Assembly (NCBI GenBank): GCA_037951105.1
Contig: JBAMJV010003765.1
Span: forward strand, 161,501 to 225,500
From: Echinarachnius parma
Lineage: Eukaryota > Echinodermata > Echinoidea > Clypeasteroida > Echinarachniidae
Direction of reading: 5' to 3'
Length of the DNA stretch: 64,000 nt
Position numbers and translations under genes: made by a program
Part shown: piece by piece, positions 1-64,000 of the stretch
How the letters are laid out: each line of letters starts with the position of its first letter
Numbering within the stretch: position 1 is the first letter of the stretch
Notes under the pieces: model-generated
What the model was told of the DNA's origin: nothing
Seen by the model: only the letters and a program-made list of their open reading frames with translations
Databases searched by the model: none

Positions 1-234
1 TCATTTTAATATATAATCAGTGTTCTGAAAGGCGTTTCAGAATGATAATTAGCAACTATAAAAATGATCTGAATCACGTTTCTGAATGCTGATTAAGGAC
101 TAAATGAGATTGTCAAGTGTGGGGGATGCAACACGGCGGATTGCCATTATGAAATAGGCTAATTTGTAACACTGACCTAGTGTGTATTAGGCACCGTGTT
201 CAAGGGGTTTGAAAGATGGCACTGTGCATCTTAT
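1..234. other. non-coding, nothing recognised
   Basis: AT-rich sequence with no long open frame and no repeat that I recognise. It precedes a degenerate GTGGCCACCTGTC-type repeat. Confidence 0.6.
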
Positions 235-426
235 TTACGAATCTGTCTTAGTGGCCACCTGTCTATAGCAGCCAACCTGCCTTAATAGTGGCCACATAAA
301 GTGATCCCGTGCAGAGAAAATCAATGTTGTTATGGAACCTGTCTAGATAGAGATCACCTGTCTACAGTGGCCACTCTTCTTGTTTCCCTTGGATTGTCAC
401 TATACATTACACAGGTTTGACTGTAC
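235..426. repeat. degenerate GTGGCCACCTGTCTA-type interspersed repeat
   Basis: The motif 'gtggccacctgtctatag' and close variants recur about three times in 190 bp (near 250, 290 and 345-375), ending in 'acacaggtttgactgta'. From memory, similar strings are dispersed widely in marine invertebrate genomes, but I cannot assign a family. The left end of the fold-back element starts 17 bp downstream, so the element may have inserted at the edge of this repeat. Confidence 0.45.
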
Positions 427-442
427 CTTTAAAAAAGTCTAG

Positions 443-2090
443 TAGTCCATGAGCCAACACCTGAAAAGTGGCTTAAAAATGGAGTTGGCTGCACCCCTCG
501 GACGGCCATTTATTTCTGGTATCATCTTGAAGGTATAAGTCTCAGCTATCCGAAACTGGAATTTTCGACCCCAAAAAGTTGCACGTTACCATGGCAACGC
601 CGTTTTTGTGACACATGGTCAAATACACCCCGCAGAATCGGTGGATTCCACTAAAAAACGAAATGTCGACAAAAAATAAAACATTTTGATATCCAGTCAT
701 CATAGGTTTATGATTTTTTCAGGGACTCAGGAGTGTTGTACCAGCTATCAGATTCCAGAATATCAAGTACGAAACATTATTGCTAAGGTCATTAGAGGTC
801 ATTAGGGGTCAACTCAAGGTCAGTGACATGATCCTAACTTCTAATTGCATTAATATTTGTATGTGATTCATAGAAACTCACATTACTCATTACTCTTACG
901 GTGTATATGGCTGAATGTGATTTCCTCGGAAGGCATGAGGTCAAGGAATCCATATACACAATTTAAAGCTAAATTGATAAACCGTTGCTATGGCAACTCG
1001 TATGATGTGAATGCTGCAAAGTGTGTTAAATGCGCAATAAGTGACAAGCGAGAGCTTACATTTTAGATTGTAATGAACCCGGATGGATTTAAGCAACAAC
1101 ATACCTCATTTCAAATGAAATTGTTTGAAGTTATTAAAAATGGCAACTTAAATTGCCGCCACTTGAATAATCACCATGGAAACCAATGCTGAATAGGCCA
1201 CGCCCCCTTTACACAAGAAATCAAACTAGAATTTAAAAAATAACTCATTTACAACCATTGTAGACATAACGATGTGTTTTCCTATGATGAAATCATTGTA
1301 AATGGAAAGGAAAAATGCTGCAAAAAAGTTGATAGCTATCAAGTAATGTTTCCTAGCAACATAAATGTTCCCTAGCAACCAATGCATACTTCTGTACACG
1401 CTTGATTCTTCATTTTATGTTGCATGTCTCTTGGAGAAAGAATAGATTCCAGTGTGAAATGTGTGGTGCAATAGCTTGGCAAAATAGTCTGAACAAGCCA
1501 CAATTTTCATGATAGGTCCAGAAATGTATGACGAATAACACACTTTAGATCCCTTATAATCCAATTTGAGGGTTTGACAGAATCCAAGATGGCGTCCAAA
1601 ATGGCCGATTTTTAAAGTTTTCTTCCACTTGTTCCCATAAAGACAAGTTGGAAAGTTTATTAAAGTGTCTAAATATATGTTTTCTGATACGATCAATCTT
1701 TTAAAACGATCGTATGAAGGTTTCTAGTCCGAGGAAAAGTCTAATCCAAGATGGCGGCCATTTTACAATACAAAATGGCCACCGTCGTAAAGTGAAAATT
1801 CCATAACTTTGCATCTAGACAGGTTAGAAAGTTCAAATAAGTGTCCAAACATATGTGTTCGGGTACGAGGAAATCATTCTGACGTATACCAAGATGTTTC
1901 AAGACAAGGAAGTATCCTTATCTAAGATGACAGCCATTATAGGTTTCAAAATGGCCGCCATATGGTGTTCAAAATGGCCGCCATAACATCACACTTGGTA
2001 TAAATTCGTTTCTAGACAAAAGTTAAAGTTCAAATAAGTGTCTAAACATGCGTTTCCAAGTACTAGAAAATCATTTGCGTATCTACATAC
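443..2090 (+). repeat. left inverted arm of the fold-back element
   Basis: Pairs with 6825-8493 in reverse complement. Landmarks shared with the right arm: the GGACGGCC end segment near 505, an X-box-like palindrome GTTACCATGGCAAC at 585-598, a second one GTTGCTATGGCAAC at 984-997, the 'ggccacgccccctt' segment near 1197-1210, and subrepeats of about 200 bp from about 1600 onward. The open frames here (for example 857-1066 and 1415-1696) are short, carry no recognisable domain and are chance frames. Confidence 0.85.
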
Positions 2091-2199
2091 ATGTATCAAG
2101 TCAAGGACGTATCCTAATCCAATATGGCAGCCATTTTAGGGTTCAAAATGCATGTCATTATGGTGTTTAAAATGGCCCCATTTTTGTAACATCAAACTG

Positions 2200-2820
2200 T
2201 GTATAACTTCCAGTCTTCAAGACAAGTTACAAACTTGAAGTTAGTGGCTAAACATAGCGATTTCAGTTCCAGGGAATGTATCAAACTGAATACTGCAGCG
2301 AAAGATTCATGTCTAGAGCTTCTTAGTTTATTACAATCCAATCGCTTTTGTCCAGCTGTGTGGGGGAGAATCAAAATTATATTTATTGTCGCGATTCGGC
2401 AGTACTCGACAATAATATCCATACGCACAAGACGTACTAATAAGAAGTGGCAAAGAACTTGATTTTATGATGATGAATATAGCCCAAAATCGGCATAATA
2501 TTAACCTTCAAATCATTGGTACAGATATAATAATTGATATGATATGATAGTTTGCAATATTGAAAGTTACCCCCAAGTTAGATTTTATATCACTTATGCC
2601 CTAATGTGTATATTACAATGTCATACATACACACACAAATCACTCTGGTCACTTCACTACTAAAGTTGGTCACGATCGATCGCCTACTTGAGTATTGGGA
2701 TGAGTGACTGGCTACTGCGATATATTTGCCTTTTATATAGTTAGATAAATACCTCTCCTAATTGACATGGTCAAAGGCGATAATGTATAGGAATAGCCAG
2801 ACAAATGCTAGTTCATGTAT
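2200..2820. other. fold-back interior, non-coding
   Basis: Continues the subrepeat-like sequence to about 2260 and then AT-rich DNA. Overlapping 78- and 87-codon frames on opposite strands at 2192-2462 look like chance: no domain or compositional bias supports either. Confidence 0.5.
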
Positions 2821-4480
2821 GGCTCCTTTCACACGTCGACCCCGAAGGAACTGGTGAAGAATAGAGACACCTTCATAAGGACATCAGGACTGGCCCAGCA
2901 GTCATCATACAGCTCGTGTAAAGTGATGTCGAGTCCTTTCAATGTTAGGTTGGTGGCGCATCTCCCTAAGAATGTTCAGTAGCGATATATAATCAACGTC
3001 CTCATCTTCAAGATGTCTGCATCCAGATTTTGAATACTCTCCATCGCATGCGCTGTATAGCTTCAGCTACCAGCTTGTGTATCCTGATGGATCAGCTGTG
3101 GTGTTTCCCATGTATAACACTGCCAGGAGCAGCCCTTCTATCCGATTGTTTACCAGTCCAGCTTTAACAAATCTTTGCCCAATGGCTCGGAGGAAGCAGC
3201 ATGGGATATGAGGCTTCCCAGTATGGAAAGGACGAGCGCAAACTCTTCTGGATTTTGTTAGAACAATTGTTCTATTTGGCAATAGATCATCTGGCATGGT
3301 CGTTTAGCTGGTGCAGTTCATTTGCCATGGCCATCTTCTAAGCAGTGTGCACACACTATACAGTCAACATTTCAGTTTTGGAGTTGCCCTGTTCTTCTGC
3401 AGCAAATCCGCTTCAACTTTGAACTGATGATACGTATTTGCTGTCATCCCAGACGATGATCGTTTCCGAGGACGGCATCCATAGCAGACACCACCAAAGG
3501 TGTTTTTTTTCTTATTGCAGTAAGCAAACGCTGCTTCTGCATGCATCCACTGGTCTCTATTACCCTTGATCACACATGGAGTTCACCACTGCCGTCTGTG
3601 TTTCTTCGACGAACATTCGTTCCTTGTTTGATACGATGTGGTGTTCATGATGTTGGTCGTGGCTCACTCGGCATTACTAGCATCATTTGAGGGTCTTAAA
3701 CAGCATGTGCTGACAGTCTCCTAGGCTTCTGGTACAGTTGTGACATAGTGATCTTGCAGATCAAAATTGTCCCAGCAAATTTTTAAAAATACGTTGGGCT
3801 TGTAGCGTGGGAGGAGAGGTCAAGATTTTGCCACATTATATGCCTCTTGTACCATGCGTGTAAGACAAGGCTGTTTACTATGTAATATTATAGAGTAATA
3901 ACATTAACTGATCTACCAAATTTATTGGGAGAGTCGGATGATTCTGTGTCTTCACTAGGCCTATGCTGACAGCATGAATGAGATCCTGCCAAATGCTCAA
4001 AACCTGCCAGTGAGTTACAACAGTGTCACCGTATCTTGCTTATCTACACCCTCGTTGCTATAATGGATGATGCAGACCAGAATGTAATACATCCGGGTAT
4101 TACCATGAAGTTCCTTCAGATGGTCCATGACCGCCACCTAGTATGTTCAATCACCAGCATCCACCCTCTCTAACCACTGAAGACCGTTCCATCCTTCTCG
4201 GCATCTTAGGAAAGGGTCCACCTCATGGCAAATTGCTCCTTACAATAAGTACATCAGCCAAGACTTCATCACATCAATACTACTATGCAGTTGATCTTGC
4301 CATCTTCTGCTAAGGCAGCCTTTGCTCAAAAGGAAATGATAGTCTGGCAACGGAAATGGTCTTGATAGCAAAAGACCTATTACATTGGACACAAACACTG
4401 GGCGCTGCAAACCGACTGCAATTCGCCAATGAAGCAAACTTCCATCTCATAGCCAACGTCAATGGGTCTACTCTGCCCTC
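2820..4480 (-). pseudogene. decayed coding sequence in the fold-back interior (unidentified)
   Basis: On the minus strand, stretches with protein-like composition are separated by stops and frameshifts: 3297-3067 (starts MPDDLLPNRTIVLTK, later CFLRAIGQRFVKAGLVNN), continuing after a stop into 3060-2890 (CDGEYSKSGCRHLEDEDVDY) and then, shifted, into a frame containing LHELYDDCWASPDVLMKV; also 3573-3364 (Cys-rich, AEAAFAYCNKKK) and a segment near 4500-4240. The overall GC content is above that of the flanking DNA. This fits a dead transposon protein or a captured host fragment on the minus strand. I recognise no transposase signature (no DDE, RNaseH or helicase motif) and assign no function. 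Confidence 0.35.
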
Positions 4481-4497
4481 CAACATATCTCAGGGTA

Positions 4498-4703
4498 CCG
4501 TAGAACACCATCGTCAAGCACCCCCAAGCACCAATATGCATCTTGCTTTTAAAGAGCGCCCGCTCTCTGTCACGAATGCAAAGAATGCAAATAATTGTGA
4601 GGAATATTCATGAGGATAATAATGGAGGTGAATCTCATGGAAACGTCTTTAAAAGCAAGATGCGTATAGGTGCTTGGGGGTGCTTGACGATGGTGTTCTA
4701 CGG
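4498..4703. mobile_element. 206-bp MITE with near-perfect inverted halves and TA flanks
   Basis: Starts 'ccgtagaacaccatcgtcaa' and ends with its reverse complement. The terminal repeat runs about 65 bp, interrupted by a few mismatches, around a short A/T-rich centre. TA dinucleotides flank both sides (4496-4497 and 4704-4705), as for Tc1/mariner-type insertions. It lies inside the fold-back element, so it inserted later. Confidence 0.8.
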
Positions 4704-4709
4704 TATATC

Positions 4710-5950
4710 GAGACAGGCAGTTGACCTAAAAATAACACCTTGACTACCTACATGCCAACAACTGCGTATGCTGCATGGTAGGCCCTTGTGGCATGAAATG
4801 TTCATCTATTATATTACATTCTTGTCTATAAGACATCATAATATGAAAACATCCAAGCTTCGTGCTGAAGCCCATGAAGTGCCCATGCATGTAAACTAGA
4901 TGTCACACTCAATATTGAGACCACGAGATTAACTTCAGGATTTGCCCACCAGCTTTGCACTCCCGGTGCTTCACAAGGAGCATCACAACAAGAAAGTGGT
5001 TACCAAGGCACCCCAATCATCTTCGTCTGGTACTTGCCCAGCACGCGCAAGTGGGTCACCAATGCCTGCGCTGCTCTAGTCACCCTGTCAGCCTATTAAA
5101 AATGGGAATATCAGCACCCACAGGTCATGGAAAGACGTCTTGCAACTAACCCCTCGGTCCTCTAAATGTGCAGTCACACGCAAAATGAAGCTACCACATT
5201 TTGCAGACCTATCATGCAGAGATTGGAGTATGCTGAACATGCAGCGTTCACACCACTTGGGCCTATTCAGACCTGCGGACGCATGCATAATATGTGGCCC
5301 ATATCCGAGCTAAATGCCAACCCCATCGTCTGCAAAACAAAACATTGTTTGCCAAACCGGTAACCTAAACCCAAACCTGAACAACATTGAACTTGACATA
5401 ATGTTTGTGTGACGTCGCGTAGACTATTTGCTACCTTATACGTCAGAAGAACAGCACTTCACCAAGTGCCACCCATATATTTACAAGCAAATTCATCTAA
5501 AACTTAAGTTTGTGACCTTTCCCTGACCATACATTCCATATTGATGGAGTTACACTGTTATACAATGTCCATGTGGCCAAGCTGGAGAGGAAAGGAAGCT
5601 CCAGTAATGCCCTAATTGCTTAACCTAGCACCTCTATGTAGAACCCTGGAACAAATCGAGCTTCTGGCTACTGCATGATTTTCTGGTGTTCTGCCTTCAG
5701 AATTCCACTGCCCATAATGGGAACCTAAGGCAAAGGTCATGCAATACCGTGTGATTAACGCCAATTCGCCATGGAATTTTATGATTGTATTTTCCATAAA
5801 CCAAGGTTAATGGTTTTACGATTTCTCTATTTCTATAAACTTTCAAAATTTTAAATTTGATGTTTGGTTAGGCATACGTAGACGAACAAACATACATCTC
5901 AATAAATTATGGTAGGAAGTCAAGTTCATCACATATAAACATGAGTCGGC
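4710..5950. other. fold-back interior, no gene recognised
   Basis: Moderately GC-rich (about 45%), with overlapping open frames of 60-66 codons on both strands (4955-5363 and 5612-5797). None carries a domain I recognise and both strands score alike. It may be further decayed transposon coding sequence. Confidence 0.4.
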
Positions 5951-5954
5951 ATTT

Positions 5955-6330
5955 TTTATTTAGTTTTGAGAAAGGAATCCCCTCAGAAAATGAAAAATCA
6001 AGTTTACACAGAAGTATGCAGTGGTTGCTAGGGAAAATGTATGTTGCTACGAAACACTATACTTTTTTCTTTTTTTTAACTTCAAAGTCATGTCTGACGG
6101 CCAGACACCATTTTGCTTTTCCATTTTCAGTAATTTCATCAAAGGAAAACACATGTATTTATATTCACAATGATTGCACCATTTGTATAGATCTTTTTTG
6201 CCAAATTCCATTTGTTTTCCTTGTGGAAGGGGGTGTGGTCTATTTAGTGCTGGTTTCCGTAGTGATTCTTATTCTTATTAATTTTGAATTGTGATTAGAG
6301 TTGCCGAGTGACAGTCAATCACTTTTATCA
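5955..6330 (-). repeat. second, diverged copy of an arm segment
   Basis: This stretch resembles 7495-7830 of the right arm in the same orientation and, in reverse complement, about 1140-1390 of the left arm: 'agaagtatgcagtggttgctaggga', then the 'cattttgcttttccattt' block, then 'aagggggtgtggtctattta'. It is clearly more diverged than the two arms are from each other. A 117-codon frame at 5941-6294 runs through it and is not a gene. Confidence 0.65.
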
Positions 6331-6824
6331 AAGAAGTAAAACCAGGTGAAGATGGCCTCTATCCTGGTATACTGCTAAAGCACATGTGTTCAGCATCCAA
6401 ATAGTATGTGCTTCCCCAACAGAGTTAAATGCCACTTGGCACCTCTTACCCTAAATCAAAACACTAGGAACTGGAGAGACCATTATATGGATAATCACAA
6501 CTTACAGGGAAACAAATCATAACATTTTGCACTTTGTATTAAAAAAATTAATGTATATAAAAACCTATGCCTTTAAATGTACATGTAAGGAATTGACAAA
6601 ATCCATACAATTTGTATACAAATTATGTTTTTAATCAAAATAAAGGCAGAAAATATGTGGTAGGTATTTCTAACACCATTAACTATACCCCTTTTGGTAT
6701 GTCATTAACTAATTTTCTTTAAAATAATTATTATAAGATAGACAAAATAGTGTAATACTTCTAAAGATTTGATCAAAAAGTGCTTGGTCTAATAATTTTT
6801 TACAAGGCTGTAAATCAAAGTATA

Positions 6825-8493
6825 CATGCGTATATGATTTGTTTGTATCTGAAAACATATGTTAACACACTTATTTCAACTTTATATCTTGTCTAGAAGC
6901 GAATTTATACCAAATATGATGTTATGGCGGCCATGTTGAAACCTATAATGACTGTCATCTTAGATTAGGATACTTACTTGACTTAAAACATCTCGGTATA
7001 CGTCAAAATGATTTTCTTGTACCCGAACACATATGTTTGGACACTTATTTGAACTTTCTAATCTGTCTAGAAGCAAAGTTATGGAATAATCACTTTACAA
7101 CGGCGGCCATTTTGTACTGTATAATGGCCGCCATCTTGGATTAGACGTTTCCTTGAACTTGAAACCTTCATACGATCGTTTTAAAAGATTGCTCGTATCT
7201 GAAAACATATATTTTGACACTTTAATGAACTTTCCAACTTGTCTATAAGGGAACAAGTGGAAGAAAATAAAAAATGACGGCCATTTTGGACGCCATCTTG
7301 GATTCTGCCAAACCCTCAAATTTGATTATAGGGGACCTAAAGTGTGCTATTCTTCACACATTTCTGGACCTATCCTGAAAATTGTGGCTAGTTCATAAAA
7401 ATATCTGGGCTTTACCTAACTATTTTGCCGAGCTATTGCACCACAATGGAATCTATTATTTCTCCAAGAGGCATGTAACATAAAATGAAGAATCAAGCGT
7501 TTACAGAAGTATGCATTAGTTGCTAGGGAACATTTATGTTGCTAGGGACCATTTATGTTGCTAGGAAACATTACTTGATAACTATCAACTTCAACTTCAT
7601 GTTTGCCGACCAGGCAGCATTTTGCCTTTCCATTTATTAAATACAATACAATAATTTCATCATAGGTAAACACATCGTTAAGTCTACAAAGGTTGTAAAT
7701 GAGTAATTTTTAAATTCCAGTTTGATTCCTTGTGTAAAGGGGGCGTGGCCTATTCAGCATTGGTTTCTATGGTGATTATTCAAGTTGCGGCAATTTAAGT
7801 TGTTATTTTCAATAACTTCAGACAATTCCCTTAAAAATGAGGTTTGTTGTTACTTTAATCCATCCAGGTACATTACAATCTAAAATGTTGGCTCTTGCAT
7901 GTCATTTATTGCGCATTTCACACACTTTGCAGCATTCGCATCAAACTAGTTGCCATAGCAACGGTTTATCAATTTAGCCTTAAATGGTATATATGGGGTC
8001 CTGGACCTCATGCCTTCCGAGGAAATCACATTCAGCCATATACACCGTAAGAGTAATGAGTAATGTGAGTTTCCATGAATTACATACAAATATCAATGCA
8101 ATTAGAAGTTAGGAGTATGTCACTGTCCTTGAGTTGACCCCTAATGACCGCTAATGACCTTAGCAATAATGTTTCCTACTTGATATTCTAGAATCTGATA
8201 GCTGGTACAACACTCATTAGTCCCTGAAAAAATCATAAACCTATGATGACTGGATATCAAAATGTTTTATTTTTTGTCGACATTTCGTTTTTTAGTGGAA
8301 TCCACCGTTTCTGCGGGGTGTATTTGACCATGTGTCACAAAAACGGCGTTGCCATGGTAACGTGCAACTTTTTGGGGTCGAAAATTCCAGTTTCGGATAG
8401 TTGAGATTTGTACCTTTACAATGATACCAGAAATAGTTGGCCGTCCGAGGGGTGCAGCCAAATCGATTTTTTTCGTCCTCGGCTCATGGACTA
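6825..8493 (-). repeat. right inverted arm of the fold-back element
   Basis: Reverse complement of 443-2090. X-box-like palindromes recur at 7949-7962 (GTTGCCATAGCAAC) and 8348-8361 (GTTGCCATGGTAAC). Overlapping open frames at 8267-8758 lie across the arm and its flank and have no recognisable domain. Confidence 0.85.
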
Positions 8494-8794
8494 TAGGAGA
8501 GAAATGCCAGAGTCTCCTGAGCCATACATGTTTAATAACGTCATACCCTTGCGGATTTATTCCCAATTTAGCCGTGATTTATTATTCACAATGCAGATTT
8601 TTCGTCAAGGTCTACAAATCTTCTCCCTCACGCGCTTATATGTAATACCTGTCCAAGTAATGAATGCTTTTGGCGGAAGATTCCCGATAATTAAATTATT
8701 TGAACGGCAACCTCATCTTGCGCAGGTGTCCTCTATAGATCATATTTCATCCCTTTAGCTTAATCCTCAGATGGATTTTCTTCCCTTTTCGAGA
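8494..8794. other. non-coding, nothing recognised
   Basis: Ordinary AT-rich sequence between the fold-back element and the minisatellite. A frame of 116 codons that starts inside the arm extends to 8758 but has no supporting feature. Confidence 0.45.
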
Positions 8795-9172
8795 ACAAAA
8801 TATGGTGTGTCGCAGTGTGAACATGCTGTGTTTCACAGTGAAATATTCTGTGTTGTATAATATGGATCACAGTGTGAACAAGCTGTGTATCTTCTTATGG
8901 ATAATAGTGTAAACACGCTGTGTATCGTCATGTGGATCACAGTGTGAACAGGCTGTGTATCACAATGTGTATCACAGTGTGTTCACACTGTATTTCACAA
9001 TGTGAATCACAGTGTGAACACGCTGTATTTTACAATTTGTATCACAGTGTAAACATGCTATGTTTCAATCATAACCATACCTGCCAACCAGTCCGATTTT
9101 GTCGTATTTAGTCCGATTTTTTACTCAAAAAAGGGTACAAAATCGGACGAGTACGATTTTTTAAGTCTGAAG

Positions 9173-9264
<92 letters not shown>

Positions 9265-9600
9265 CTTAATATACATGTGCATATAAATACACACATACAT
9301 ATTCAGTGTGGTCATATGTTGAAAAATAAGGCTAAGATAGCACAAGAGAGCATCTAGAACCGCTCGTGATGCGCGCTTCGCGCTCGTGATGTGCGCTTCG
9401 CTCACATGAGAGTAAGATTTTTCATTTTCAAATGTTGGCAGGTATGCATAACAGTATTTTGGAACACTGTTCACACTGTACTTCACAATGCTGTTTTTAC
9501 CATGTGGATCACAGTGTAAACACAATTGTGAAATGTTGGTCACTGTTTGAACACACAGTATTACACAGTGTTAACACAGTTTTGCAATGTATAAAGTATG
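8795..9600. repeat. minisatellite, unit about 36 bp (CACAGTGTGAACACGCTGTGTTT-like)
   Basis: About ten degenerate units alternating 'tcacagtgtgaaca' and 'gctgtgtatcacaatgtg' run from 8795 to 9069 and resume at 9453-9600. The unit is itself partly palindromic (CACAGTGTGAACAC / GTGTTCACACTG). The array is split by a transposon at 9076-9446. The reading frames here (for example 8920-9111) merely follow the repeat. Confidence 0.85.
9076..9446. mobile_element. 371-bp non-autonomous DNA transposon with a 6-bp target duplication
   Basis: Perfect 13-bp terminal inverted repeats (catacctgccaac at 9076-9088; gttggcaggtatg at 9434-9446) are flanked by the direct repeat cataac at 9070-9075 and 9447-9452, inside the minisatellite. 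The centre is an A run of about 46 (9173-9218) followed by TCAA and a T run of about 42 (9223-9264), which would fold into a long A:T hairpin. The body has 'gtccgatttt' repeats and a 'gcgcttcgcgctcgtgatg' segment. The poly-A/T centre creates a false frame rich in Lys and Phe at 9121-9543. Confidence 0.9.
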
Positions 9601-10105
9601 TGAACAATTCATCACTTTCCTGACATTAATGTTTTATAAAAAAGAAAGTTCTAAATCTTATATAGAGAGGGTGGTTTCAGTTTCCCAATTTGTTTTTATT
9701 TTGAAGAGAAAAAGCCTGGTTTGCTAAGACTAGTATTCAGGATTGTCGAATATATGTTTTTTGTGGCGAGATGAAATTACACTGCGGGCAGTGGCCAAGT
9801 AATGTGATTTATGTAGCGTTGTGTTGTTCGCGGGGTCTTCCCTTCACTTTTTTCCTGCTCGTTAACCTTTCAAACATAAATAAAAATACAAATCTGAAAA
9901 TCTCAGCCTTCATGCATACCGATAGATGGTAAACTGCTGTATCTTATCTCTCTATGTCTTTCCATTTATGCCGTGTTTTTAAAATTTTTATCAAGACCTC
10001 TCCTTTATTTTGTTTCCAATTGTGACAGCCGAAGAAAAATGTGCTTAGAAATGTGCAGGTGAAAGGGAAATGTAACCTCTGGCATGTGATCATTTCTAGA
10101 AGAAT
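9600..10105. other. non-coding, nothing recognised
   Basis: AT-rich single-copy-looking DNA with no open frame of interest and no evident repeat. Confidence 0.5.
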
Positions 10106-10106
10106 T

Positions 10107-10262
10107 CACCCAATGCCTGCAGGAACCCGGTGGGCCCTGTATAAACTCTATGGGAATTGCAAATTCTAGTAGGGAACAGGTTAACCCATTGCCTACGGGG
10201 AACCGCATGGTGGGCCCTGTATAAACTCTATGGGAATTGCAAAATCTAGTAGGGAACAGAAT
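10107..10262 (+). mobile_element. two adjoining family-A TTAA micro-elements
   Basis: Two units of about 77 bp (10107-10184 and 10181-10262) of the form TTAACCCATTGCCTACGGGA ... GTAGGGAACAGGTTAA. The junction has only one TTAA (10181-10184), shared by both. The ends are imperfect inverted repeats (TTAACC plus about ten partly matching bases). Other copies lie throughout the window. Family size, TTAA flanks and short inverted ends suggest piggyBac-type miniature elements, which is inference. Confidence 0.75.
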
Positions 10263-10264
10263 AC

Positions 10265-10900
10265 TAGGAATGTAAAATCTAGGTTATCAATGTATGTGTA
10301 CATTTCTTTGCAAAGAATTGTCATTAAGAAATGTTTCCTTTGATAGACCCTCCCTCCCTCCTCAAGTCTTTAAGTGTCTTGGCTATCGAAGCATACATGT
10401 ATATTGATTTGGGGAATTAACATCCTTTGCAAACGAATGTTGTGATGTAAATCTAGGTTATCAACGTACATGTATATATACTTTTTTTTAAGTGAAGGAA
10501 TGTGTTTAGGAACTTTCTCTTGTACAACCGTTTCTTTAATGAAGACCTCTGAGCTATAAAAGTATATTGATTACTGGGGAAAACATCATCCTTTGCAAAA
10601 GAATGTCTCCCATGAAAATCTGGGTTTTCAAGATACATGTACATGTATGTTTAATTCTCTGCAAAGAAATGCCATTTTGAAATTTCATTTGTCTTCTTTT
10701 AAAGGAAAATTCTACATCATGAATTACCCAGGAACATTGTTTTTATTGGATGGAATAAAACCCTCTTAAGCAATTAAATTGTATTGATTTTTTGGGAAAA
10801 AATCATCCTAAGTTGCAAAATAAAGTCTCTAATATAAATCTGGGTTATCAATGTACATGTACATTGTTCTGTGAAGAAATACAAGAGTGAATTTTCCCAT
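10265..10900 (+). repeat. degenerate tandem repeat, 4 units of 170-220 bp
   Basis: The anchor 'aaatctaggttatcaatgta' and variants recur at about 10270, 10449, 10618 and 10838, each followed by 'ttctctgcaaagaaatg' and later 'tattgatttggggaaaa'. Unit lengths vary through indels. No gene is present. Confidence 0.7.
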
Positions 10901-10959
10901 AACATTTCTCTTTCTTTTTTTTTTAGCAATTGGTGACGAAAGTATAGAATCTCCTAGTA

Positions 10960-13030
10960 TTATTACATTCTGTAGCAAGCACACTCAAAGAGCCGAAGAA
11001 TACCCGGTGGAATGATGTTTTGATTAGAAATGAATTTGGGGTAGGATTTGCAATCTGATGCGTTCCACTCCTTCAAACACAACTACCCCCCCTAGGCAGA
11101 TCAGAATCTATTCGGTTACGTGCATTTGTTTTGTTTTGAATTTTTCTAATTTCCCAAATGTCTTGATTCTATCCTGAGATTACGCGCTTTGCATTCATGG
11201 GGTTCTAACTGTCTACACGTTCCTACGAAAACCTGCTAAAATCTTTGGGGAAATATTGGAACGGGGGAATATTTATAAGACCACATCAAATGAGGATTTG
11301 ATGAAATAAAGACCTACTGTACTGTATACTTCCAATAGTTCTGTGTATTCTAAATGTTCAATACTCTAGAGTGGAGTAGTCCTTTGTAAGAAAACAATTA
11401 TTGATTGATTGTGATTTCAGTGCTTTTGGTAACCAGAGAAATCTTGCTAGAGCGCTGTTTTTAATTTGAAAGAAATTTAGGCCAGAATTTGAAACCAGAT
11501 ACATTTAGCTCCTTAATACTGCACAAACATGCCTCAGGCACCAAAAATGCATCCCTTCTGTTTTGTTGATTATTTTGTTTTGAATGTTGTAATTTCCCAA
11601 ACGTCCGAGATTCTATCCTAAGATTGCGTGATTTGAATTCATTGGATTCCAGCCTATATTTTGATGAAGTCCTGCCAGAAATCTTTGGGGAGATAAAACG
11701 AGGATTAAATGCTATAATGACAAGACTGGAAATGACTGTGTTAGACTACTAAAATAGTGTGGTGTATTCTTTTCGCTAAAGTAGAATAATCTGATAATGT
11801 TGTTTCATCCTTAAAAATTCCATTGATTGATGATATGAGTGCTTTAGGAAAAACTGGAGAAATCTTGCTGGAGCAAACCAGGTTTTAATTGGAAACAAAT
11901 TTTGGGCCATATTTCGAAATCAGATACATTCAAGTCCTTTTTCCACAACCGCGTGCTTCGGGCGGCATTGATAATTTTGTTTTGAATTTTGTAATTTCCC
12001 AAACGTCCGAGATACAATCCTAAGATTGCGTGATTTGCATTCATGGGATATTTTTATTAAGTCCTGCAGAATCTTTGGGGAAATGCAACAAGGATTAAAT
12101 GCTATAAAGACCAGAGCGGGAAAGACTGTGTTCTACTATAAAGGGAGTTGTCACATATCACAGGACAGCTTAACCGGACAACCAAAGGATAAACAAAAAT
12201 GCAAAAACAAATTATCTGCTGGTGAAAACTGTCTCCATTGCTTCATTCAAAAAATATTCTGCCAGATAGAACAACGTACGTCGCCTGACAAGGAACGGAC
12301 AAGAAACGCATACGTACCGAAACAAACGGATTGAAAAAGTGGTTCTCTGTTGGGCTTCCTTCCGTTTAATGCTATCCAGTGATATGTGACGAGGGCTTAA
12401 ATAGTGTGGTGTATTCAAATCGCTAGCGTAGAATAATCTCATAATGTTGTTTCATCCTAAGAAACCCATTGATTGATGATTTGAGTGCTTTTGGGAAAAC
12501 TAGAGAAATCTATCTGTAGAATGGTGTTTTGATTTGAAACGAATTTGGGCTAGGATTTGCAATCTGATACATTCCACTCCTATCTACACAACCATGCCTT
12601 TAGGCAGCATACATGTATCCATTCCGTGGTGTTGGTTTGTTTTGTTTTGAATTTTGTAATTTCCCAAATGTCCTAGATTCTATCCAAAGATTAAGTGATT
12701 TACATTTTTCTGGATTCTATTCAGTGTACATGTATACAAGCTCTATTTCTTTGACTTTAACTTTCCCTAGGCTCTGTAGAAATTTGAAATGGGACAGGAA
12801 ACTGTATATCGAGTGAGTTGAGGAATTGCTAATGCTGCCCCAAAGTGCTCATTTTCTGAAGTAATCTTTAAACCCAGAGGGCCAAGATGAACTTAAGTCT
12901 GACTTGCATTCATTGCGAAACATTAAGGTTTTGTTTTGTTTTGTGAGAGATGATTTCAGATTCGTCTTAAGACCAAATCTGATTCTTTACTCAGATTACA
13001 TAATTTGCATTCAACGATTTCTTCTATTTC
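10960..13030 (+). repeat. degenerate tandem repeat, units about 410-440 bp
   Basis: A block containing 'tttgttttgaattttgtaat', 'ttcccaaacgtccgagattc', 'gcattcatgggattc' and 'atctttggggaaat' recurs with starts near 11130, 11570, 11975 and 12640, and a remnant near 12960. The third interval is longer because of a transposon at about 12138-12400. The first and last full units resemble each other most in the segment 'gcaatctgatacattccact'. Confidence 0.75.
12138..12400. mobile_element. about 260-bp MITE inside a tandem-repeat unit
   Basis: Inverted pair gtcacatatcac (12150-12161) and gtgatatgtgac (12379-12390), extending with partial matches to 'aaaggga' and 'gagggctta'. Comparison with the preceding unit shows that the whole segment is extra. 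Overlapping frames on both strands (12026-12442) are not genes. Confidence 0.65.
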
Positions 13031-13480
13031 ATTTGCATAGGAGTAGACACCAGAGAAATCAGAGAAATGAAAAGAAAAATGTAATATGAGAATTTCATCT
13101 TTCATAAAATCCTTACCAGAAGACTTACGTTATTACCATAATGCAAATGCATGTATAGAGAAACAACAAAGGACATAAGAACATTAACTTAACAACATAA
13201 CTTTTTTTTCTCAATTGAGACTAAAAAAAAAATAGAAATTCATATCAACTGACCACTTCAGCAGAAAATACACATCAGCTGCACACATGTTATACATTAC
13301 ATGCAGAAACATTTAATGCACATTACATTTTTTTGTAAACCCTGACTCCGATACAGCCTCCCTTTGTGTCTGGAAGTCAATTTAGTACCGCCACAGCTTA
13401 ATTTCCAATAAATTCTCATCAGCTCAAAGAATCGCGTCCCAGATGATGATTCATGTTCTCACTCCTTGGTACACATTCAA
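13031..13480. other. non-coding, low-complexity patches only
   Basis: AT-rich sequence with short T and A runs (13201-13233) and a 'gcacattacatt' repeat-like segment. No gene is seen. Confidence 0.45.
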
Positions 13481-13487
13481 TTATATC

Positions 13488-13770
13488 AGTGTGCGTGTGT
13501 GTGTGTGTTTGTCAAGTGTGTATGTGTGCAAACACGTAACTCTTTGGTACACATTACATTATGTCATTGTGTGTGTGTATGTGTGCGTCTTGGTGAGTGT
13601 GTGTGTGCATATGTGCGTATGTGTATGTGTGTGTGTGTGTGCATGTGTGTGTTCTTTTGTGTATGCGTGTATGTGTACATGTGTATGTGTGGATTTCATC
13701 AGATAATAGTTTTCCTAGATAAAAGTGTGTCTTTCAGGTTGTGTATGTGTCAGTGGGTGTAAGGATATCA
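13488..13770 (+). repeat. GT microsatellite / GTGTATGT-rich tract
   Basis: Interrupted (GT)n and GTATGTGT runs over about 280 bp. A 70-bp segment ('cttggtacacattcaattatatca' and 'tttggtacacattacattatgtca') is duplicated at the start, each copy leading into GT repeats. The Cys/Val-rich frames are artefacts. Confidence 0.9.
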
Positions 13771-13996
13771 AAAACACATGTGGCGGTTATTGCGTGGCAG
13801 TGTTTCGCAATCTACTCTAGATCATAAGCATATATCTACTGTATATAGTTACATACTCATTTTCCCCCAACGTGGCCATCCTTATGATTCATAGCATTAT
13901 TCTCATATAGGATTCTAATGTTTTTGTTTTCCTTTTCTTTCTTCTTTGAGCTATGGGTAGGAAAGAATGCTGACATCTAGCCTAACACTTTGTGCT

Positions 13997-14091
13997 TTAA
14001 CCTGTTCGGGACTGACTGATTTTGCTACAACATATATTCTCCATAGACCCAAGCCCGAGTATTTTCGAGACTATAGTCCTGAATAGGTTAA
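13997..14091 (-). mobile_element. family-B TTAA micro-element, intact (95 bp)
   Basis: TTAA at both ends (13997-14000 and 14088-14091). The inverted ends are aacctgttcgggactg and the complement of tagtcctgaataggtt. The inner signature 'attctccatagacccaagcc' and 'gagtattttcgaga' recurs, in either orientation, in about ten copies across the window. Confidence 0.75.
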
Positions 14092-14099
14092 TAACAATA

Positions 14100-14700
14100 G
14101 CTTATATTATATGACCTATAAAGATACTGGTGTGCGATTGGTCAAAATGATGTCACGTGACCATCGCTACAAGGATGAGAAGCGTTATATTGACCGACCA
14201 GTCAATATAACGCCGTTATATTGACCGGTGACGTAATTTACGTCACAATGGGTGTGTGTGAAGATGAACAATGTGCATCCTGGCACGCGCAGCGTTGTTA
14301 AGCTTTCTACAGAGATTGCGCGATCCGAAAGTAAATTTGAAAGGACGGTCGAATAAAGAAGCATTTTGCGCAGCATTTCGATAACAACACGTCTGTTCTA
14401 CTGGAAGGATTTCGATTTAATCTAATGATTTTCCCTTGTCCATAATTTTATTTCAACACCAAATTTATATTTATCTTGATTTGTATCTATATAGGTCATC
14501 ATAATATAACAGATATTGACTTTTTCCTTCGGGAACCATATAACATTTCATTTCCCTTGGGGAGTTATATTTTTGTCTCGGAATACTATATTTTTCCTCA
14601 GCGCTACGCGCTTCGGAAAAATATAATGTCCCTCGACACAAATATAACTTCCCTCGAGGATCTCAAATGTTATATTGCCCCTCAAGACAGTCAATATCTG
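14100..14700. mobile_element. stacked-palindrome element(s)
   Basis: Three nested inverted pairs: 14101-14120 against 14486-14508 ('tatattatatgacctataaa' type); a perfect short palindrome at 14182-14213 (stem gcgttatattgac); and a long hairpin at 14511-14699 whose arms start agatattgac, contain TTATATTTTTGTCTCGG-like blocks, and meet at GCGCTACGCGC. The layout suggests a MITE with a second hairpin element next to or inside it. TTAA and TA flanks were not resolved. A frame at 14476-14736 reads through the hairpin and is not a gene. Confidence 0.65.
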
Positions 14701-14711
14701 TATAATATCCA

Positions 14712-15923
14712 GACTTCACCCAGAGTGATCCCGTAGTGTAATAGTTTCACGAGTCTAAACGTGAAAAGTACTGAAACATATTGATTGATTTTTAATTAAT
14801 AGTTTATGTACAAATTTATCATAAGACATCCAAGGTTCCAATTACAGTATTATGATTAAGGCAGTACATGTACATGTACATCTAGTGTATTAACTACAAT
14901 CTATTAGAAATTAACGAGAAGAAGAATGGTCCCCGGGGAGTAATCAATTTGTTGTGGTCATTTGCAAGGTGCTTAGAGTTTATGAATAATTACAAGGGCG
15001 GGGGATGCCTTAAAGGGCTTAGTCCCCCTCTCTGCAAGATGATGCGGTCTTTGTTCAAACGAGGCATCATGCAGTGATATTTGTTGGGGTTGTGTGTGTA
15101 ATGGGGCTGTGAAAGCAATTAGACTTAATTAGTCAGCCCCAGCGGTGGGGGAGGTGGGAATTTGTTTGCCTCTTTTTGTCCTTCTACCCCACATTTTCTT
15201 ACTTTTACACTCCTTTTCCCCTCCAAAATTATTCTCATATAAGCAGAAGTGTAAACCCATTCAGCACTGGGCCCCCAAAATAATAGGGTGTGTCTACATG
15301 GAGAAGAATGCTTTACCAATGTCAAACAGTTTTCTATGTGTTAACTCACACAGGACTGGTTCTAAAACATACTTTGGCTTGTGTCTTCAGAGGATAGGTT
15401 ATACCACAAAGTTAATGTCAAGTATTGTTAAACAAAATAATCCCATTACAACTGGTAATTGATCAAGGTTTTTGTTTTGTATTGTTTGATAGTATTGTAA
15501 GTATTAATCTATAGTTGATGAACTTAATTACTTGTCTATGTGAGAAGATGATAAATTGTGTTCTCGCTTCCTCCGTTTCTTTTTCTTTAAAAAAAAGATA
15601 ATTTGTTTGTTGGCGTTAATCCTTTGGGAGCATGTGTTCATGAAATGACATGCCATCTGTCTACAAAATTTTGGCCAGGTTTTATTTAAACCCGTTCATG
15701 GCTGGTCCCTCCAATTATAGATCATAAATGTGGGTAATTATACCAAAATTGAACGAGTCTTGGTTAGGTTAAAGATCTATGCATTTTATTGCTTTGAATG
15801 GTGTATAATTTGTACTTCTGTTTTGAACAAAGCCAGAAACGGTAAAAGAAGTCTTTTTGTTTGTTTGGCATGTATGCATATCCTTATTTAATTTTAAATT
15901 TAATCTAAACCATAGCACATGAA
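14712..15923. other. non-coding, nothing firmly recognised
   Basis: AT-rich sequence. A family-B-like piece ('aacccgttcatggctggtcc') occurs near 15687. A 105-codon frame at 15145-15462 has no domain and no splice context that I trust. G-rich stretches at 15000-15030 and 15140-15160 are short. Confidence 0.4.
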
Positions 15924-16003
15924 TTAACTCTTTAATTGCCAGGTATTTTACAGCTCTATGGCATTTGTTTGTATTGTATTCTGTGGTGTGCTCAAGGAGT
16001 TAA
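15924..16003 (+). mobile_element. family-C TTAA micro-element (80 bp)
   Basis: TTAACTCTTTAATTGCC at the left and CTCAAGGAGTTAA at the right, with TTAA at both ends. The inner segment 'ttttacagctctatggca' matches, inverted, a partial copy near 22016-22066, so this is a third small family with the same ends. Confidence 0.5.
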
Positions 16004-16099
16004 TAAAGTCTGTATCGACAATTTGATATTTCATACTGAGGGTTACATTTTTAAAATGAGTCAGAAATTCTGTATTGCAACGGCTTGATATCGGATACT

Positions 16100-17420
16100 A
16101 AAAGTAACATAGTACTACAACTGAAAGTTGACAGCTCATTTGGAACATTTTCCCATTTTCATTTTCCCATTTAGCAGAGTGATCGTCTAATTTTCCCTTT
16201 AGTAATGAATCATAACGTCCGACACTTGATACGCGGTTCATCACGTTAATCGCTTTCGCAGATACGCATTCAGTCTTCCACCAAAAAGCATCCCCCGAAT
16301 GAAGCGTAGCATCGTTACTTGATCTGCCGCACATCATTTTAATCGCTTAAATATCCCCATAGAGTTACATTTTCCATTACACATTTATTTTTCTACAAGC
16401 ATGTGTTTTCTTTTTATAGTTTGTTTTGATATATATTTCATGCCGCTTTTCATGTCACTTCAGTGGTTGGGACATGATCGTAGGCGATGGGCGAGATGCC
16501 TGAATGAAGCAAGGCATCTGTTAAATGATCCTCTGTGCGTCATATTAATCATTTTCGCAGATGCATGCATTCTGTCTTTTGCTAGTATCCCTATAGACTT
16601 ACACTTTCCACTCATATATTTTCTACAAGCATATGTGTATTTAGTACAGTTTGTTTTGATATATATTTCATGCCGTTTTTCATGTCACTTCATTTGTCGA
16701 TACATGATCATATGTGATGGGTGAGATGCCTGAATGAAGCGAGGCATCCGTTAAATGATCCGCTGTGCATCGTTTTAATTGTTTTCACAGATGCATCGAG
16801 TCTTCTGCTATTAAAGTATCCCCATAGAGTTAAAGGGATAGTTGAGTTCTGGTAAGGAGAGTACAGTTTTAATGAAACTGAATTTTAGTAACCAAAACCT
16901 GCATCATTACATTACAAACTAATAGTTATAACTAGAAAGGAACACAAAATTACAAATGACGTAGTAAAGATCATGTTATCATTCAAAAAGAGCCGTTAAA
17001 ACATAAGAGGGCGCTCTCTAAACACTCATCGGTTTCAACCATTTTGAATAAAATATTGTGCATGTGATGCTTTGTTGAAATAGTGATTAGATAGAGAAAT
17101 AACCAACAACTATTTAAATACCTATTTTGTAACTTTTTTGAAAAGAGGAAGCATTTTTAAAAATTTTTAACGGCTGGTTCAAAATTCTCTAATAAACCCG
17201 GGGCCCCGGGTTTATTACAAATTGTTATATTTATGGATATTTCAGCCGTTTCTGAACCGATTTTGATCAAACAAAGATGATTTTATTGTTTAAATATTAT
17301 GCTCTTTCAAATTTTACACTCAGTTTTTCATTACCTCACAAACCAATTAAGTAGTCTAGCGCCCTCTCTACCAAAACTCAACTTTCCCTTTAAGTTTTCC
17401 ATTACCATTTTTATTCTACA
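16100..17420 (+). repeat. tandem repeat, unit about 230 bp, split by an insertion
   Basis: Units carry 'cccatagagttacattttcc', 'ttctacaagca', 'tttgttttgatatatatttc', 'atgcctgaatgaagc' and 'ttaaatgatc'. Copies lie at about 16245-16383 (partial), 16384-16610 and 16611-16829, with the next unit resuming at 17394 after the insertion at 16830-17393. The 107-codon frame at 16401-16724 follows the repeat and is not a gene. Confidence 0.75.
16830..17393. mobile_element. TTAA-flanked MITE, about 560 bp
   Basis: The ends TTAAAGGGATAGTTGAGTTC and its near-complement give about 22-bp inverted repeats. TTAA lies at 16830-16833 and 17390-17393. Inserted exactly within a tandem unit whose sibling copies are uninterrupted. 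Contains a perfect 26-bp palindrome centred on GGGGCCCC at 17191-17216, and 'gagggcgctctc' near both ends. The termini resemble those of the AGGGATCTAG family described below. Confidence 0.8.
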
Positions 17421-17764
17421 AGCAAATTATATATGTGTGTGTGTGTTTACAGCACAATAATTTGTTGGGGTTGGGGTCTGTGGGAGAATGCGTGTCGCAC
17501 CAAAATCCAATCATCTTTTTGGGATTAACCAGTAGACTGACTATAAAAGGAACTGGGTATGCGCTGTACAAAGCCTATATGGAATTCATAATATCTTGCA
17601 AACCACAGGATACATACATTTTTGTTGCAAATTGAGTCAATTATGCTGTGATGTCACTTAATTATACATGTATACGATACCTTATTATACATGACACATG
17701 TAAGTGAGTGAGAATTTATGCAGCGGCGACAGTGATGTATAGCTGTTTTGGCATGGCTTGCGAC
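17421..17764. other. non-coding, nothing recognised
   Basis: A short (GT)n at 17432-17446, then ordinary sequence with a frame at 17435-17635 that has no domain. Confidence 0.4.
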
Positions 17765-18260
17765 CACCCTCACGATGAGAGAGAGGAGGAGAGAAAAGAT
17801 TGAGAAAGATACATAGAAAAGGGTTGAGAGGGGGATATAGCAAGAGAGAGGGAGAGAGAAAAGATTGAGAAAGATACATAGAAAAGGGTTGAGAGGGGAG
17901 ATAGCAAGAGAGAGGGGGAGAAAAGCAGGGACAAATATGATCAAGCGAGAGAAGGGAACTGAGCAAAAGAAGAGTCAGAAAAAGATATAGTGAGACATGT
18001 AGAGAGGGAGAGGTAAAGAGAGGAGAATATTGGGATAGAGGAAAGGCAGAAGAGAAAGATAGAAACAGCTATTAGAGGATTAGAAGCTACAGAGCAAAGT
18101 GGGAGAGAGGAAGAGAAAGAGAAGGAAATTGAATGGGGACGGATCAAATGAGAGAGCGAGAGAGAGGGGGATGAGAGACAAGAAAGTGGAACAAATAGAA
18201 GATGAGAAAGCAAGAGAGTAGGTGAGGGAGACGGGGAGAAGAGGAAAGAGATCACCAAGG
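17765..18260. repeat. purine-rich (GA) tract with a 70-bp direct repeat
   Basis: Nearly all A/G on the + strand for about 490 bp. The segment 'gagaaaagattgagaaagat' plus 'acatagaaaagggttgagag' is repeated about 70 bp apart at 17790-17910. Long Ser/Leu/Pro frames on the minus strand are compositional artefacts. Confidence 0.9.
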
Positions 18261-18440
18261 AAGGGAGCAGTAATGCTCATTTTAACGCTCATTCATTACT
18301 CACTATGTCCCTGTAATTGGGATTCAAGGCACAGATAATATCTGGTTAGATATGGATCATTTGATCTCCCTGAATAATGTGGATGTTAAGGTTACACCAA
18401 TGTCACACTGGCACCAGCTTCATATTACTGCAGACATTGG

Positions 18441-18738
18441 AAAGGGTTAACAAATGTTTTATGCATGTTATATAGCCGAGTAATGAGTAAAAAAAGCAAA
18501 GTGATATTCGCTATTACTGCACTGACTTTGTACACAGTTACAACTCTCTAGTGGAAAAAAAAAAAAACATCCAAATACTTCAGTCGTAAATATCTTTGTA
18601 ACGAAAGGGAAATTCAAAAAAACGAAACCTGTTCCGTGCTTGTATTGGTAATACAAATTCAACAAGGTATGAAAGAACCACTATAGTTTGAAATAAGTTT
18701 TGCGGATTCAGACAATGTTACTAATTCCCTTTAAATGG
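18441..18738 (+). mobile_element. family-D MITE, left part deleted
   Basis: Matches the right three quarters of the copies at 25259, 48172 and 56208: 'gagtaatgagtaaaaaaagc', 'ctttgtacacagttac', 'cttcagtcgtaaatatcttt', 'gaaacctgttcc', ending 'caatgttactaattcccttt'. The left terminus is missing or reduced to 'aaagggttaac'. Confidence 0.75.
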
Positions 18739-19373
18739 AGTTGGGGAAGAAGAAGCTGCAGAAGCAGAAGACAAAACTTTTGATGGTGATAAAGTAGTAG
18801 CTTTGTCTGATGTGATATGAATTCATTCAACTAATTTAAACATGAATAATTCATTTATTTTTTTTCTTCTTTTTTCTCGTCTGTCTATCAAGGCACACAC
18901 ATTCATTCATTAATGTTTGCATATATAATGTTTTTCTAAAACAAATGAAAAAAAAGAATGAAATTCAATACCATGACGAAGCTGAACAAATTATTTCTAC
19001 TTAGGTTTCCCCAGGGTTTTCTCTAAAAAAGGGAGTCAAAGTTAGGAGGAGGAGGAGCGTAAAGTAACACCGTCTCAAATTTCAATTTCCATTCCTAATT
19101 TGGGGACGCGAGCCCTAAAATAAACGCTCTCAACTTTCTAAGAGCGGTGCTGAACATTGCTGGCAGCTACGGGCCGGCCATCATGTTTGTTGATTCATGT
19201 TACGCGCCAAGGACGTTGAAATAATACGCACTTGGCCTCTGGTACACTTAGCACCGGGATATTACATCCCCCACTCATTTAATAAAGCAATTTCCGCATC
19301 AATGATTATTTTTCTTGGCTCTTGTCTCTATTTCAATATCCCTGATGGATGTATTTGCATTTTACATTATTAA
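18739..19373. other. non-coding; GC-richer unique patch at 19020-19290
   Basis: The patch 19020-19290 is more balanced in composition than its surroundings, is not repeated in the window and has no good frame, so it is a possible conserved non-coding element. The rest is AT-rich. Confidence 0.35.
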
Positions 19374-19710
19374 TTAACCCGATCATGTCTGTTTCCAAAA
19401 CATACTCAGGCTAGGGTTCTATGGAGAATGCATGTTAAACTGAAATCAAATATCATTGAATTGGTTAATACTCGGAACCTTCCTAAATGTTCTCTCATTC
19501 CAATATCTATGTCTTTTAATATTCATTCGCATTTTTTAATTAACCCCTCGATGTCTGGTGCCCAAAATACTCCGACTTGGGGTCTATGGAGAATTCATTT
19601 TATACTGAAATCAGATAGTCTTGATTTGGTTAACTCATTGTTTTTAGGAACCCGGTGGACCCTATATCTAGTCTATGGGAATTGACAAAATCCAGTAAGG
19701 AATGTGTTAA
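19374..19710 (+). mobile_element. cluster of three TTAA micro-elements (B, B, A)
   Basis: Family-B copies at 19374-19468 and 19540-19633 (signature 'ggtctatggagaattcattt') and a family-A copy at 19630-19710 ('ggaacccggtggaccctata', 'tccagtaaggaatgtgttaa'). The second B copy and the A copy share one TTAA at 19630-19633. All have TTAA at both ends. Confidence 0.75.
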
Positions 19711-20284
19711 TTCTCTAATGTTTTACTTTACCTACCCTGGATTCAGCGTTAATTGCTACCAGGCATTTTTTATTAACATTAATCATTAAAAATATATTCT
19801 TGGCACTTAAACCATCCTGACATTAAATTCTTCCAGGCGAATTTCATGACTAATGTGGGTCTCGGAGGCTAAAAAGCCCTAGACATTTAATCTAAATGCA
19901 AATCAAATGCCGTTTGGCACCTCCCCCCTTATCTTCGAGTATTATGCCGTCCTGTCGGCCAAGTGACATCCGATATCTGAATGGTTAATACATTTCCACA
20001 CCCCAACGGTGGTCTACAACATTAAATCGTAAATGTTCATGGTTTTCACATTCTCTATAAAGCTCCCCGGGGAAAGGAAATCACGCATATATAAAAGGAA
20101 TTCACATTTTAATACAACAAAAGAAATTCACACTTTTAATAAAAAGTAATCATGTCCGTTGTTCTTGCAATTTTGGAGAAACAAAATTGAACAATCCAAA
20201 CTTGTGCTTTGGTTCCCTTTGTTTCTGTGATAAGTAACTTAATTCTGTACTACCCTGACATGCCTGTCTTTGACTTTGTCTGGC
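19711..20284. other. non-coding, nothing recognised
   Basis: AT-rich DNA with partial similarity to the micro-element sequences ('ttaatcattaaa', 'taccaggcatttttt') but no intact copy. Confidence 0.4.
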
Positions 20285-20905
20285 TCGCACAGTTAAGAAA
20301 ATGAACAATTTGATACCATATATGATGTTTGCTAAAAAAAAAGAAGCATCACAGACAATATCAGGAACAAGAGATGAGAATGATATAGCGTTACTGTCAA
20401 AAACAATGTGGTGTCTTTATAGCCGACTTACGAAAATGAAAAATTTGATAAAATATGATGCATGCTAAAAAGTAAAACCATCGCATTTCACAACCAGCAA
20501 CATTAGAAATAAGAGATGAGAGTGATATAGCGTTACTGCCAAAAACAATTTTGAACCTTAGCCAACTTACGAAAATGAAAAATTTGATAAAATAAGACGT
20601 GTGCTAAAAAGTAAAAACCATCACATTTCACAACCAGCAACATTAGAGATAAGAGATGAGATTGATATAGCGTTACTGCCAAAAACAATTTTGAGCCTTA
20701 GCCGACTTACGAAAATGAAAAATTTGATAAAATAAGACGTGTGCTATAAAGTAAAACCATTGCATTTCACATAAAACCATTGCATTTCACATAAAGCCAT
20801 CGCATTTCACAACAAACAACATTAGAAATAAGAGATAAGAATGATATAGCGTTACTGCCAAAAACAATTTTGAGCCATATAGCTGACTTACGAGAAAACA
20901 AAAAA
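20285..20905 (+). repeat. tandem repeat, 4-5 units of about 139 bp
   Basis: Anchor 'acttacgaaaatgaaaaatt' at about 20427, 20569 and 20705, diverged at 20288 and 20885, with 'agagatgagaatgatatagc' and 'gttactgccaaaaacaattt' in each. A 20-bp sub-duplication ('aaaaccattgcatttcacat') lies at 20753-20795. Confidence 0.8.
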
Positions 20906-21790
20906 CCATGATGAAGCCCCCTGATAGGCAATCCATTATACGCGACTCGATATCGAAATCGGAGTAAGAGCACCGTCGGCAAACATTTTGAGAGCCTTCC
21001 GTCAAGTTTCACGGTCGTAATTCTTTCCCCGGACATTGTCAGTTAAGCTATCACATTCAACATTTTCTTCCTCGCAGTCAGTAATGTTGATCGCAAATGG
21101 AAACGAGATGTAATAGTCTTCTTACAAGAGAGAATTTTTCTTTCAATATCTTTTTGCTAGTATCTTTTCCCCCAACACATCAGGAGCAATTAAAAGCCTA
21201 TATCACAATCAACATTTCCAATCAATTAGTAATATGATGATCACGAAAACAAAAATAGAAAGAAAGAAAGAAAATGATGGAATGTTTTTCATACAAGGAT
21301 AAAAAAGAATGTCGGGATTCCCTTTGTATGCCCCACGATAATTTCATACTTTTTCGGTCAAACTGTTGGCTCTTCTATCACATTCAACTTTTTCAGCATC
21401 AGTTATGTTGTTTACAAAAAAAAGGAGGATATATTTTGATGGAATGTTTTTCGATCAAATGAAGTTTCAGAAAAAAAGCTTTTAACTTTCAAATGTTCTT
21501 TTCTAAGTAATCAGTCATTTGGATGGCACTTGGAGAAATAAAAGATGGAATATTTAAAACAAAAGATGGAATTTTAAAAATAAAAGATGGAATATTTAAA
21601 ATAAAAGATGGAATATTTAAAATAAAAGAATATTTTGTTGGGGACTCCTTTCATGTCCCTCATCACGATTTTCCTACACATTCCATCAAATTTCTCGCTC
21701 ATATTTCTTCCCATAACATCAGCAACAAAGCTATAATTCATTCAACTTGCCTTAGCAATCAGTAATGTTGATCACCCCCCAAAAAAGGAA
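20906..21790 (+). repeat. degenerate three-copy repeat with an embedded 25-bp minisatellite
   Basis: 'tcacattcaac...ttcttcctcgcagtcagtaatgttgat' recurs with variation near 21050, 21380 and 21735, so the unit is about 340 bp. At 21538-21625 the string 'aaaagatggaatatttaaaa' repeats four times. Frames at 21274-21765 are repeat-driven. Confidence 0.6.
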
Positions 21791-22234
21791 GCGGATCATT
21801 TTCAATCATCTGTTGGAAGTTTTAGGTCAAAAACTCATGCTCATATTTCTCCCTCTATTTTGTTTCGTTTGGCGTGCCTAGTGATAATTTCCTACACCTT
21901 ACGTCGCATTTCTTGCTTGCATTCCCCCCCCCCCCCCCTCCCCCTCACATCAGTGGTTAAAGGCTAAACTTACCAAAATACCGAAATACACAAATTGATT
22001 CCACTTGAATGAGTTATTAACACATTTAGTACCAAGCTGTAAAATGCCATAGCTGTATTACGCACATTATACACTTACGTTGATAAAAGACTTATAGAGA
22101 GATTGGATGCTTTCCCTACACTGGGCTGTAAACATGTCCATCTATTGATGCAGCAGCGCATGCATAATGACCAGTTCATGATTGCGATGCCTGCGCTAAT
22201 ATTTTTTCATCACTATTGGAATCGTGCCTGGGTT
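21791..22234. other. non-coding; C run and a family-C remnant
   Basis: A C-rich run at 21925-21949. A remnant at 22016-22066 ('accaagctgtaaaatgccat') matches the family-C element at 15924 in inverted orientation. Otherwise nothing. Confidence 0.45.
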
Positions 22235-22960
22235 GATGGCTGGTTTATTTTTAGCTGAGCACATCATCAATGCATCACTGCAGTATAATACTTCCCTAGC
22301 TTGTTTACCCAAAAAGTTCAGGGGGTCAGCAAAAAACGTACTTCAAGAGCTTATTCAGGTAGTTTAGAGGGTCAGCGAAAAGCTAATCTCAGGCTGGTTT
22401 ATTTTTAGCTGTGCACATCATCAATGCATCACTGCAGCATAATACTTACAGAGCTTGTTTACCTAGAAAGTTCAGGGGGTCAGCGAAAAGCTGATCACAG
22501 CGGCTTTCTCCAAAGATGCAAATGATGTATAAGTGCATGGAAATGCTAAGCATCTTTCAAGTAATTAAATACTTTTTTGTTTTCCAACGAATGTATTCCC
22601 ACTTTTACTCAAAGTTCCAAAACTTTGCATCATTGAAGTATTAAACTTTACTAAGATCGTTGACCTAGGGAGTTCATCTTGACAATAAAAAGTTGGGCCC
22701 GAGCTGCTTTTCTCAGAACAGACAGACAATGAATATGGAAATGCTAAGCAGGATGACATTAATCTCATACTTTTGAATGCTTTTAATTTGTTAGTTACCA
22801 CCATTACACACTTGTGCCAAATTACCGATGGATGGAGTTATATTAGGCGGTTCAGCAATAAGTCGATCCCTGGGTGCTTTTCTCTGTAGTGTCACACAAT
22901 GCACATGGAAATGCTAAGCATGTTTGAATGAACTGTAATATTAGTATAATCTTCTTTCTA
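22235..22960 (+). repeat. degenerate tandem repeats, two interleaved motifs
   Basis: 'gctggtttatttttagctg' followed by 'cacatcatcaatgcatcact' occurs at 22240 and 22391; 'atggaaatgctaagcat' at about 22538, 22735 and 22907; 'gttcagggggtcagc' three times. Units of about 150-190 bp. Confidence 0.6.
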
Positions 22961-23280
22961 GTGGTTTAATAGGGTCATGTAAAACATACGTTTATCAGCT
23001 CTGTAGAAGGTTCAACCATCTTTCACCTACAAAAACAGTTGCTTTGTTTTGCACAGTCTCAATAAAGTAAACCATACATGTACATGTATGTAGCATGTCA
23101 CGTGCGCTTTATTTACTTTCGACCACGTCGCTCGTAAATCACATCCCTAACAAAGCAGCGGCGTGGTATGTTGAGTCATAGTATCGTGGCGAGATTATTA
23201 AAATAATTTTACTCCCCCCGGGGGCTGTTTTTGATTCGCACTGGGTCCCTAGGCCTAGCTTCCGCGCGCTTACCCAGGAT
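22961..23280. other. non-coding; GC-richer patch
   Basis: Includes 'tacatgtacatgta' and a balanced-composition stretch at 23095-23280 without a frame. Nothing is identified. Confidence 0.35.
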
Positions 23281-23407
23281 TGAGCACATAAATCTTCAAT
23301 GTTATTAAACAACAGTGAATGTGTATACCAGTTTAATATTAGTGCTTGTTCATCTTTTTGGTTGTTCTAATTAAAACCCTAAATTATTAATCATTTTGTT
23401 TGTGTTC

Positions 23408-23792
23408 TTAACCCACTGCCTACGGGAACCTGGGGGGTCATGTATTAACTCTAGGGGATTGCAAAATCTAGTAGGGAACAGGTTAACCCACTGCCTACGG
23501 GGAACCTGGTGGGTCCTGTATTAACTCTATGTGGATTGCAACATCTAGTAGGGAACAGGTTAACCCATTGCCTTCAGGAACCTGGTGTGTCCTGTATTAA
23601 CACTATGGGTATTGCAACATCTAGTAGGGAACAGGTTAACCCATTGCCTACAGGAACCTGGTTGGTCCTGTATTACCTCTATGGGGATTGCAACATCTAG
23701 TAAGGAACAGGTTAACCCATTGCCTACGGGAAACCTAGGGGCCCCTGTAGTAACTCTAGGGAACCGGTAGTATCTAGTAGGGAACCTGTTAA
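23408..23792 (+). mobile_element. array of five family-A TTAA micro-elements
   Basis: Five head-to-tail units with TTAA at 23408, 23483, 23560, 23636, 23712 and 23789, giving lengths of 75-77 bp plus one shared TTAA per junction. Units read AACCCATTGCCTACGGGAAC ... ATCTAGTAGGGAACAGGT. The last unit is the most diverged. Protein frames across the array (for example 23509-23700) are repeat artefacts. Confidence 0.85.
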
Positions 23793-24255
23793 AGATCGTT
23801 TTATTGGCTTGCTTGCTGGAAATGTTCACATCAATCTTCATGTTATTAAACAGCAGTGAACAGTGTACCAGATCACATATAATTATTGTTTTCTTACTTT
23901 GTCGTTCTCATTAAAACCCTTAAATATTAATCATTTTGGCTTTGTTCATAATAATCATTTTTAATTGGCTAGCTAGCTGGTAATGATCACATTAATCTTC
24001 CATGTTTTTAAGCAGCAGTGAACAGTGTACCAGATCACATATAATTCTTGTTTTCCTAGTTCGTCGTTCTCATTAAAACCCTTCAATATTAAACATTTTG
24101 GCTTTGTTCATAATAATCATTTTTGTATTGGCTAGCTGGCTGGTAAAGATCACATACATAAGTCTGCAATGTTATTAAGCAGCAGTGAACAGTGCACCAG
24201 TTGACATACAGTCCTTGTTTGCTATAGTTTGTGTTGTCCTCATTAAAACCCTTAA

Positions 24256-24774
24256 ATATAGAGACACGGATTTTCCGCGATCGCGGAAAATCGCGGAAAA
24301 TCGCGGAATTGACCATTTGAAACGGAAAACGAAAAAAAAAAAAAGAAAAACATTTTTTTTTTTTTTTTTTTCTTTTCTTTTCTTTTTCGGAGCCCGTTCC
24401 GAAAAAAATGAAACCGGGACCCGATGGTGACGGTCGGGAACCAGTGTGACGGACTGAACCAACTCAGCCTTAATCATTAATGAATAAATGTTAAAGATAT
24501 TTACTCTCTGCCTCTGGCCTGTGGTAAGTCCTTCCTGATATCAGGCATGACACATTCCCCCCAAATTTTGATGATTTGTGGGTGAAAATCATGATTTTAC
24601 CCTACTCATTGAATTTTGTATGGAGTTCTATGTAAACGGAATTTGCAGTTTTTCACATGTACAAAGTCTATGGCAAAACGGAATTTCCGTTTTTCAGGCA
24701 GGTAAAAACGGAATTCCAGATTTTCTGAAACGGAAAAGGCCTTTTTTTGAAACGGAAAATCAGTGCCCCTATAA
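24256..24774. mobile_element. about 510-bp DNA transposon with 20-bp inverted ends
   Basis: Left end ATAGAGACACGGATTTTCCG, right end complement ATAGGGGCACTGATTTTCCG, flanked by an AAAT-type direct repeat in the tandem array. The interior has repeated 'cgcggaaaat' and 'aaacggaa' motifs and an A run facing a T run (24332-24372) that can fold into a hairpin. Frames across it are artefacts. Confidence 0.75.
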
Positions 24775-25258
24775 ATATTAATAATTTTTGCTTTGTTAAT
24801 AATAATAATTTTGTATTGGCTAGCTAGCTGGTAAAGATCACATAAGTCTGCAATGTTATTAAAACAGCAGTGAACAGCGCACCAGTTATTCTTGTTTGCA
24901 TATTTGGTTGTCCTCATTACATGCCTAAAATATTAATCATTTTTCGATGCTCAATTTGGGAAAAGGGGATTTATCATTTTATTGGCATACTAGGAGGAAA
25001 TTATCTCATAAATCTTCCCTTTTAATTGGCAGTGCAACATTTTTTACAAGCAGTGCTTGTTTGGTTATGTTGATGCTTTTGTGAATATTATTATCTCCAA
25101 ATTGTAAACTATTATATGTAAAGGAAAAGGGTACACCATTAAGTTGAAATAGCACGATAGCCTGGTGACGATCACATAAATCTTCATAAATTTAATGAAC
25201 ATTATTAACAGTGCCCTAGTTTACATACAATGCATGTTTGCTTGTGTTGATGATCTCC

Positions 25259-25651
25259 TTAAAGGGATCTAGTAACTTTGTTGACAAGTGCAAAGTGTGA
25301 AGAGTGATTAATAAAATATATATTGTTGTTATAAATCTAATATGTCCACAAAGTAATGTGTGAAAGTGTCACGTTAATTGGATGTTTTTTGGCCGAGAAA
25401 TGAGCAAAAATGCAAAGTTATATTCACTAACTCATTGCACTTATTTTTGTACACAGCTTAAATTATCCCGTAGACAGTCAAACATCTGAACACTTCAATC
25501 GAAAATATATTTTGAACGAAATGGAAATTTGAAAAACAGAAACCTGTCCCATTTTGTTATTGTTAATATGAATATGACAAGGTATGAGAGAACCACTAGA
25601 GTTCCAAGTAAGTTTTGAGGATTTGGACAATGTAATACTAAGTCCCTTTAA
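25259..25651 (+). mobile_element. family-D MITE, full length (393 bp)
   Basis: TTAAAGGGATCTAGTAAC at the left and a partly decayed complement ('acaatgtaatactaagtccc' then TTTAA) at the right, flanked by TTAA. Internal landmarks match the three other copies. It splits a unit of the 160-bp array. Confidence 0.8.
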
Positions 25652-26109
25652 TAATGCTTTGCAGCTTTATATTGTGCTCACTAAATTAATTTGTATGATA
25701 AGCCAGGGGTGCACTACTTTTTATTTGTCAGCCATAGATGGGAGTTTGTATGCCCATAAAGCCTGGCAACAGTCACATACATCTTCATAAATTTAATGAA
25801 CAGTGAGCAGCCCCAGTTTACATGCAGTGCATGTTTGCTTACGTCGATGCTCTCCTTAATGATGCTTTGCAGCTTTATATTGTGCTCGCTAAATGAATAG
25901 TTACGAGAAGCGGTGCACCACCTAGTTTTATTTATTGTCTAGGCTGTTAACTGCACATTTCACACATGGTGTTTCTTTGCCTATCAAGCTCTTGTTCTGT
26001 ATTATTTTGTTATCGTACCCACCAGATTATTTTTATGAGAAGTGATACACCAGTTAGTTTAAGGAGCTGGCTTGCCTAGATACATACACATGAATCATCT
26101 TCCTTACGA

Positions 26110-26196
26110 TTAACCCGTTTGGGACTGGTCCCGAAAATACCCGAGCTTGTGTCTATGGAGAATGCTGTTTAAGCAAAATCAATCAGTCCTGGGGGG
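26110..26196 (+). mobile_element. family-B micro-element, right end interrupted
   Basis: TTAACCCGTTTGGGACTG at the left, then 'ggtcccgaaaatacccgag' and 'tctatggagaatgctg'. The right end reaches 'aatcagtcct', where a hairpin MITE begins, so the terminal GGGTTAA is missing or displaced. Confidence 0.7.
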
Positions 26197-26335
26197 TGTT
26201 GTATAAAGAGTTGCGATTGCGATTAATCGCAAGTCAGAAAACATGCGCACTAAATTGAGCCGATCAGATTTGCACATTTGGGCGCATTTTCTGACTTGCG
26301 ATTAATCAATCGCAAGTCTTTATGCAGCACCCCCC
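26191..26335. mobile_element. 145-bp hairpin MITE with G6/C6 ends
   Basis: Left arm ggggggtgttgtataaagag followed by 'ttgcgattgcgattaatcgc'; the right arm is its near-complement ending 'tatgcagcacccccc'. Arms of about 55 bp enclose a short centre. It sits in the right end of a family-B element. Confidence 0.8.
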
Positions 26336-26399
26336 ATAATCTTGGGTTACACAAGAGTGCATAGGGCACATACAACACATGTCTTTGTCACCCAATAAA

Positions 26400-26530
26400 T
26401 GCATAAATATCCTATGATTATAAGCAATGACCGGGGGTAATAATATCATTGTAAAGCGCTTAGAGATGATTATCAATCATATTAGGCGCTATATAAATTG
26501 AGTAAATTATTATTATTATTATTATTACAT
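26400..26530 (+). mobile_element. SINE 3' fragment
   Basis: 'aatgaccgggggtaataata', 'taaagcgcttagagatg', 'ggcgctatataaattgag' and a (TTA)n tail are the 3' signature of tRNA-type invertebrate SINEs. The tail resembles the one at 51240-51303. No tRNA head is visible here. Confidence 0.6.
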
Positions 26531-26569
26531 GATATTTGCTCTGGTAACATATTCTCAGGTGTTTTTTTT

Positions 26570-27030
26570 TCTTCCAGACCCATGTTATCTTTAGAAGATA
26601 TGAAAACATACCTTATAAGGAAAAGTTATTGTTGTTCTTGTTGTTGCCATTAAATAAAACCATATTTTTGTTCTTGTTGTTGCTGTTGCATACAACATAA
26701 GGAAATGCTATTGTTATTCTTTTTCTTGTCATTACATACAACATTATAAGGAATTGTTATTGTTGTTTTTGCCGTAACAAACAACATCATAAGTAAATTA
26801 TATGGTTGTTCTTGTTGTTGCCATTAAATACAACATTATAATGAATTGTTATTGTTTTTGCCATTACAAACAACATTATAAGGAAATGCTATTGTTATTC
26901 TTGTTGTTGTCATTACATACATGTACAACATTATAAGGAATTGTTATTGTTATTGCCATTACAAACAACATTACAAGGAAATATTATGGTTGTTCTTGTT
27001 GTTGCCATTAAATACAACCATATTAATTAA
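26570..27030 (+). repeat. GTT/CATTA-rich minisatellite
   Basis: Seven or so degenerate units of about 55-60 bp built from 'gttgttcttgttgttgccat' and 'acaacattataaggaa'. No gene. Confidence 0.8.
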
Positions 27031-27774
27031 TAATCAGTCTGGTATCAAAAAAGATGGAAACGATCAATTATTCTGTGATTTTCATGTACTAGTATCCAGT
27101 CAGAATCATAGTATTCAAGAGAAACCCATGAATATACCATGATGTCTACGCAAAAAAACGTACATCATTCATTCATTCATTCATTCATGTCCCCCATAGT
27201 TCATTCAACTCCTCGCGCGAATGTGCCTTGCACTTTTGCGGCTCATCCATACCATACCCCCTTCCCCCCTCCCCTTCTCCCTTTCCCCAGCACATTATTT
27301 CTGCATCTCTTCTCCCCCTGATGAACAATAATCATGTTTGATTTGATGTGGATGTGGTTGCGGTTGGGAGTTTGGACAATTTTGTCTTCGGCAGCGTGTA
27401 CAATTTTTTATCTGGGGATATTCCTTTGTCTCTTTCCGCGCTCGCAGTGATCCTCTGAAAAAAGGGCTCAACGTGATGATAATTTTTCGTCAGTTAAATT
27501 GCTTTTGGTGGGGAAATAGTAAGATGATTATGCCAGTGATATACTTGAGATCTACTACCTTTAGTCATGATGATTTCAGGATTTATCGATATTCATTTGC
27601 CACGCCATATTCTTATTTTGTTAGTTTTGCTGTTTTATTGCATCTTCAGGGATATTATTCAATGATGAACTTTAAATCCCGCAGTTCAAGTTCATTTGTA
27701 GGACCTTTCTCCCCTTCTCTTTTCCCATTTAATTTGTTTGTGGATTGCAGTTGTTCTTGTGGTTTAGGTATGTT
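27031..27774. other. non-coding; (CATT)n and C/T-rich patch
   Basis: (CATT)n at 27165-27190 and a C/T-rich stretch at 27245-27310. A 140-codon frame at 27473-27895 runs into the GT microsatellite and has no recognisable domain. Confidence 0.4.
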
Positions 27775-28440
27775 TGTAAGTGTGTTTATTTGTGTGTGTT
27801 GTGTTGTGTGCTTGCGTGTATGTGCGTGCATGAGTGTGTTTGTGTATGTGTGTGCGTTTGTAAGGACCGTCAATCGCGGATACACACAAGTTTAAACACC
27901 GGCAAAACGGGGATATTCCGGAAACCGGGCATATCCCCGGTTTCCGAACAGGGGGGTATAGTGCTTCATGGATCGTCTTAAGGGCTGTACTGTATGGTAT
28001 TCTGATTTTTTAAGGATATCCCTTATATGCCCGTTTTGCACGTTTTTTTATATAGTGGGTGTATAAGTGTGTGTGTGTGTATGCAAGTGAATGTGTGTGT
28101 ATTTTTAAACCCGCAAATGGGGCATATTGCCATGTTTACACACCAGCAAACCGGGGACAAGCCAAACATCATTAAACAAACGGGCATATCCCCATTTGAA
28201 GGTGTTTATAACATTGTGTGTACCATATCCCTGATTGAAGGCTCTTACAAGAATGTGTGCGTGTGTGTATGTATGTGTGAGCATATTTTTGTGTGAGTGC
28301 ATATAATGTATATATGAGTGTGTGTCTTGGGTATATTTGTGAGCATGTAATTTGTTTAAATTTGTTACAGTTATGTGTGCATGTATGTATGTTTGTTTTG
28401 TTTTATTTGTTTGTGTGATGTGTATATATGTACAGTTTCC
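27775..28440 (+). repeat. GT-rich microsatellites with interleaved 'catatccccggtt' blocks
   Basis: Three GT runs (27775-27865, 28060-28105, 28250-28345) alternate with blocks carrying 'ggggatattccgg', 'ggcatatccc' and 'caccggcaaaacggg', which occur in both orientations. All open frames follow the repeats. Confidence 0.7.
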
Positions 28441-30430
28441 CCCCCCCCCCCCCCACTATTATGACTGTGATTTTGGATTTGCCCATCCATTTACTCACAC
28501 ACATCAACAAAAAATCCTATACTCCGACCCTTCTCACCCCTCCGCTCTTTCTCTCTCTCTCCCCCTCTCTCTACCCCCCCATTTTATGAATTTCTGCTCC
28601 TCAAAATTGGATTTGGCAATAATTCCGATTGGCAGAAGATTAAATTTGGCAATGTCAGGAAACTTGGAAATTTTCTAGAACTGACCACACCAGGCCACTG
28701 AAGGGATTGGGGGATATTAAGTCATTTGAGAAACCTCCAAGGTGCACTTTTCTTCCCAATTTGTCTAATGGACATCAATTTGGGTCCGATTCCGAGTCGT
28801 TTCTTCAATTTGGCTGACCCCTGTGTCAAAATCTATCTACAGTTGATGTTAACCTATTGACTCAAAATGGCTTAAATTTCCACTATTAGTTAACAGATAC
28901 AGTGTATAGCTATTTATTTCCTTTTTTTGTCCCTTTCCAATTTCTATGTCTCTTATCTCTTTTTTTTATTTTACTACCCAAGGGCATTTTGTTTGTACAT
29001 TGTTTTTAAAAACAAAATGATTGTTGTATAAATAATAGATTCTTTATTTTATTCTAACTATCTGAAAATTTGAAAATCTCCATCAAACTTCATTGAAAAA
29101 ATAAACTAGTAATTTGAGACTTAATTTACATCAATAAATACTTGCGTCTACTTTGTTTTTGTTAGGCTCTATACCAAAGTGCTGTTAGATAAAAGGGACA
29201 AAACATTCCCCTTTTATAATCCCTTAGAAATGATGCAATCTGGAAAATGATGAAAAGAAAGAAGAGAAGAAAAAAGCAACAACACAATTGCAAAGGTTTA
29301 GGATGTTTTCTTGTAACTTTCACTTTACAATGTACAGTATGCATGTATGGATTACACCAGACACATTTCTTGCATATTTGTGAGGTAAATTTCATGTTTT
29401 GGTGCCTGTATGTAGTAGTGATATCTTACACCAAAGGCATGCACTGTAAACTAAACTACACTAAATTACATGCACATGTATATGTGTCAAGTGGTCTACA
29501 TGTTTTAACATGCCTTAACCAATAACATGCCAAATGTATATTGGCTATGTATACATTGAATGTGTTGTAGTATGTCTAATATTTACGAAATTTGGCATTG
29601 AAGGGAATACAGTACATTTATGTATTACTGGAGTGAAAAACTTTTTTTTCTCGCTTGACTGAGTGAAATCTACCCTTGGAGCGTTGCGAAACTGTCAATC
29701 AATTTGTACCAATTATCAGCGAGAAGTTTCCATCATATGGACGCTTGCAAGACAAAATCTGATTTGGGAAAATATCCCTCGAGGGTTTCACATGGTGTTG
29801 ACTAATTCTTTTATGCTTTCCTCACAAATTATGGATCTGACAATTTTGGAATTCCTTTACATAGAGACACCACAGAGAAAAGAAACCATTTTATAAGATA
29901 AAGAAATAACTGTCAGTTTATGCGATGGAATGTACATTCTATGTTGTTACAAACGTCAGCTGGTATACAGTATGTGATAAATTTTGTTTTTAATTTTGAA
30001 AAAGGGAGGAAAAGGCTTTTGAACGATGCAACAGAAAAAATTTGTCCTTTTTGGCTAGAATTCTCACGAGCTGGTAAAATTTAAATCTAATTGAAATTTA
30101 AAATTAAAAGTGGGTTATTTCAAGCCTTTATGGTTAGGTTTGAATAAAAAGAGTTGCAGTTAGCATGAAATAGTAAAATCATACCATGTTGACAATTGAT
30201 TGAACATCAGTGTGGCTCATATTATAATACCAAACTTTTATTATTGTTTATGGATAAAATGTTGTCCAACACAAACTGAAATTACTGACTTCAAGTTATA
30301 GGTGAATTGAATGAATTTGAATAAATTTTTCTTTGTATCTGTGCCTTTATTTATGTATTACTTGTATTATAAATTACAGTTCTTTACATTTAACTTTCAA
30401 TGACAAGCAGTAAAAACTATATACAGTATA
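28441..30430. other. non-coding, no repeat array recognised
   Basis: A C run at 28439-28454, CT-rich tract at 28550-28580, then 1.8 kb of AT-rich, apparently single-copy DNA. Frames at 29162-29525 and 29663-29896 have neither domains nor convincing splice borders. This is one of the few long stretches without obvious tandem structure. Confidence 0.45.
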
Positions 30431-30485
30431 TTTAACTCTGTTTTTCTTCCGTTTCTTCTCTCTTTTCATTTTACAGGTAAGATGT
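30431..30485 (+). promoter_or_regulatory. candidate recursive-splicing (ratchet) site
   Basis: A pyrimidine tract (30438-30470) leads to TTTTACAG directly followed by GTAAGA, with the junction at 30476/30477. A branch-point-like TTTAAC lies about 43 nt upstream (30431-30436). An acceptor abutting a donor with no exon between them is the hallmark of zero-length exons used in stepwise removal of long introns. The orientation matches the exon at 63647-63710. Chance occurrence cannot be excluded without RNA data. Confidence 0.45.
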
Positions 30486-31200
30486 AATTCATTTCATTAA
30501 AGATCTCAAAGTTCTGGTTTAAAGGAATCTGGTAAGTTTTGACAAAATTCATAATACATATTTTGCTTTGCAAGGACCCAAGTGTCTTTATTGTTGTGTA
30601 AACCGTATTCTGATTTTTCTGGAAAAACAGCTTGTAGCAGACAAGGGCAATCCATCACAAGAATGGAGAATCAATATATAGATTCATAGATAGATAAATA
30701 GATAGATAAATATATAACTGAATAAATGAATAAAATAAATAAACATCAGTTTCAGAAATACAACTGCATATAAAAGCTCAATCGAAAAGTGAGAAAATTG
30801 GAACACAAGTAAAATGATACTCCCCTTCTCCAGCCTCACTCTACTACAAATTTCTCCATGAATCCGTAAATTTATCCACAATTTTCTTTCGAAAGAGAGA
30901 GTATAGCTCGGCATGTTAAGGTATGTTTGTGGTGGATGGATTTACCTTGATTTGCGAGTGATAAAGCCGGCTGAGAAGTTGAAAGAGATATAGATTGAAT
31001 AATGCTGGAGATGTAATCGAGCAAGAGAAAAGATATAATCACAGATAGAGAGAGGGGGATGGGGGTGGAAGAGGGTATTACAGTTAGAGTTCTCTAAGGA
31101 TAGTCAAAGATAGAAAAGGAGAAAAAAACTACGAAAAATTTGATTGAATTGTTATGCTATGCATGCTACAGGAGAGATTCCACATGAACATAATGAGGGA
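30486..31200. other. non-coding; short GATA/AATA runs
   Basis: GATA/AAAT simple repeats at 30685-30745. Otherwise AG-rich on the + strand towards 31100. No gene. Confidence 0.45.
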
Positions 31201-31450
31201 AGATGTGAGAACAAAACTGTAGACAGGATGAAAGATAATGTGAGAAAAACGAAAGGAATGTAGCAAATTCAAGTGATTGAATCTTACTGCCATACACACC
31301 AGAAAAGAAAACAAGATAAACTAAACAGATAATAAAAAAGGTGAGCCTCTAAATAAAAGAAAGAATAAGTGAAAATGTGAGGAAAAAACTGAGAAATTGA
31401 TCAAATAAAAGTGATCGCATCTTGCTTCCAAACACACCGGAATAAACTAT
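31200..31450 (+). repeat. degenerate two-copy repeat, about 165 bp apart
   Basis: 'gtgattgaatcttactgcca' with 'acacaccaga' near 31272 and 'gtgatcgcatcttgcttcca' with 'acacaccgga' near 31410, each preceded by a 'tgagaaaa' segment. Confidence 0.5.
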
Positions 31451-31504
31451 GATGATGGAGAGAGAGAGAGAGAGAGAGACAGACAGAGACAGAGAAGGCA
31501 TGGG

Positions 31505-32195
31505 AGTTTCCAATTGAAAATAAATAATGTGTTTTTCTATAAAGGGAAGAAGAAAGAGTGACTGATGAAACTGGGATGAGCTTCTTACACCGAGCTAGCG
31601 GGATCAATATCAGGGCATCCATCACGACATTGGACGAGAGGTTTCACGAACATAAAGCAACAACAACAAAATGCCTGCACACCCGGCCCAGATTTGTGAC
31701 AAAAGGGAAAAGAGAGGGAATAGGAAAAGCGGCAAAAATTCTCAAATTTAGGAAAAATTATTTCATGGAAAATATGAAAGATTTATACAAATTATATTCG
31801 ATGATAATATTTTAATTCAATTTTGCCAAGACTTGTCTTAACACCCTTTTGACTCTCACCTGACAATCTATTTATAAAGTATCCACCAGAGATCAAACAT
31901 GAAGAGCTGAAATGAAAGTGTGAGAGTGTGAGAGTGAGAGAGATAGAAAAGGGGTGAAATGAGGGGAGTTTCCAATTGAAAATAAATAATGTGTTTTTCT
32001 ATAAAGGGAAGAAGGAAGACTGACTGATGAGCTTGACTGGGATGAGCTTTTTACACCGAGCTAGCGGGATCAATATCAATGCATCCATCACGACGACGTT
32101 AGGACTAGAGGGAGTTCGTGAACATAGTAAAGTGAAAAAGGGAATCTAACCGTCTGCCCAGCCGGCCCAGATTTTCGACCAAACGGAAAAGAAGG
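31505..32195 (+). repeat. two-copy duplication with a strongly conserved core
   Basis: 31505-31720 and 31968-32195 share 'tttccaattgaaaataaata', 'atgtgtttttctataaaggg', 'acaccgagctagcgggatca' and 'gcatccatcacgac', ending in 'cggcccagatttt'. The sequence between the copies is dissimilar. The core is much better kept than is usual for arrays in this window. The 85-codon frame at 31558-31815 is not preserved between copies. Confidence 0.75.
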
Positions 32196-32419
32196 AATGG
32201 TTGTTGAAAGAGAGGAAACATCATAGAAAACAAAGTAAAAAGTGATGTAAAGAGAAAGTATGAGAGAATAATGAAACTATTATTTGATCAGAGTTAAAAA
32301 TATGAAAACAAAACTTGAAGAAAGAAAAAAGAATGTAATAGATGACATGATGAAGTAGAAAGGGAAAAATGGGGAAAAAGGTGGCTCGCCTTTACTCTTA
32401 GAGATGTAAGAAAATTAAA

Positions 32420-32735
32420 ACAGGAACAAAATTATGTAACAGGCTTGATTATGGTGATCATCGCAGGGATGCGTCATTATTTTGTAACATGCCTGCAACA
32501 TTCCTAAAATCAAGAATGAAACAAAAAATTGATTAGCGAAAAGTGAGAAAAAGAGATTGTCAGAGACATGATGTAAAAGATAAAGAAAATTAGTGAACAA
32601 AAAAGATTGCCTCGCATTTTTTTATAAGATAAATTAGAAGAAACAAAATTATGAGAAAGAAGAGCTTGCCTGATTTTTGTTTGGTGATCATTGCATGAAT
32701 GTGACATGATTTTGTTACAAGGCTGCAACATTCTT
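32420..32735 (+). repeat. two-copy repeat, about 215 bp apart
   Basis: 'gaacaaaattatg', 'ggcttgatt...ggtgatcat', 'gatgcgtcattattttgtaa' and 'ctgcaacattc' at 32422-32502 recur, diverged, at 32640-32735. Confidence 0.6.
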
Positions 32736-32859
32736 CCTTATTATGTGTTTACAATTTCCTTGAAGAAGAAGAAGAAGGAAAAAACAGCTTTTGTAAAATT
32801 AGTATACAAGACCCTTGGAGCGCGCTGTGTGTGGCGCCAATAATTGGATTTGCCCTCAA

Positions 32860-33180
32860 TTCATGACACTTTGAAGGCTTTTACCCTGGTTTTGTCAAGT
32901 ACTTGCCATTGAACCATTGGATACATTTCATTAATGTTCAAAATTATCAAATTTTACTTACAAACAAAAATGTTTCAACACAGTTTTTCATGAGTTTGCG
33001 ACCAGTTCCTAATGGGTTAAATTGTCAAATCATGAGGTTTTTGAAGGATTTTACCCTGATTTTGTCAAGTATCTTGCCATTGAACCATTTTAGGAATTTG
33101 AATTTGTTCAAAAGCCCTTAAAGTATAATTACAAGCCTATGTTTCTAGCAGATGTTATTTAGTATTTGGCCTTTTCCTTA
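32860..33180 (+). repeat. two-copy repeat, about 165 bp apart
   Basis: 'gaaggcttttaccctggttt' and 'tgtcaagtacttgccattga' at 32872-32920 recur at 33040-33090, with 'taatgggttaaattgtc' and 'ttatggtttaagttgtc' at equivalent places. Confidence 0.65.
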
Positions 33181-33205
33181 TGGTTTAAGTTGTCGACAAA
33201 GACAT

Positions 33206-33446
33206 AGGGTGGAATTCACAAAGGAGGTTTGTAGGAGGTTTGTACAAACCATGGTTTGACAATGGTTTACATCTATGGAATGCCATTTGTAAACTGATGT
33301 AGAAAGAATGTTAACTACTTGTTAACTCCTTGTTAACAATGTTGATTTACAATTTACTTGTATATGAGCAGCATTCCATATGTATACCATGGTCAAACCA
33401 TGGTTTGTACAAACCTCCTACAAACCTCCTTTGTGAATTCCACCCT
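33206..33446. mobile_element. 241-bp hairpin MITE
   Basis: Left arm agggtggaattcacaaagga, then 'ggtttgtaggaggtttgtac' and 'aaaccatggtttgac'; the right arm mirrors it and ends 'tgaattccaccct'. The arms pair over about 100 bp. AT-rich centre with 'gttaact' repeats. No coding. Confidence 0.85.
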
Positions 33447-34098
33447 AAGATTCTTTTGCTTTGTAGCTATATGCTGAGAGTTGTAGGGCCACCCCAAGCC
33501 TGTGATGAGAAATGAGCGTGATTCACACTACCCAATATAACATGATTTATATTCGACCAGAAATATAAGGTGAGGAAAGTATTGGGCCTAGGCAAGGTTA
33601 ATGATAAACATGGGGGCAAAAAGATGTGGTAAACAGGAGGTAATGATGTTTAATGAGTGGGGGAGGGAGTACTCTGTGCCAAAACATAAGTAATCTTATA
33701 AATGTATAAATTGAATTAATTTTCTCTTATCCTGTTCCCTACTAGATTTTGCAGTATCCATATTTTTAATAAAGGACCCATTGGGTTTCCATAGGATATA
33801 TGTTACAGAGAGGGGAGCAATATGTTCTATGGGGGATAAGATAGTACCCCCCCCCCCCCCCCCCTCCACATCACTAGTTCTGGAGGGGGCGTATGATTGT
33901 GTCTCCTTTCTCAGCAATGCAATATATTTCTGAATTAAACCCCCTCATAATAAGATTAATATCTCGTACTCCACTGCACGATCCTCTCACGTCCCTTCCA
34001 CTTTAACCCTTTTACATGTAGAAACCTGCCGTACCATGTATTGACTCTATATGGCAATTTCAAAATTTGTGAGGAGAATTGTTAATATGCTTTGAATA
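33447..34098. other. non-coding with two decayed family-A pieces
   Basis: A minus-oriented family-A remnant at 33728-33800 ('cctgttccctactagatttt') and a diverged + copy at 34004-34084. C run at 33847-33864. No gene. Confidence 0.5.
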
Positions 34099-34506
34099 TT
34101 TAACCCATTCAGGCCTAGGGGGAGTTTCACCAAGATCCTAAGTTGAACTTAACCCTAAGTTGGACAAAGAAAATATGGAAAGCCGTTGGTTTCTTTGGAA
34201 TAATTTTGTAAAATTTCTTTTAAAAGGCATAAAATGTTGATCAAAATCATTGATATTTTCTATTATCAAGGGGAGTTCATGTTTTTTGATGTACAAGTTA
34301 TGAAAAGTCCAAAATACTTGCATTCTTGCTACTGAATATATTTGATTCCAAGGCTATACAAATGGCTTTCCATACTTTCTAAGTCCAACTTTAGAGTTAA
34401 GTTTAATTTAGGATCTTTGTGAAACACCCCCCAGGTCCCTGAAATAATCTGACTAGGGTCTATGGAGAAGGCATGTTATACAGAGATCCAATAGTTTTAA
34501 ATTTAG
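34099..34506 (+). mobile_element. family-B micro-element split by a MITE
   Basis: The left part TTAACCCATTCAGGCCT (34099-34115) continues at 34433 with 'aggtccctgaaata', 'gggtctatggagaaggcatg' and the B-type tail. The insertion is the family-F element at 34118-34432. Confidence 0.75.
34118..34432. mobile_element. family-F MITE, full length (315 bp)
   Basis: Left end gggggagtttcaccaagatc with 'ctaagttgaacttaa', right end complement ending 'ctttgtgaaacacccccc'. Inverted repeats of about 40 bp. Related copies: 44235-44412 (right part) and 58812-59123. Confidence 0.8.
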
Positions 34507-35630
34507 CTAACTACATTATTGGGGTGCGAGCACTTAGAATTTGTGATGTAATCAATGAAAATTATTAGATTATTGATTTTACGGTAGGTTTTTGACGTAG
34601 ATGTACATATGTAGGCTGAATCATTTAATATGTATTAATAGAACATTTCACTTTTGACGAAAATATGTTTATGGTCGTGGCTTTGTTATGAATATGGATG
34701 ATTCATGTTACAAGTTTAGTAAGGTAATCAATTAAACATGTTCAAAATTATTCAATTTTTGTATAAAATGTATTCTTCATCACCCAAGCTTGAACCAGTC
34801 ATAAACAGATTTTTAGAGAAGAAGTAGGTATAACAATAAAATTGGACGTAATTATAATATAGTTTAAATTTCTTTTGGAAAATACATTGCAGATAAATTA
34901 ATAATGATATCCTATTTAGAAAGAAAGAAAAAATGTGCATCATGAAGCTATTATTATCCTAAAATAGAGAATATAAAAAGCTTTGAATGATATAGAATAT
35001 GATATTTCAGCAGACAGCTTTCTTTAAAGTATATGCCTTTTCTCAATTAAAAAACAAATGATATAGTATTGCTATTAATTTGTAATCCAGACTACATACA
35101 TCAAAAACAAAAAACATACAAGCACAAAATTAAAAATTGCCATAAATAAATCATATTTGAAACAAATTGTCATTAATAAGATAATATATCATTCCACATA
35201 TTAGAAAACATGTTATTTAAACTTGATGTGAACCTCTTAGTCACTCCTTTAATTGGCATGTCAAATCGGTATATCAAATTCCTTTAATTGTTCCCCTGTG
35301 GACTTCCCCATTTCAGTTTAGGCATAAGGAAGCTTATTGATATGCATCAGGCTCATTTCTTGGAAAACGTGTGATGGACACTTTTTGTATGTCAATTTTC
35401 ATACTGTTTGATTAATTTAGTGACTGTATTTCCAGTCAAATGATCATAATTCAATGCATGGAATGGTTATTTTATCAATGTTTTTTTTTACTTGGTAGCT
35501 ATGTCTACATTTAAGTAGATTAATATGTGCAGGTTATTTTGTTTTAAGACAAGCACAAAAAAATTACCCCTTGCCTTTGTGAACCTGTTGGACTAAGTAC
35601 CTGAATGGTAAAGATATGATTTAAGAGAAA
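34507..35630. other. AT-rich non-coding DNA
   Basis: About 70% A+T, no array and no recognisable element. Frames at 34752-34943 and similar are chance. Confidence 0.5.
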
Positions 35631-36062
35631 GCGTGTTAAATCAGAGAAAAGTTTGAAAACAATTTTGGGAAAGAAGATATGCTGGTAGACAATCTGGTTT
35701 AACTTTGACAATTGTGAAACCATCAATGCGGAATTTGGTGATATGATCAGAATAAGGTTTGAAAACAACTCGGGGAACGAAATATGGAAGATGATTTGGT
35801 TGAATTTGGACATTCTTGAAGCCATCAATGCAGAACATGGTGGTAAAATCAGAATAAAGGTAGAAAACAACTCGGGGAAAGAAATATGGAAGACAATTTT
35901 GGTTGAATTCAGACATTCATGAAGCCACTGATGCAAAACTTGGTGATCTAATCCGAACAAGTTTTTTATTAAACAACTCGGGGGAAAAGAAATACAGAAG
36001 ACGATTTGGTTGAATTCCGACATCTGAAGCCATCGGTACGGAACTTTGTGGTAATATTTTTG
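35631..36062 (+). repeat. tandem repeat, 4 units of about 105 bp
   Basis: Units at about 35654, 35760, 35862 and 35971 share 'gaaaacaactcggggaa', 'gaaatatggaagac', 'tttggttgaattc' and 'gaagccatcaatgc'. A 159-codon minus-strand frame (35544-36023) follows the repeat; its four internal copies are as diverged as the DNA, so I do not call a protein. Confidence 0.85.
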
Positions 36063-36784
36063 GCAACTTCTCTTCAGCTCATTAACTTGCGGTAGACATC
36101 GTCGATGATGCTTGAATGTCGGAAGAGAATTTGATATGATGTGCGCGGCTTGTATGAATGGCGTTTCGCGTCGTTTGCAAATCTGTCATTTGTTAATGAA
36201 GAGTTTCAATTGCAAAATGAAACATTCACCAGTTTTGTATTTAAAAATAATGCCTTTCAAATGACGCTTTCTTTATTGAATAGTAAAGTATATTTTTTCA
36301 AAGTTTCAATCAATATTACCACATGTTTCTTATCTTGTTCTTAAATCTTAAATTAGCAGTTTCAGCCACAAAAATTACAAATCGACCCTTTGACTTTGGG
36401 AACTTGGTAGGCGATGTACAGATTCTTTGGGGATTTCAGAATCATGAAGGGAACGGCTTGCACAAAATGCAGATAGTACGTTTTTGCTGTGAAATTCTTC
36501 AAATTTGTCATCGCTAGCTCATAAGAGGATTTATCTCAAGTGTCCACCCCAACCTTCTCTTGTTTATTATCTTGTCCCCAATTGTCATGCCATCTGTTGC
36601 AGATAGAAACTGAAGAAAAGGATACCGTACAAAGAGGACAGCGTCTTCTGCTTTCACTAATTATTATCACTCAAGTGATAGTATGGTGTTGATAGTTGTA
36701 CCTCAAAAAAAAAATTTCTCCGGTAGCATTAATTGCTCTTTTAATCTCTTTATTTCTATTAATAAATATTCCTAAAATGGAAAT
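36063..36784. other. non-coding, nothing recognised
   Basis: AT-rich with a short A run at 36705. Frames at 36141-36517 lack domains. Confidence 0.45.
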
Positions 36785-37690
36785 ATGTCTTATCTGAAAG
36801 GTTGTCACTACATAGAGAAGGATTCCAACCTACAAGATGTTATGCAGAACTTAAATTTAGCCAAACTTCCACCCAACATCCTTCTCACTCTCGCAATATT
36901 AACAAAATGAGAAAATTCTAAATAATTCTCATCTGATAATTAAAGCGTCTCTCGGGGAAATGCTCCAACCTATAAGCTAGTATTTATGCAGACCTTAATT
37001 TAGCCCAAAGTTGGATAACACCCTATCTCACCTCACAATATCTACTTCAGATGTTGTCACAGAAAAAAAAGAGTGAATTTTTAACAGACTTTGACTAACG
37101 CTTTTTCACTTTCAATATCTACTTTAGATGTTGTCACAGAAATAAGATTGTGAATTTTTAAGAGACATAATTGACTTAATGCCTTTTACTCTCAATATCT
37201 ACTTTAGATGTTGTCACAGAAATAAAATTATGAATTTTTAACAGACTTTGACTTAATGCCTTTTCACTCTCAATATCTACTTTAGATGTTGAAACCGAAA
37301 TAACATTGCCAATTTTGAAAGACATTGACTTAATGCCCTTCTAACTCTCAATATCTACTTTAGATTTTAAAACCAAAATGACACTGCGGTTTTTAAAGAG
37401 ATATTGACATAACGCCCTTCTAACTCTCAATATCTACTTTAGATGTTGAAACCGAAATAACATTGCGATTTTTGAAAGACATTGTCTAAGACATTGTCTT
37501 AACGCCCTTCTAACTCTCAATATCTCCTTTAGATGTTGAAACCAAAATAACACTGCATCTTTTAAAGAAATATTTTATTACGGCCGTCTTACTCTCACCT
37601 CACAATATCTACTTTAGATGTTGAAACCAAAATAACATTGCATTTTTAAAAAGAGATTAACGCCCTTCTCGCTTTCACTCAACAAAATGA
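36785..37690 (+). repeat. tandem repeat, 8 units of about 79 bp plus leader units
   Basis: The anchor AATATCTACTTTAGATGTTG starts at 37037, 37114, 37194, 37272, 37350, 37429, 37519 and 37604. The 90-bp sixth interval (37429 to 37519) contains an 11-bp internal duplication ('aagacattgtct'). Two longer leader units (36785-37036) carry 'tttagccaaa' and 'gagaaggattccaacct'. A further copy of leader plus anchor lies 4 kb away at 41945-42080. Confidence 0.85.
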
Positions 37691-37973
37691 TAATTTCCAA
37701 CCCTCGAGTGTCTAACCCCATTCATGAAAGCAGCCCTATTTCCTGAAGGTACATTCATGTCTGGTTGGCTGGAGCCAACAAATTGCACTTTTCTTTCAAT
37801 AAAGAACAGTTTGAAGTTGGCTGCAGGCTTGAAATTATTAATTTCTCTCTCATTATATATGTGCTTGGACATTCTTATAGCTTTTTCAAATAATTGTAAT
37901 TTAGTCAACTGTTATATCCCCTCGCCTACAAGATTTGTATATTACATAGAATTATTTAGTACATGGTGCTAGT
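37691..37973. other. non-coding, nothing recognised
   Basis: Overlapping antisense frames (37675-37908 and 37724-37972) show no domain. A family-A-like or gene-like signal is absent. Confidence 0.4.
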
Positions 37974-38120
37974 ATGCTCCCCAGGGAGTTGAGATGGTGC
38001 ACAAGATAACTGTGCAGGTTTGAACTGTACCTGATGACCAAGGGTAATAACTGGGCCTCTGAATAGCGCACCTAGATATATGGCGGTCTGTAAATGCTAT
38101 ATATTATTTATAATTATTAC
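37974..38120 (+). mobile_element. SINE-like fragment (GCTCCCCAGGGAGTT family)
   Basis: 'gctccccagggagttgagat', 'ggtgcacaagataactgtgc', 'gggtaataactgggcctctg' and 'ctgtaaatgctatata' followed by an ATT-rich tail. A second copy starts at 55285. The 3' part resembles the SINE tails at 26400-26530. Confidence 0.55.
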
Positions 38121-38244
38121 ACTATAGATGTTTCTTAAGTGTATGGGTTAACAAAGTTTGTCATAAATTGCATCAAAATGTACGTTGGTATAATTGTGAT
38201 ACACATAACGTAACCTAACATACAAATCAATGGAATCTTACTGT

Positions 38245-38326
38245 TTTATCCCCTTGACCACGGGAACCGAGTGGGTTGTGTACAAAGTCTATAGGGATTT
38301 CATAAACTCGTAGGGAACAGGTTTTA
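38245..38326 (+). mobile_element. family-A micro-element, diverged
   Basis: 'ccccttgaccacgggaaccg', 'tacaaagtctatagggattt' and 'ctcgtagggaacaggtttta' match family A. Both TTAA ends are degraded. Confidence 0.6.
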
Positions 38327-38665
38327 AAAAAAAGGAAATTGACTGATATCTGAAGATAACATTACAAGAATTGGACAACAATTTGATCATTTTCATTTTG
38401 AGGACTATATAACAACAATGTGCACATACTGTGCCATTGTGAGTGCCATTTGCTTGTATAGGTCGTATGAGTCAGAGAATGTTTAAATAGAGTATATGAA
38501 AGCCAATGTGCATTCGGTGAATGTTTAAAAATAGTTTGTATGAAAGACGATACCCAATGTAAACCCAGGAAATATGGCATAGTGTTTGGAAAGCGAATGA
38601 TTTATTGATTCTCATGGCTCCCTTAGTTGAACTAACACATGCAGATGTCAGTTCTTCATTTTTTC

Positions 38666-38701
<36 letters not shown>

Positions 38702-39877
38702 GTTAAATTCACTTACTTTGGGATGTGTTTGTCTTTCCATTTCTGTATTTTTATTTACTTTGGGAATAGTAAATTCGGGAGGGCTTGCCCCAAAGGGGTG
38801 CCCCCTTTGGGGGAAAGCATGCACTTTCGTCGGGTAGATGGATATGTTGCATGGGAAGTGAGAGGCTCGTAGACAAACTGAAATTGTGAATTTACAAAAT
38901 ATAGGTGGAGCAATATTGAACAGACGTTAACAAAGAGTGTGAGAAATTGGACGGATCAATAGGGTAGACAGATATGAGGGAAGAACAAAGATGAGATCAA
39001 ACAGAGCTCATAAGTTGCAAAAGGTCCACTGGCATGGGGCCACAAACATGAGCTTCTTGCTACCACGTTTATATAAATTACATTGTTTGTTTTAATTTAA
39101 TGTTTAGCATGTGCAATTCAGCTTGTTTGCTGCCACATCGTGTTCAAAATAAATACCATGAATAAATAAATAAATAAATAAAAGAATAAAATCTAAGAAA
39201 TGTACAATTTTAATTACCCTACTGGGCAACCAAAAATAAATAAAAACTTGTTATGATTTTCTTTGTTTTGGGCCACTCAACTCTGGTTTTGGGGCAAGCA
39301 ACATTTTGACATATCTTTATTCTACTTTCCCAACTGGGCCGCCAGGAAAGAGAAGTTAATTTCTAGCATTGGATAAAAGCAGGCTAGAGAAAGAGAAAGG
39401 GAGAGAGTGACAATAATTGGGTCACCTTTGCCCTGACTAAGATTCTACTTAGATCGAAAGCTAAGCTCTTACCTATCGTGATCTGAAAATAATTTTTAAA
39501 CATAGAACCAGAGAAAAAAAACAGACCTTCATGTACATGGGGGCATTCATAAAGTGCAAGGTCCCATTATAAGCTCTGTGTGCAGTAAAGCTAATTTGAT
39601 GTATTAGGGGCGCAGGGCGGGGTAATACGAGGCGCTGGTCCAGTCATTGGGGGGTATCAGATGACGCCCCCCAATCCAGGAAAATCCCCCCTAGTCTCGG
39701 TGACGCCGATCCTCTGTAAACGGGAGAATTTTTAATTTGGTCTGTGTGTGTGTCTTTTTTTGGGGGGGGAGAGGGGGGGGGGGCGATTGGCATGGATTGA
39801 GAAGAAACCCTGTCCCCATTTTAGGGACACTTTGAATTTAAATTGTTTTGCTGCCTACAGTAATTTAGACAAAATCA
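38327..39877. other. non-coding; CT, AATA and G-run simple repeats
   Basis: (CT)n at 38671-38698, (AATA)n near 39163-39184 and a G run at 39761-39782. GC-richer patch at 39600-39720 with 'gggggtatcagatgacgccc'. No gene. Confidence 0.5.
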
Positions 39878-39949
39878 TTAACTTGAGAGTACCTGGTGGG
39901 CCTGTATTAACTCTATGGGGATTGTGAAATCTAGTAGGGAAGAGGTTAT
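39878..39949 (+). mobile_element. family-A micro-element
   Basis: 'ttaacttgagagtacctggt', 'gggcctgtattaactctatg' and 'atctagtagggaagaggtta'. Confidence 0.65.
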
Positions 39950-40090
39950 GAGGAAAGGGAGAAATATTGTAAACAATTATTAAGGGAAAGTGGAGAAACT
40001 CAGTGGAAAATATGTTTGAAGTTTGAAACCAACTACTTGTACATGAATGCTTCAAGCAAAATGTCCCACATTTTGTATATTTGTATATTT

Positions 40091-40136
40091 GTATCCCCCG
40101 AACCACTTCGGGGGATACTATGGATTTGGCCTCGTC

Positions 40137-40179
<43 letters not shown>

Positions 40180-41102
40180 GTCCGCCGCAGAGATTTTCTT
40201 GTGAACGCTCTACAGGTCCGAGTTCTTGTCCGATCATTTTTTAATTTGGTATGAAGGTGTATTAAGGAAAGAGGATGAAGCCTATTGATTTTGGTGTGGG
40301 GCGGAGTCCTGGTTGCCATGGTAACCATGATATAAAGAAATAGTTAAGATTACCTTGTGAACGCTCTACAGGTCCGAGTTCTTGTCCGATCATTTTCTAA
40401 TTTGGTATGAAGGTGTATTAAGGAAAGAGGATGAAGCCTATTGATTTTGGTGTGGGGCGGAGTCCTGGTTGCCATGGTAACCATGATATAAAGAAATAGT
40501 TAAGATTACCTTGTGAACGCTCTACAGGTCCGAGTTCTTGTCCGATCATTTTCTAATTTGGTATGAAGGTGTATTAAGGAAAGAGGATGAAGCCTATTGA
40601 TTTTGGTGTGGGGCGGAGTCCTGGTTGCCATGGTAACCATGATATAAAGAAATAGTTAAGATTACCTTGTGAACGCTCTACAGGTCCGAGTTCTTGTCCG
40701 ATCATTTTCTAATTTGGTATGAAGGTGTATTAAGGAAAGAGGATGAAGCCTATTGATTTTGGTGTGGGGCGCGGTCCTGGTTGCCATGGTAACCATGATA
40801 TAAATAAATAGTTAATATTACCTTGTGAACGCTCTACAGGTCCGAGTTCTTGTCTGATCATTTTCTAATTTGGTATGAAGGTGTCTTAAGGAAAGAGGAT
40901 GAAGCCTATTGATTTTGGTGTGGGGCGGAGTCCTGGTTGCCATGGTAACCATGATATAAAGAAATAGTTAAGATTACCTTGTGAACGCTCTACAGGTCCG
41001 AGTTCTTGTCCGATCATTTTCTAATTTGGTATGAAGGTGTATTAATTGGTTCGGGGGATACATGTGCTCGGCTGCGCGACCCGCCGAGCGCGCAATTTCT
41101 AG
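40091..41102 (+). mobile_element. Helentron/HINE-like (pearl-like) element with a tandem core
   Basis: Order of parts: GTATCCCCCGAACC (40091-40104), which also forms a 12-bp stem with the TTCGGGGGATAC that follows; a (CCG)n microsatellite (40138-40183); five full and one partial 156-bp repeats (40201-41044); the inverted copy GGTTCGGGGGATAC (41048-41061); a GC-rich stem CTCGGC...GCCGAG; and the end CTAG at 41099-41102. Terminal-type inverted segments, a microsatellite, a 150-160-bp tandem core, a 3' hairpin and a CTRR end are the published architecture of Helentron-associated elements (HINE, DINE-1) and bivalve pearl elements. No Rep/helicase coding. The Arg- and Pro-rich frames across (CCG)n are artefacts. 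Confidence 0.8.
40201..41044 (+). repeat. 156-bp tandem core repeat, 5.4 copies
   Basis: Starts GTGAACGCTCTACAGGTCCG at 40201, 40357, 40513, 40669, 40825 and 40981, exactly 156 bp each. Copies differ at only a few positions, far less than any other array here, so amplification is recent or homogenised. Each full unit holds GTTGCCATGGTAAC (40312, 40468, 40624, 40780, 40936), a perfect X-box-like palindrome. Confidence 0.95.
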
Positions 41103-41944
41103 TTTTGTATGTTTTTTTATTGACTGAATTATTTCATGATCCAATGAAACAATTTGCTAAAATACAAGGATTATTTAAATAGAAAAGAAAAATATTAGGG
41201 GAAAAGGAAAACCCTTTAGCGAACCCTACAATGTCATGAATATTTCCCCTGGCTCGGTAGAAGTATCGGTTTACACATTTAATGTTGCCCAGAACCTCCC
41301 CAAATTTGCCCCCTGCCTCCCACCCTTCCCCACCAAAAAAAAACAAAATCAAGCAACATTATTTTATTGGTTACTAAATTCCGAGGGATGTGTGCTGGAA
41401 TGTGTTATCGGCAAATTCAATTTACACTTCTCCTTTACTCTCCTTCAAACTTTTTATTTTTTGGAGAGCATTTTTTCCCCTCCTCCTCCAATGGAATGTG
41501 CCCCGGGAGCGGCACCCTATCAAAGATATAAATAAATAAGAATTTCCCTGCACATTTTTTTTCCCCGGCTAGATATGAATCATCGTTGGATAATGAAGTG
41601 TGACAGACAGAAATTTCTGTTACGGCGCTTGCGAAGATGATTGAAGCGATCGTAATGCGGTTAATATTCCCAGATGGCCTGGGATTGGAGTTATATAATT
41701 TGATTGAGATTAATCGTGTCTTATTGATTTGTACCACTCATATGATCTGTAATCAATCTGATTGATTTTTTGTATCCCTTAAAAAATCTTTTATGAACAA
41801 AATCAAGTCATGTTGAGGAGTGTTAATCTGAAAACAAACTTTGCATTCGTTGTTTCAAGTTTTAGAGAGCCAGGTAGAAACCAACTTCAGCTCTCTTATC
41901 ATATTTGATCAATATTATTCCCCAAAATTAGAAATAATTACTTT
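41103..41944. other. non-coding; GC-richer unique patch at 41560-41760
   Basis: Frames at 41134-41535 lie in C/A-run sequence. The patch 41560-41760 has several TGATT/AATCA motifs ('ttgattgagattaatcg', 'tgtaatcaatctgattgatt') and no repeat partner in the window: a possible conserved non-coding element, inference only. Confidence 0.35.
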
Positions 41945-42080
41945 CTGAAAATGTGGCATCACAAAGAGAAGGCTCCGATCTTCAAGATTGTATGAAGAAC
42001 TCAATTTAGCCAAAAATTTATGTAGGCCCGTCTCGCTCTCATCACTCCACAATATCTACCTTAGATGTAGACACAGTGTT
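41945..42080 (+). repeat. dispersed copy of the 37-kb array unit
   Basis: 'cacaaagagaaggctccgat', 'gaactcaatttagccaaa' and 'cacaatatctaccttagatg' correspond to leader plus anchor of the array at 36785-37690, in the same orientation. Confidence 0.65.
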
Positions 42081-42564
42081 GTTTATAAATTTTTAGAAAT
42101 AACAATTTTTTTTGACCGCTCATGCAGAAATTCCGTGTATATATTAAAAGGGGCCTCTACTTTAAGTTACTCTTTAAATGATATTAATGCATTATACATT
42201 GTTTATCAATTATACATTCTCAAACCACCATGGAGATGAAAAAACAGCTATAAAGCTTTTCATTGACTATAAAACATCTCTCTGTTTATTTGTTTTGAAA
42301 AGGCTGCATACACCGTAATCCACCAAAGGTTCAGAAAAACAACTTTTAAAAAGCTTTTTGTTGACTTTAATCTTTGTTTTTTGTTGTTGGTTTTGAAAAG
42401 GTCGGAGACATTAAATGCATATACCACTATGTACCGCATAGATCACTGAAGGGTCAGAAAGTCATATCCCAATGGTGTAAGAACGGCTCTCTTGTTGCAT
42501 GTTTATCACCCGAAATGTGAACTTTATGGATATATTATATGCCTCGTTATTCACATATAGAGTC
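42081..42564. other. non-coding, weak internal repeats
   Basis: 'aaaaacagctataaagcttttcattgact' and 'aacaacttttaaaaagctttttgttgact' suggest a two-copy unit of about 105 bp. Nothing else. Confidence 0.4.
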
Positions 42565-43100
42565 ATAGGACCTTTTGGGGTAGATTTTACTCTATGCAGT
42601 CTTTATGAATAATTATATGACGCATAATTTAACTGAAATCTTAAATGTAAGGACCTTTTTTTTTTTATAGCTTTTACTCTATACAGTCTTATAGTAATGC
42701 AAATGACACTCATGAAAAAACATACATAAAGTGATGACAAGGACCTTTTTTTAACTTACTCTACACAGTCAATAATAATGCAAAATGGCACTCATGCAAA
42801 AAATGTTATGCAAAAAATGTTATGCCTAAAGTGATGAGTATGAGGACCTTTTTATAGCTTTTTCTCTATACAGTTTATGGTAATGCAAAACAACTCTTCT
42901 GTAAACAACATACCTCAAGTGATTACTATAAGGACCTTTTTATTGTAATGTTTAGATGATAGTAATGCGAGATTGCACTCATGAGAATATAATGTGATTA
43001 ATGTATTAGAACCTTTTTAAGTGTAGTCTTAAATGTATAGTAATGGTATTAACGGCCGTATTAATTAAGCATTACCCCTGTATTTATGAATATCAGGACC
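42565..43100 (+). repeat. degenerate tandem repeat, 7 units of about 87 bp
   Basis: Anchor 'aggacctttttatagctttt' near 42568, 42650, 42740, 42843, 42931, 43008 and 43094, followed by 'ctctatacagt' and 'agtaatgcaaa'. Ends in a G run (43111-43139). Confidence 0.75.
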
Positions 43101-43262
43101 TTTTTCACAGGGGGGGGGGGGGGGGGGAGGGGGGGGGGTGTCCATGTATAGAATTGTAAAACAGCCCTGTTGATGAGATTTGGTGCCAAAGAATCTGGAT
43201 TTAAGTATAAACTGTAAGATTGCTGGAAATAGAAACTGGGCAAGTAGCTGGCAGTATAGTAT

Positions 43263-43534
43263 TAACTCTTCCAGGACTGACCCACCCCCCCCCCCCCCCA
43301 AAAAAAAAAAAAAATAAAAAAATTACCAAAAAAAAAAAAAAAATGGGGCTAGGATCTATGAGCAATGCATGCTAATTTCAGGTTGTGGTGTATGTATACT
43401 GTGTGTTATACAATTATCAAATGTCCACACTAGGTTAACCCATTCAAGACGATTCGATGTTGGTACATGTATATAACATCCATTCTCCATAGACCAAGCC
43501 TGAGTATTTTCGGGACCAGTATCAAACAGGTTAA
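43263..43534. mobile_element. two family-B micro-elements, one expanded by C and A runs
   Basis: A + copy begins 'ttaactcttccaggactgac' at 43263, is interrupted by C and A runs (43283-43342) and resumes 'ggggctaggatctatgagca'. An intact minus copy spans 43434-43534 with TTAA at both ends ('ccattctccatagaccaagc', 'gagtattttcgggaccag'). Confidence 0.65.
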
Positions 43535-44234
43535 TTATACACAGATACAATTTTATCACCATCTCTGAAACATGCACAAGGCATAATGATGTCATTAGGA
43601 CCACAGGCCAAAGGATGCTCTTGCTTCTAGTCTGGGTAATACAGACCCAGTTTTTATCCTTTCCTATTATGTTTTACTGTATAATATATACGGAAATGGT
43701 ATAAAATAAATAAATCCCTCTGAACGTCAACCTGCATTGTCAAACAAAATATTTTAAAAGGATAAACAGGGAACAAAGAAAAATTGAGGGTAGAAGAGAC
43801 TATTGCAATGCATTTTTGAATGCACTAGCGTCAGTATGACTGATGGTGCACATTATCTCAATATAGCCCTTGTATATGCTAGAATATGTAATCAGACTTC
43901 ATCTAGTAAACAAACCATTCTCTTTAATATATTGTATAATTTATGTAAACTATGCAAAGCATTTTTGCAGCAACTACATACACATATACAGTTGTTTCAT
44001 TATATAGCTTATTTTACAAATATACAAACAAATAATACATTCTTATTCAATTCAGATTATTTTCATTTCCAACCAAATTTCAACAAAATATATTGTACAT
44101 ACCTAGTATAAATTAAATTTGTAAAAGAAAAGTTAAATAAGCACAATGAAACCCCACCCCCCCCCCCCCCTCTCCCCCCAAAAAAAAAAATATATATATT
44201 ATGGGAATGGAGAGATCCACTAAAAAATATATCA
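43535..44234. other. non-coding, nothing recognised
   Basis: AT-rich, with a C-rich run and an A run at 44154-44190. A 102-codon frame at 43803-44111 has no domain. Confidence 0.45.
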
Positions 44235-44412
44235 ATTATTTCAAGGCTCCTTTATAATAACAAATATAACTGATTTTATTCCAAGTTTATGCCTTTTCAA
44301 AAGGAACTGTTTCAACCAATTTTTTTACTAAGAAACTAATAAAGGCCCTCCATAATTGTTAGGTCCAAACTTAGAGTTAAGTTCAACTTAGAAATCATTG
44401 TGAAACACCCTT
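44235..44412 (+). mobile_element. family-F MITE, right part only
   Basis: 'caaggctcctttataataac', 'gccttttcaaaaggaactgt', 'ttaggtccaaacttagagtt' and 'gtgaaacacccttgg' match 58960-59123 and the right half of 34118-34432. Confidence 0.7.
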
Positions 44413-44900
44413 GGAGGCTCCGTAGATTCCTCCCCCCCCCCCCCCCCCCCCCCAAAAAAAACACACAAATATCTGAAGATCTTGTTGCCCGATCACGGCA
44501 ACCAACACCTCCAGCCTTTTGCATGATATTTCCTCAACATTGTGCATTAGGTAATTACAACATCTCTGATTGCCCCGGGGCCTTTACATAACACGATTAA
44601 CGACTCTTTGACAATCCAGTTTGTTATTCGAAACCCGTCTCATTCTCAGAAACCAGATAGGAGAGGAAATAAATTGCAGAAAAAAATGGAAACATTAGTT
44701 TTTCTTTATATTTTGGTATTATTATTATTCTCTTTGCTGTCTCGTTCCTCTAAAAACATACTTAGTGTCCTTCCTTTTTGTTGTTTGTATGTTGTTGAGA
44801 TCTTTGCCCTTCTTTTGAGTAACTTACAACCTTACATTTTTTCTCATTATTCTAGTTTGCCTTTTTACTCTTTCTCACCAGGTTTGGTTCACCATGATTG
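44413..44900. other. non-coding; C/A runs
   Basis: C run at 44431-44453 then A run. Frames at 44336-44591 and 44608-44901 are compositional or lack domains. Confidence 0.4.
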
Positions 44901-46110
44901 ATCCTTTCCCCCCTTCTTTTTGAGAAATTGTTTGATGGATGTATTGGAAAAAAGGGTGATTAGAGAGAAGTGATGATTATGTTTCTCTCTTTGTTTTATT
45001 GTGTTTACATTTTTTCTCATTATTCTAGTTAACCGGTATTTGCCGGTGTATAAACCGCACCTGTGTATTCACGCGCACCCCTTTTTGCAAGTTCTTCTGT
45101 ATGGAAGCGGTTAATACACCCAGCAAAATACGGTAAGTATTTTTAATTCTTCACTCACGCTTCTCACGCCCTTTCATATTTTGTTTTCCTCTCTCTCAAA
45201 GAGTCTGTATATATTTCACCATGATCGATGGCTCTCCATGTTTTGTGAAAATATTTGATAGATCATGTTGTCGGAATAGTGATCAGAGAAAGTGCATGAT
45301 GTATCTATGTTTTCATTCTTGGTTTAGTTGTGATATATTATTCGATCTTGAAGAAAAAAACCCCCTGTAAGTTATGTATGTATAGGACAGTGTGAACTTT
45401 GGCAAAAGGTTGAGAATAGAACTACTGAAAAAGTTGAAATTAGAGAGAAAAGATGATAATGGAAGGTTTGTTTGACTTCCTGAAGATATTTTATTACATT
45501 TGTATTGTATTTTATGCGCTTTTTAAAAGGTTTTAGTTGTGTTGTATTCAATCTTTAAAAAAGCTCTGTAAGATTATAGGATATTGGACCCAAAGGAAAA
45601 GGTTGATAGCAGAAATATTGACAAGTTTGGGGGAAAAACAATAAAGGTCTGATGACATTATTGAATATATTTTTTAATGCATTTTGACAGTGTTTTAGGC
45701 ACAGTTAAAAGGTTTTAGTTGTCTTACTATTCAATCTTTAAAAAAGCTCTGTAAGTTATAGGATTTTGAACCAAAGGAAAAGGATTGAATAGCAGAAAAT
45801 ATTGACAAGTTGCATTAATTGGGAAAAAATATCAAAGGTCTGGGTGACTTTGTGAAATATACTTTCTAATGCATTTTTAACCGTCTTTTTAGGCACTGTT
45901 GAAAGTTTAGGTTGTGTCATATTTGATCTTTAAAAAGTTACAGGACATTGAACCAAAGCAAAAGGCTGAGGTGTAGAGATTATGAAAGATTATAATCAGG
46001 GGGAAAATTGTTTAGAGGCTGGGTGGGACTTTCTTGAAAATATTTTCTTGCATTTTCATGGTCTTTTGTGCGATGTTGAATGTTTCCCTTTTGTGGAACA
46101 TTCAAATTAT
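44900..46110 (+). repeat. degenerate tandem repeat, about 190-bp units
   Basis: 'aaaaggttttagttgtgttgt', 'ttcaatctttaaaaaagctc', 'tgtaagttataggat' and 'gaaccaaaggaaaagg' recur near 45325, 45530, 45711 and 45903. More diverged copies begin at about 44915 and 45235, separated by a MITE. Confidence 0.7.
45029..45136. mobile_element. 108-bp MITE (TTAACCGGTATTTGC ends)
   Basis: Left TTAACCGGTATTTGCCGGTG followed by 'tataaaccgcac', right complement TTACCGTATTTTGCTGGGTG and 'tattaaccgc'. Inverted ends of about 32 bp. Confidence 0.75.
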
Positions 46111-46368
46111 TGTAATCTCTTTATTTTATGAATCATGGATTGACAGAAAGAAAAGAGTATTCTTTATACAAAAAAAACATTTGTGTTTCATAATTACAAT
46201 AAATTAAAAACAGCATAGTTTCGCTTAAGCACACTTAAACACACGCAACACACCACCACACACACACCACACACACCACAAACAAAACTTAATATCAATA
46301 CACCATATTGATAGAAAATAAGGCTCCTTTTATTCCCTTTATCCACATCTCATACATAAAAAACTTTC
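46111..46368. repeat. CACA-rich tract and AT-rich flank
   Basis: Interrupted CA repeats at 46230-46290. No gene. Confidence 0.7.
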
Positions 46369-46445
46369 TTAACCCATTGCCTACTGGAAACCTGGTGGGC
46401 CCTGGTACTGACACTATAGTGATTGCAAAATATGAAACAGGTTAA
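46369..46445 (+). mobile_element. family-A micro-element, intact ends
   Basis: TTAACCCATTGCCTACTGGA ... TATGAAACAGGTTAA, with TTAA at both ends. Confidence 0.75.
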
Positions 46446-46806
46446 GTTTTCCATGGAAGAAATTACATGTGGTCCTGAAGTACCCACTCAAACTGGCTAC
46501 TTACTCCTCCCCCCCCCCCCCCCCCCCCCACTCCACTCCCCCTCTCCCCCCAACTCCAACTCCAAAGTGTCTGACCAGTCACTCCTATCACCTGGTGCTC
46601 CATCTGTCTGACCACATAGACATGTACAATGTACAAACACATAAAAACACACTACCTATACATATATTGTGCCACATATACATCATACATGCTCACATAT
46701 ACACCCGAGCACTTGTACATATGTCTGTATGCACCACACACAAACACACACCTCAGAATACATTATCACCTTTAAACACATGTGAATATGTTTTTTTCTA
46801 TTGTTT
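46446..46806. other. C-run and CA-rich DNA with a diverged relative of 46980-47060
   Basis: C run at 46509-46530. 'gtgtctgaccagtcactcct' (46567) and 'ggtgctccatctgtctgac' resemble 'atgtctggccggtcactcca' and 'gggggctctatctctcgtc' at 46979-47025. Overlapping Pro-rich frames (46423-46834) are artefacts. Confidence 0.5.
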
Positions 46807-47175
46807 TTATTTGTTAATATCAATAAAAGTGTAAGGGAAGAGGAAAAGAGAAATATCATAAGTGGAAAACTCTGTCAGGGACATTTCATCATACAAGAGT
46901 AGTCGTAGGGTCAATGGTCCAGAAAAAGAATTACAGAAACCTCCAAACCACTTGACTGGCCATCTCCACCACTCCACAATGTCTGGCCGGTCACTCCAAT
47001 GTCCAGGGGGCTCTATCTCTCGTCTCATCTTCCGCAGACACGCGGCGCTGGCGGTCGGGCAGTCAGGGTTGGTATGCACGGTGTATGGGTCAGCTAGATA
47101 GCCGTCCAGCAGCCCGGCGACAATTGATACGGGCAGTCCTTGTGAGTCATTAGGCGGAATGGATTGAAAATGCAT
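46807..47175 (-). other. coding-like patch on the minus strand (unidentified)
   Basis: A minus frame of 122 codons starts near 47175. Its first two thirds have G/C-rich third positions and balanced residues (IPPNDSQGLPVSIVAGLLDG, CLRKMRREIEPPGHWSDRP, VEWWRWPVKWFGGFC), unlike the AT-rich surroundings; the last 40 residues look non-coding. CAAATAAA, a possible polyadenylation signal, overlaps the stop. A weak acceptor-like CTCACAAG precedes GLPV. Against it: a diverged relative at 46567-46620 does not keep the frame. I do not recognise the protein. It could be a last exon, a decayed transposon gene or chance. Confidence 0.3.
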
Positions 47176-47179
47176 AATT

Positions 47180-48034
47180 TTGTGGTATCAGATGGTATAT
47201 TCAGTTTGGTCTACGTATTAGAGAATGGTCTACGTATTGAAGAATGTATGATGTGTTGGGTGTATTGGGGCAGAATATTCTGTATGGAAAACATGTATGG
47301 AAAATTTAATAAAGGCATTTTTTCATTCAAAACAACGTCACTGTCACGGGTAACAAAGACAATAAAATAACATAAAATAGATACCAAGTATAAATATTGG
47401 AAAATGCTTTCTACTTGGAACCAATGTTAATTGTATTTTTAATGACACAAATTCGCGAGCAAGCTTGTTCTATCCCACAATGCACCAATTTGTGACGTTG
47501 CGACCCTCACTATGCCGCCTATCTATGTTTTTTTACACTGCATCGAATGTGTTCTTTTGATCGGGACCGATACAATGCTTGCTCATGAATAGTTTAGCCC
47601 ACGCTTGCGCCACTGACCGTGGCCTTGAGCATTACTGCATTAGTGAACCGTTTGAAAAATACTTGCCTGCCCGATATTGTAACACGTTTGGCTTTCATTG
47701 GAATTTGAATAGACACAAAGTTCTGTAAAACGTGGTTTATTGAATTTGCCGGCCTCTGCATGACCGGCTATTATGAATGACCACATGCAGTGATCACAAT
47801 GCAGTGGCACCGGATTCAAGCCTACTCAAGAAATTGAGCAAAGTGAGGGTGCTACGTAAGGGTCTCATGATTGTGTGCAGTAAATTTAATTATTTTCTCA
47901 GAGTTAATGACATTAGAAAAATCTCTTAGAAATCAACCAAAGTGAGTCAAATCCTGAAAATATTCAAGCACATCCCTAAATTTATTTCCAATATACTGTA
48001 TTTTTTTTAAATCGTCCGGAATTCTCCTTTAAAG
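47180..48034. mobile_element. possible MITE right end
   Basis: GC-richer DNA from 47440 to 47880 ends at 'gtccggaattctcctttaa' (48016-48034), the complement of TTAAAGGAGAATTCCGGAC. This resembles the TTAAAGGGGTATTCCGGGCC end of the element at 48378. No matching left end was found. Confidence 0.35.
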
Positions 48035-48171
48035 ATGATTCAAGATTGGTGTCACATCCCAACTATACCGAAACCCAGATGTGGCAGTACTTATTGCCTC
48101 CTCAGGGTGCGTCATCTTGTGTATTAATGACCCGTCGGAGTTTGTTACGTCTAATGGCCCGTCATGGTTCC

Positions 48172-49120
48172 TTAAAGGGATCTAGTAACATTGTTGACAA
48201 ACACTGACAAAATGTGATGCATGTGGTTCGATGTGTCCACTGAGTGATGTGTGAACATTCCATGATAAATGGTTTTTTATTTTGTCCAAGTATGAGCAAA
48301 AAAAAAAAAAAACTCATGCTAACTCATTGCACTAACCTTGTACACATTTGAATGTCTCCCAAGGTGTATTTCAAGACTTAAAGGGGTATTCCGGGCCTGA
48401 TAAAACCATTCGTTATTTGAATAAGCAGAATAAGAGGCATAATTGGTGAAAATTTGATCAAAATCGGACAAGAAACACGGGAGTTATACCTATTTGAACA
48501 TCATGTAGTAATGAGCGATCGTTTCAAAATTGCCGCCATATGCAACATCATTGACGAGCAACTCGCCATGGCTTTAGTACATGAAAATACACTTATTTCT
48601 CATTTTCGTTGCTAAAAATTAATTTTTCTCTGCTTGTTTTCACGAATTCATAGAAGAATATCGATGGGCCAACCTCTTTGGAATTTGTAAGCTCATAAAT
48701 TTGCTTTGTTATTAAGAAAATTTAAATTTTTTAAAATTTCCATGTAGAAGTCAAAATGGCTGCAGCTCGCAAGTGACGTCACGATCGATAGCAATTGCGA
48801 ACGATCCTAAAATTCGGAGCAAAGTTCATCCTGTCATAACTTTTTTATTGCTCTACCGTTTTGGCTCAGATTTTCGATCATGATTCTTCATATTCACCTC
48901 ATTTTATAGCAAACATCACATTTCTGGGGTGGAATTCCCCTTTAACAATCTGAACACTTCATTCATAAATATCTTTATAAGGAAAGAGATATTCAGAAAA
49001 TTTAAACCTGTTCCATGCTTCTGTTGGCAATACAAACATATATACAAACAAGATACATGAAGACCGCTAGACTACTACATAAGTTTTGTGGATTTTGGCA
49101 ATGTTGCTATATCCCTTTAA
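48172..49120 (+). mobile_element. family-D MITE containing a second transposon
   Basis: TTAAAGGGATCTAGTAAC at 48172 and a right end 'caatgttgctatatcccttt' plus AA at 49120. TTAA on both sides. The host is a short repeat ('taatgacccgtcggagtttg', 'taatgacccatcgctgtttg') whose halves flank the element. Body interrupted by 48378-48945. Confidence 0.85.
48378..48945. mobile_element. 568-bp TTAA-flanked element nested in family D
   Basis: Left TTAAAGGGGTATTCCGGGCC, right complement TTAAAGGGGAATTCCACCCC, with TTAA at 48378-48381 and 48942-48945. The uninterrupted D copies lack it. Contains 'gtgacgtcac' near 48773. No coding. Confidence 0.85.
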
Positions 49121-49914
49121 TGACCCATCGCTGTTTGTTACTTCTAATGACCTGTCGTGGTTCATTATGTCTTGAAGCAAGTAGGGAGACGAGGTCAGAT
49201 TCTTTTCCTAAACTGAAGGAATTCTGTTTACCCCCTGGGTCACATTTTTGAAATATCAGAAATTTGTAACACATCTTTATCATGAGGAATGTTCGTCTAC
49301 TTTATTTAACCCCTTTTAATACTTTGGGGTACTAAACAAATAAGGAATTCTCCAAAATTGCCCATTGAAATCCCTAAAGAAATAATGGAGATTGTCAAAG
49401 AGCCATAGTTTTCTTATTTCTTGTTTATTTCTTGGCCAATCACGCTCAGACATTCAGAGATCATTCAGTATCTTGCAGTGAAAGGAACACTAACGTTTGA
49501 GACTTGAGATTTGCTTTGTTGTTGTTGTTGTTGTTGTTGTTTCTCTTTACTTTATGTGAAATACACTGAAATTGAACTACATGTACCTGCCCCACAATAG
49601 CTTTATCTAAACAATGTGGAAGGCCAAACTGATATGAATTTGCCATTAGTTATACAGTCCATCTATACTGGCTTCATGAATCTTATCCAGATCTTAGTTT
49701 GACCATCCAATTTGACATTCTAGTATCTCCAATCTGCTAGTTACCTAGCCATACCCACTTTTTGTTGGTCAACAATCATATAGACAGTTTCCATTAGTTA
49801 GAAAGTCCATCTTTGCTCCAAGTTTCCTGGCTCACATTTTTATTTGACCATACTATTAATGACGGTTGTTGTATTTCTAGTTTGCTGAATGTACTGTAGC
49901 TTGTGTTCCTGGTC
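49121..49914. other. non-coding; (TTG)n at 49515-49540
   Basis: Ordinary AT-rich DNA. The minus frame at 49461-49646 includes the poly-Asn translation of (TTG)n. Confidence 0.5.
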
Positions 49915-50420
49915 AAAAATTGACCGGTCAAAATCCATTAGATCTACACTCAATCTTATCCGTTCTCTGTGCGGGTCAATTCCAGCATTTGTTTGATGAT
50001 GCAATTTCGGACTCTAGTGAGAAGTGACAGCAGTTATGCAAAACCATACAATTGAAGATGCTTGTTGTATCCCTAGTTTGCTGTATATAAATTTTAGCTT
50101 GTGTTCCACTCAACGATCAAAACAAATGTAGCATGCATTGCCGGCCAAAGATTGAATGGTCAGATCCCATTAGATCTTCACTCAATCTATCTGTTCTTCA
50201 TGCATTCCGGATCAAAGATTGGATGGTCAGATCCCATTAGATCTTCACTCAATCTATCCGTTCTTCGTGCATTCCGGTCAAAGATGGAACGGTGAGATCC
50301 CATTTAATCTACACTCAATCTATCCGTTGTCCATGCGTGTCATGTCCAGCATTGGTTTGATGTTGCAATTTAGGAGTCTAGTTAGTAGCGACAGCGATTA
50401 CAAAAAATCATGACTGTGAA
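49915..50420 (+). repeat. tandem repeat, about 67-bp units within a larger duplication
   Basis: 'tggtcagatcccattagatc' and 'ttcactcaatctatccgttc' repeat at 50156, 50223 and 50289, with an older copy at 49925. The flanks 'ccagcatttgtttgatgatg', 'gactctagtgagaagtgaca' (49983-50030) and 'ccagcattggtttgatgttg' (50344) show that a unit of about 360 bp was duplicated as well. Confidence 0.8.
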
Positions 50421-50434
50421 GAGGTCACTTCGTT

Positions 50435-50720
50435 TAGCTTGGCTGTCCTACCTGACTCACTGTGTGTTCAACGTCGCCGTTAATAAGCGTCCAGCTCCGT
50501 TAGGCCAGTCAGTCAGGACTCGGGTCAGTTGGTCACTGGTGGGGTCCTAGATCAGATATCGGTGGTCACACATCTCCAGCTACTGTACCCTCAACCATTC
50601 TACCGTTCATTCTCTTGCGTTGTCCTACCTGCATTGCTGTGTATTTAACGTCATCGTAGTCAACGTAATCGGCATCCAGCTTTAAGTCGGCTAGGATTCG
50701 GTTAGTTTTTCATTGGTGTG
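50435..50720 (+). repeat. two copies of a 110-bp unit (third at 51410-51500)
   Basis: 'ctgtcctacctgactcactg', 'aacgtcgccgttaataagcg' and 'tccagctccgttaggccagt' (50444-50530) recur, diverged, at 50620-50720, and clearly at 51440-51500 ('gctgactcactgtctgttta', 'gtcgccgctaataagcgtcc'). Confidence 0.65.
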
Positions 50721-51030
50721 GTCCTATGTTCAGTTCAGACAAAACACATGGCATACCAGATTCCAATTGTTGAACAAATTATTAGCTTAAAGGTGATTTC
50801 ATTTTGGCATATCATTCTTTTCCATAAGCCCCATCCCCTGTATTAAACCAAGACCAGTCCTAAAATAAGCATTGAAGTAGTGACGTCACATTCTTTTGTT
50901 ATAACATACGAATGGTTCTAAACAACTTTTCCTTTGATACTGGCTTTTGCTAGTTGGTTGAAGCTTGGAATACTGCCTTCTTAGCAATCGCAGGGTCAGA
51001 AATTTCTGGCACGCCTGACATTGTGGGAGT

Positions 51031-51303
51031 GCCGTGGTATATTGGTTTGGGCCTTCGTCTTTCAATACGAGGGTTGTGGGTTCGATTCCCAGCCGCGGCA
51101 CGTGTGTCCTTCAGCAAGACACTTTATCCACATTTGCTGCTCTCAACCCAGGTGTAATAAATGGGTACTTGGCAGGAATTTATTCCTTGGATTGCTTGAG
51201 CGTCACATCATGGTAGCTCTCCTAAAGCCAAGGTAATAATGCTCCGAGCGCTTTGGGACTTCGGTGATAAAGCGCTATGTAAAAAGTGGTTATTATTATT
51301 GTT
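51031..51303 (+). mobile_element. tRNA-derived SINE, about 270 bp
   Basis: The head 51031-51103 folds as a tRNA: GCCGTGG pairs with CCGCGGC, box A TGGTATATTGG, box B GGTTCGATTCC. It is followed by 'tccttcagcaagacacttta', 'ccacatttgctgctctcaac', 'ccaggtgtaataaatgggta', then 'cgctttgggact', 'aaagcgctatgtaaa' and a TTATTATTATT tail. The middle domain is of the type conserved among metazoan SINEs (MetaSINE-like, from memory). Not a functional tRNA gene: no terminator after the head, and SINE sequence follows. Frames through it are artefacts. Confidence 0.9.
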
Positions 51304-52940
51304 TTGACCCATTACCCATGACAACGAATAGCTGTGACAGCACACTCTGGCTCTCTATGGGTTAACCATTGGATGTTTTTAACAGGGGTTATGCAAGACT
51401 GTGACTAAACGGGGGTCACTGCGATTAGCTCACGCTGCAGTCCTGGCTGACTCACTGTCTGTTTAATGTCGCCGCTAATAAGCGTCCAGCTACGATGAAC
51501 GATCGGAGCACAGCTTGTTGATTAATTACCCCATGTCACGAAACGGCACAATGATGAGAAAGAGAGGAGATCTTTAATAGAAAGGATGAAATGATGATGA
51601 TAGGAGATACGTTTTTAGATCAATTGAGTCATGGAACCATTAGAAGGGGGAGGGTGGATTTGAAAAAAAGTGGTATAATTATCCAGCTTAAGACTCAAGA
51701 GATGCGATAGCGATATATTGAACTAACTAGGGAGCCATTTGAAGGGGAGGGTTGGTTTTTCAAAAGTAGCTAAATTAAGACATGTTGGTTCGAGTAGCCA
51801 TTCCATAGGAGAAGAGACAAACGATTAGACATTATTGGATGATGTGTATTAAAGGTAATGATGCATTGTCCAATTGTAGTGTGCAAAATGATACATTAAT
51901 GCAGTCTGAAAGGAGGGGAACTGTTTTGTAATAAAAGCATACACGTTTTACAGAAAAGTTAGCTAGAGTCATCATACAAGAGATGAATTATTGGAAAGTA
52001 TGGGAATACAGTATATGGAACTGTGGACTTACTATCTTTTAACTATAATATCAACCACCTATCAGATGGCATTGCAAATATGGTTTAGATATGATTCATC
52101 GACCTAAAATATTGTCACAAAATGACGGAAAGAACTTGGCATTAAGAATGATTCACCCGGCAAAAATATTTTCAAAAAAATTAAGACGGAAAGTGCATGT
52201 AACTTTTCACTTTCACCCAGAAAGTGTAAGAAAGTAAAGGCATGGTGTACAGGAATGCAATATTCATAAGGCAGTCTTCTCACATCAACATTTAAATTCA
52301 ATTTCAGACGGTATCGTAATGGAATTGAAACTGCTGCGAAAACAATTTTTGGGTCACGCCAAAATCTTGTACTTTGTTGGCGGGCGATAGCCACTGAATA
52401 TCTTGACCTAATTACCTAATGATGATTTCATCTTCATTTTTAATACTTGTTTCTTTATTTTTTATTTGTGAGCTGTAGGTCCTCAATTATTGTTCTGTAT
52501 ATCTTTATTATCCGTCAGTTGGGGAAGGTTATCCAATATATCCCTGATAGTTACTATACATCTTCGCCATAACTTCTCCGGCTGCAAGTTTCAAGTAGAT
52601 GTTGATTTATGGCCGAAACCTTTTGATTAAGTTCAATTACTCTATCGACCACGAATCACGACGCTCCTCGAAAATGATGTGTCCCAATTGACACCCTTCC
52701 CTTCCCTGTCCTGTCCCTAACCCAACCTGACTGGACATTTGGATGCTGAATCAAAACTACCCTCAGGGCTGACTGACCGACACCATTCATCATTGCCCTA
52801 AATTTGCTTTTGCCGAATTATACGTGACGTGACGATGATGATGATAATGGTGACGTCATACCCTCAATATCTTTCCTGCTGACACCGATTCTCTGATGGC
52901 CACACCACACACTGATTAATATGACAACTGGTGTATATTT
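51304..52940. other. mostly single-copy non-coding DNA
   Basis: Starts with a TTAA-type piece ('gacccattacccatgacaac' to 'ctatgggttaacc', 51307-51365) and the third copy of the 110-bp unit. Then 1.4 kb without arrays. Balanced-composition patch at 52580-52700 and a CRE-like TGACGTCA at 52851-52858. The 96-codon minus frame at 52104-52394 has no domain. Confidence 0.4.
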
Positions 52941-53140
52941 CCCTCCCCCCCCCCACCCACCCCTTATCTCTTCTTTAGAATATTTCACTTGCCTTTCTCA
53001 AGGATTTCTGTTGACGGTGTACCCTAAATTTTGTCCTTTTGACATTGATTCCTTGGTCGCCACGTCCTACCATTATGATGACTGGTATCAAAAAGTATAT
53101 TTTCCCTATTTTCTCCTTTTTAAAATGCTTAGGGAACACT

Positions 53141-53242
53141 TTGGGTCCTGTATCAACTCCATGGGAATTGCAAAGTCTAGTAGGGAAAGGTTAACCCATC
53201 GTCTTCAGGAAACTGCAAAGCTGGTAGTAAATAGGTTAATTA
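53141..53242 (+). mobile_element. family-A remnants (one and a half copies)
   Basis: 'ttgggtcctgtatcaactcc', 'atgggaattgcaaagtctag' then 'taacccatcgtcttcagg' and 'ggtagtaaataggttaatta'. A 208-codon frame (52921-53547) crosses a C run, this element and AT-rich DNA and is not a gene. Confidence 0.6.
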
Positions 53243-53399
53243 ATATTTCTATTATTTTGCCAGAAAAAGGGAATACAACTACACAAAAATATATATTCAA
53301 AAATACCAAAGTGACGTGCCTAAATCCATCTAGGCTTGATATCTGTACATATGAGTCATCTTTGGATAGGATTTTTTCTTTTAATATTTGTTTTCATTT

Positions 53400-54030
53400 T
53401 TGTTCTTCTCCTGCCAGTGGATCTGTGAAAACACCAGAGGCTGCATTAGGAAAGCATCCATCACTTCAAGCTTTTTTCCCTCTAAATTTGAGTCATTTTA
53501 ATTACTCCTTACATATATGCCCAACAGGTTATCCTGCGAAAAATTAAAGATAAAATTTATTTGGAGCATTTTATATTTCATTTGTGTGGGGGTTTAATAT
53601 ATTTGTGTTTGTGCATGTGTTCTTATATGTGTGTGTATGTATGTGTGTGTGTGTGTCGGTTTGCGTGTATGTGCATAGCTTTTTTACCTTGAGCCCTTTT
53701 CAATTATTTGAGTCATTTGAATTACCCCTCATAAGCCCGACAAGTTATCTAGGGTTAAATAAAACAATAAAACATATTTGGATAATTTTATCTACCTTGT
53801 GTGCACTTATGCACATATTATACACTATATGTGTATCTATCTGTCTGTGTGTATTTTGTATACATGTGCATTTGTTAGGGGGCCTTGGTATGAGGATTGT
53901 GATTAATTATAGTGTGTTTTCCTTGGTGAAGATTCACACTTTTGGGGGGTTGATTTTAAGTAAACTAAAGTGTTCTTTGTTGTCTCCTTTTTGGTCTTTA
54001 GTAGATGTGAAAACACTAGAGACTAAATAA
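53400..54030 (+). repeat. two-copy repeat about 218 bp apart, with GT runs
   Basis: 'gagtcattttaattactcct' and 'gcccaacaggttatc' (53493-53535) match 'gagtcatttgaattacccct' and 'gcccgacaagttatc' (53710-53750). 'gatctgtgaaaacaccagag' (53420) matches 'gatgtgaaaacactagagac' (54004). GT microsatellite at 53600-53675. The 148-codon frame 53584-54030 is GT-driven. Confidence 0.65.
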
Positions 54031-54688
54031 GGAACCACTGCTCACTTTTGTACTCTGTTATAGTAGTTTTAAAGGGAACAAGTATCTAGTGGCAATATTA
54101 GCGATACCATTAAACAAAGCTATGGATGCAGAAAATGAAAGCATATCATAAAGTTAACTGGAAGACATACATACATGTAACTTGAATATTTTGTTTGTTT
54201 TTAGAATATGAATGAATGCATAGTTAGTTCCAGAAAAAAAGTAGAACAATCTTTAAGTCTTAATGAAGGACAAATTTGAAACTATTTATGAATGCGAACA
54301 GATGGTTAGCTATTAATTAAGCTGTAATTACCTACTCTTGATTTGTCAAATGCTGAATATAATACATGTTCATCTGTCATGATTTCATTTCTATCTTTGG
54401 AATATGATTCTACTTTCTAAAAAATTGGCAATATGTCAGTCATTTTATTGCTGCCATTATTGCTATAATGGAAGTCTTAGCTGCAGTAAATTACCCCCCC
54501 CCCCCCCCCTCATGATATAAGTCATTTTGCGAATTGCTTTCTTATTGCGATCATTGGTGGTATCTTTCTGATGGGAAATGGGGTCAATCATCAGAGCAAT
54601 TTATGTTACCTCAACACATAATTTTATTGGTAGTTAGATTTAGATATGACCCAAGGCATAATTTTAAACAGTGATGATTTTATCTTGA
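54031..54688. other. non-coding, C run at 54494-54510
   Basis: AT-rich with no recognised element. Confidence 0.45.
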
Positions 54689-54773
54689 AACCATCCAGGA
54701 CTTTTAGATTTTGGTACAGGATACATTCTGCATAGAATATGTTTAGACCAGTCCTGAATGGGTTGATCCTCAT
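54689..54773 (+). mobile_element. family-B-like micro-element, diverged
   Basis: 'aaaccatccaggacttttag' at the left and 'accagtcctgaatgggttga' at the right are the B ends; the interior is diverged. Confidence 0.55.
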
Positions 54774-54789
54774 TCCTGGTTATTAAATA

Positions 54790-55170
54790 TACTATAAAAA
54801 TCGGAAATAATATCGCTAGTGATATTCGTTTGTCTCGCAATGTATGGTCAACTAGGAATCTAAAAGATCACGACGTTTCGTGTGCCGCTGCCACACTTTG
54901 TCAAGTGATATAATCTAATGTAGGCAATCGGTGTAATGCTCTTCTGTGGCTCCAAACGCACAATCTCGCATGAGCGAGTACGTTCCTAATAGGTCAATAA
55001 CGGGCAACGTCGATTGGCCGGTACTCAACCAATTAACGGGACACTGGTTCGACATGCTTGCTAGGCTAGGCTAGCGGGAACAGCCGGCCCTCACCGGTTG
55101 ATTCCAACTAACGGGCCACCTTCTTGCTACAACGCTCATATCTACGTATCAATTTCAGGGCAGGGCGTCC
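54790..55170 (-). mobile_element. probable Penelope-like element 3' fragment
   Basis: On the minus strand 'acttgacaaagtgtggcagc' then 'ggcacacgaaacgtcgtgat' resembles the conserved downstream part of Penelope-like elements (a GxxxRNVV-type reading after GIY-YIG), from memory. GC-richer than the flanks. No endonuclease or RT frame is left in the window. Confidence 0.35.
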
Positions 55171-55284
55171 GTATGTTCAATCAATAATAGTAAATATATT
55201 ACTCTAAATATGTTATGTTCAAAGAATTAGAATACATGGACTGAAATAAAATCTTAATATCCATTATGAGGAAAATACAATTAT

Positions 55285-55460
55285 GCTCCCCAGGGAGTTA
55301 AAGTTGTGCACAAGATAATGTTATTGTTTGCATTTGTGGTGCTGTGCACGATGGCTGGAATAGCTCACCTCTCATTGTGCGCATGGAATAATTTGTGTGT
55401 AATAATTTACTATTTCGTGCATAACTTTACTACATGCTGTAAATAAATTTACAAATTTAC
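55285..55460 (+). mobile_element. SINE-like fragment, second copy
   Basis: 'gctccccagggagttaaagt' and 'tgtgcacaagataatg' match 37974-38010. Later segments ('aatagctcacctctc', 'ctgtaaataaatttac') correspond weakly. Confidence 0.5.
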
Positions 55461-55705
55461 AAACTCTCCAGGGAAATTCAACGAAGAATGGACAAGATAC
55501 TTTTAGCAATCGCTTTTCCATAACAAATATAATAAATAATAAATTTACTCTTGCAATTGCAAGGAATATCTACCAATTCCATAGAGAGATCTCTGACCTA
55601 AAACCATTAGCCACGGTCCAGTTGGTCAAGTCAGTGACCGACCACTGCCAATAATTTTGAGGTCCGACTTTGATTTTGTGGTTTGCAGATGGTAGTCATT
55701 GAAGC

Positions 55706-55925
55706 TTAAACCATTCAGGATTGGTCCCGAAAATAACGGGTGTTTGAGTCGATGGAAAATGCATGTTACACAAAAGTAAGAACGTTATGGGTTAACCTGT
55801 CACCTCCTTTTTTTATTTGTACTCCCATAGAGAAAATACATGGTCGACTAGGTTCCTATATTAGGCTGTGGGTTAACCCATTCCTTCTATATGTTGCAAT
55901 TCCCTTTAATAGAGTTCATATATTG
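55706..55925. mobile_element. cluster of TTAA micro-elements (B, A, partial A)
   Basis: B at 55706-55795 ('ccattcaggattggtcccga' ... 'ttatgggttaa'), A in minus orientation at 55792-55876, then a partial minus A from 55873. Shared TTAA at 55792-55795 and at 55873-55876. Confidence 0.7.
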
Positions 55926-56059
55926 TACTCCAAGTTGCTGTTGACAAGGAGTTCACCGTATTTCAGAGTTTGCTGATGCACGATGGTGGTGTATTTGCTC
56001 ATCTGTGATGAAAAGTAGGATGGAAAGTAGGAAATCACTCGCGTTTGGTTTTGAAGTGT

Positions 56060-57240
56060 GAATTTAACGTTGATTTCAAGGTTTACCGGGGCGTGATGAT
56101 TGTTGCTTGACCGTGAGAGTGAAACCTGGATGAGTGGGTTTCCAACATGTATGAGCATCCAGGTGACAGAAGCTTGACCCTGGTGAAAACTATGTCCAGC
56201 AACTGACTTAAAGGGATCTAGTATTCTTTGTTGATATGTGCCAAAACTAATGGATGGTTGATAAAATATGTAGTTTTGTGATTTGATATGTCCACTGTTA
56301 AGTAATGTGTGAAAATTTCACGTTTGATGGATATTCTATGGCCAGGTAATGAGAAAAAATGCAAAGTGATATTGCACAGACTTGTACACAGTTTTAACTT
56401 TCCAATTGATAATTAAAAATTCAAACACTTCCATCGCAATATCTTTTTAAAAAAAGCGAAATTCAAGGGAAACAACCTGTTCCATGCTTCTTTTGGCAAT
56501 ACAAATACAACAAGGTAAGAGAGAACCATAAGACTTCTAAGTAAGTTGTGTGGATTTTTACAATGTTACTAGATCCCTCTAAAGGTTTACCAAGAAGTTA
56601 TTTCTCTCAAGAGATTTTAGGTTGAAGGACGTATGATGACATTAGCTTGACCCCGATAATTAAACCTGAAATCTGCAGTGACTGTTTTTTTAGGTTCTCT
56701 AATACGAAATGTTCATTGCTTGACCATGATAGCAAGCCCAGGAGTCTTTTGCAAAAGAGTAACTCGTTTGGTCAAGCGTGAAAGGATTTTGGGGTTATAG
56801 ACCGTTAATGACAGTTGTTTGACCCTGATTGTCGATTTTCCGATGTGTGTGGTGTGTGTAGCTTGACCGTGAAAATAAACCCTGGAGTCTCTTCCACTGG
56901 AGTAACGCGTTTGGTCAGGCGTGAAGAATAAGAGAGCATGAAACGGCCTTGGAGGGAGATGAGGGAATGTTAGAGGAAGGAATTTGATGTGCTCTCTATT
57001 ATAATGTATAGATTTCTCTTTCTCACAGGCAAAAGATTTTAGTACAAATTCAATACCGTTGGCATGTCAATGACCGGTGTCGCTCATATCAACAATTTTT
57101 CATGGATGTGATGTGGGTATGGATCTTACACGATGGAAAGACCTTGAAATCTTGTGCACTTGACTGATTTTTTATGTTGAGGTCTACAAAGAGGCAGAGT
57201 TTGTAGCTTGACCAGAATTTATATGCCTGACAACTCTGGC
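56060..57240 (+). repeat. degenerate array with GCTTGACC motifs
   Basis: 'gcttgaccctgataataaac' type blocks recur near 56104, 56172, 56652, 56718, 56818, 56870 and 57207, several followed by 'ggagtcttttgcaaaagagt' and 'aactcgtttggtcaagcgtg'. Units of about 90-160 bp. Split by a family-D MITE. Confidence 0.6.
56208..56584 (+). mobile_element. family-D MITE, full length (about 377 bp)
   Basis: TTAAAGGGATCTAGTATTC at the left, 'acaatgttactagatccctc' with a mutated TAAA end at the right. Confidence 0.8.
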
Positions 57241-57859
57241 CAATGGTTTTAAGGTTTGCCCATGTGTTATGACCGCAGGTTGTCCGATACAGAAAACCAA
57301 GGGGTCTGTCCGAATGGAGTGACTTGTGCAGGCAGTCAATCGCAAAGAATCAGAGATCGGCATTGGATAGAAGTGGAGGGGACGAGATTGCTGCCCATTA
57401 ACTCCTTCATGCTTGTAAAGTATTCACAAACTCAATTGTCTTTCCACAGTCTTCATATTGAAAGGGTTAACAAAGTTGTGACCTTGTCGGTTGGCTTGTT
57501 TTCACTGTGGTCATCGAAGCAATACGAATGGGAGGAAATTCACTCTACATTTGTTAATTCGTTCATCCAAATGTATTTCTGGTCACTGTCCGGGCAGAAA
57601 AGATGCTTGACCTTGGATTTTGATTGAGAAAAACGATTAGAAGGTTCACAAGAGTTCATGACCAAAGGTGAAGCTTCTTTGTAAAAAAAAAAAAAAGGGC
57701 ATTATTTGCTCACTGGTGACTGTAAACTTTTAGGAATATGTATATTTTCTCTCATTGAATGTCATGATAGTACACCAAAGAGAAAGGTGTAATCCAGTTT
57801 AATGCAAATAACAAAAATATGAATAGAAGCCTTATTTTTTATCTTCTTTGATTCTTCAC
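57241..57859. other. non-coding with a TTAA-ended 73-bp piece at 57398-57470
   Basis: 57398-57470 reads TTAACTCCTTCATGC ... GAAAGGGTTAA, like families B and C in length and ends. It lies inside a 123-codon frame (57256-57627) that I therefore do not accept as coding. A run at 57680-57693. Confidence 0.4.
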
Positions 57860-58790
57860 CATAGACCAATTGATCAATCTGTGGTCATAAATCTAACCTC
57901 GCAATCAACTTAGGAGCGGCTCTTGTAATGATCTTTATAAAGTTGAGCCATTCGCAAACAGCAATGGGTCGTTTTTCATCCCGTTAAAGCTTGATAGATC
58001 TGTTCGGTAATCAAGGCACAAAGTGATCCATTCCTCGATGAAACAGTAGCAGCACAAGTTTTTCTTTGTACTACTTGCTAGCAACCGATTGACCTACATG
58101 TTCCTGCGGTTGTAAACCTAACCTCACAATTGATTGAACGGAGGGGTGCTTTCATGTAATGATGTGTTGTTGGGCCATGCGCAAAGAAAATGGATCAATT
58201 TTTATCCAGTTAAGAGCAAGAGGCGACCAAGACAAAAACAAGGCTTCACTTTGTTACTTCGACTACCTGACATAGACCGATTGATCAACCTCCAGTCATA
58301 AACCTTTCCCAGCAATCAATTTGGGAGTTGCTTTCGTGTTGCGATCTCTTTTTAGGTCATGCGCAAATAGCAGTAAGTTGTTTTTCATCCGTTGGTGCAC
58401 GGCAGAATTTTACGGAAATCAAGAAACAAAGTGATAGATCCTTCGATTAAACAGCAGAAGCAGTGAGTTTTTCTAGCACATCCATTCAACCGATTGACCT
58501 ATTTGCGGTCGTAAACATTACCTCACAATCAATCAGAGTAAAAGTTTCATGTAATGATCTCTCATTTTGCCATCCAGAAGAATAGTGGCTCGATTTCTCA
58601 TCCTGTTACGTGGATAGAATAGAACAGAACTTCACAGAAATTCACCAAAATGTGATACATCCCTTGATTAAACAGCAGTAGCAGTAGTTTTTTTAAAACA
58701 TTCTACCGACTGATTGAATTGTGTGATAAAGCTTACCTCACATTGAACTGGGTGAAACATTTGTGAAATGATCTCTCATTTTGCCATGAA
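57860..58790 (+). repeat. degenerate tandem repeat, 5 units of about 210 bp
   Basis: 'accaattgatcaatctgtgg', 'ataaatctaacctcgcaatc', 'tcatgtaatgatct', 'gtttttcatccgtta' and 'cgattaaacagcagtagcag' recur with starts near 57863, 58085, 58270, 58490 and 58706. Confidence 0.8.
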
Positions 58791-58811
58791 CATAGTAGCC
58801 TCAAGAAATAT

Positions 58812-59123
58812 TTACCTGGGGTTGTATCACAAAGATAGAACCTACATTTTAAATTGAACTAAAAATTATGGTAGGCCATTTGTAGGCTTTGAATAAAACA
58901 TATTCAAAAGCAAGCAAATTCAATTATTTGAGACTAACAACACAAATTCCTATTAATAACTTTAAGGCTCCTTGATAATAACAAATATTTATGTTTTTAT
59001 CAAAATGTAAACCTTTTAAAAAGAACTGTTTTAAAAATTTAACAAAGAAACTAACGGCTTTCCATAATATTTAGGTCCAACTAAAAGTAAAGTTCAACTT
59101 TGAATCTTTGTGAAACACCCTTC
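58812..59123. mobile_element. family-F MITE, full length, diverged
   Basis: 'ggggttgtatcacaaagata' at the left and 'gaatctttgtgaaacaccct' at the right; inner blocks match 44235-44412. Confidence 0.7.
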
Positions 59124-59645
59124 TGTATAGTATTGATTGAAGGAACATTATTCAAGGCAAATATTGTAATTTGTGCACCTAATAATTCAGGGAAAGTTGA
59201 GGCTGTGGTTATCTTCAGCTGATATGAACAGAGTGGGAATGTAAAACTTAGACAAAAAGACTCTGGACTAGATAAGAGAGTAGTTATAATTTAGGAAAAG
59301 TCAGTGATGGATTCATCGCGTCTCCCTCTCTCTTCCTTTAAAAAAACACACACATACACATGCATAAGTATGTACATACATACTGTACATACATACACAC
59401 ACACACACACAAACAAACAAACAAACATTTTATGTTAGTGATTTTAGCCCAGAAAATCCTAAATCGGTTTGTGTCACCACTGTGTAGTGGTTGTGAAATC
59501 ATCACATTTTGTACTACCACAAATGAGTCCTTGGTGAAGGCAGAAAGGGGCGATTCATTCACCCCCGTAGCTGATTGATTATCTGTCCCATTCACTCAAA
59601 GCTCCATATATCCGCGATGACAGATAGCATTGGACAGATGTAAGG
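59124..59645. other. non-coding; CA repeat at 59345-59412
   Basis: CA/CATA and (CAAA)n simple repeats. Frames at 59338-59595 on both strands partly translate them. Confidence 0.5.
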
Positions 59646-59649
59646 AATT

Positions 59650-60070
59650 CCTCGCATTTGCTTTTTTTCCCTCATGTTTTTCCCTGTGCTTATTTACTTT
59701 TCTTTCTGCCCATTTACTTCTCTGCTTATTTCCTTGTTTTTTCTGCTCATTTACTTTTTCTCTGTTTATTTGTTTACTTTATACAATTGCTCATTTACTT
59801 TTATCTTCAACACATTTACTTTGTTTTCTGCTTATGTATTTATTTAGCTTATTTACTTGATACTATGCTCATTTACTTTTATATTCAGCTCATTTTTTTC
59901 TCTTTTCTTCTGTGCTCATTTACATTTTCTCTGCTCTTTTGCTTTTTTCTCTAATCATTTTTTTTTCTTCGCTCATTTACTTTTATCTTCAGCTCATTTA
60001 TGTTGTTTATCTACTCAGATACATTTTTCTCTGCTCATTTTTTGGTCACTGCTTATTTATTTATTTCTGT
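59650..60070 (+). repeat. pyrimidine-rich minisatellite (TGCTCATTTACTTT units)
   Basis: About 18 units of 20-30 bp built on 'ctgctcatttactttt' and 'atcttcagctcattta'. Phe/Leu-rich frames on the + strand are artefacts. Confidence 0.9.
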
Positions 60071-60147
60071 GGCATGTGTGTATGCACGTAGGCAGGTGAA
60101 TTTTCATTCCGCGGTTATTCAGGGGATGTATCAAATCCATTTACAAT

Positions 60148-60417
60148 CAGTGGCACACCCAGATTCAACTGCAATGAGGGGCAAAAAGGGGACATATGAT
60201 GAAGGGAGGAGAGGTGGTGTCAAAAATGGTGTTTATTTGTATTCCTGATTTAACCTGATGTTGGTATTACATGCTTCCTGCAAAGATCCCGGCCTAAGTA
60301 TTTTTGGGACCTGAATCGTTTAATTGCCTATCCTTGATCATTATGAGGGGGGTGGGGGGTAAGAAATTCCAACAGGGGGGCAGCAATCATCTCCTTGCCT
60401 TCCTAGCTACGCCACTG
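60148..60417. mobile_element. hAT-type MITE, 270 bp
   Basis: CAGTGGCACACCCAG at the left and CTAGCTACGCCACTG at the right give CAGTGGC(G)-type inverted ends typical of hAT MITEs. Flanks 'tttacaat' and 'cttaaaat' match at 6 of 8 positions, compatible with an old 8-bp duplication. It carries a family-B fragment at 60270-60318 ('gtatttttgggacctgaatc'). Confidence 0.7.
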
Positions 60418-60867
60418 CTTAAAATTCATGAATAGCCTGCTTTCTGTGATACACAGAGGAGCTAGGAGGATGGATGGATGTCCATTTGCATCCCCTGGTG
60501 AATGGTTGATGATGCGTTGCCGCGGTAACCGCCTGCCAGCATCTGGCAACAGCTTCTGTCTTTTCTCCCTTCTCTCTCTCTCCCCCTCTCTGTTTGTCTA
60601 TACAGTATCTCTGTCTTTTTCTTTCTTTCTCTCTGTTTTAATTATCTCTCTTTTTTGTTTATAATTTTGTTCTATTCATAGGTTTTCTCTCTCTGTCTCT
60701 CTCTTTTCTTTTCCCTCCAGTCCTCTCTCCCCCTCTCTGTTTTTCGCTCTTTATTTGCACTCTTTCCATCTCTCCCGCCTTCTCTTCTTCTCTTCTCTCA
60801 TTTCCGTATTATTTTCCTTTCTCTCTCTCTCTCTCTCCTTTCTCTCATGTCTTGATATTGGGATGGT
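60418..60867. repeat. CT-rich low-complexity tract (60550-60850)
   Basis: Runs of TCTC, CTTT and CCCTC. An X-box-like GTTGCCGCGGTAAC lies at 60516-60529 just upstream. No gene. Confidence 0.8.
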
Positions 60868-60958
60868 TAACCTATTCCTTACCACATTTTACAATTCCCA
60901 TATATATATTAATGCAGAACCCACAACCTACCAGGTTTCCTGTAGACAATGGGTTAAG
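60868..60958 (-). mobile_element. family-A micro-element
   Basis: Read on + : 'ttaacctattccttaccaca' ... 'ggtttcctgtagacaatggg' and TTAA. Ends intact. Confidence 0.7.
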
Positions 60959-61184
60959 TATGTATGTATGCTCTTTGTGCATGTTTGATGTGAGAAGATG
61001 GATCGGCACAAATAAATAAGATATGAGCATCTCCATTCCTCATGTCCAAGGCCCTTCACGCGCCGAGATAATATCGCTATCTTACCGACAGAAGGCAGCT
61101 ATTAGACTGTACAATGTGTATGGTCTGTTGTGCTGACTTCATGTATCATATTAGACTACCAAATTAACATTGGCATAAAATTAT
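60959..61184. other. non-coding, nothing recognised
   Basis: Short spacer between two micro-elements. Confidence 0.4.
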
Positions 61185-61262
61185 CCTGTTTCCCTACTAA
61201 ATTTTGCAATCCCGTTGAGTTAAAACAGGACCGACCAGGTTCCCGTAGGCTATGGGTTTAAT
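61185..61262 (-). mobile_element. family-A micro-element
   Basis: 'cctgtttccctactaaattt' ... 'caggttcccgtaggctatgg' and GTTTAA. Confidence 0.7.
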
Positions 61263-62500
61263 TTATGCTTTGACCAAACCTTCGCCTTTGAATTAGTGAT
61301 GGCAACTGTAAGCTATTATATATGTTAGGATTAATATTTGCCATTTATTACAAGCGAAACATATCAAAATTAATAAAAGATCAGCAAAAAGAAAAGGGTT
61401 GAATAATAGAATGTATACTGGAAAGGAGGAGTGAGAGCAAATCAATAAAAAAGGTGCCTGCTCTAGAAAAGGTCTTACGACCCTAATGACCAAGACCTCT
61501 TTCCTCTCAAAAAGAAAAAAATTGAGTAAAATAGAGAGATTTTGCAATGAGAGAACAGGCAGAAAATGGTGGAAATGCAGATAATGGACAGACCTAATTA
61601 CAGAAGAATTGTTAATGACAAGATAAAGTAATATGCCTACGAATGAGCAATGCACACCTTCCAAAGTGTTTAATGGGTGCAGCGGAGCTAGAGTAGTAGT
61701 AATATGCTGATAATTGTATTCTTATATCTCTATTTGTCTAACTTTGTCTCATTTCCAGTCATACGAACAAGCATTACAAAGTGTTTAATGGTCACAGCAC
61801 TGCACAGCTTACTTTGTATTTATAGAGAACCTTTCAACTGTTCAATTTAGGATGAGCATGGAACCAAATGTTGATAAAGCTGTCACGACAGTTCGCAAGT
61901 GATCGATCAGTAGCAAAACTTTATCTGCGACTTTGTTGTGTTTACTTACAGATATCTGCTTAGAGGTTAGAGCGCAGCTAACATCTTAGTAATGAATTCG
62001 GTCTGTTTAAAGTCACATATGTGAATTAATTGTTAACTAGTTGTACAGGAATAGATATCAGTAGTGGCAATGAAACATCAGAAGTGCAACTGTACTTGTG
62101 GTTTATTGAGTTAAAAACTTCAAAATCTGTGTCATGCTAGCGATGCAGCTGGTATCTCAGTACCGTAAATAAGCTGAGCAAATTGACCATGACATATGTT
62201 GATTGAACCACGTGTGAAACGTAAGTAGTCAAAAATGGTCAGGATAGTTAGAGGTCAGAAGTGACGTTTCACTAAATGGTTTTGTTTATGGGTTTTTTTT
62301 ACTAGTAAACATCCGCATAGGGATGGCAGTTCAATTATCATCGTAGTAATGAGTAAAGCTTATTGACTGAATCGTGTGTAGGCCTGATTGTGAAACACAA
62401 GTAGAAAAATCATACATGACAGTAGATCAAAGCGTTTGCAACATCCTGGGAGTTTAGAAGTGAAACGTTTCCTGCGGTTAAGTTGCGTTTCCCATTCCGC
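61263..62500. repeat. weak degenerate repeats, otherwise non-coding
   Basis: 'aaagtgtttaatgggtgcag' (61663) and 'aaagtgtttaatggtcacag' (61777); 'agcgcagctaacatcttagt' and 'gatgcagctggtatctcagt' with following 'aatgaattcg'-like blocks. Suggests 180-230-bp units, much decayed. The 123-codon minus frame at 61293-61664 has no domain. Confidence 0.4.
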
Positions 62501-62589
62501 CTTTTCTGATTCAATTAGGGATGTACGTTGTTCAATCGCTTGTGGCTTGTGCAGCGACCACAGGGTTAGATGTCCTGATCATTTCTGTC

Positions 62590-63110
62590 AAAGCTGAGGC
62601 ACTTAGTTAGATATTACGGCTATTTGGTATTAAGTCAGGTCATTAATTTGTCAGTTCTGTCATACACTATAATATGAATAATATGATGTGAAACTTTTAA
62701 AAGTTCTTGTTTATTAAAATCTCTGAATGATATCATGAATGAGTGTCACCAGGGCTCGCATGCCAGCGTAGACTCAAAATGACACTCGGTTAGATAACGT
62801 GGCTGTTGGGTATTAAGTCGGGTAATTAATTTGTCAGTTCTGTCATATACTATAATATGATGCTTGCTAAGTTCTTGTTGAACCCTCTATATGCACTTTA
62901 ATGCGCTAAATGAGCTAAATGCTATCCTTGACCAGCGTCACCAACCCAGCTTGCATGCTTGACACGGTTGACTCAAGTCGAAGGATATTTTAAAATTACA
63001 TAATGTGGCTCTTATTCGGCTGGGTAATTAATTTGTCAGTTCTGTCATATACTATGATATGATGTGAAGCTTGCTTAGAATTAAGTTCATGTTTGATCCA
63101 TTGCCTATTA
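62590..63110 (+). repeat. three-copy repeat (about 190-205 bp) with a conserved 43-bp core
   Basis: The core 'gggtaattaatttgtcagtt' followed by 'ctgtcatatactataatatg' lies at about 62637, 62821 and 63024. The core is almost unchanged while the rest of each unit is heavily diverged. 540-1010 bp upstream of the exon. Confidence 0.75.
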
Positions 63111-63140
63111 TTTGATGTTAATAACACTCCATCTCCAAAT

Positions 63141-63245
63141 ACTCCATCCTGAGTATTTTCATGACTGACCAGCCCTGAATAGGTCCATCAACTTCAGCCC
63201 AAGAATTCTAGGGAGTGAGTAGGAACCCTTCCTGAATGGGTTAAA
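63141..63245. mobile_element. family-B remnants
   Basis: 'gagtattttcatgactgacc' with 'agccctgaataggtcc', and 'cttcctgaatgggttaaat'. At least one broken copy. Confidence 0.5.
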
Positions 63246-63310
63246 TGTGTTAAAAATAAATTCGATGCTGTAATGATACATACCTCGTTAAAATCCCTAC
63301 TTTAACATTT

Positions 63311-63561
63311 GTGACCAAATATAGCAAAACCCTGCACTTACCGGTGAAATTCAAAATGTAGATTTCCATACCATTAGAAAGCCCTCATCACAAGCTTTCA
63401 TTTCATGCTTTGTTCTAACAAATTGGTCAATAATTGGTGAAGATATGATTGTTTCAATTTTACAATCATAGGTCTCTTACATACATTATGTGAACATAAA
63501 ATGCCAATTTCTTCAAAACATGAATTACCGACAAGTGCAGGGTTCTGCTATAGCCGGTCAC
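63311..63561. mobile_element. 251-bp MITE just upstream of the exon
   Basis: Ends 'gtgaccaaatatagcaaaac' plus 'cctgcacttaccggt' and a matching right complement, giving about 36-bp inverted repeats with few mismatches. ATTT at 63307-63310 and 63562-63565 may be the target duplication. Confidence 0.8.
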
Positions 63562-63646
63562 ATTTGTGTCATATTATAGATAGTGCCATCATATTTGTTT
63601 AATTCATATTCAATCAAATGTATCTTCCTTGTCTGTGTCATTGCAG

Positions 63647-63710
63647 AGAGAAGCTGTCTGTGGCTCGCCTACAGAGGGAGCTAGCCAAGGCAAAGACTGA
63701 AGGAACAATG
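63647..63710 (+). CDS. internal exon, coiled-coil-like peptide
   Basis: A pyrimidine tract and TCATTGCAG precede the exon; the donor is ATG|GTGAGT at 63711. The only open frame starts at the second base (phase: one base completes an upstream codon) and ends on a codon boundary: EKLSVARLQRELAKAK then TEGTM, 21 codons. Heptad-like Leu spacing and many Lys/Arg/Glu residues suggest part of a coiled coil or long helix, which is inference. The GC content is about 53%, well above the surroundings. No other exon of this gene is found in the window, so its upstream intron may extend over much of it. The gene is not recognised. Confidence 0.75.
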
Positions 63711-64000
63711 GTGAGTAACAGTTTCTAATTCTCTACGAACAAAAAACACCAATTACTTGTATACTTTCACCTCTAGTGTACCCTATAGCTTTTTTTATTT
63801 TCAACTTTCTTTATTAACTTTCTTATAATCATTAAAGACTATATTAGACAATTTTTATTTTCTTTCTCCCGTGTTTTTAAGGTCTTTTGATATGTGTAAT
63901 TTTGATGAGCACTCACTTATTTGTTAATAGGTGACTATACAACACAAATCCTCCATAGATTTTCCATAGTTATCTTATTTAATTTTTCTGCAATCATGTT
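63711..64000 (+). other. start of the downstream intron
   Basis: Begins GTGAGTAAC and continues AT-rich to the window end with no further splice-flanked frame. Confidence 0.6.

Follow-up and report, generated by a model that had tools for sequence, protein, structure and literature searches.

A candidate recursive splice site with a 55-nt cryptic exon in a 79-kb intron of a probable NCKAP5-like gene from Echinarachnius parma

Where an acceptor and a donor are directly joined around AG|GT deep inside a giant intron, the question is whether the intron is removed in steps. The locus considered here poses this question for a 64,000-nt stretch of Echinarachnius parma DNA (the window), which corresponds to positions 161501 to 225500 (+) of contig C3764 (324.5 kb); positions below are those of the window unless the contig is named. 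In flies and vertebrates, a recursive site is now taken to open a cryptic RS-exon, which is defined via a downstream donor and is then skipped through use of the donor regenerated at its 5′ end (PMC8605326 and PMC6224609). We lean toward reading 30431 to 30537 as a ratchet point, a recursive splice site within an intron, that carries a cryptic RS-exon of 55 nt, and its sequence signals make it a good candidate for this already known mechanism.

In the original prediction, a strong pyrimidine tract, TTTTACAG, and GTAAGA were said to be directly joined at 30476|30477 downstream of a branch-point-like TTTAAC, and both elements were confirmed in the sequence. The junction reads ...TTTAACTCTGTTTTTCTTCCGTTTCTTCTCTCTTTTCATTTTACAG|GTAAGATG..., and TTTAAC lies at 30431 to 30436 on the + strand, with its branch-point-like A 42 nt from the AG end; weaker branch-point A candidates are located 9 and 4 nt from that end, and the 3′ splice sites of both neighboring coding exons likewise have branch-point candidates at 41 to 48 nt. 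The polypyrimidine tract together with the C at –3 spans 30437 to 30474, with pyrimidines at 19 of the 21 positions from –4 to –24 and no AG from –40 to –3; it is followed by the AG of the recursive 3′ splice site (30475 to 30476) and the recursive 5′ splice site GTAAGA (30477 to 30482), all on the + strand, so that 3′ and 5′ splice-site motifs are juxtaposed around AG|GT. All acceptor and donor scores given here rest on approximate splice-site matrices. By these, the acceptor (12.4) and the donor (11.3; 11.34 in its genomic context) sum to 23.7 bits, which ranks first among the 349 AG|GT sites in the window (169 on the + strand and 180 on the – strand), the next site reaching 16.7. The same score was attained in 22 of 5,020 strand-windows from 2,510 whole-window dinucleotide shuffles and in 26 of 3,926 strand-windows from 1,963 shuffles in 500-base blocks; the chance is therefore about 0.9 to 1.3% per two-strand window, a figure that, taken alone, is suggestive at most.

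A second strong donor, CTG|GTAAGT, is found at 30531|30532 (30532 to 30537), 55 nt 3′ of the junction, and the locus is therefore a 55-nt exon-like unit (30477 to 30531) and not a bare zero-length exon. The zero-length exon proposed originally thus survives as a real AG|GT junction, recast by the downstream donor as the start of an RS-exon candidate. This donor scores 10.9 (10.92) in the contig and 11.5 (11.49) as CCG|GTAAGT in a haplotig, and the donors at 30477 and 30532 both rank in the top four + strand donors of the window. Most fly recursive sites have a 5′ splice site within 100 nt downstream (PMC6224609, available text), and the one observed here lies at +55; fly cryptic RS-exons measure about 50 nt (PMC8605326, available text). 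The unit contains stops in all three frames, and its inclusion in the joined reading frame would break that frame, with a stop straight after the junction codon (...NTRR*). As a plain acceptor-donor pair, it ranks 2nd of the 246 pairs in the window; the top pair (24.0, – strand, 31998 to 31860) has both its acceptor and its donor within or next to a local repeat that is present twice. What sets the unit apart is its AG|GTAAG start, not the pairing of acceptor and donor.

The placement of the junction in sense orientation within a giant intron holds, since phase-matched + strand exons were found on both sides of it. The downstream exon, EKLSVARLQRELAKAKTEGTM, lies at 63647 to 63710 (contig 225147 to 225210, exon lister score 23.5), and the upstream exon of 68 nt lies at contig 146098 to 146165, 15.4 kb before the window starts; the intron therefore spans the site on the + strand, and the contrary case, a host gene that does not reach across this point, was tested and was not borne out. 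As defined by the exon pair and its phase, the intron runs over 78,981 nt (contig 146166 to 225146), beginning 15.3 kb before the window and taking up window positions 1 to 63646, and the site divides it into 45,811 and 33,170 nt, at 58% of its length. The phases match, in that the 68 nt of the upstream exon and one base of the next complete a codon, and the joined exons read cleanly into EQMAHQIEELNRQVVEERQNTRREKLSVARLQRELAKAKTEGTM. The downstream exon had been described as the only clear one; no other coding exon in the window could be tied to a gene, but the + strand open stretch at 47038 to 47141 scores nearly alike (22.4). The latter lies in the host intron, and its open frame does not suit the upstream exon's phase.

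The host exons were taken from the 70 best nonoverlapping exon-like open stretches of the whole contig. On the + strand, they form a series at contig 146098 to 146165, 225147 to 225210, 237483 to 237686, 238217 to 238303, 255372 to 255506, 270828 to 270866, and 284268 to 284378, which encodes a coiled coil and then large low-complexity stretches, and the gene probably extends to about 319.8 kb of the contig. The seven joined exons match what we take to be the N terminus of human NCKAP5, an approximate query on which the gene name rests, at 97 of 233 positions (42% identity, E 3e-48), and the alignment runs ungapped across the junction between exons one and two; this similarity makes the host a probable NCKAP5-like gene. 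When the coiled-coil exons were compared with Pfam and PDB, NCKAP5 was not among the matches, the best of which was bZIP_1 at 25.1 bits, below its cut-off of 27.6. The Pfam family NCKAP5 (PF15246) matched nothing in the genome but also nothing in any of 14 control genomes, and this null result is therefore uninformative. A search of the contig for the first coding exon, 5′ of contig 146098, yielded none; the best match (contig 133506 to 133589) was dropped, its surroundings resembling a dispersed repeat by eye. Toward the other end, an exon starting at contig 315079 begins with GTGAGAG behind a good acceptor (20.0); it is probably a coding exon of the host gene and, judged from its sequence, an expressed RS-exon candidate. 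NCKAP5 is not known to be among the human genes with recursive splicing, and we found no open-access literature that joins recursive splicing with NCKAP5.

Farther upstream on the same strand, contig 2803 to 15377 encodes a kinase domain (PF07714, 3e-14) together with a GS motif that falls slightly short of its cut-off (20.8 versus 21.3), as would suit a TGF-beta type I receptor-like gene, and open stretches at contig 28070 to 30557 resemble a retrotransposon pol region by eye. Elsewhere in the genome, COX1 on contig C14600 contains 12 TGA codons; compared with Pfam COX1 under different genetic codes, it scores 510.1 bits with table 9 (the echinoderm and flatworm code), 509.3 with table 24, 507.6 with table 4, 496.5 with table 5, and 496.3 with table 13, and the reading of ATA as Ile is therefore well supported. 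The reading of AAA as Asn concerns a single codon, at which the best PDB match has Asn. Taken with a resemblance to sea urchin COX1, the gene points to an echinoderm as the most probable source, although hemichordates and other groups would also be compatible with it.

By analogy with the fly and vertebrate literature, the spliceosome would define the small exon between the 3′ splice site at 30476 and the donor at 30532. The upstream exon (contig 146098 to 146165) would be joined to 30477, with 45.8 kb removed and AAG|GTAGCA turned into AAG|GTAAGA, and the regenerated donor would in turn be joined to 63647, the RS-exon leaving together with the last 33.2 kb and the mRNA keeping no trace of it. 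The upstream exon's own donor, AAG|GTAGCA, is weak (4.69), and the donor formed by joining to 30477 scores 10.48; two further donors among the eight examined in the host gene are also weak (4.22 and 5.4), so that a weak donor alone is no predictor of a recursive site.

The reading that we favor would be undercut if the unit were the product of coincidence, with a long AT-rich intron in which some pyrimidine tract happens to meet a good donor, another donor 55 nt on, and no function for any of them. About 1% of shuffled windows give such a site, and there are many places for it genome-wide; the plain acceptor-donor pair also ranks merely second in its window. The whole contig tells against this explanation. 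Among its AG|GT sites (912 on the + strand and 917 on the – strand), the two top scores both fall on the + strand, namely, 30476|30477 (23.7) and contig 118082 (AG|GTAAGT, 23.8), while the best on the – strand reaches 19.6. The second site lies 74 kb upstream of the first and 43.4 kb before the window, and it too is followed, after 64 nt, by a strong donor (11.1), making a 64-nt unit with stops in all frames; the 301 bases around it match only themselves in the genome by a search that skips common words. It is located 28 kb upstream of the first identifiable host exon, and its placement in the same transcript is putative. Sites of at least 23 number two on the + strand and none on the – strand (0.079 and 0.24 expected per strand-contig), and the same two-to-none split is found when a donor of at least 10 is required 30 to 100 nt on, with the thresholds chosen after both sites were known. 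By chance, such site-and-donor units appeared twice in 1,750 dinucleotide-shuffled strand-contigs and five times in 987 contigs simulated from an order-5 Markov model of the contig's + strand. Two like units on one contig and one strand, against 0.001 to 0.005 expected per strand-contig, thus argue against coincidence. Similarly, 2 of the 106 acceptors of at least 10.5 on the + strand are followed by GTRAG (0.24 expected), compared with none of 90 on the – strand (0.12 expected).

Three other contig sites were rejected as units: contig 160062 adjoins a dispersed element and lacks a good donor in its vicinity, contig 124549 (18.6) lies inside a repeat, and contig 315078 (20.0) is the start of a coding exon. 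The first of these (window –1438; AG|GTAAGC, 21.0, + strand) is within the host intron. Donors of at least 10.85 number 30 on the + strand and 17 on the – strand of the whole contig.

Motif counts over the genome (1.2 Gb, 14,790 contigs) were blind to introns and strand, and their expectations come from Markov models of contig C3764 and are given below as motif and backward control. The fly consensus YYYYYYYYNCAGGTAAGT shows no genome-wide excess, with 31 matches versus 52 for the backward control (44 to 47 and 80 to 100 expected at orders 1 to 3, 94 and 145 at order 4). Y12NCAGGTAAG occurs 29 times versus 19 for its backward control, with several identical strings recurring (12 to 18 and 16 to 32 expected at orders 1 to 3, 44 and 54 at order 4), an excess that is weak at most. 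The strict RS-exon pattern TTTTNCAGGTAAGN{35,65}GGTAAG, which was written after, and to fit, both units, has three matches at two loci, i.e., contig 118082, 30476|30477, and the haplotig copy of the latter, versus five for the backward control (0.9 to 2.1 and 3.2 to 4.9 expected); for the looser pattern TTTTNYAGGTRAGN{35,65}GGTRAG, the chance expectation alone was computed. On the contig, such sites number two on the + strand and none on the – strand, and in the whole genome, introns disregarded, there is no clear excess. The lack of a genome-wide motif excess suits coincidence, and such a site will arise by chance somewhere in a 1.2-Gb genome; the strict pattern nevertheless occurs at just two loci in 1.2 Gb, and these lie 74 kb apart (the pattern having been written with both in sight). 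Weighing these points, we consider it unlikely that the unit is functionless.

The surroundings of the unit were described originally as a 2-kb stretch without transposons. The segment from 27032 to 31457 indeed has no other copy in the window (blastn, E 1e-6), but a repeat dispersed in the genome, about 80 nt long, has its left end at 30622, 90 nt past the RS-exon donor, and reaches to near 30700. This repeat accounts for 38 of the 40 scored genomic matches to 30300 to 30700, and its left edge falls at 30622 in all six genomic copies fetched. The 243 bases from 30370 to 30612 match only their own place and one haplotig in the genome, again by a search that skips common words. The haplotig keeps the acceptor and both donors, with one difference, at 30530. 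Over 3,331 aligned bases, it differs from the contig by 170 mismatches, which are clustered, 4 of them in 30201 to 30600 and 2 in 30901 to 31400; with other quiet blocks nearby, conservation between haplotypes was ruled out as evidence for the site.

A further alternative is that 30477 to 30531 serves as a regulated poison (cassette) exon, which is sometimes included and, by ending translation immediately, directs the transcript into decay, the GTAAG start being secondary or adding an option of skipping. The strong splice sites that flank it and the premature stop upon inclusion both fit, and so does the balance of its donors. Recursive donors usually, although not strictly, outscore the donor of the RS-exon. 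The one here scores 11.34 versus 10.92 for the RS-exon donor in place and 10.48 versus 10.92 once joined, by the approximate matrix; the regenerated donor is therefore no stronger than the RS-exon donor (10.92, or 11.49 in the haplotig) and does not clearly beat it, and a poison-exon outcome is therefore possible. In the available text of PMC8605326, many mammalian RS-exons are expressed, with nine fully suppressed recursive sites and possibly thousands of expressed RS-exons in mammals, and the ratio of donor strengths alone does not settle inclusion. However, an ordinary poison exon needs no GTAAG straight after the AG, an acceptor-donor junction that is itself a roughly 1% event in the window, and a twin unit of matching build lies on the same strand. 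As an explanation of its own, we judge the poison exon to be improbable; it may also be true together with the recursive reading. It is very improbable that the unit is an exon of another + strand transcript (an alternative 5′ untranslated host exon or an intronic noncoding RNA), which its 55-nt length, good signals at both ends, and stops in all frames would suit and to which further + strand exon-like pairs in the intron, at 44882 to 45132 (22.6, no open frame) and 47038 to 47141, lend some color, since the window has no Rfam match at gathering score and we saw no other sign of a separate transcript here.

The recursive splice site with its RS-exon thus remains the preferred reading, and it can be set beside the known systems, described below as they appear in the available parts of the cited articles. 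The Drosophila ratchet points of Ubx, kuz, and Bx (PMC8605326) share with it an AG|GTAAG behind a pyrimidine tract in an intron of tens of kilobases and an out-of-frame cryptic exon of about 50 nt that is closed by a second donor roughly in mid-intron; more than 500 intronic recursive sites are reported in flies (PMC8605326), where they occur in most introns longer than 40 kb and tend toward the midpoints (PMC6110457). In contrast to the Drosophila sites, the regenerated donor here is not clearly stronger, the consensus has no genome-wide excess, and the site is known from sequence alone. In the vertebrate RS-exons (PMC6224609; Sibley et al. 2015, cited there), an acceptor, a recursive 5′ splice site, and a later donor likewise define a stop-containing exon, which is skipped there after donor competition; the present host is not a vertebrate. 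A third comparison is offered by the RP-sites predicted in sea urchin introns longer than 50 kb (PMC2773006), which share the juxtaposed motif, the intron class, and probably the phylum. These were reported as counts with no individual echinoderm site named, at 0.540 per 100 kb versus 0.066 on the complementary strand. The motif enrichment in sea urchin therefore gives a higher prior for a site in this intron class. The earlier impression that marine invertebrates have few known points of this kind no longer fully holds, because the sea urchin ratio of intron to complement, 8.2, was reported in 2009 (PMC2773006, Table 2); the share of annotated RS-exons in sea urchin is similar to that in human (PMC6224609). 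The available text of PMC13105047 makes no mention of invertebrates or sea urchin, and among the open-access titles and abstract openings listed we found no echinoderm recursive site that had been tested in RNA.

The splice signals and their rarity, the intron with its strand and phase, the stop upon inclusion, the single copy, the intact haplotig, and the twin unit are direct observations on this DNA, and with its RS-exon, its twin unit, and bounding exons that match in phase, the candidate is stronger than the original prediction could tell. A bolder proposal, which we offer as a speculation with little probability behind it, is that recursive splicing is a special device of the NCKAP5-like gene. 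The gene would have two RS-exons of one strict build, at the only two such loci found in the genome; the weak AAG|GTAGCA would be exchanged for a strong donor, and a competition between near-equal donors would let the gene toggle between removing the intron silently in steps and being shut off by a poison exon. In echinoderms, which belong to the deuterostomes, introns are long and an older motif count reported enrichment (PMC2773006); the present candidate is well placed and predicts an intermediate, a lariat, and a poison isoform, so that recursive splicing in this group can be put to a direct test.
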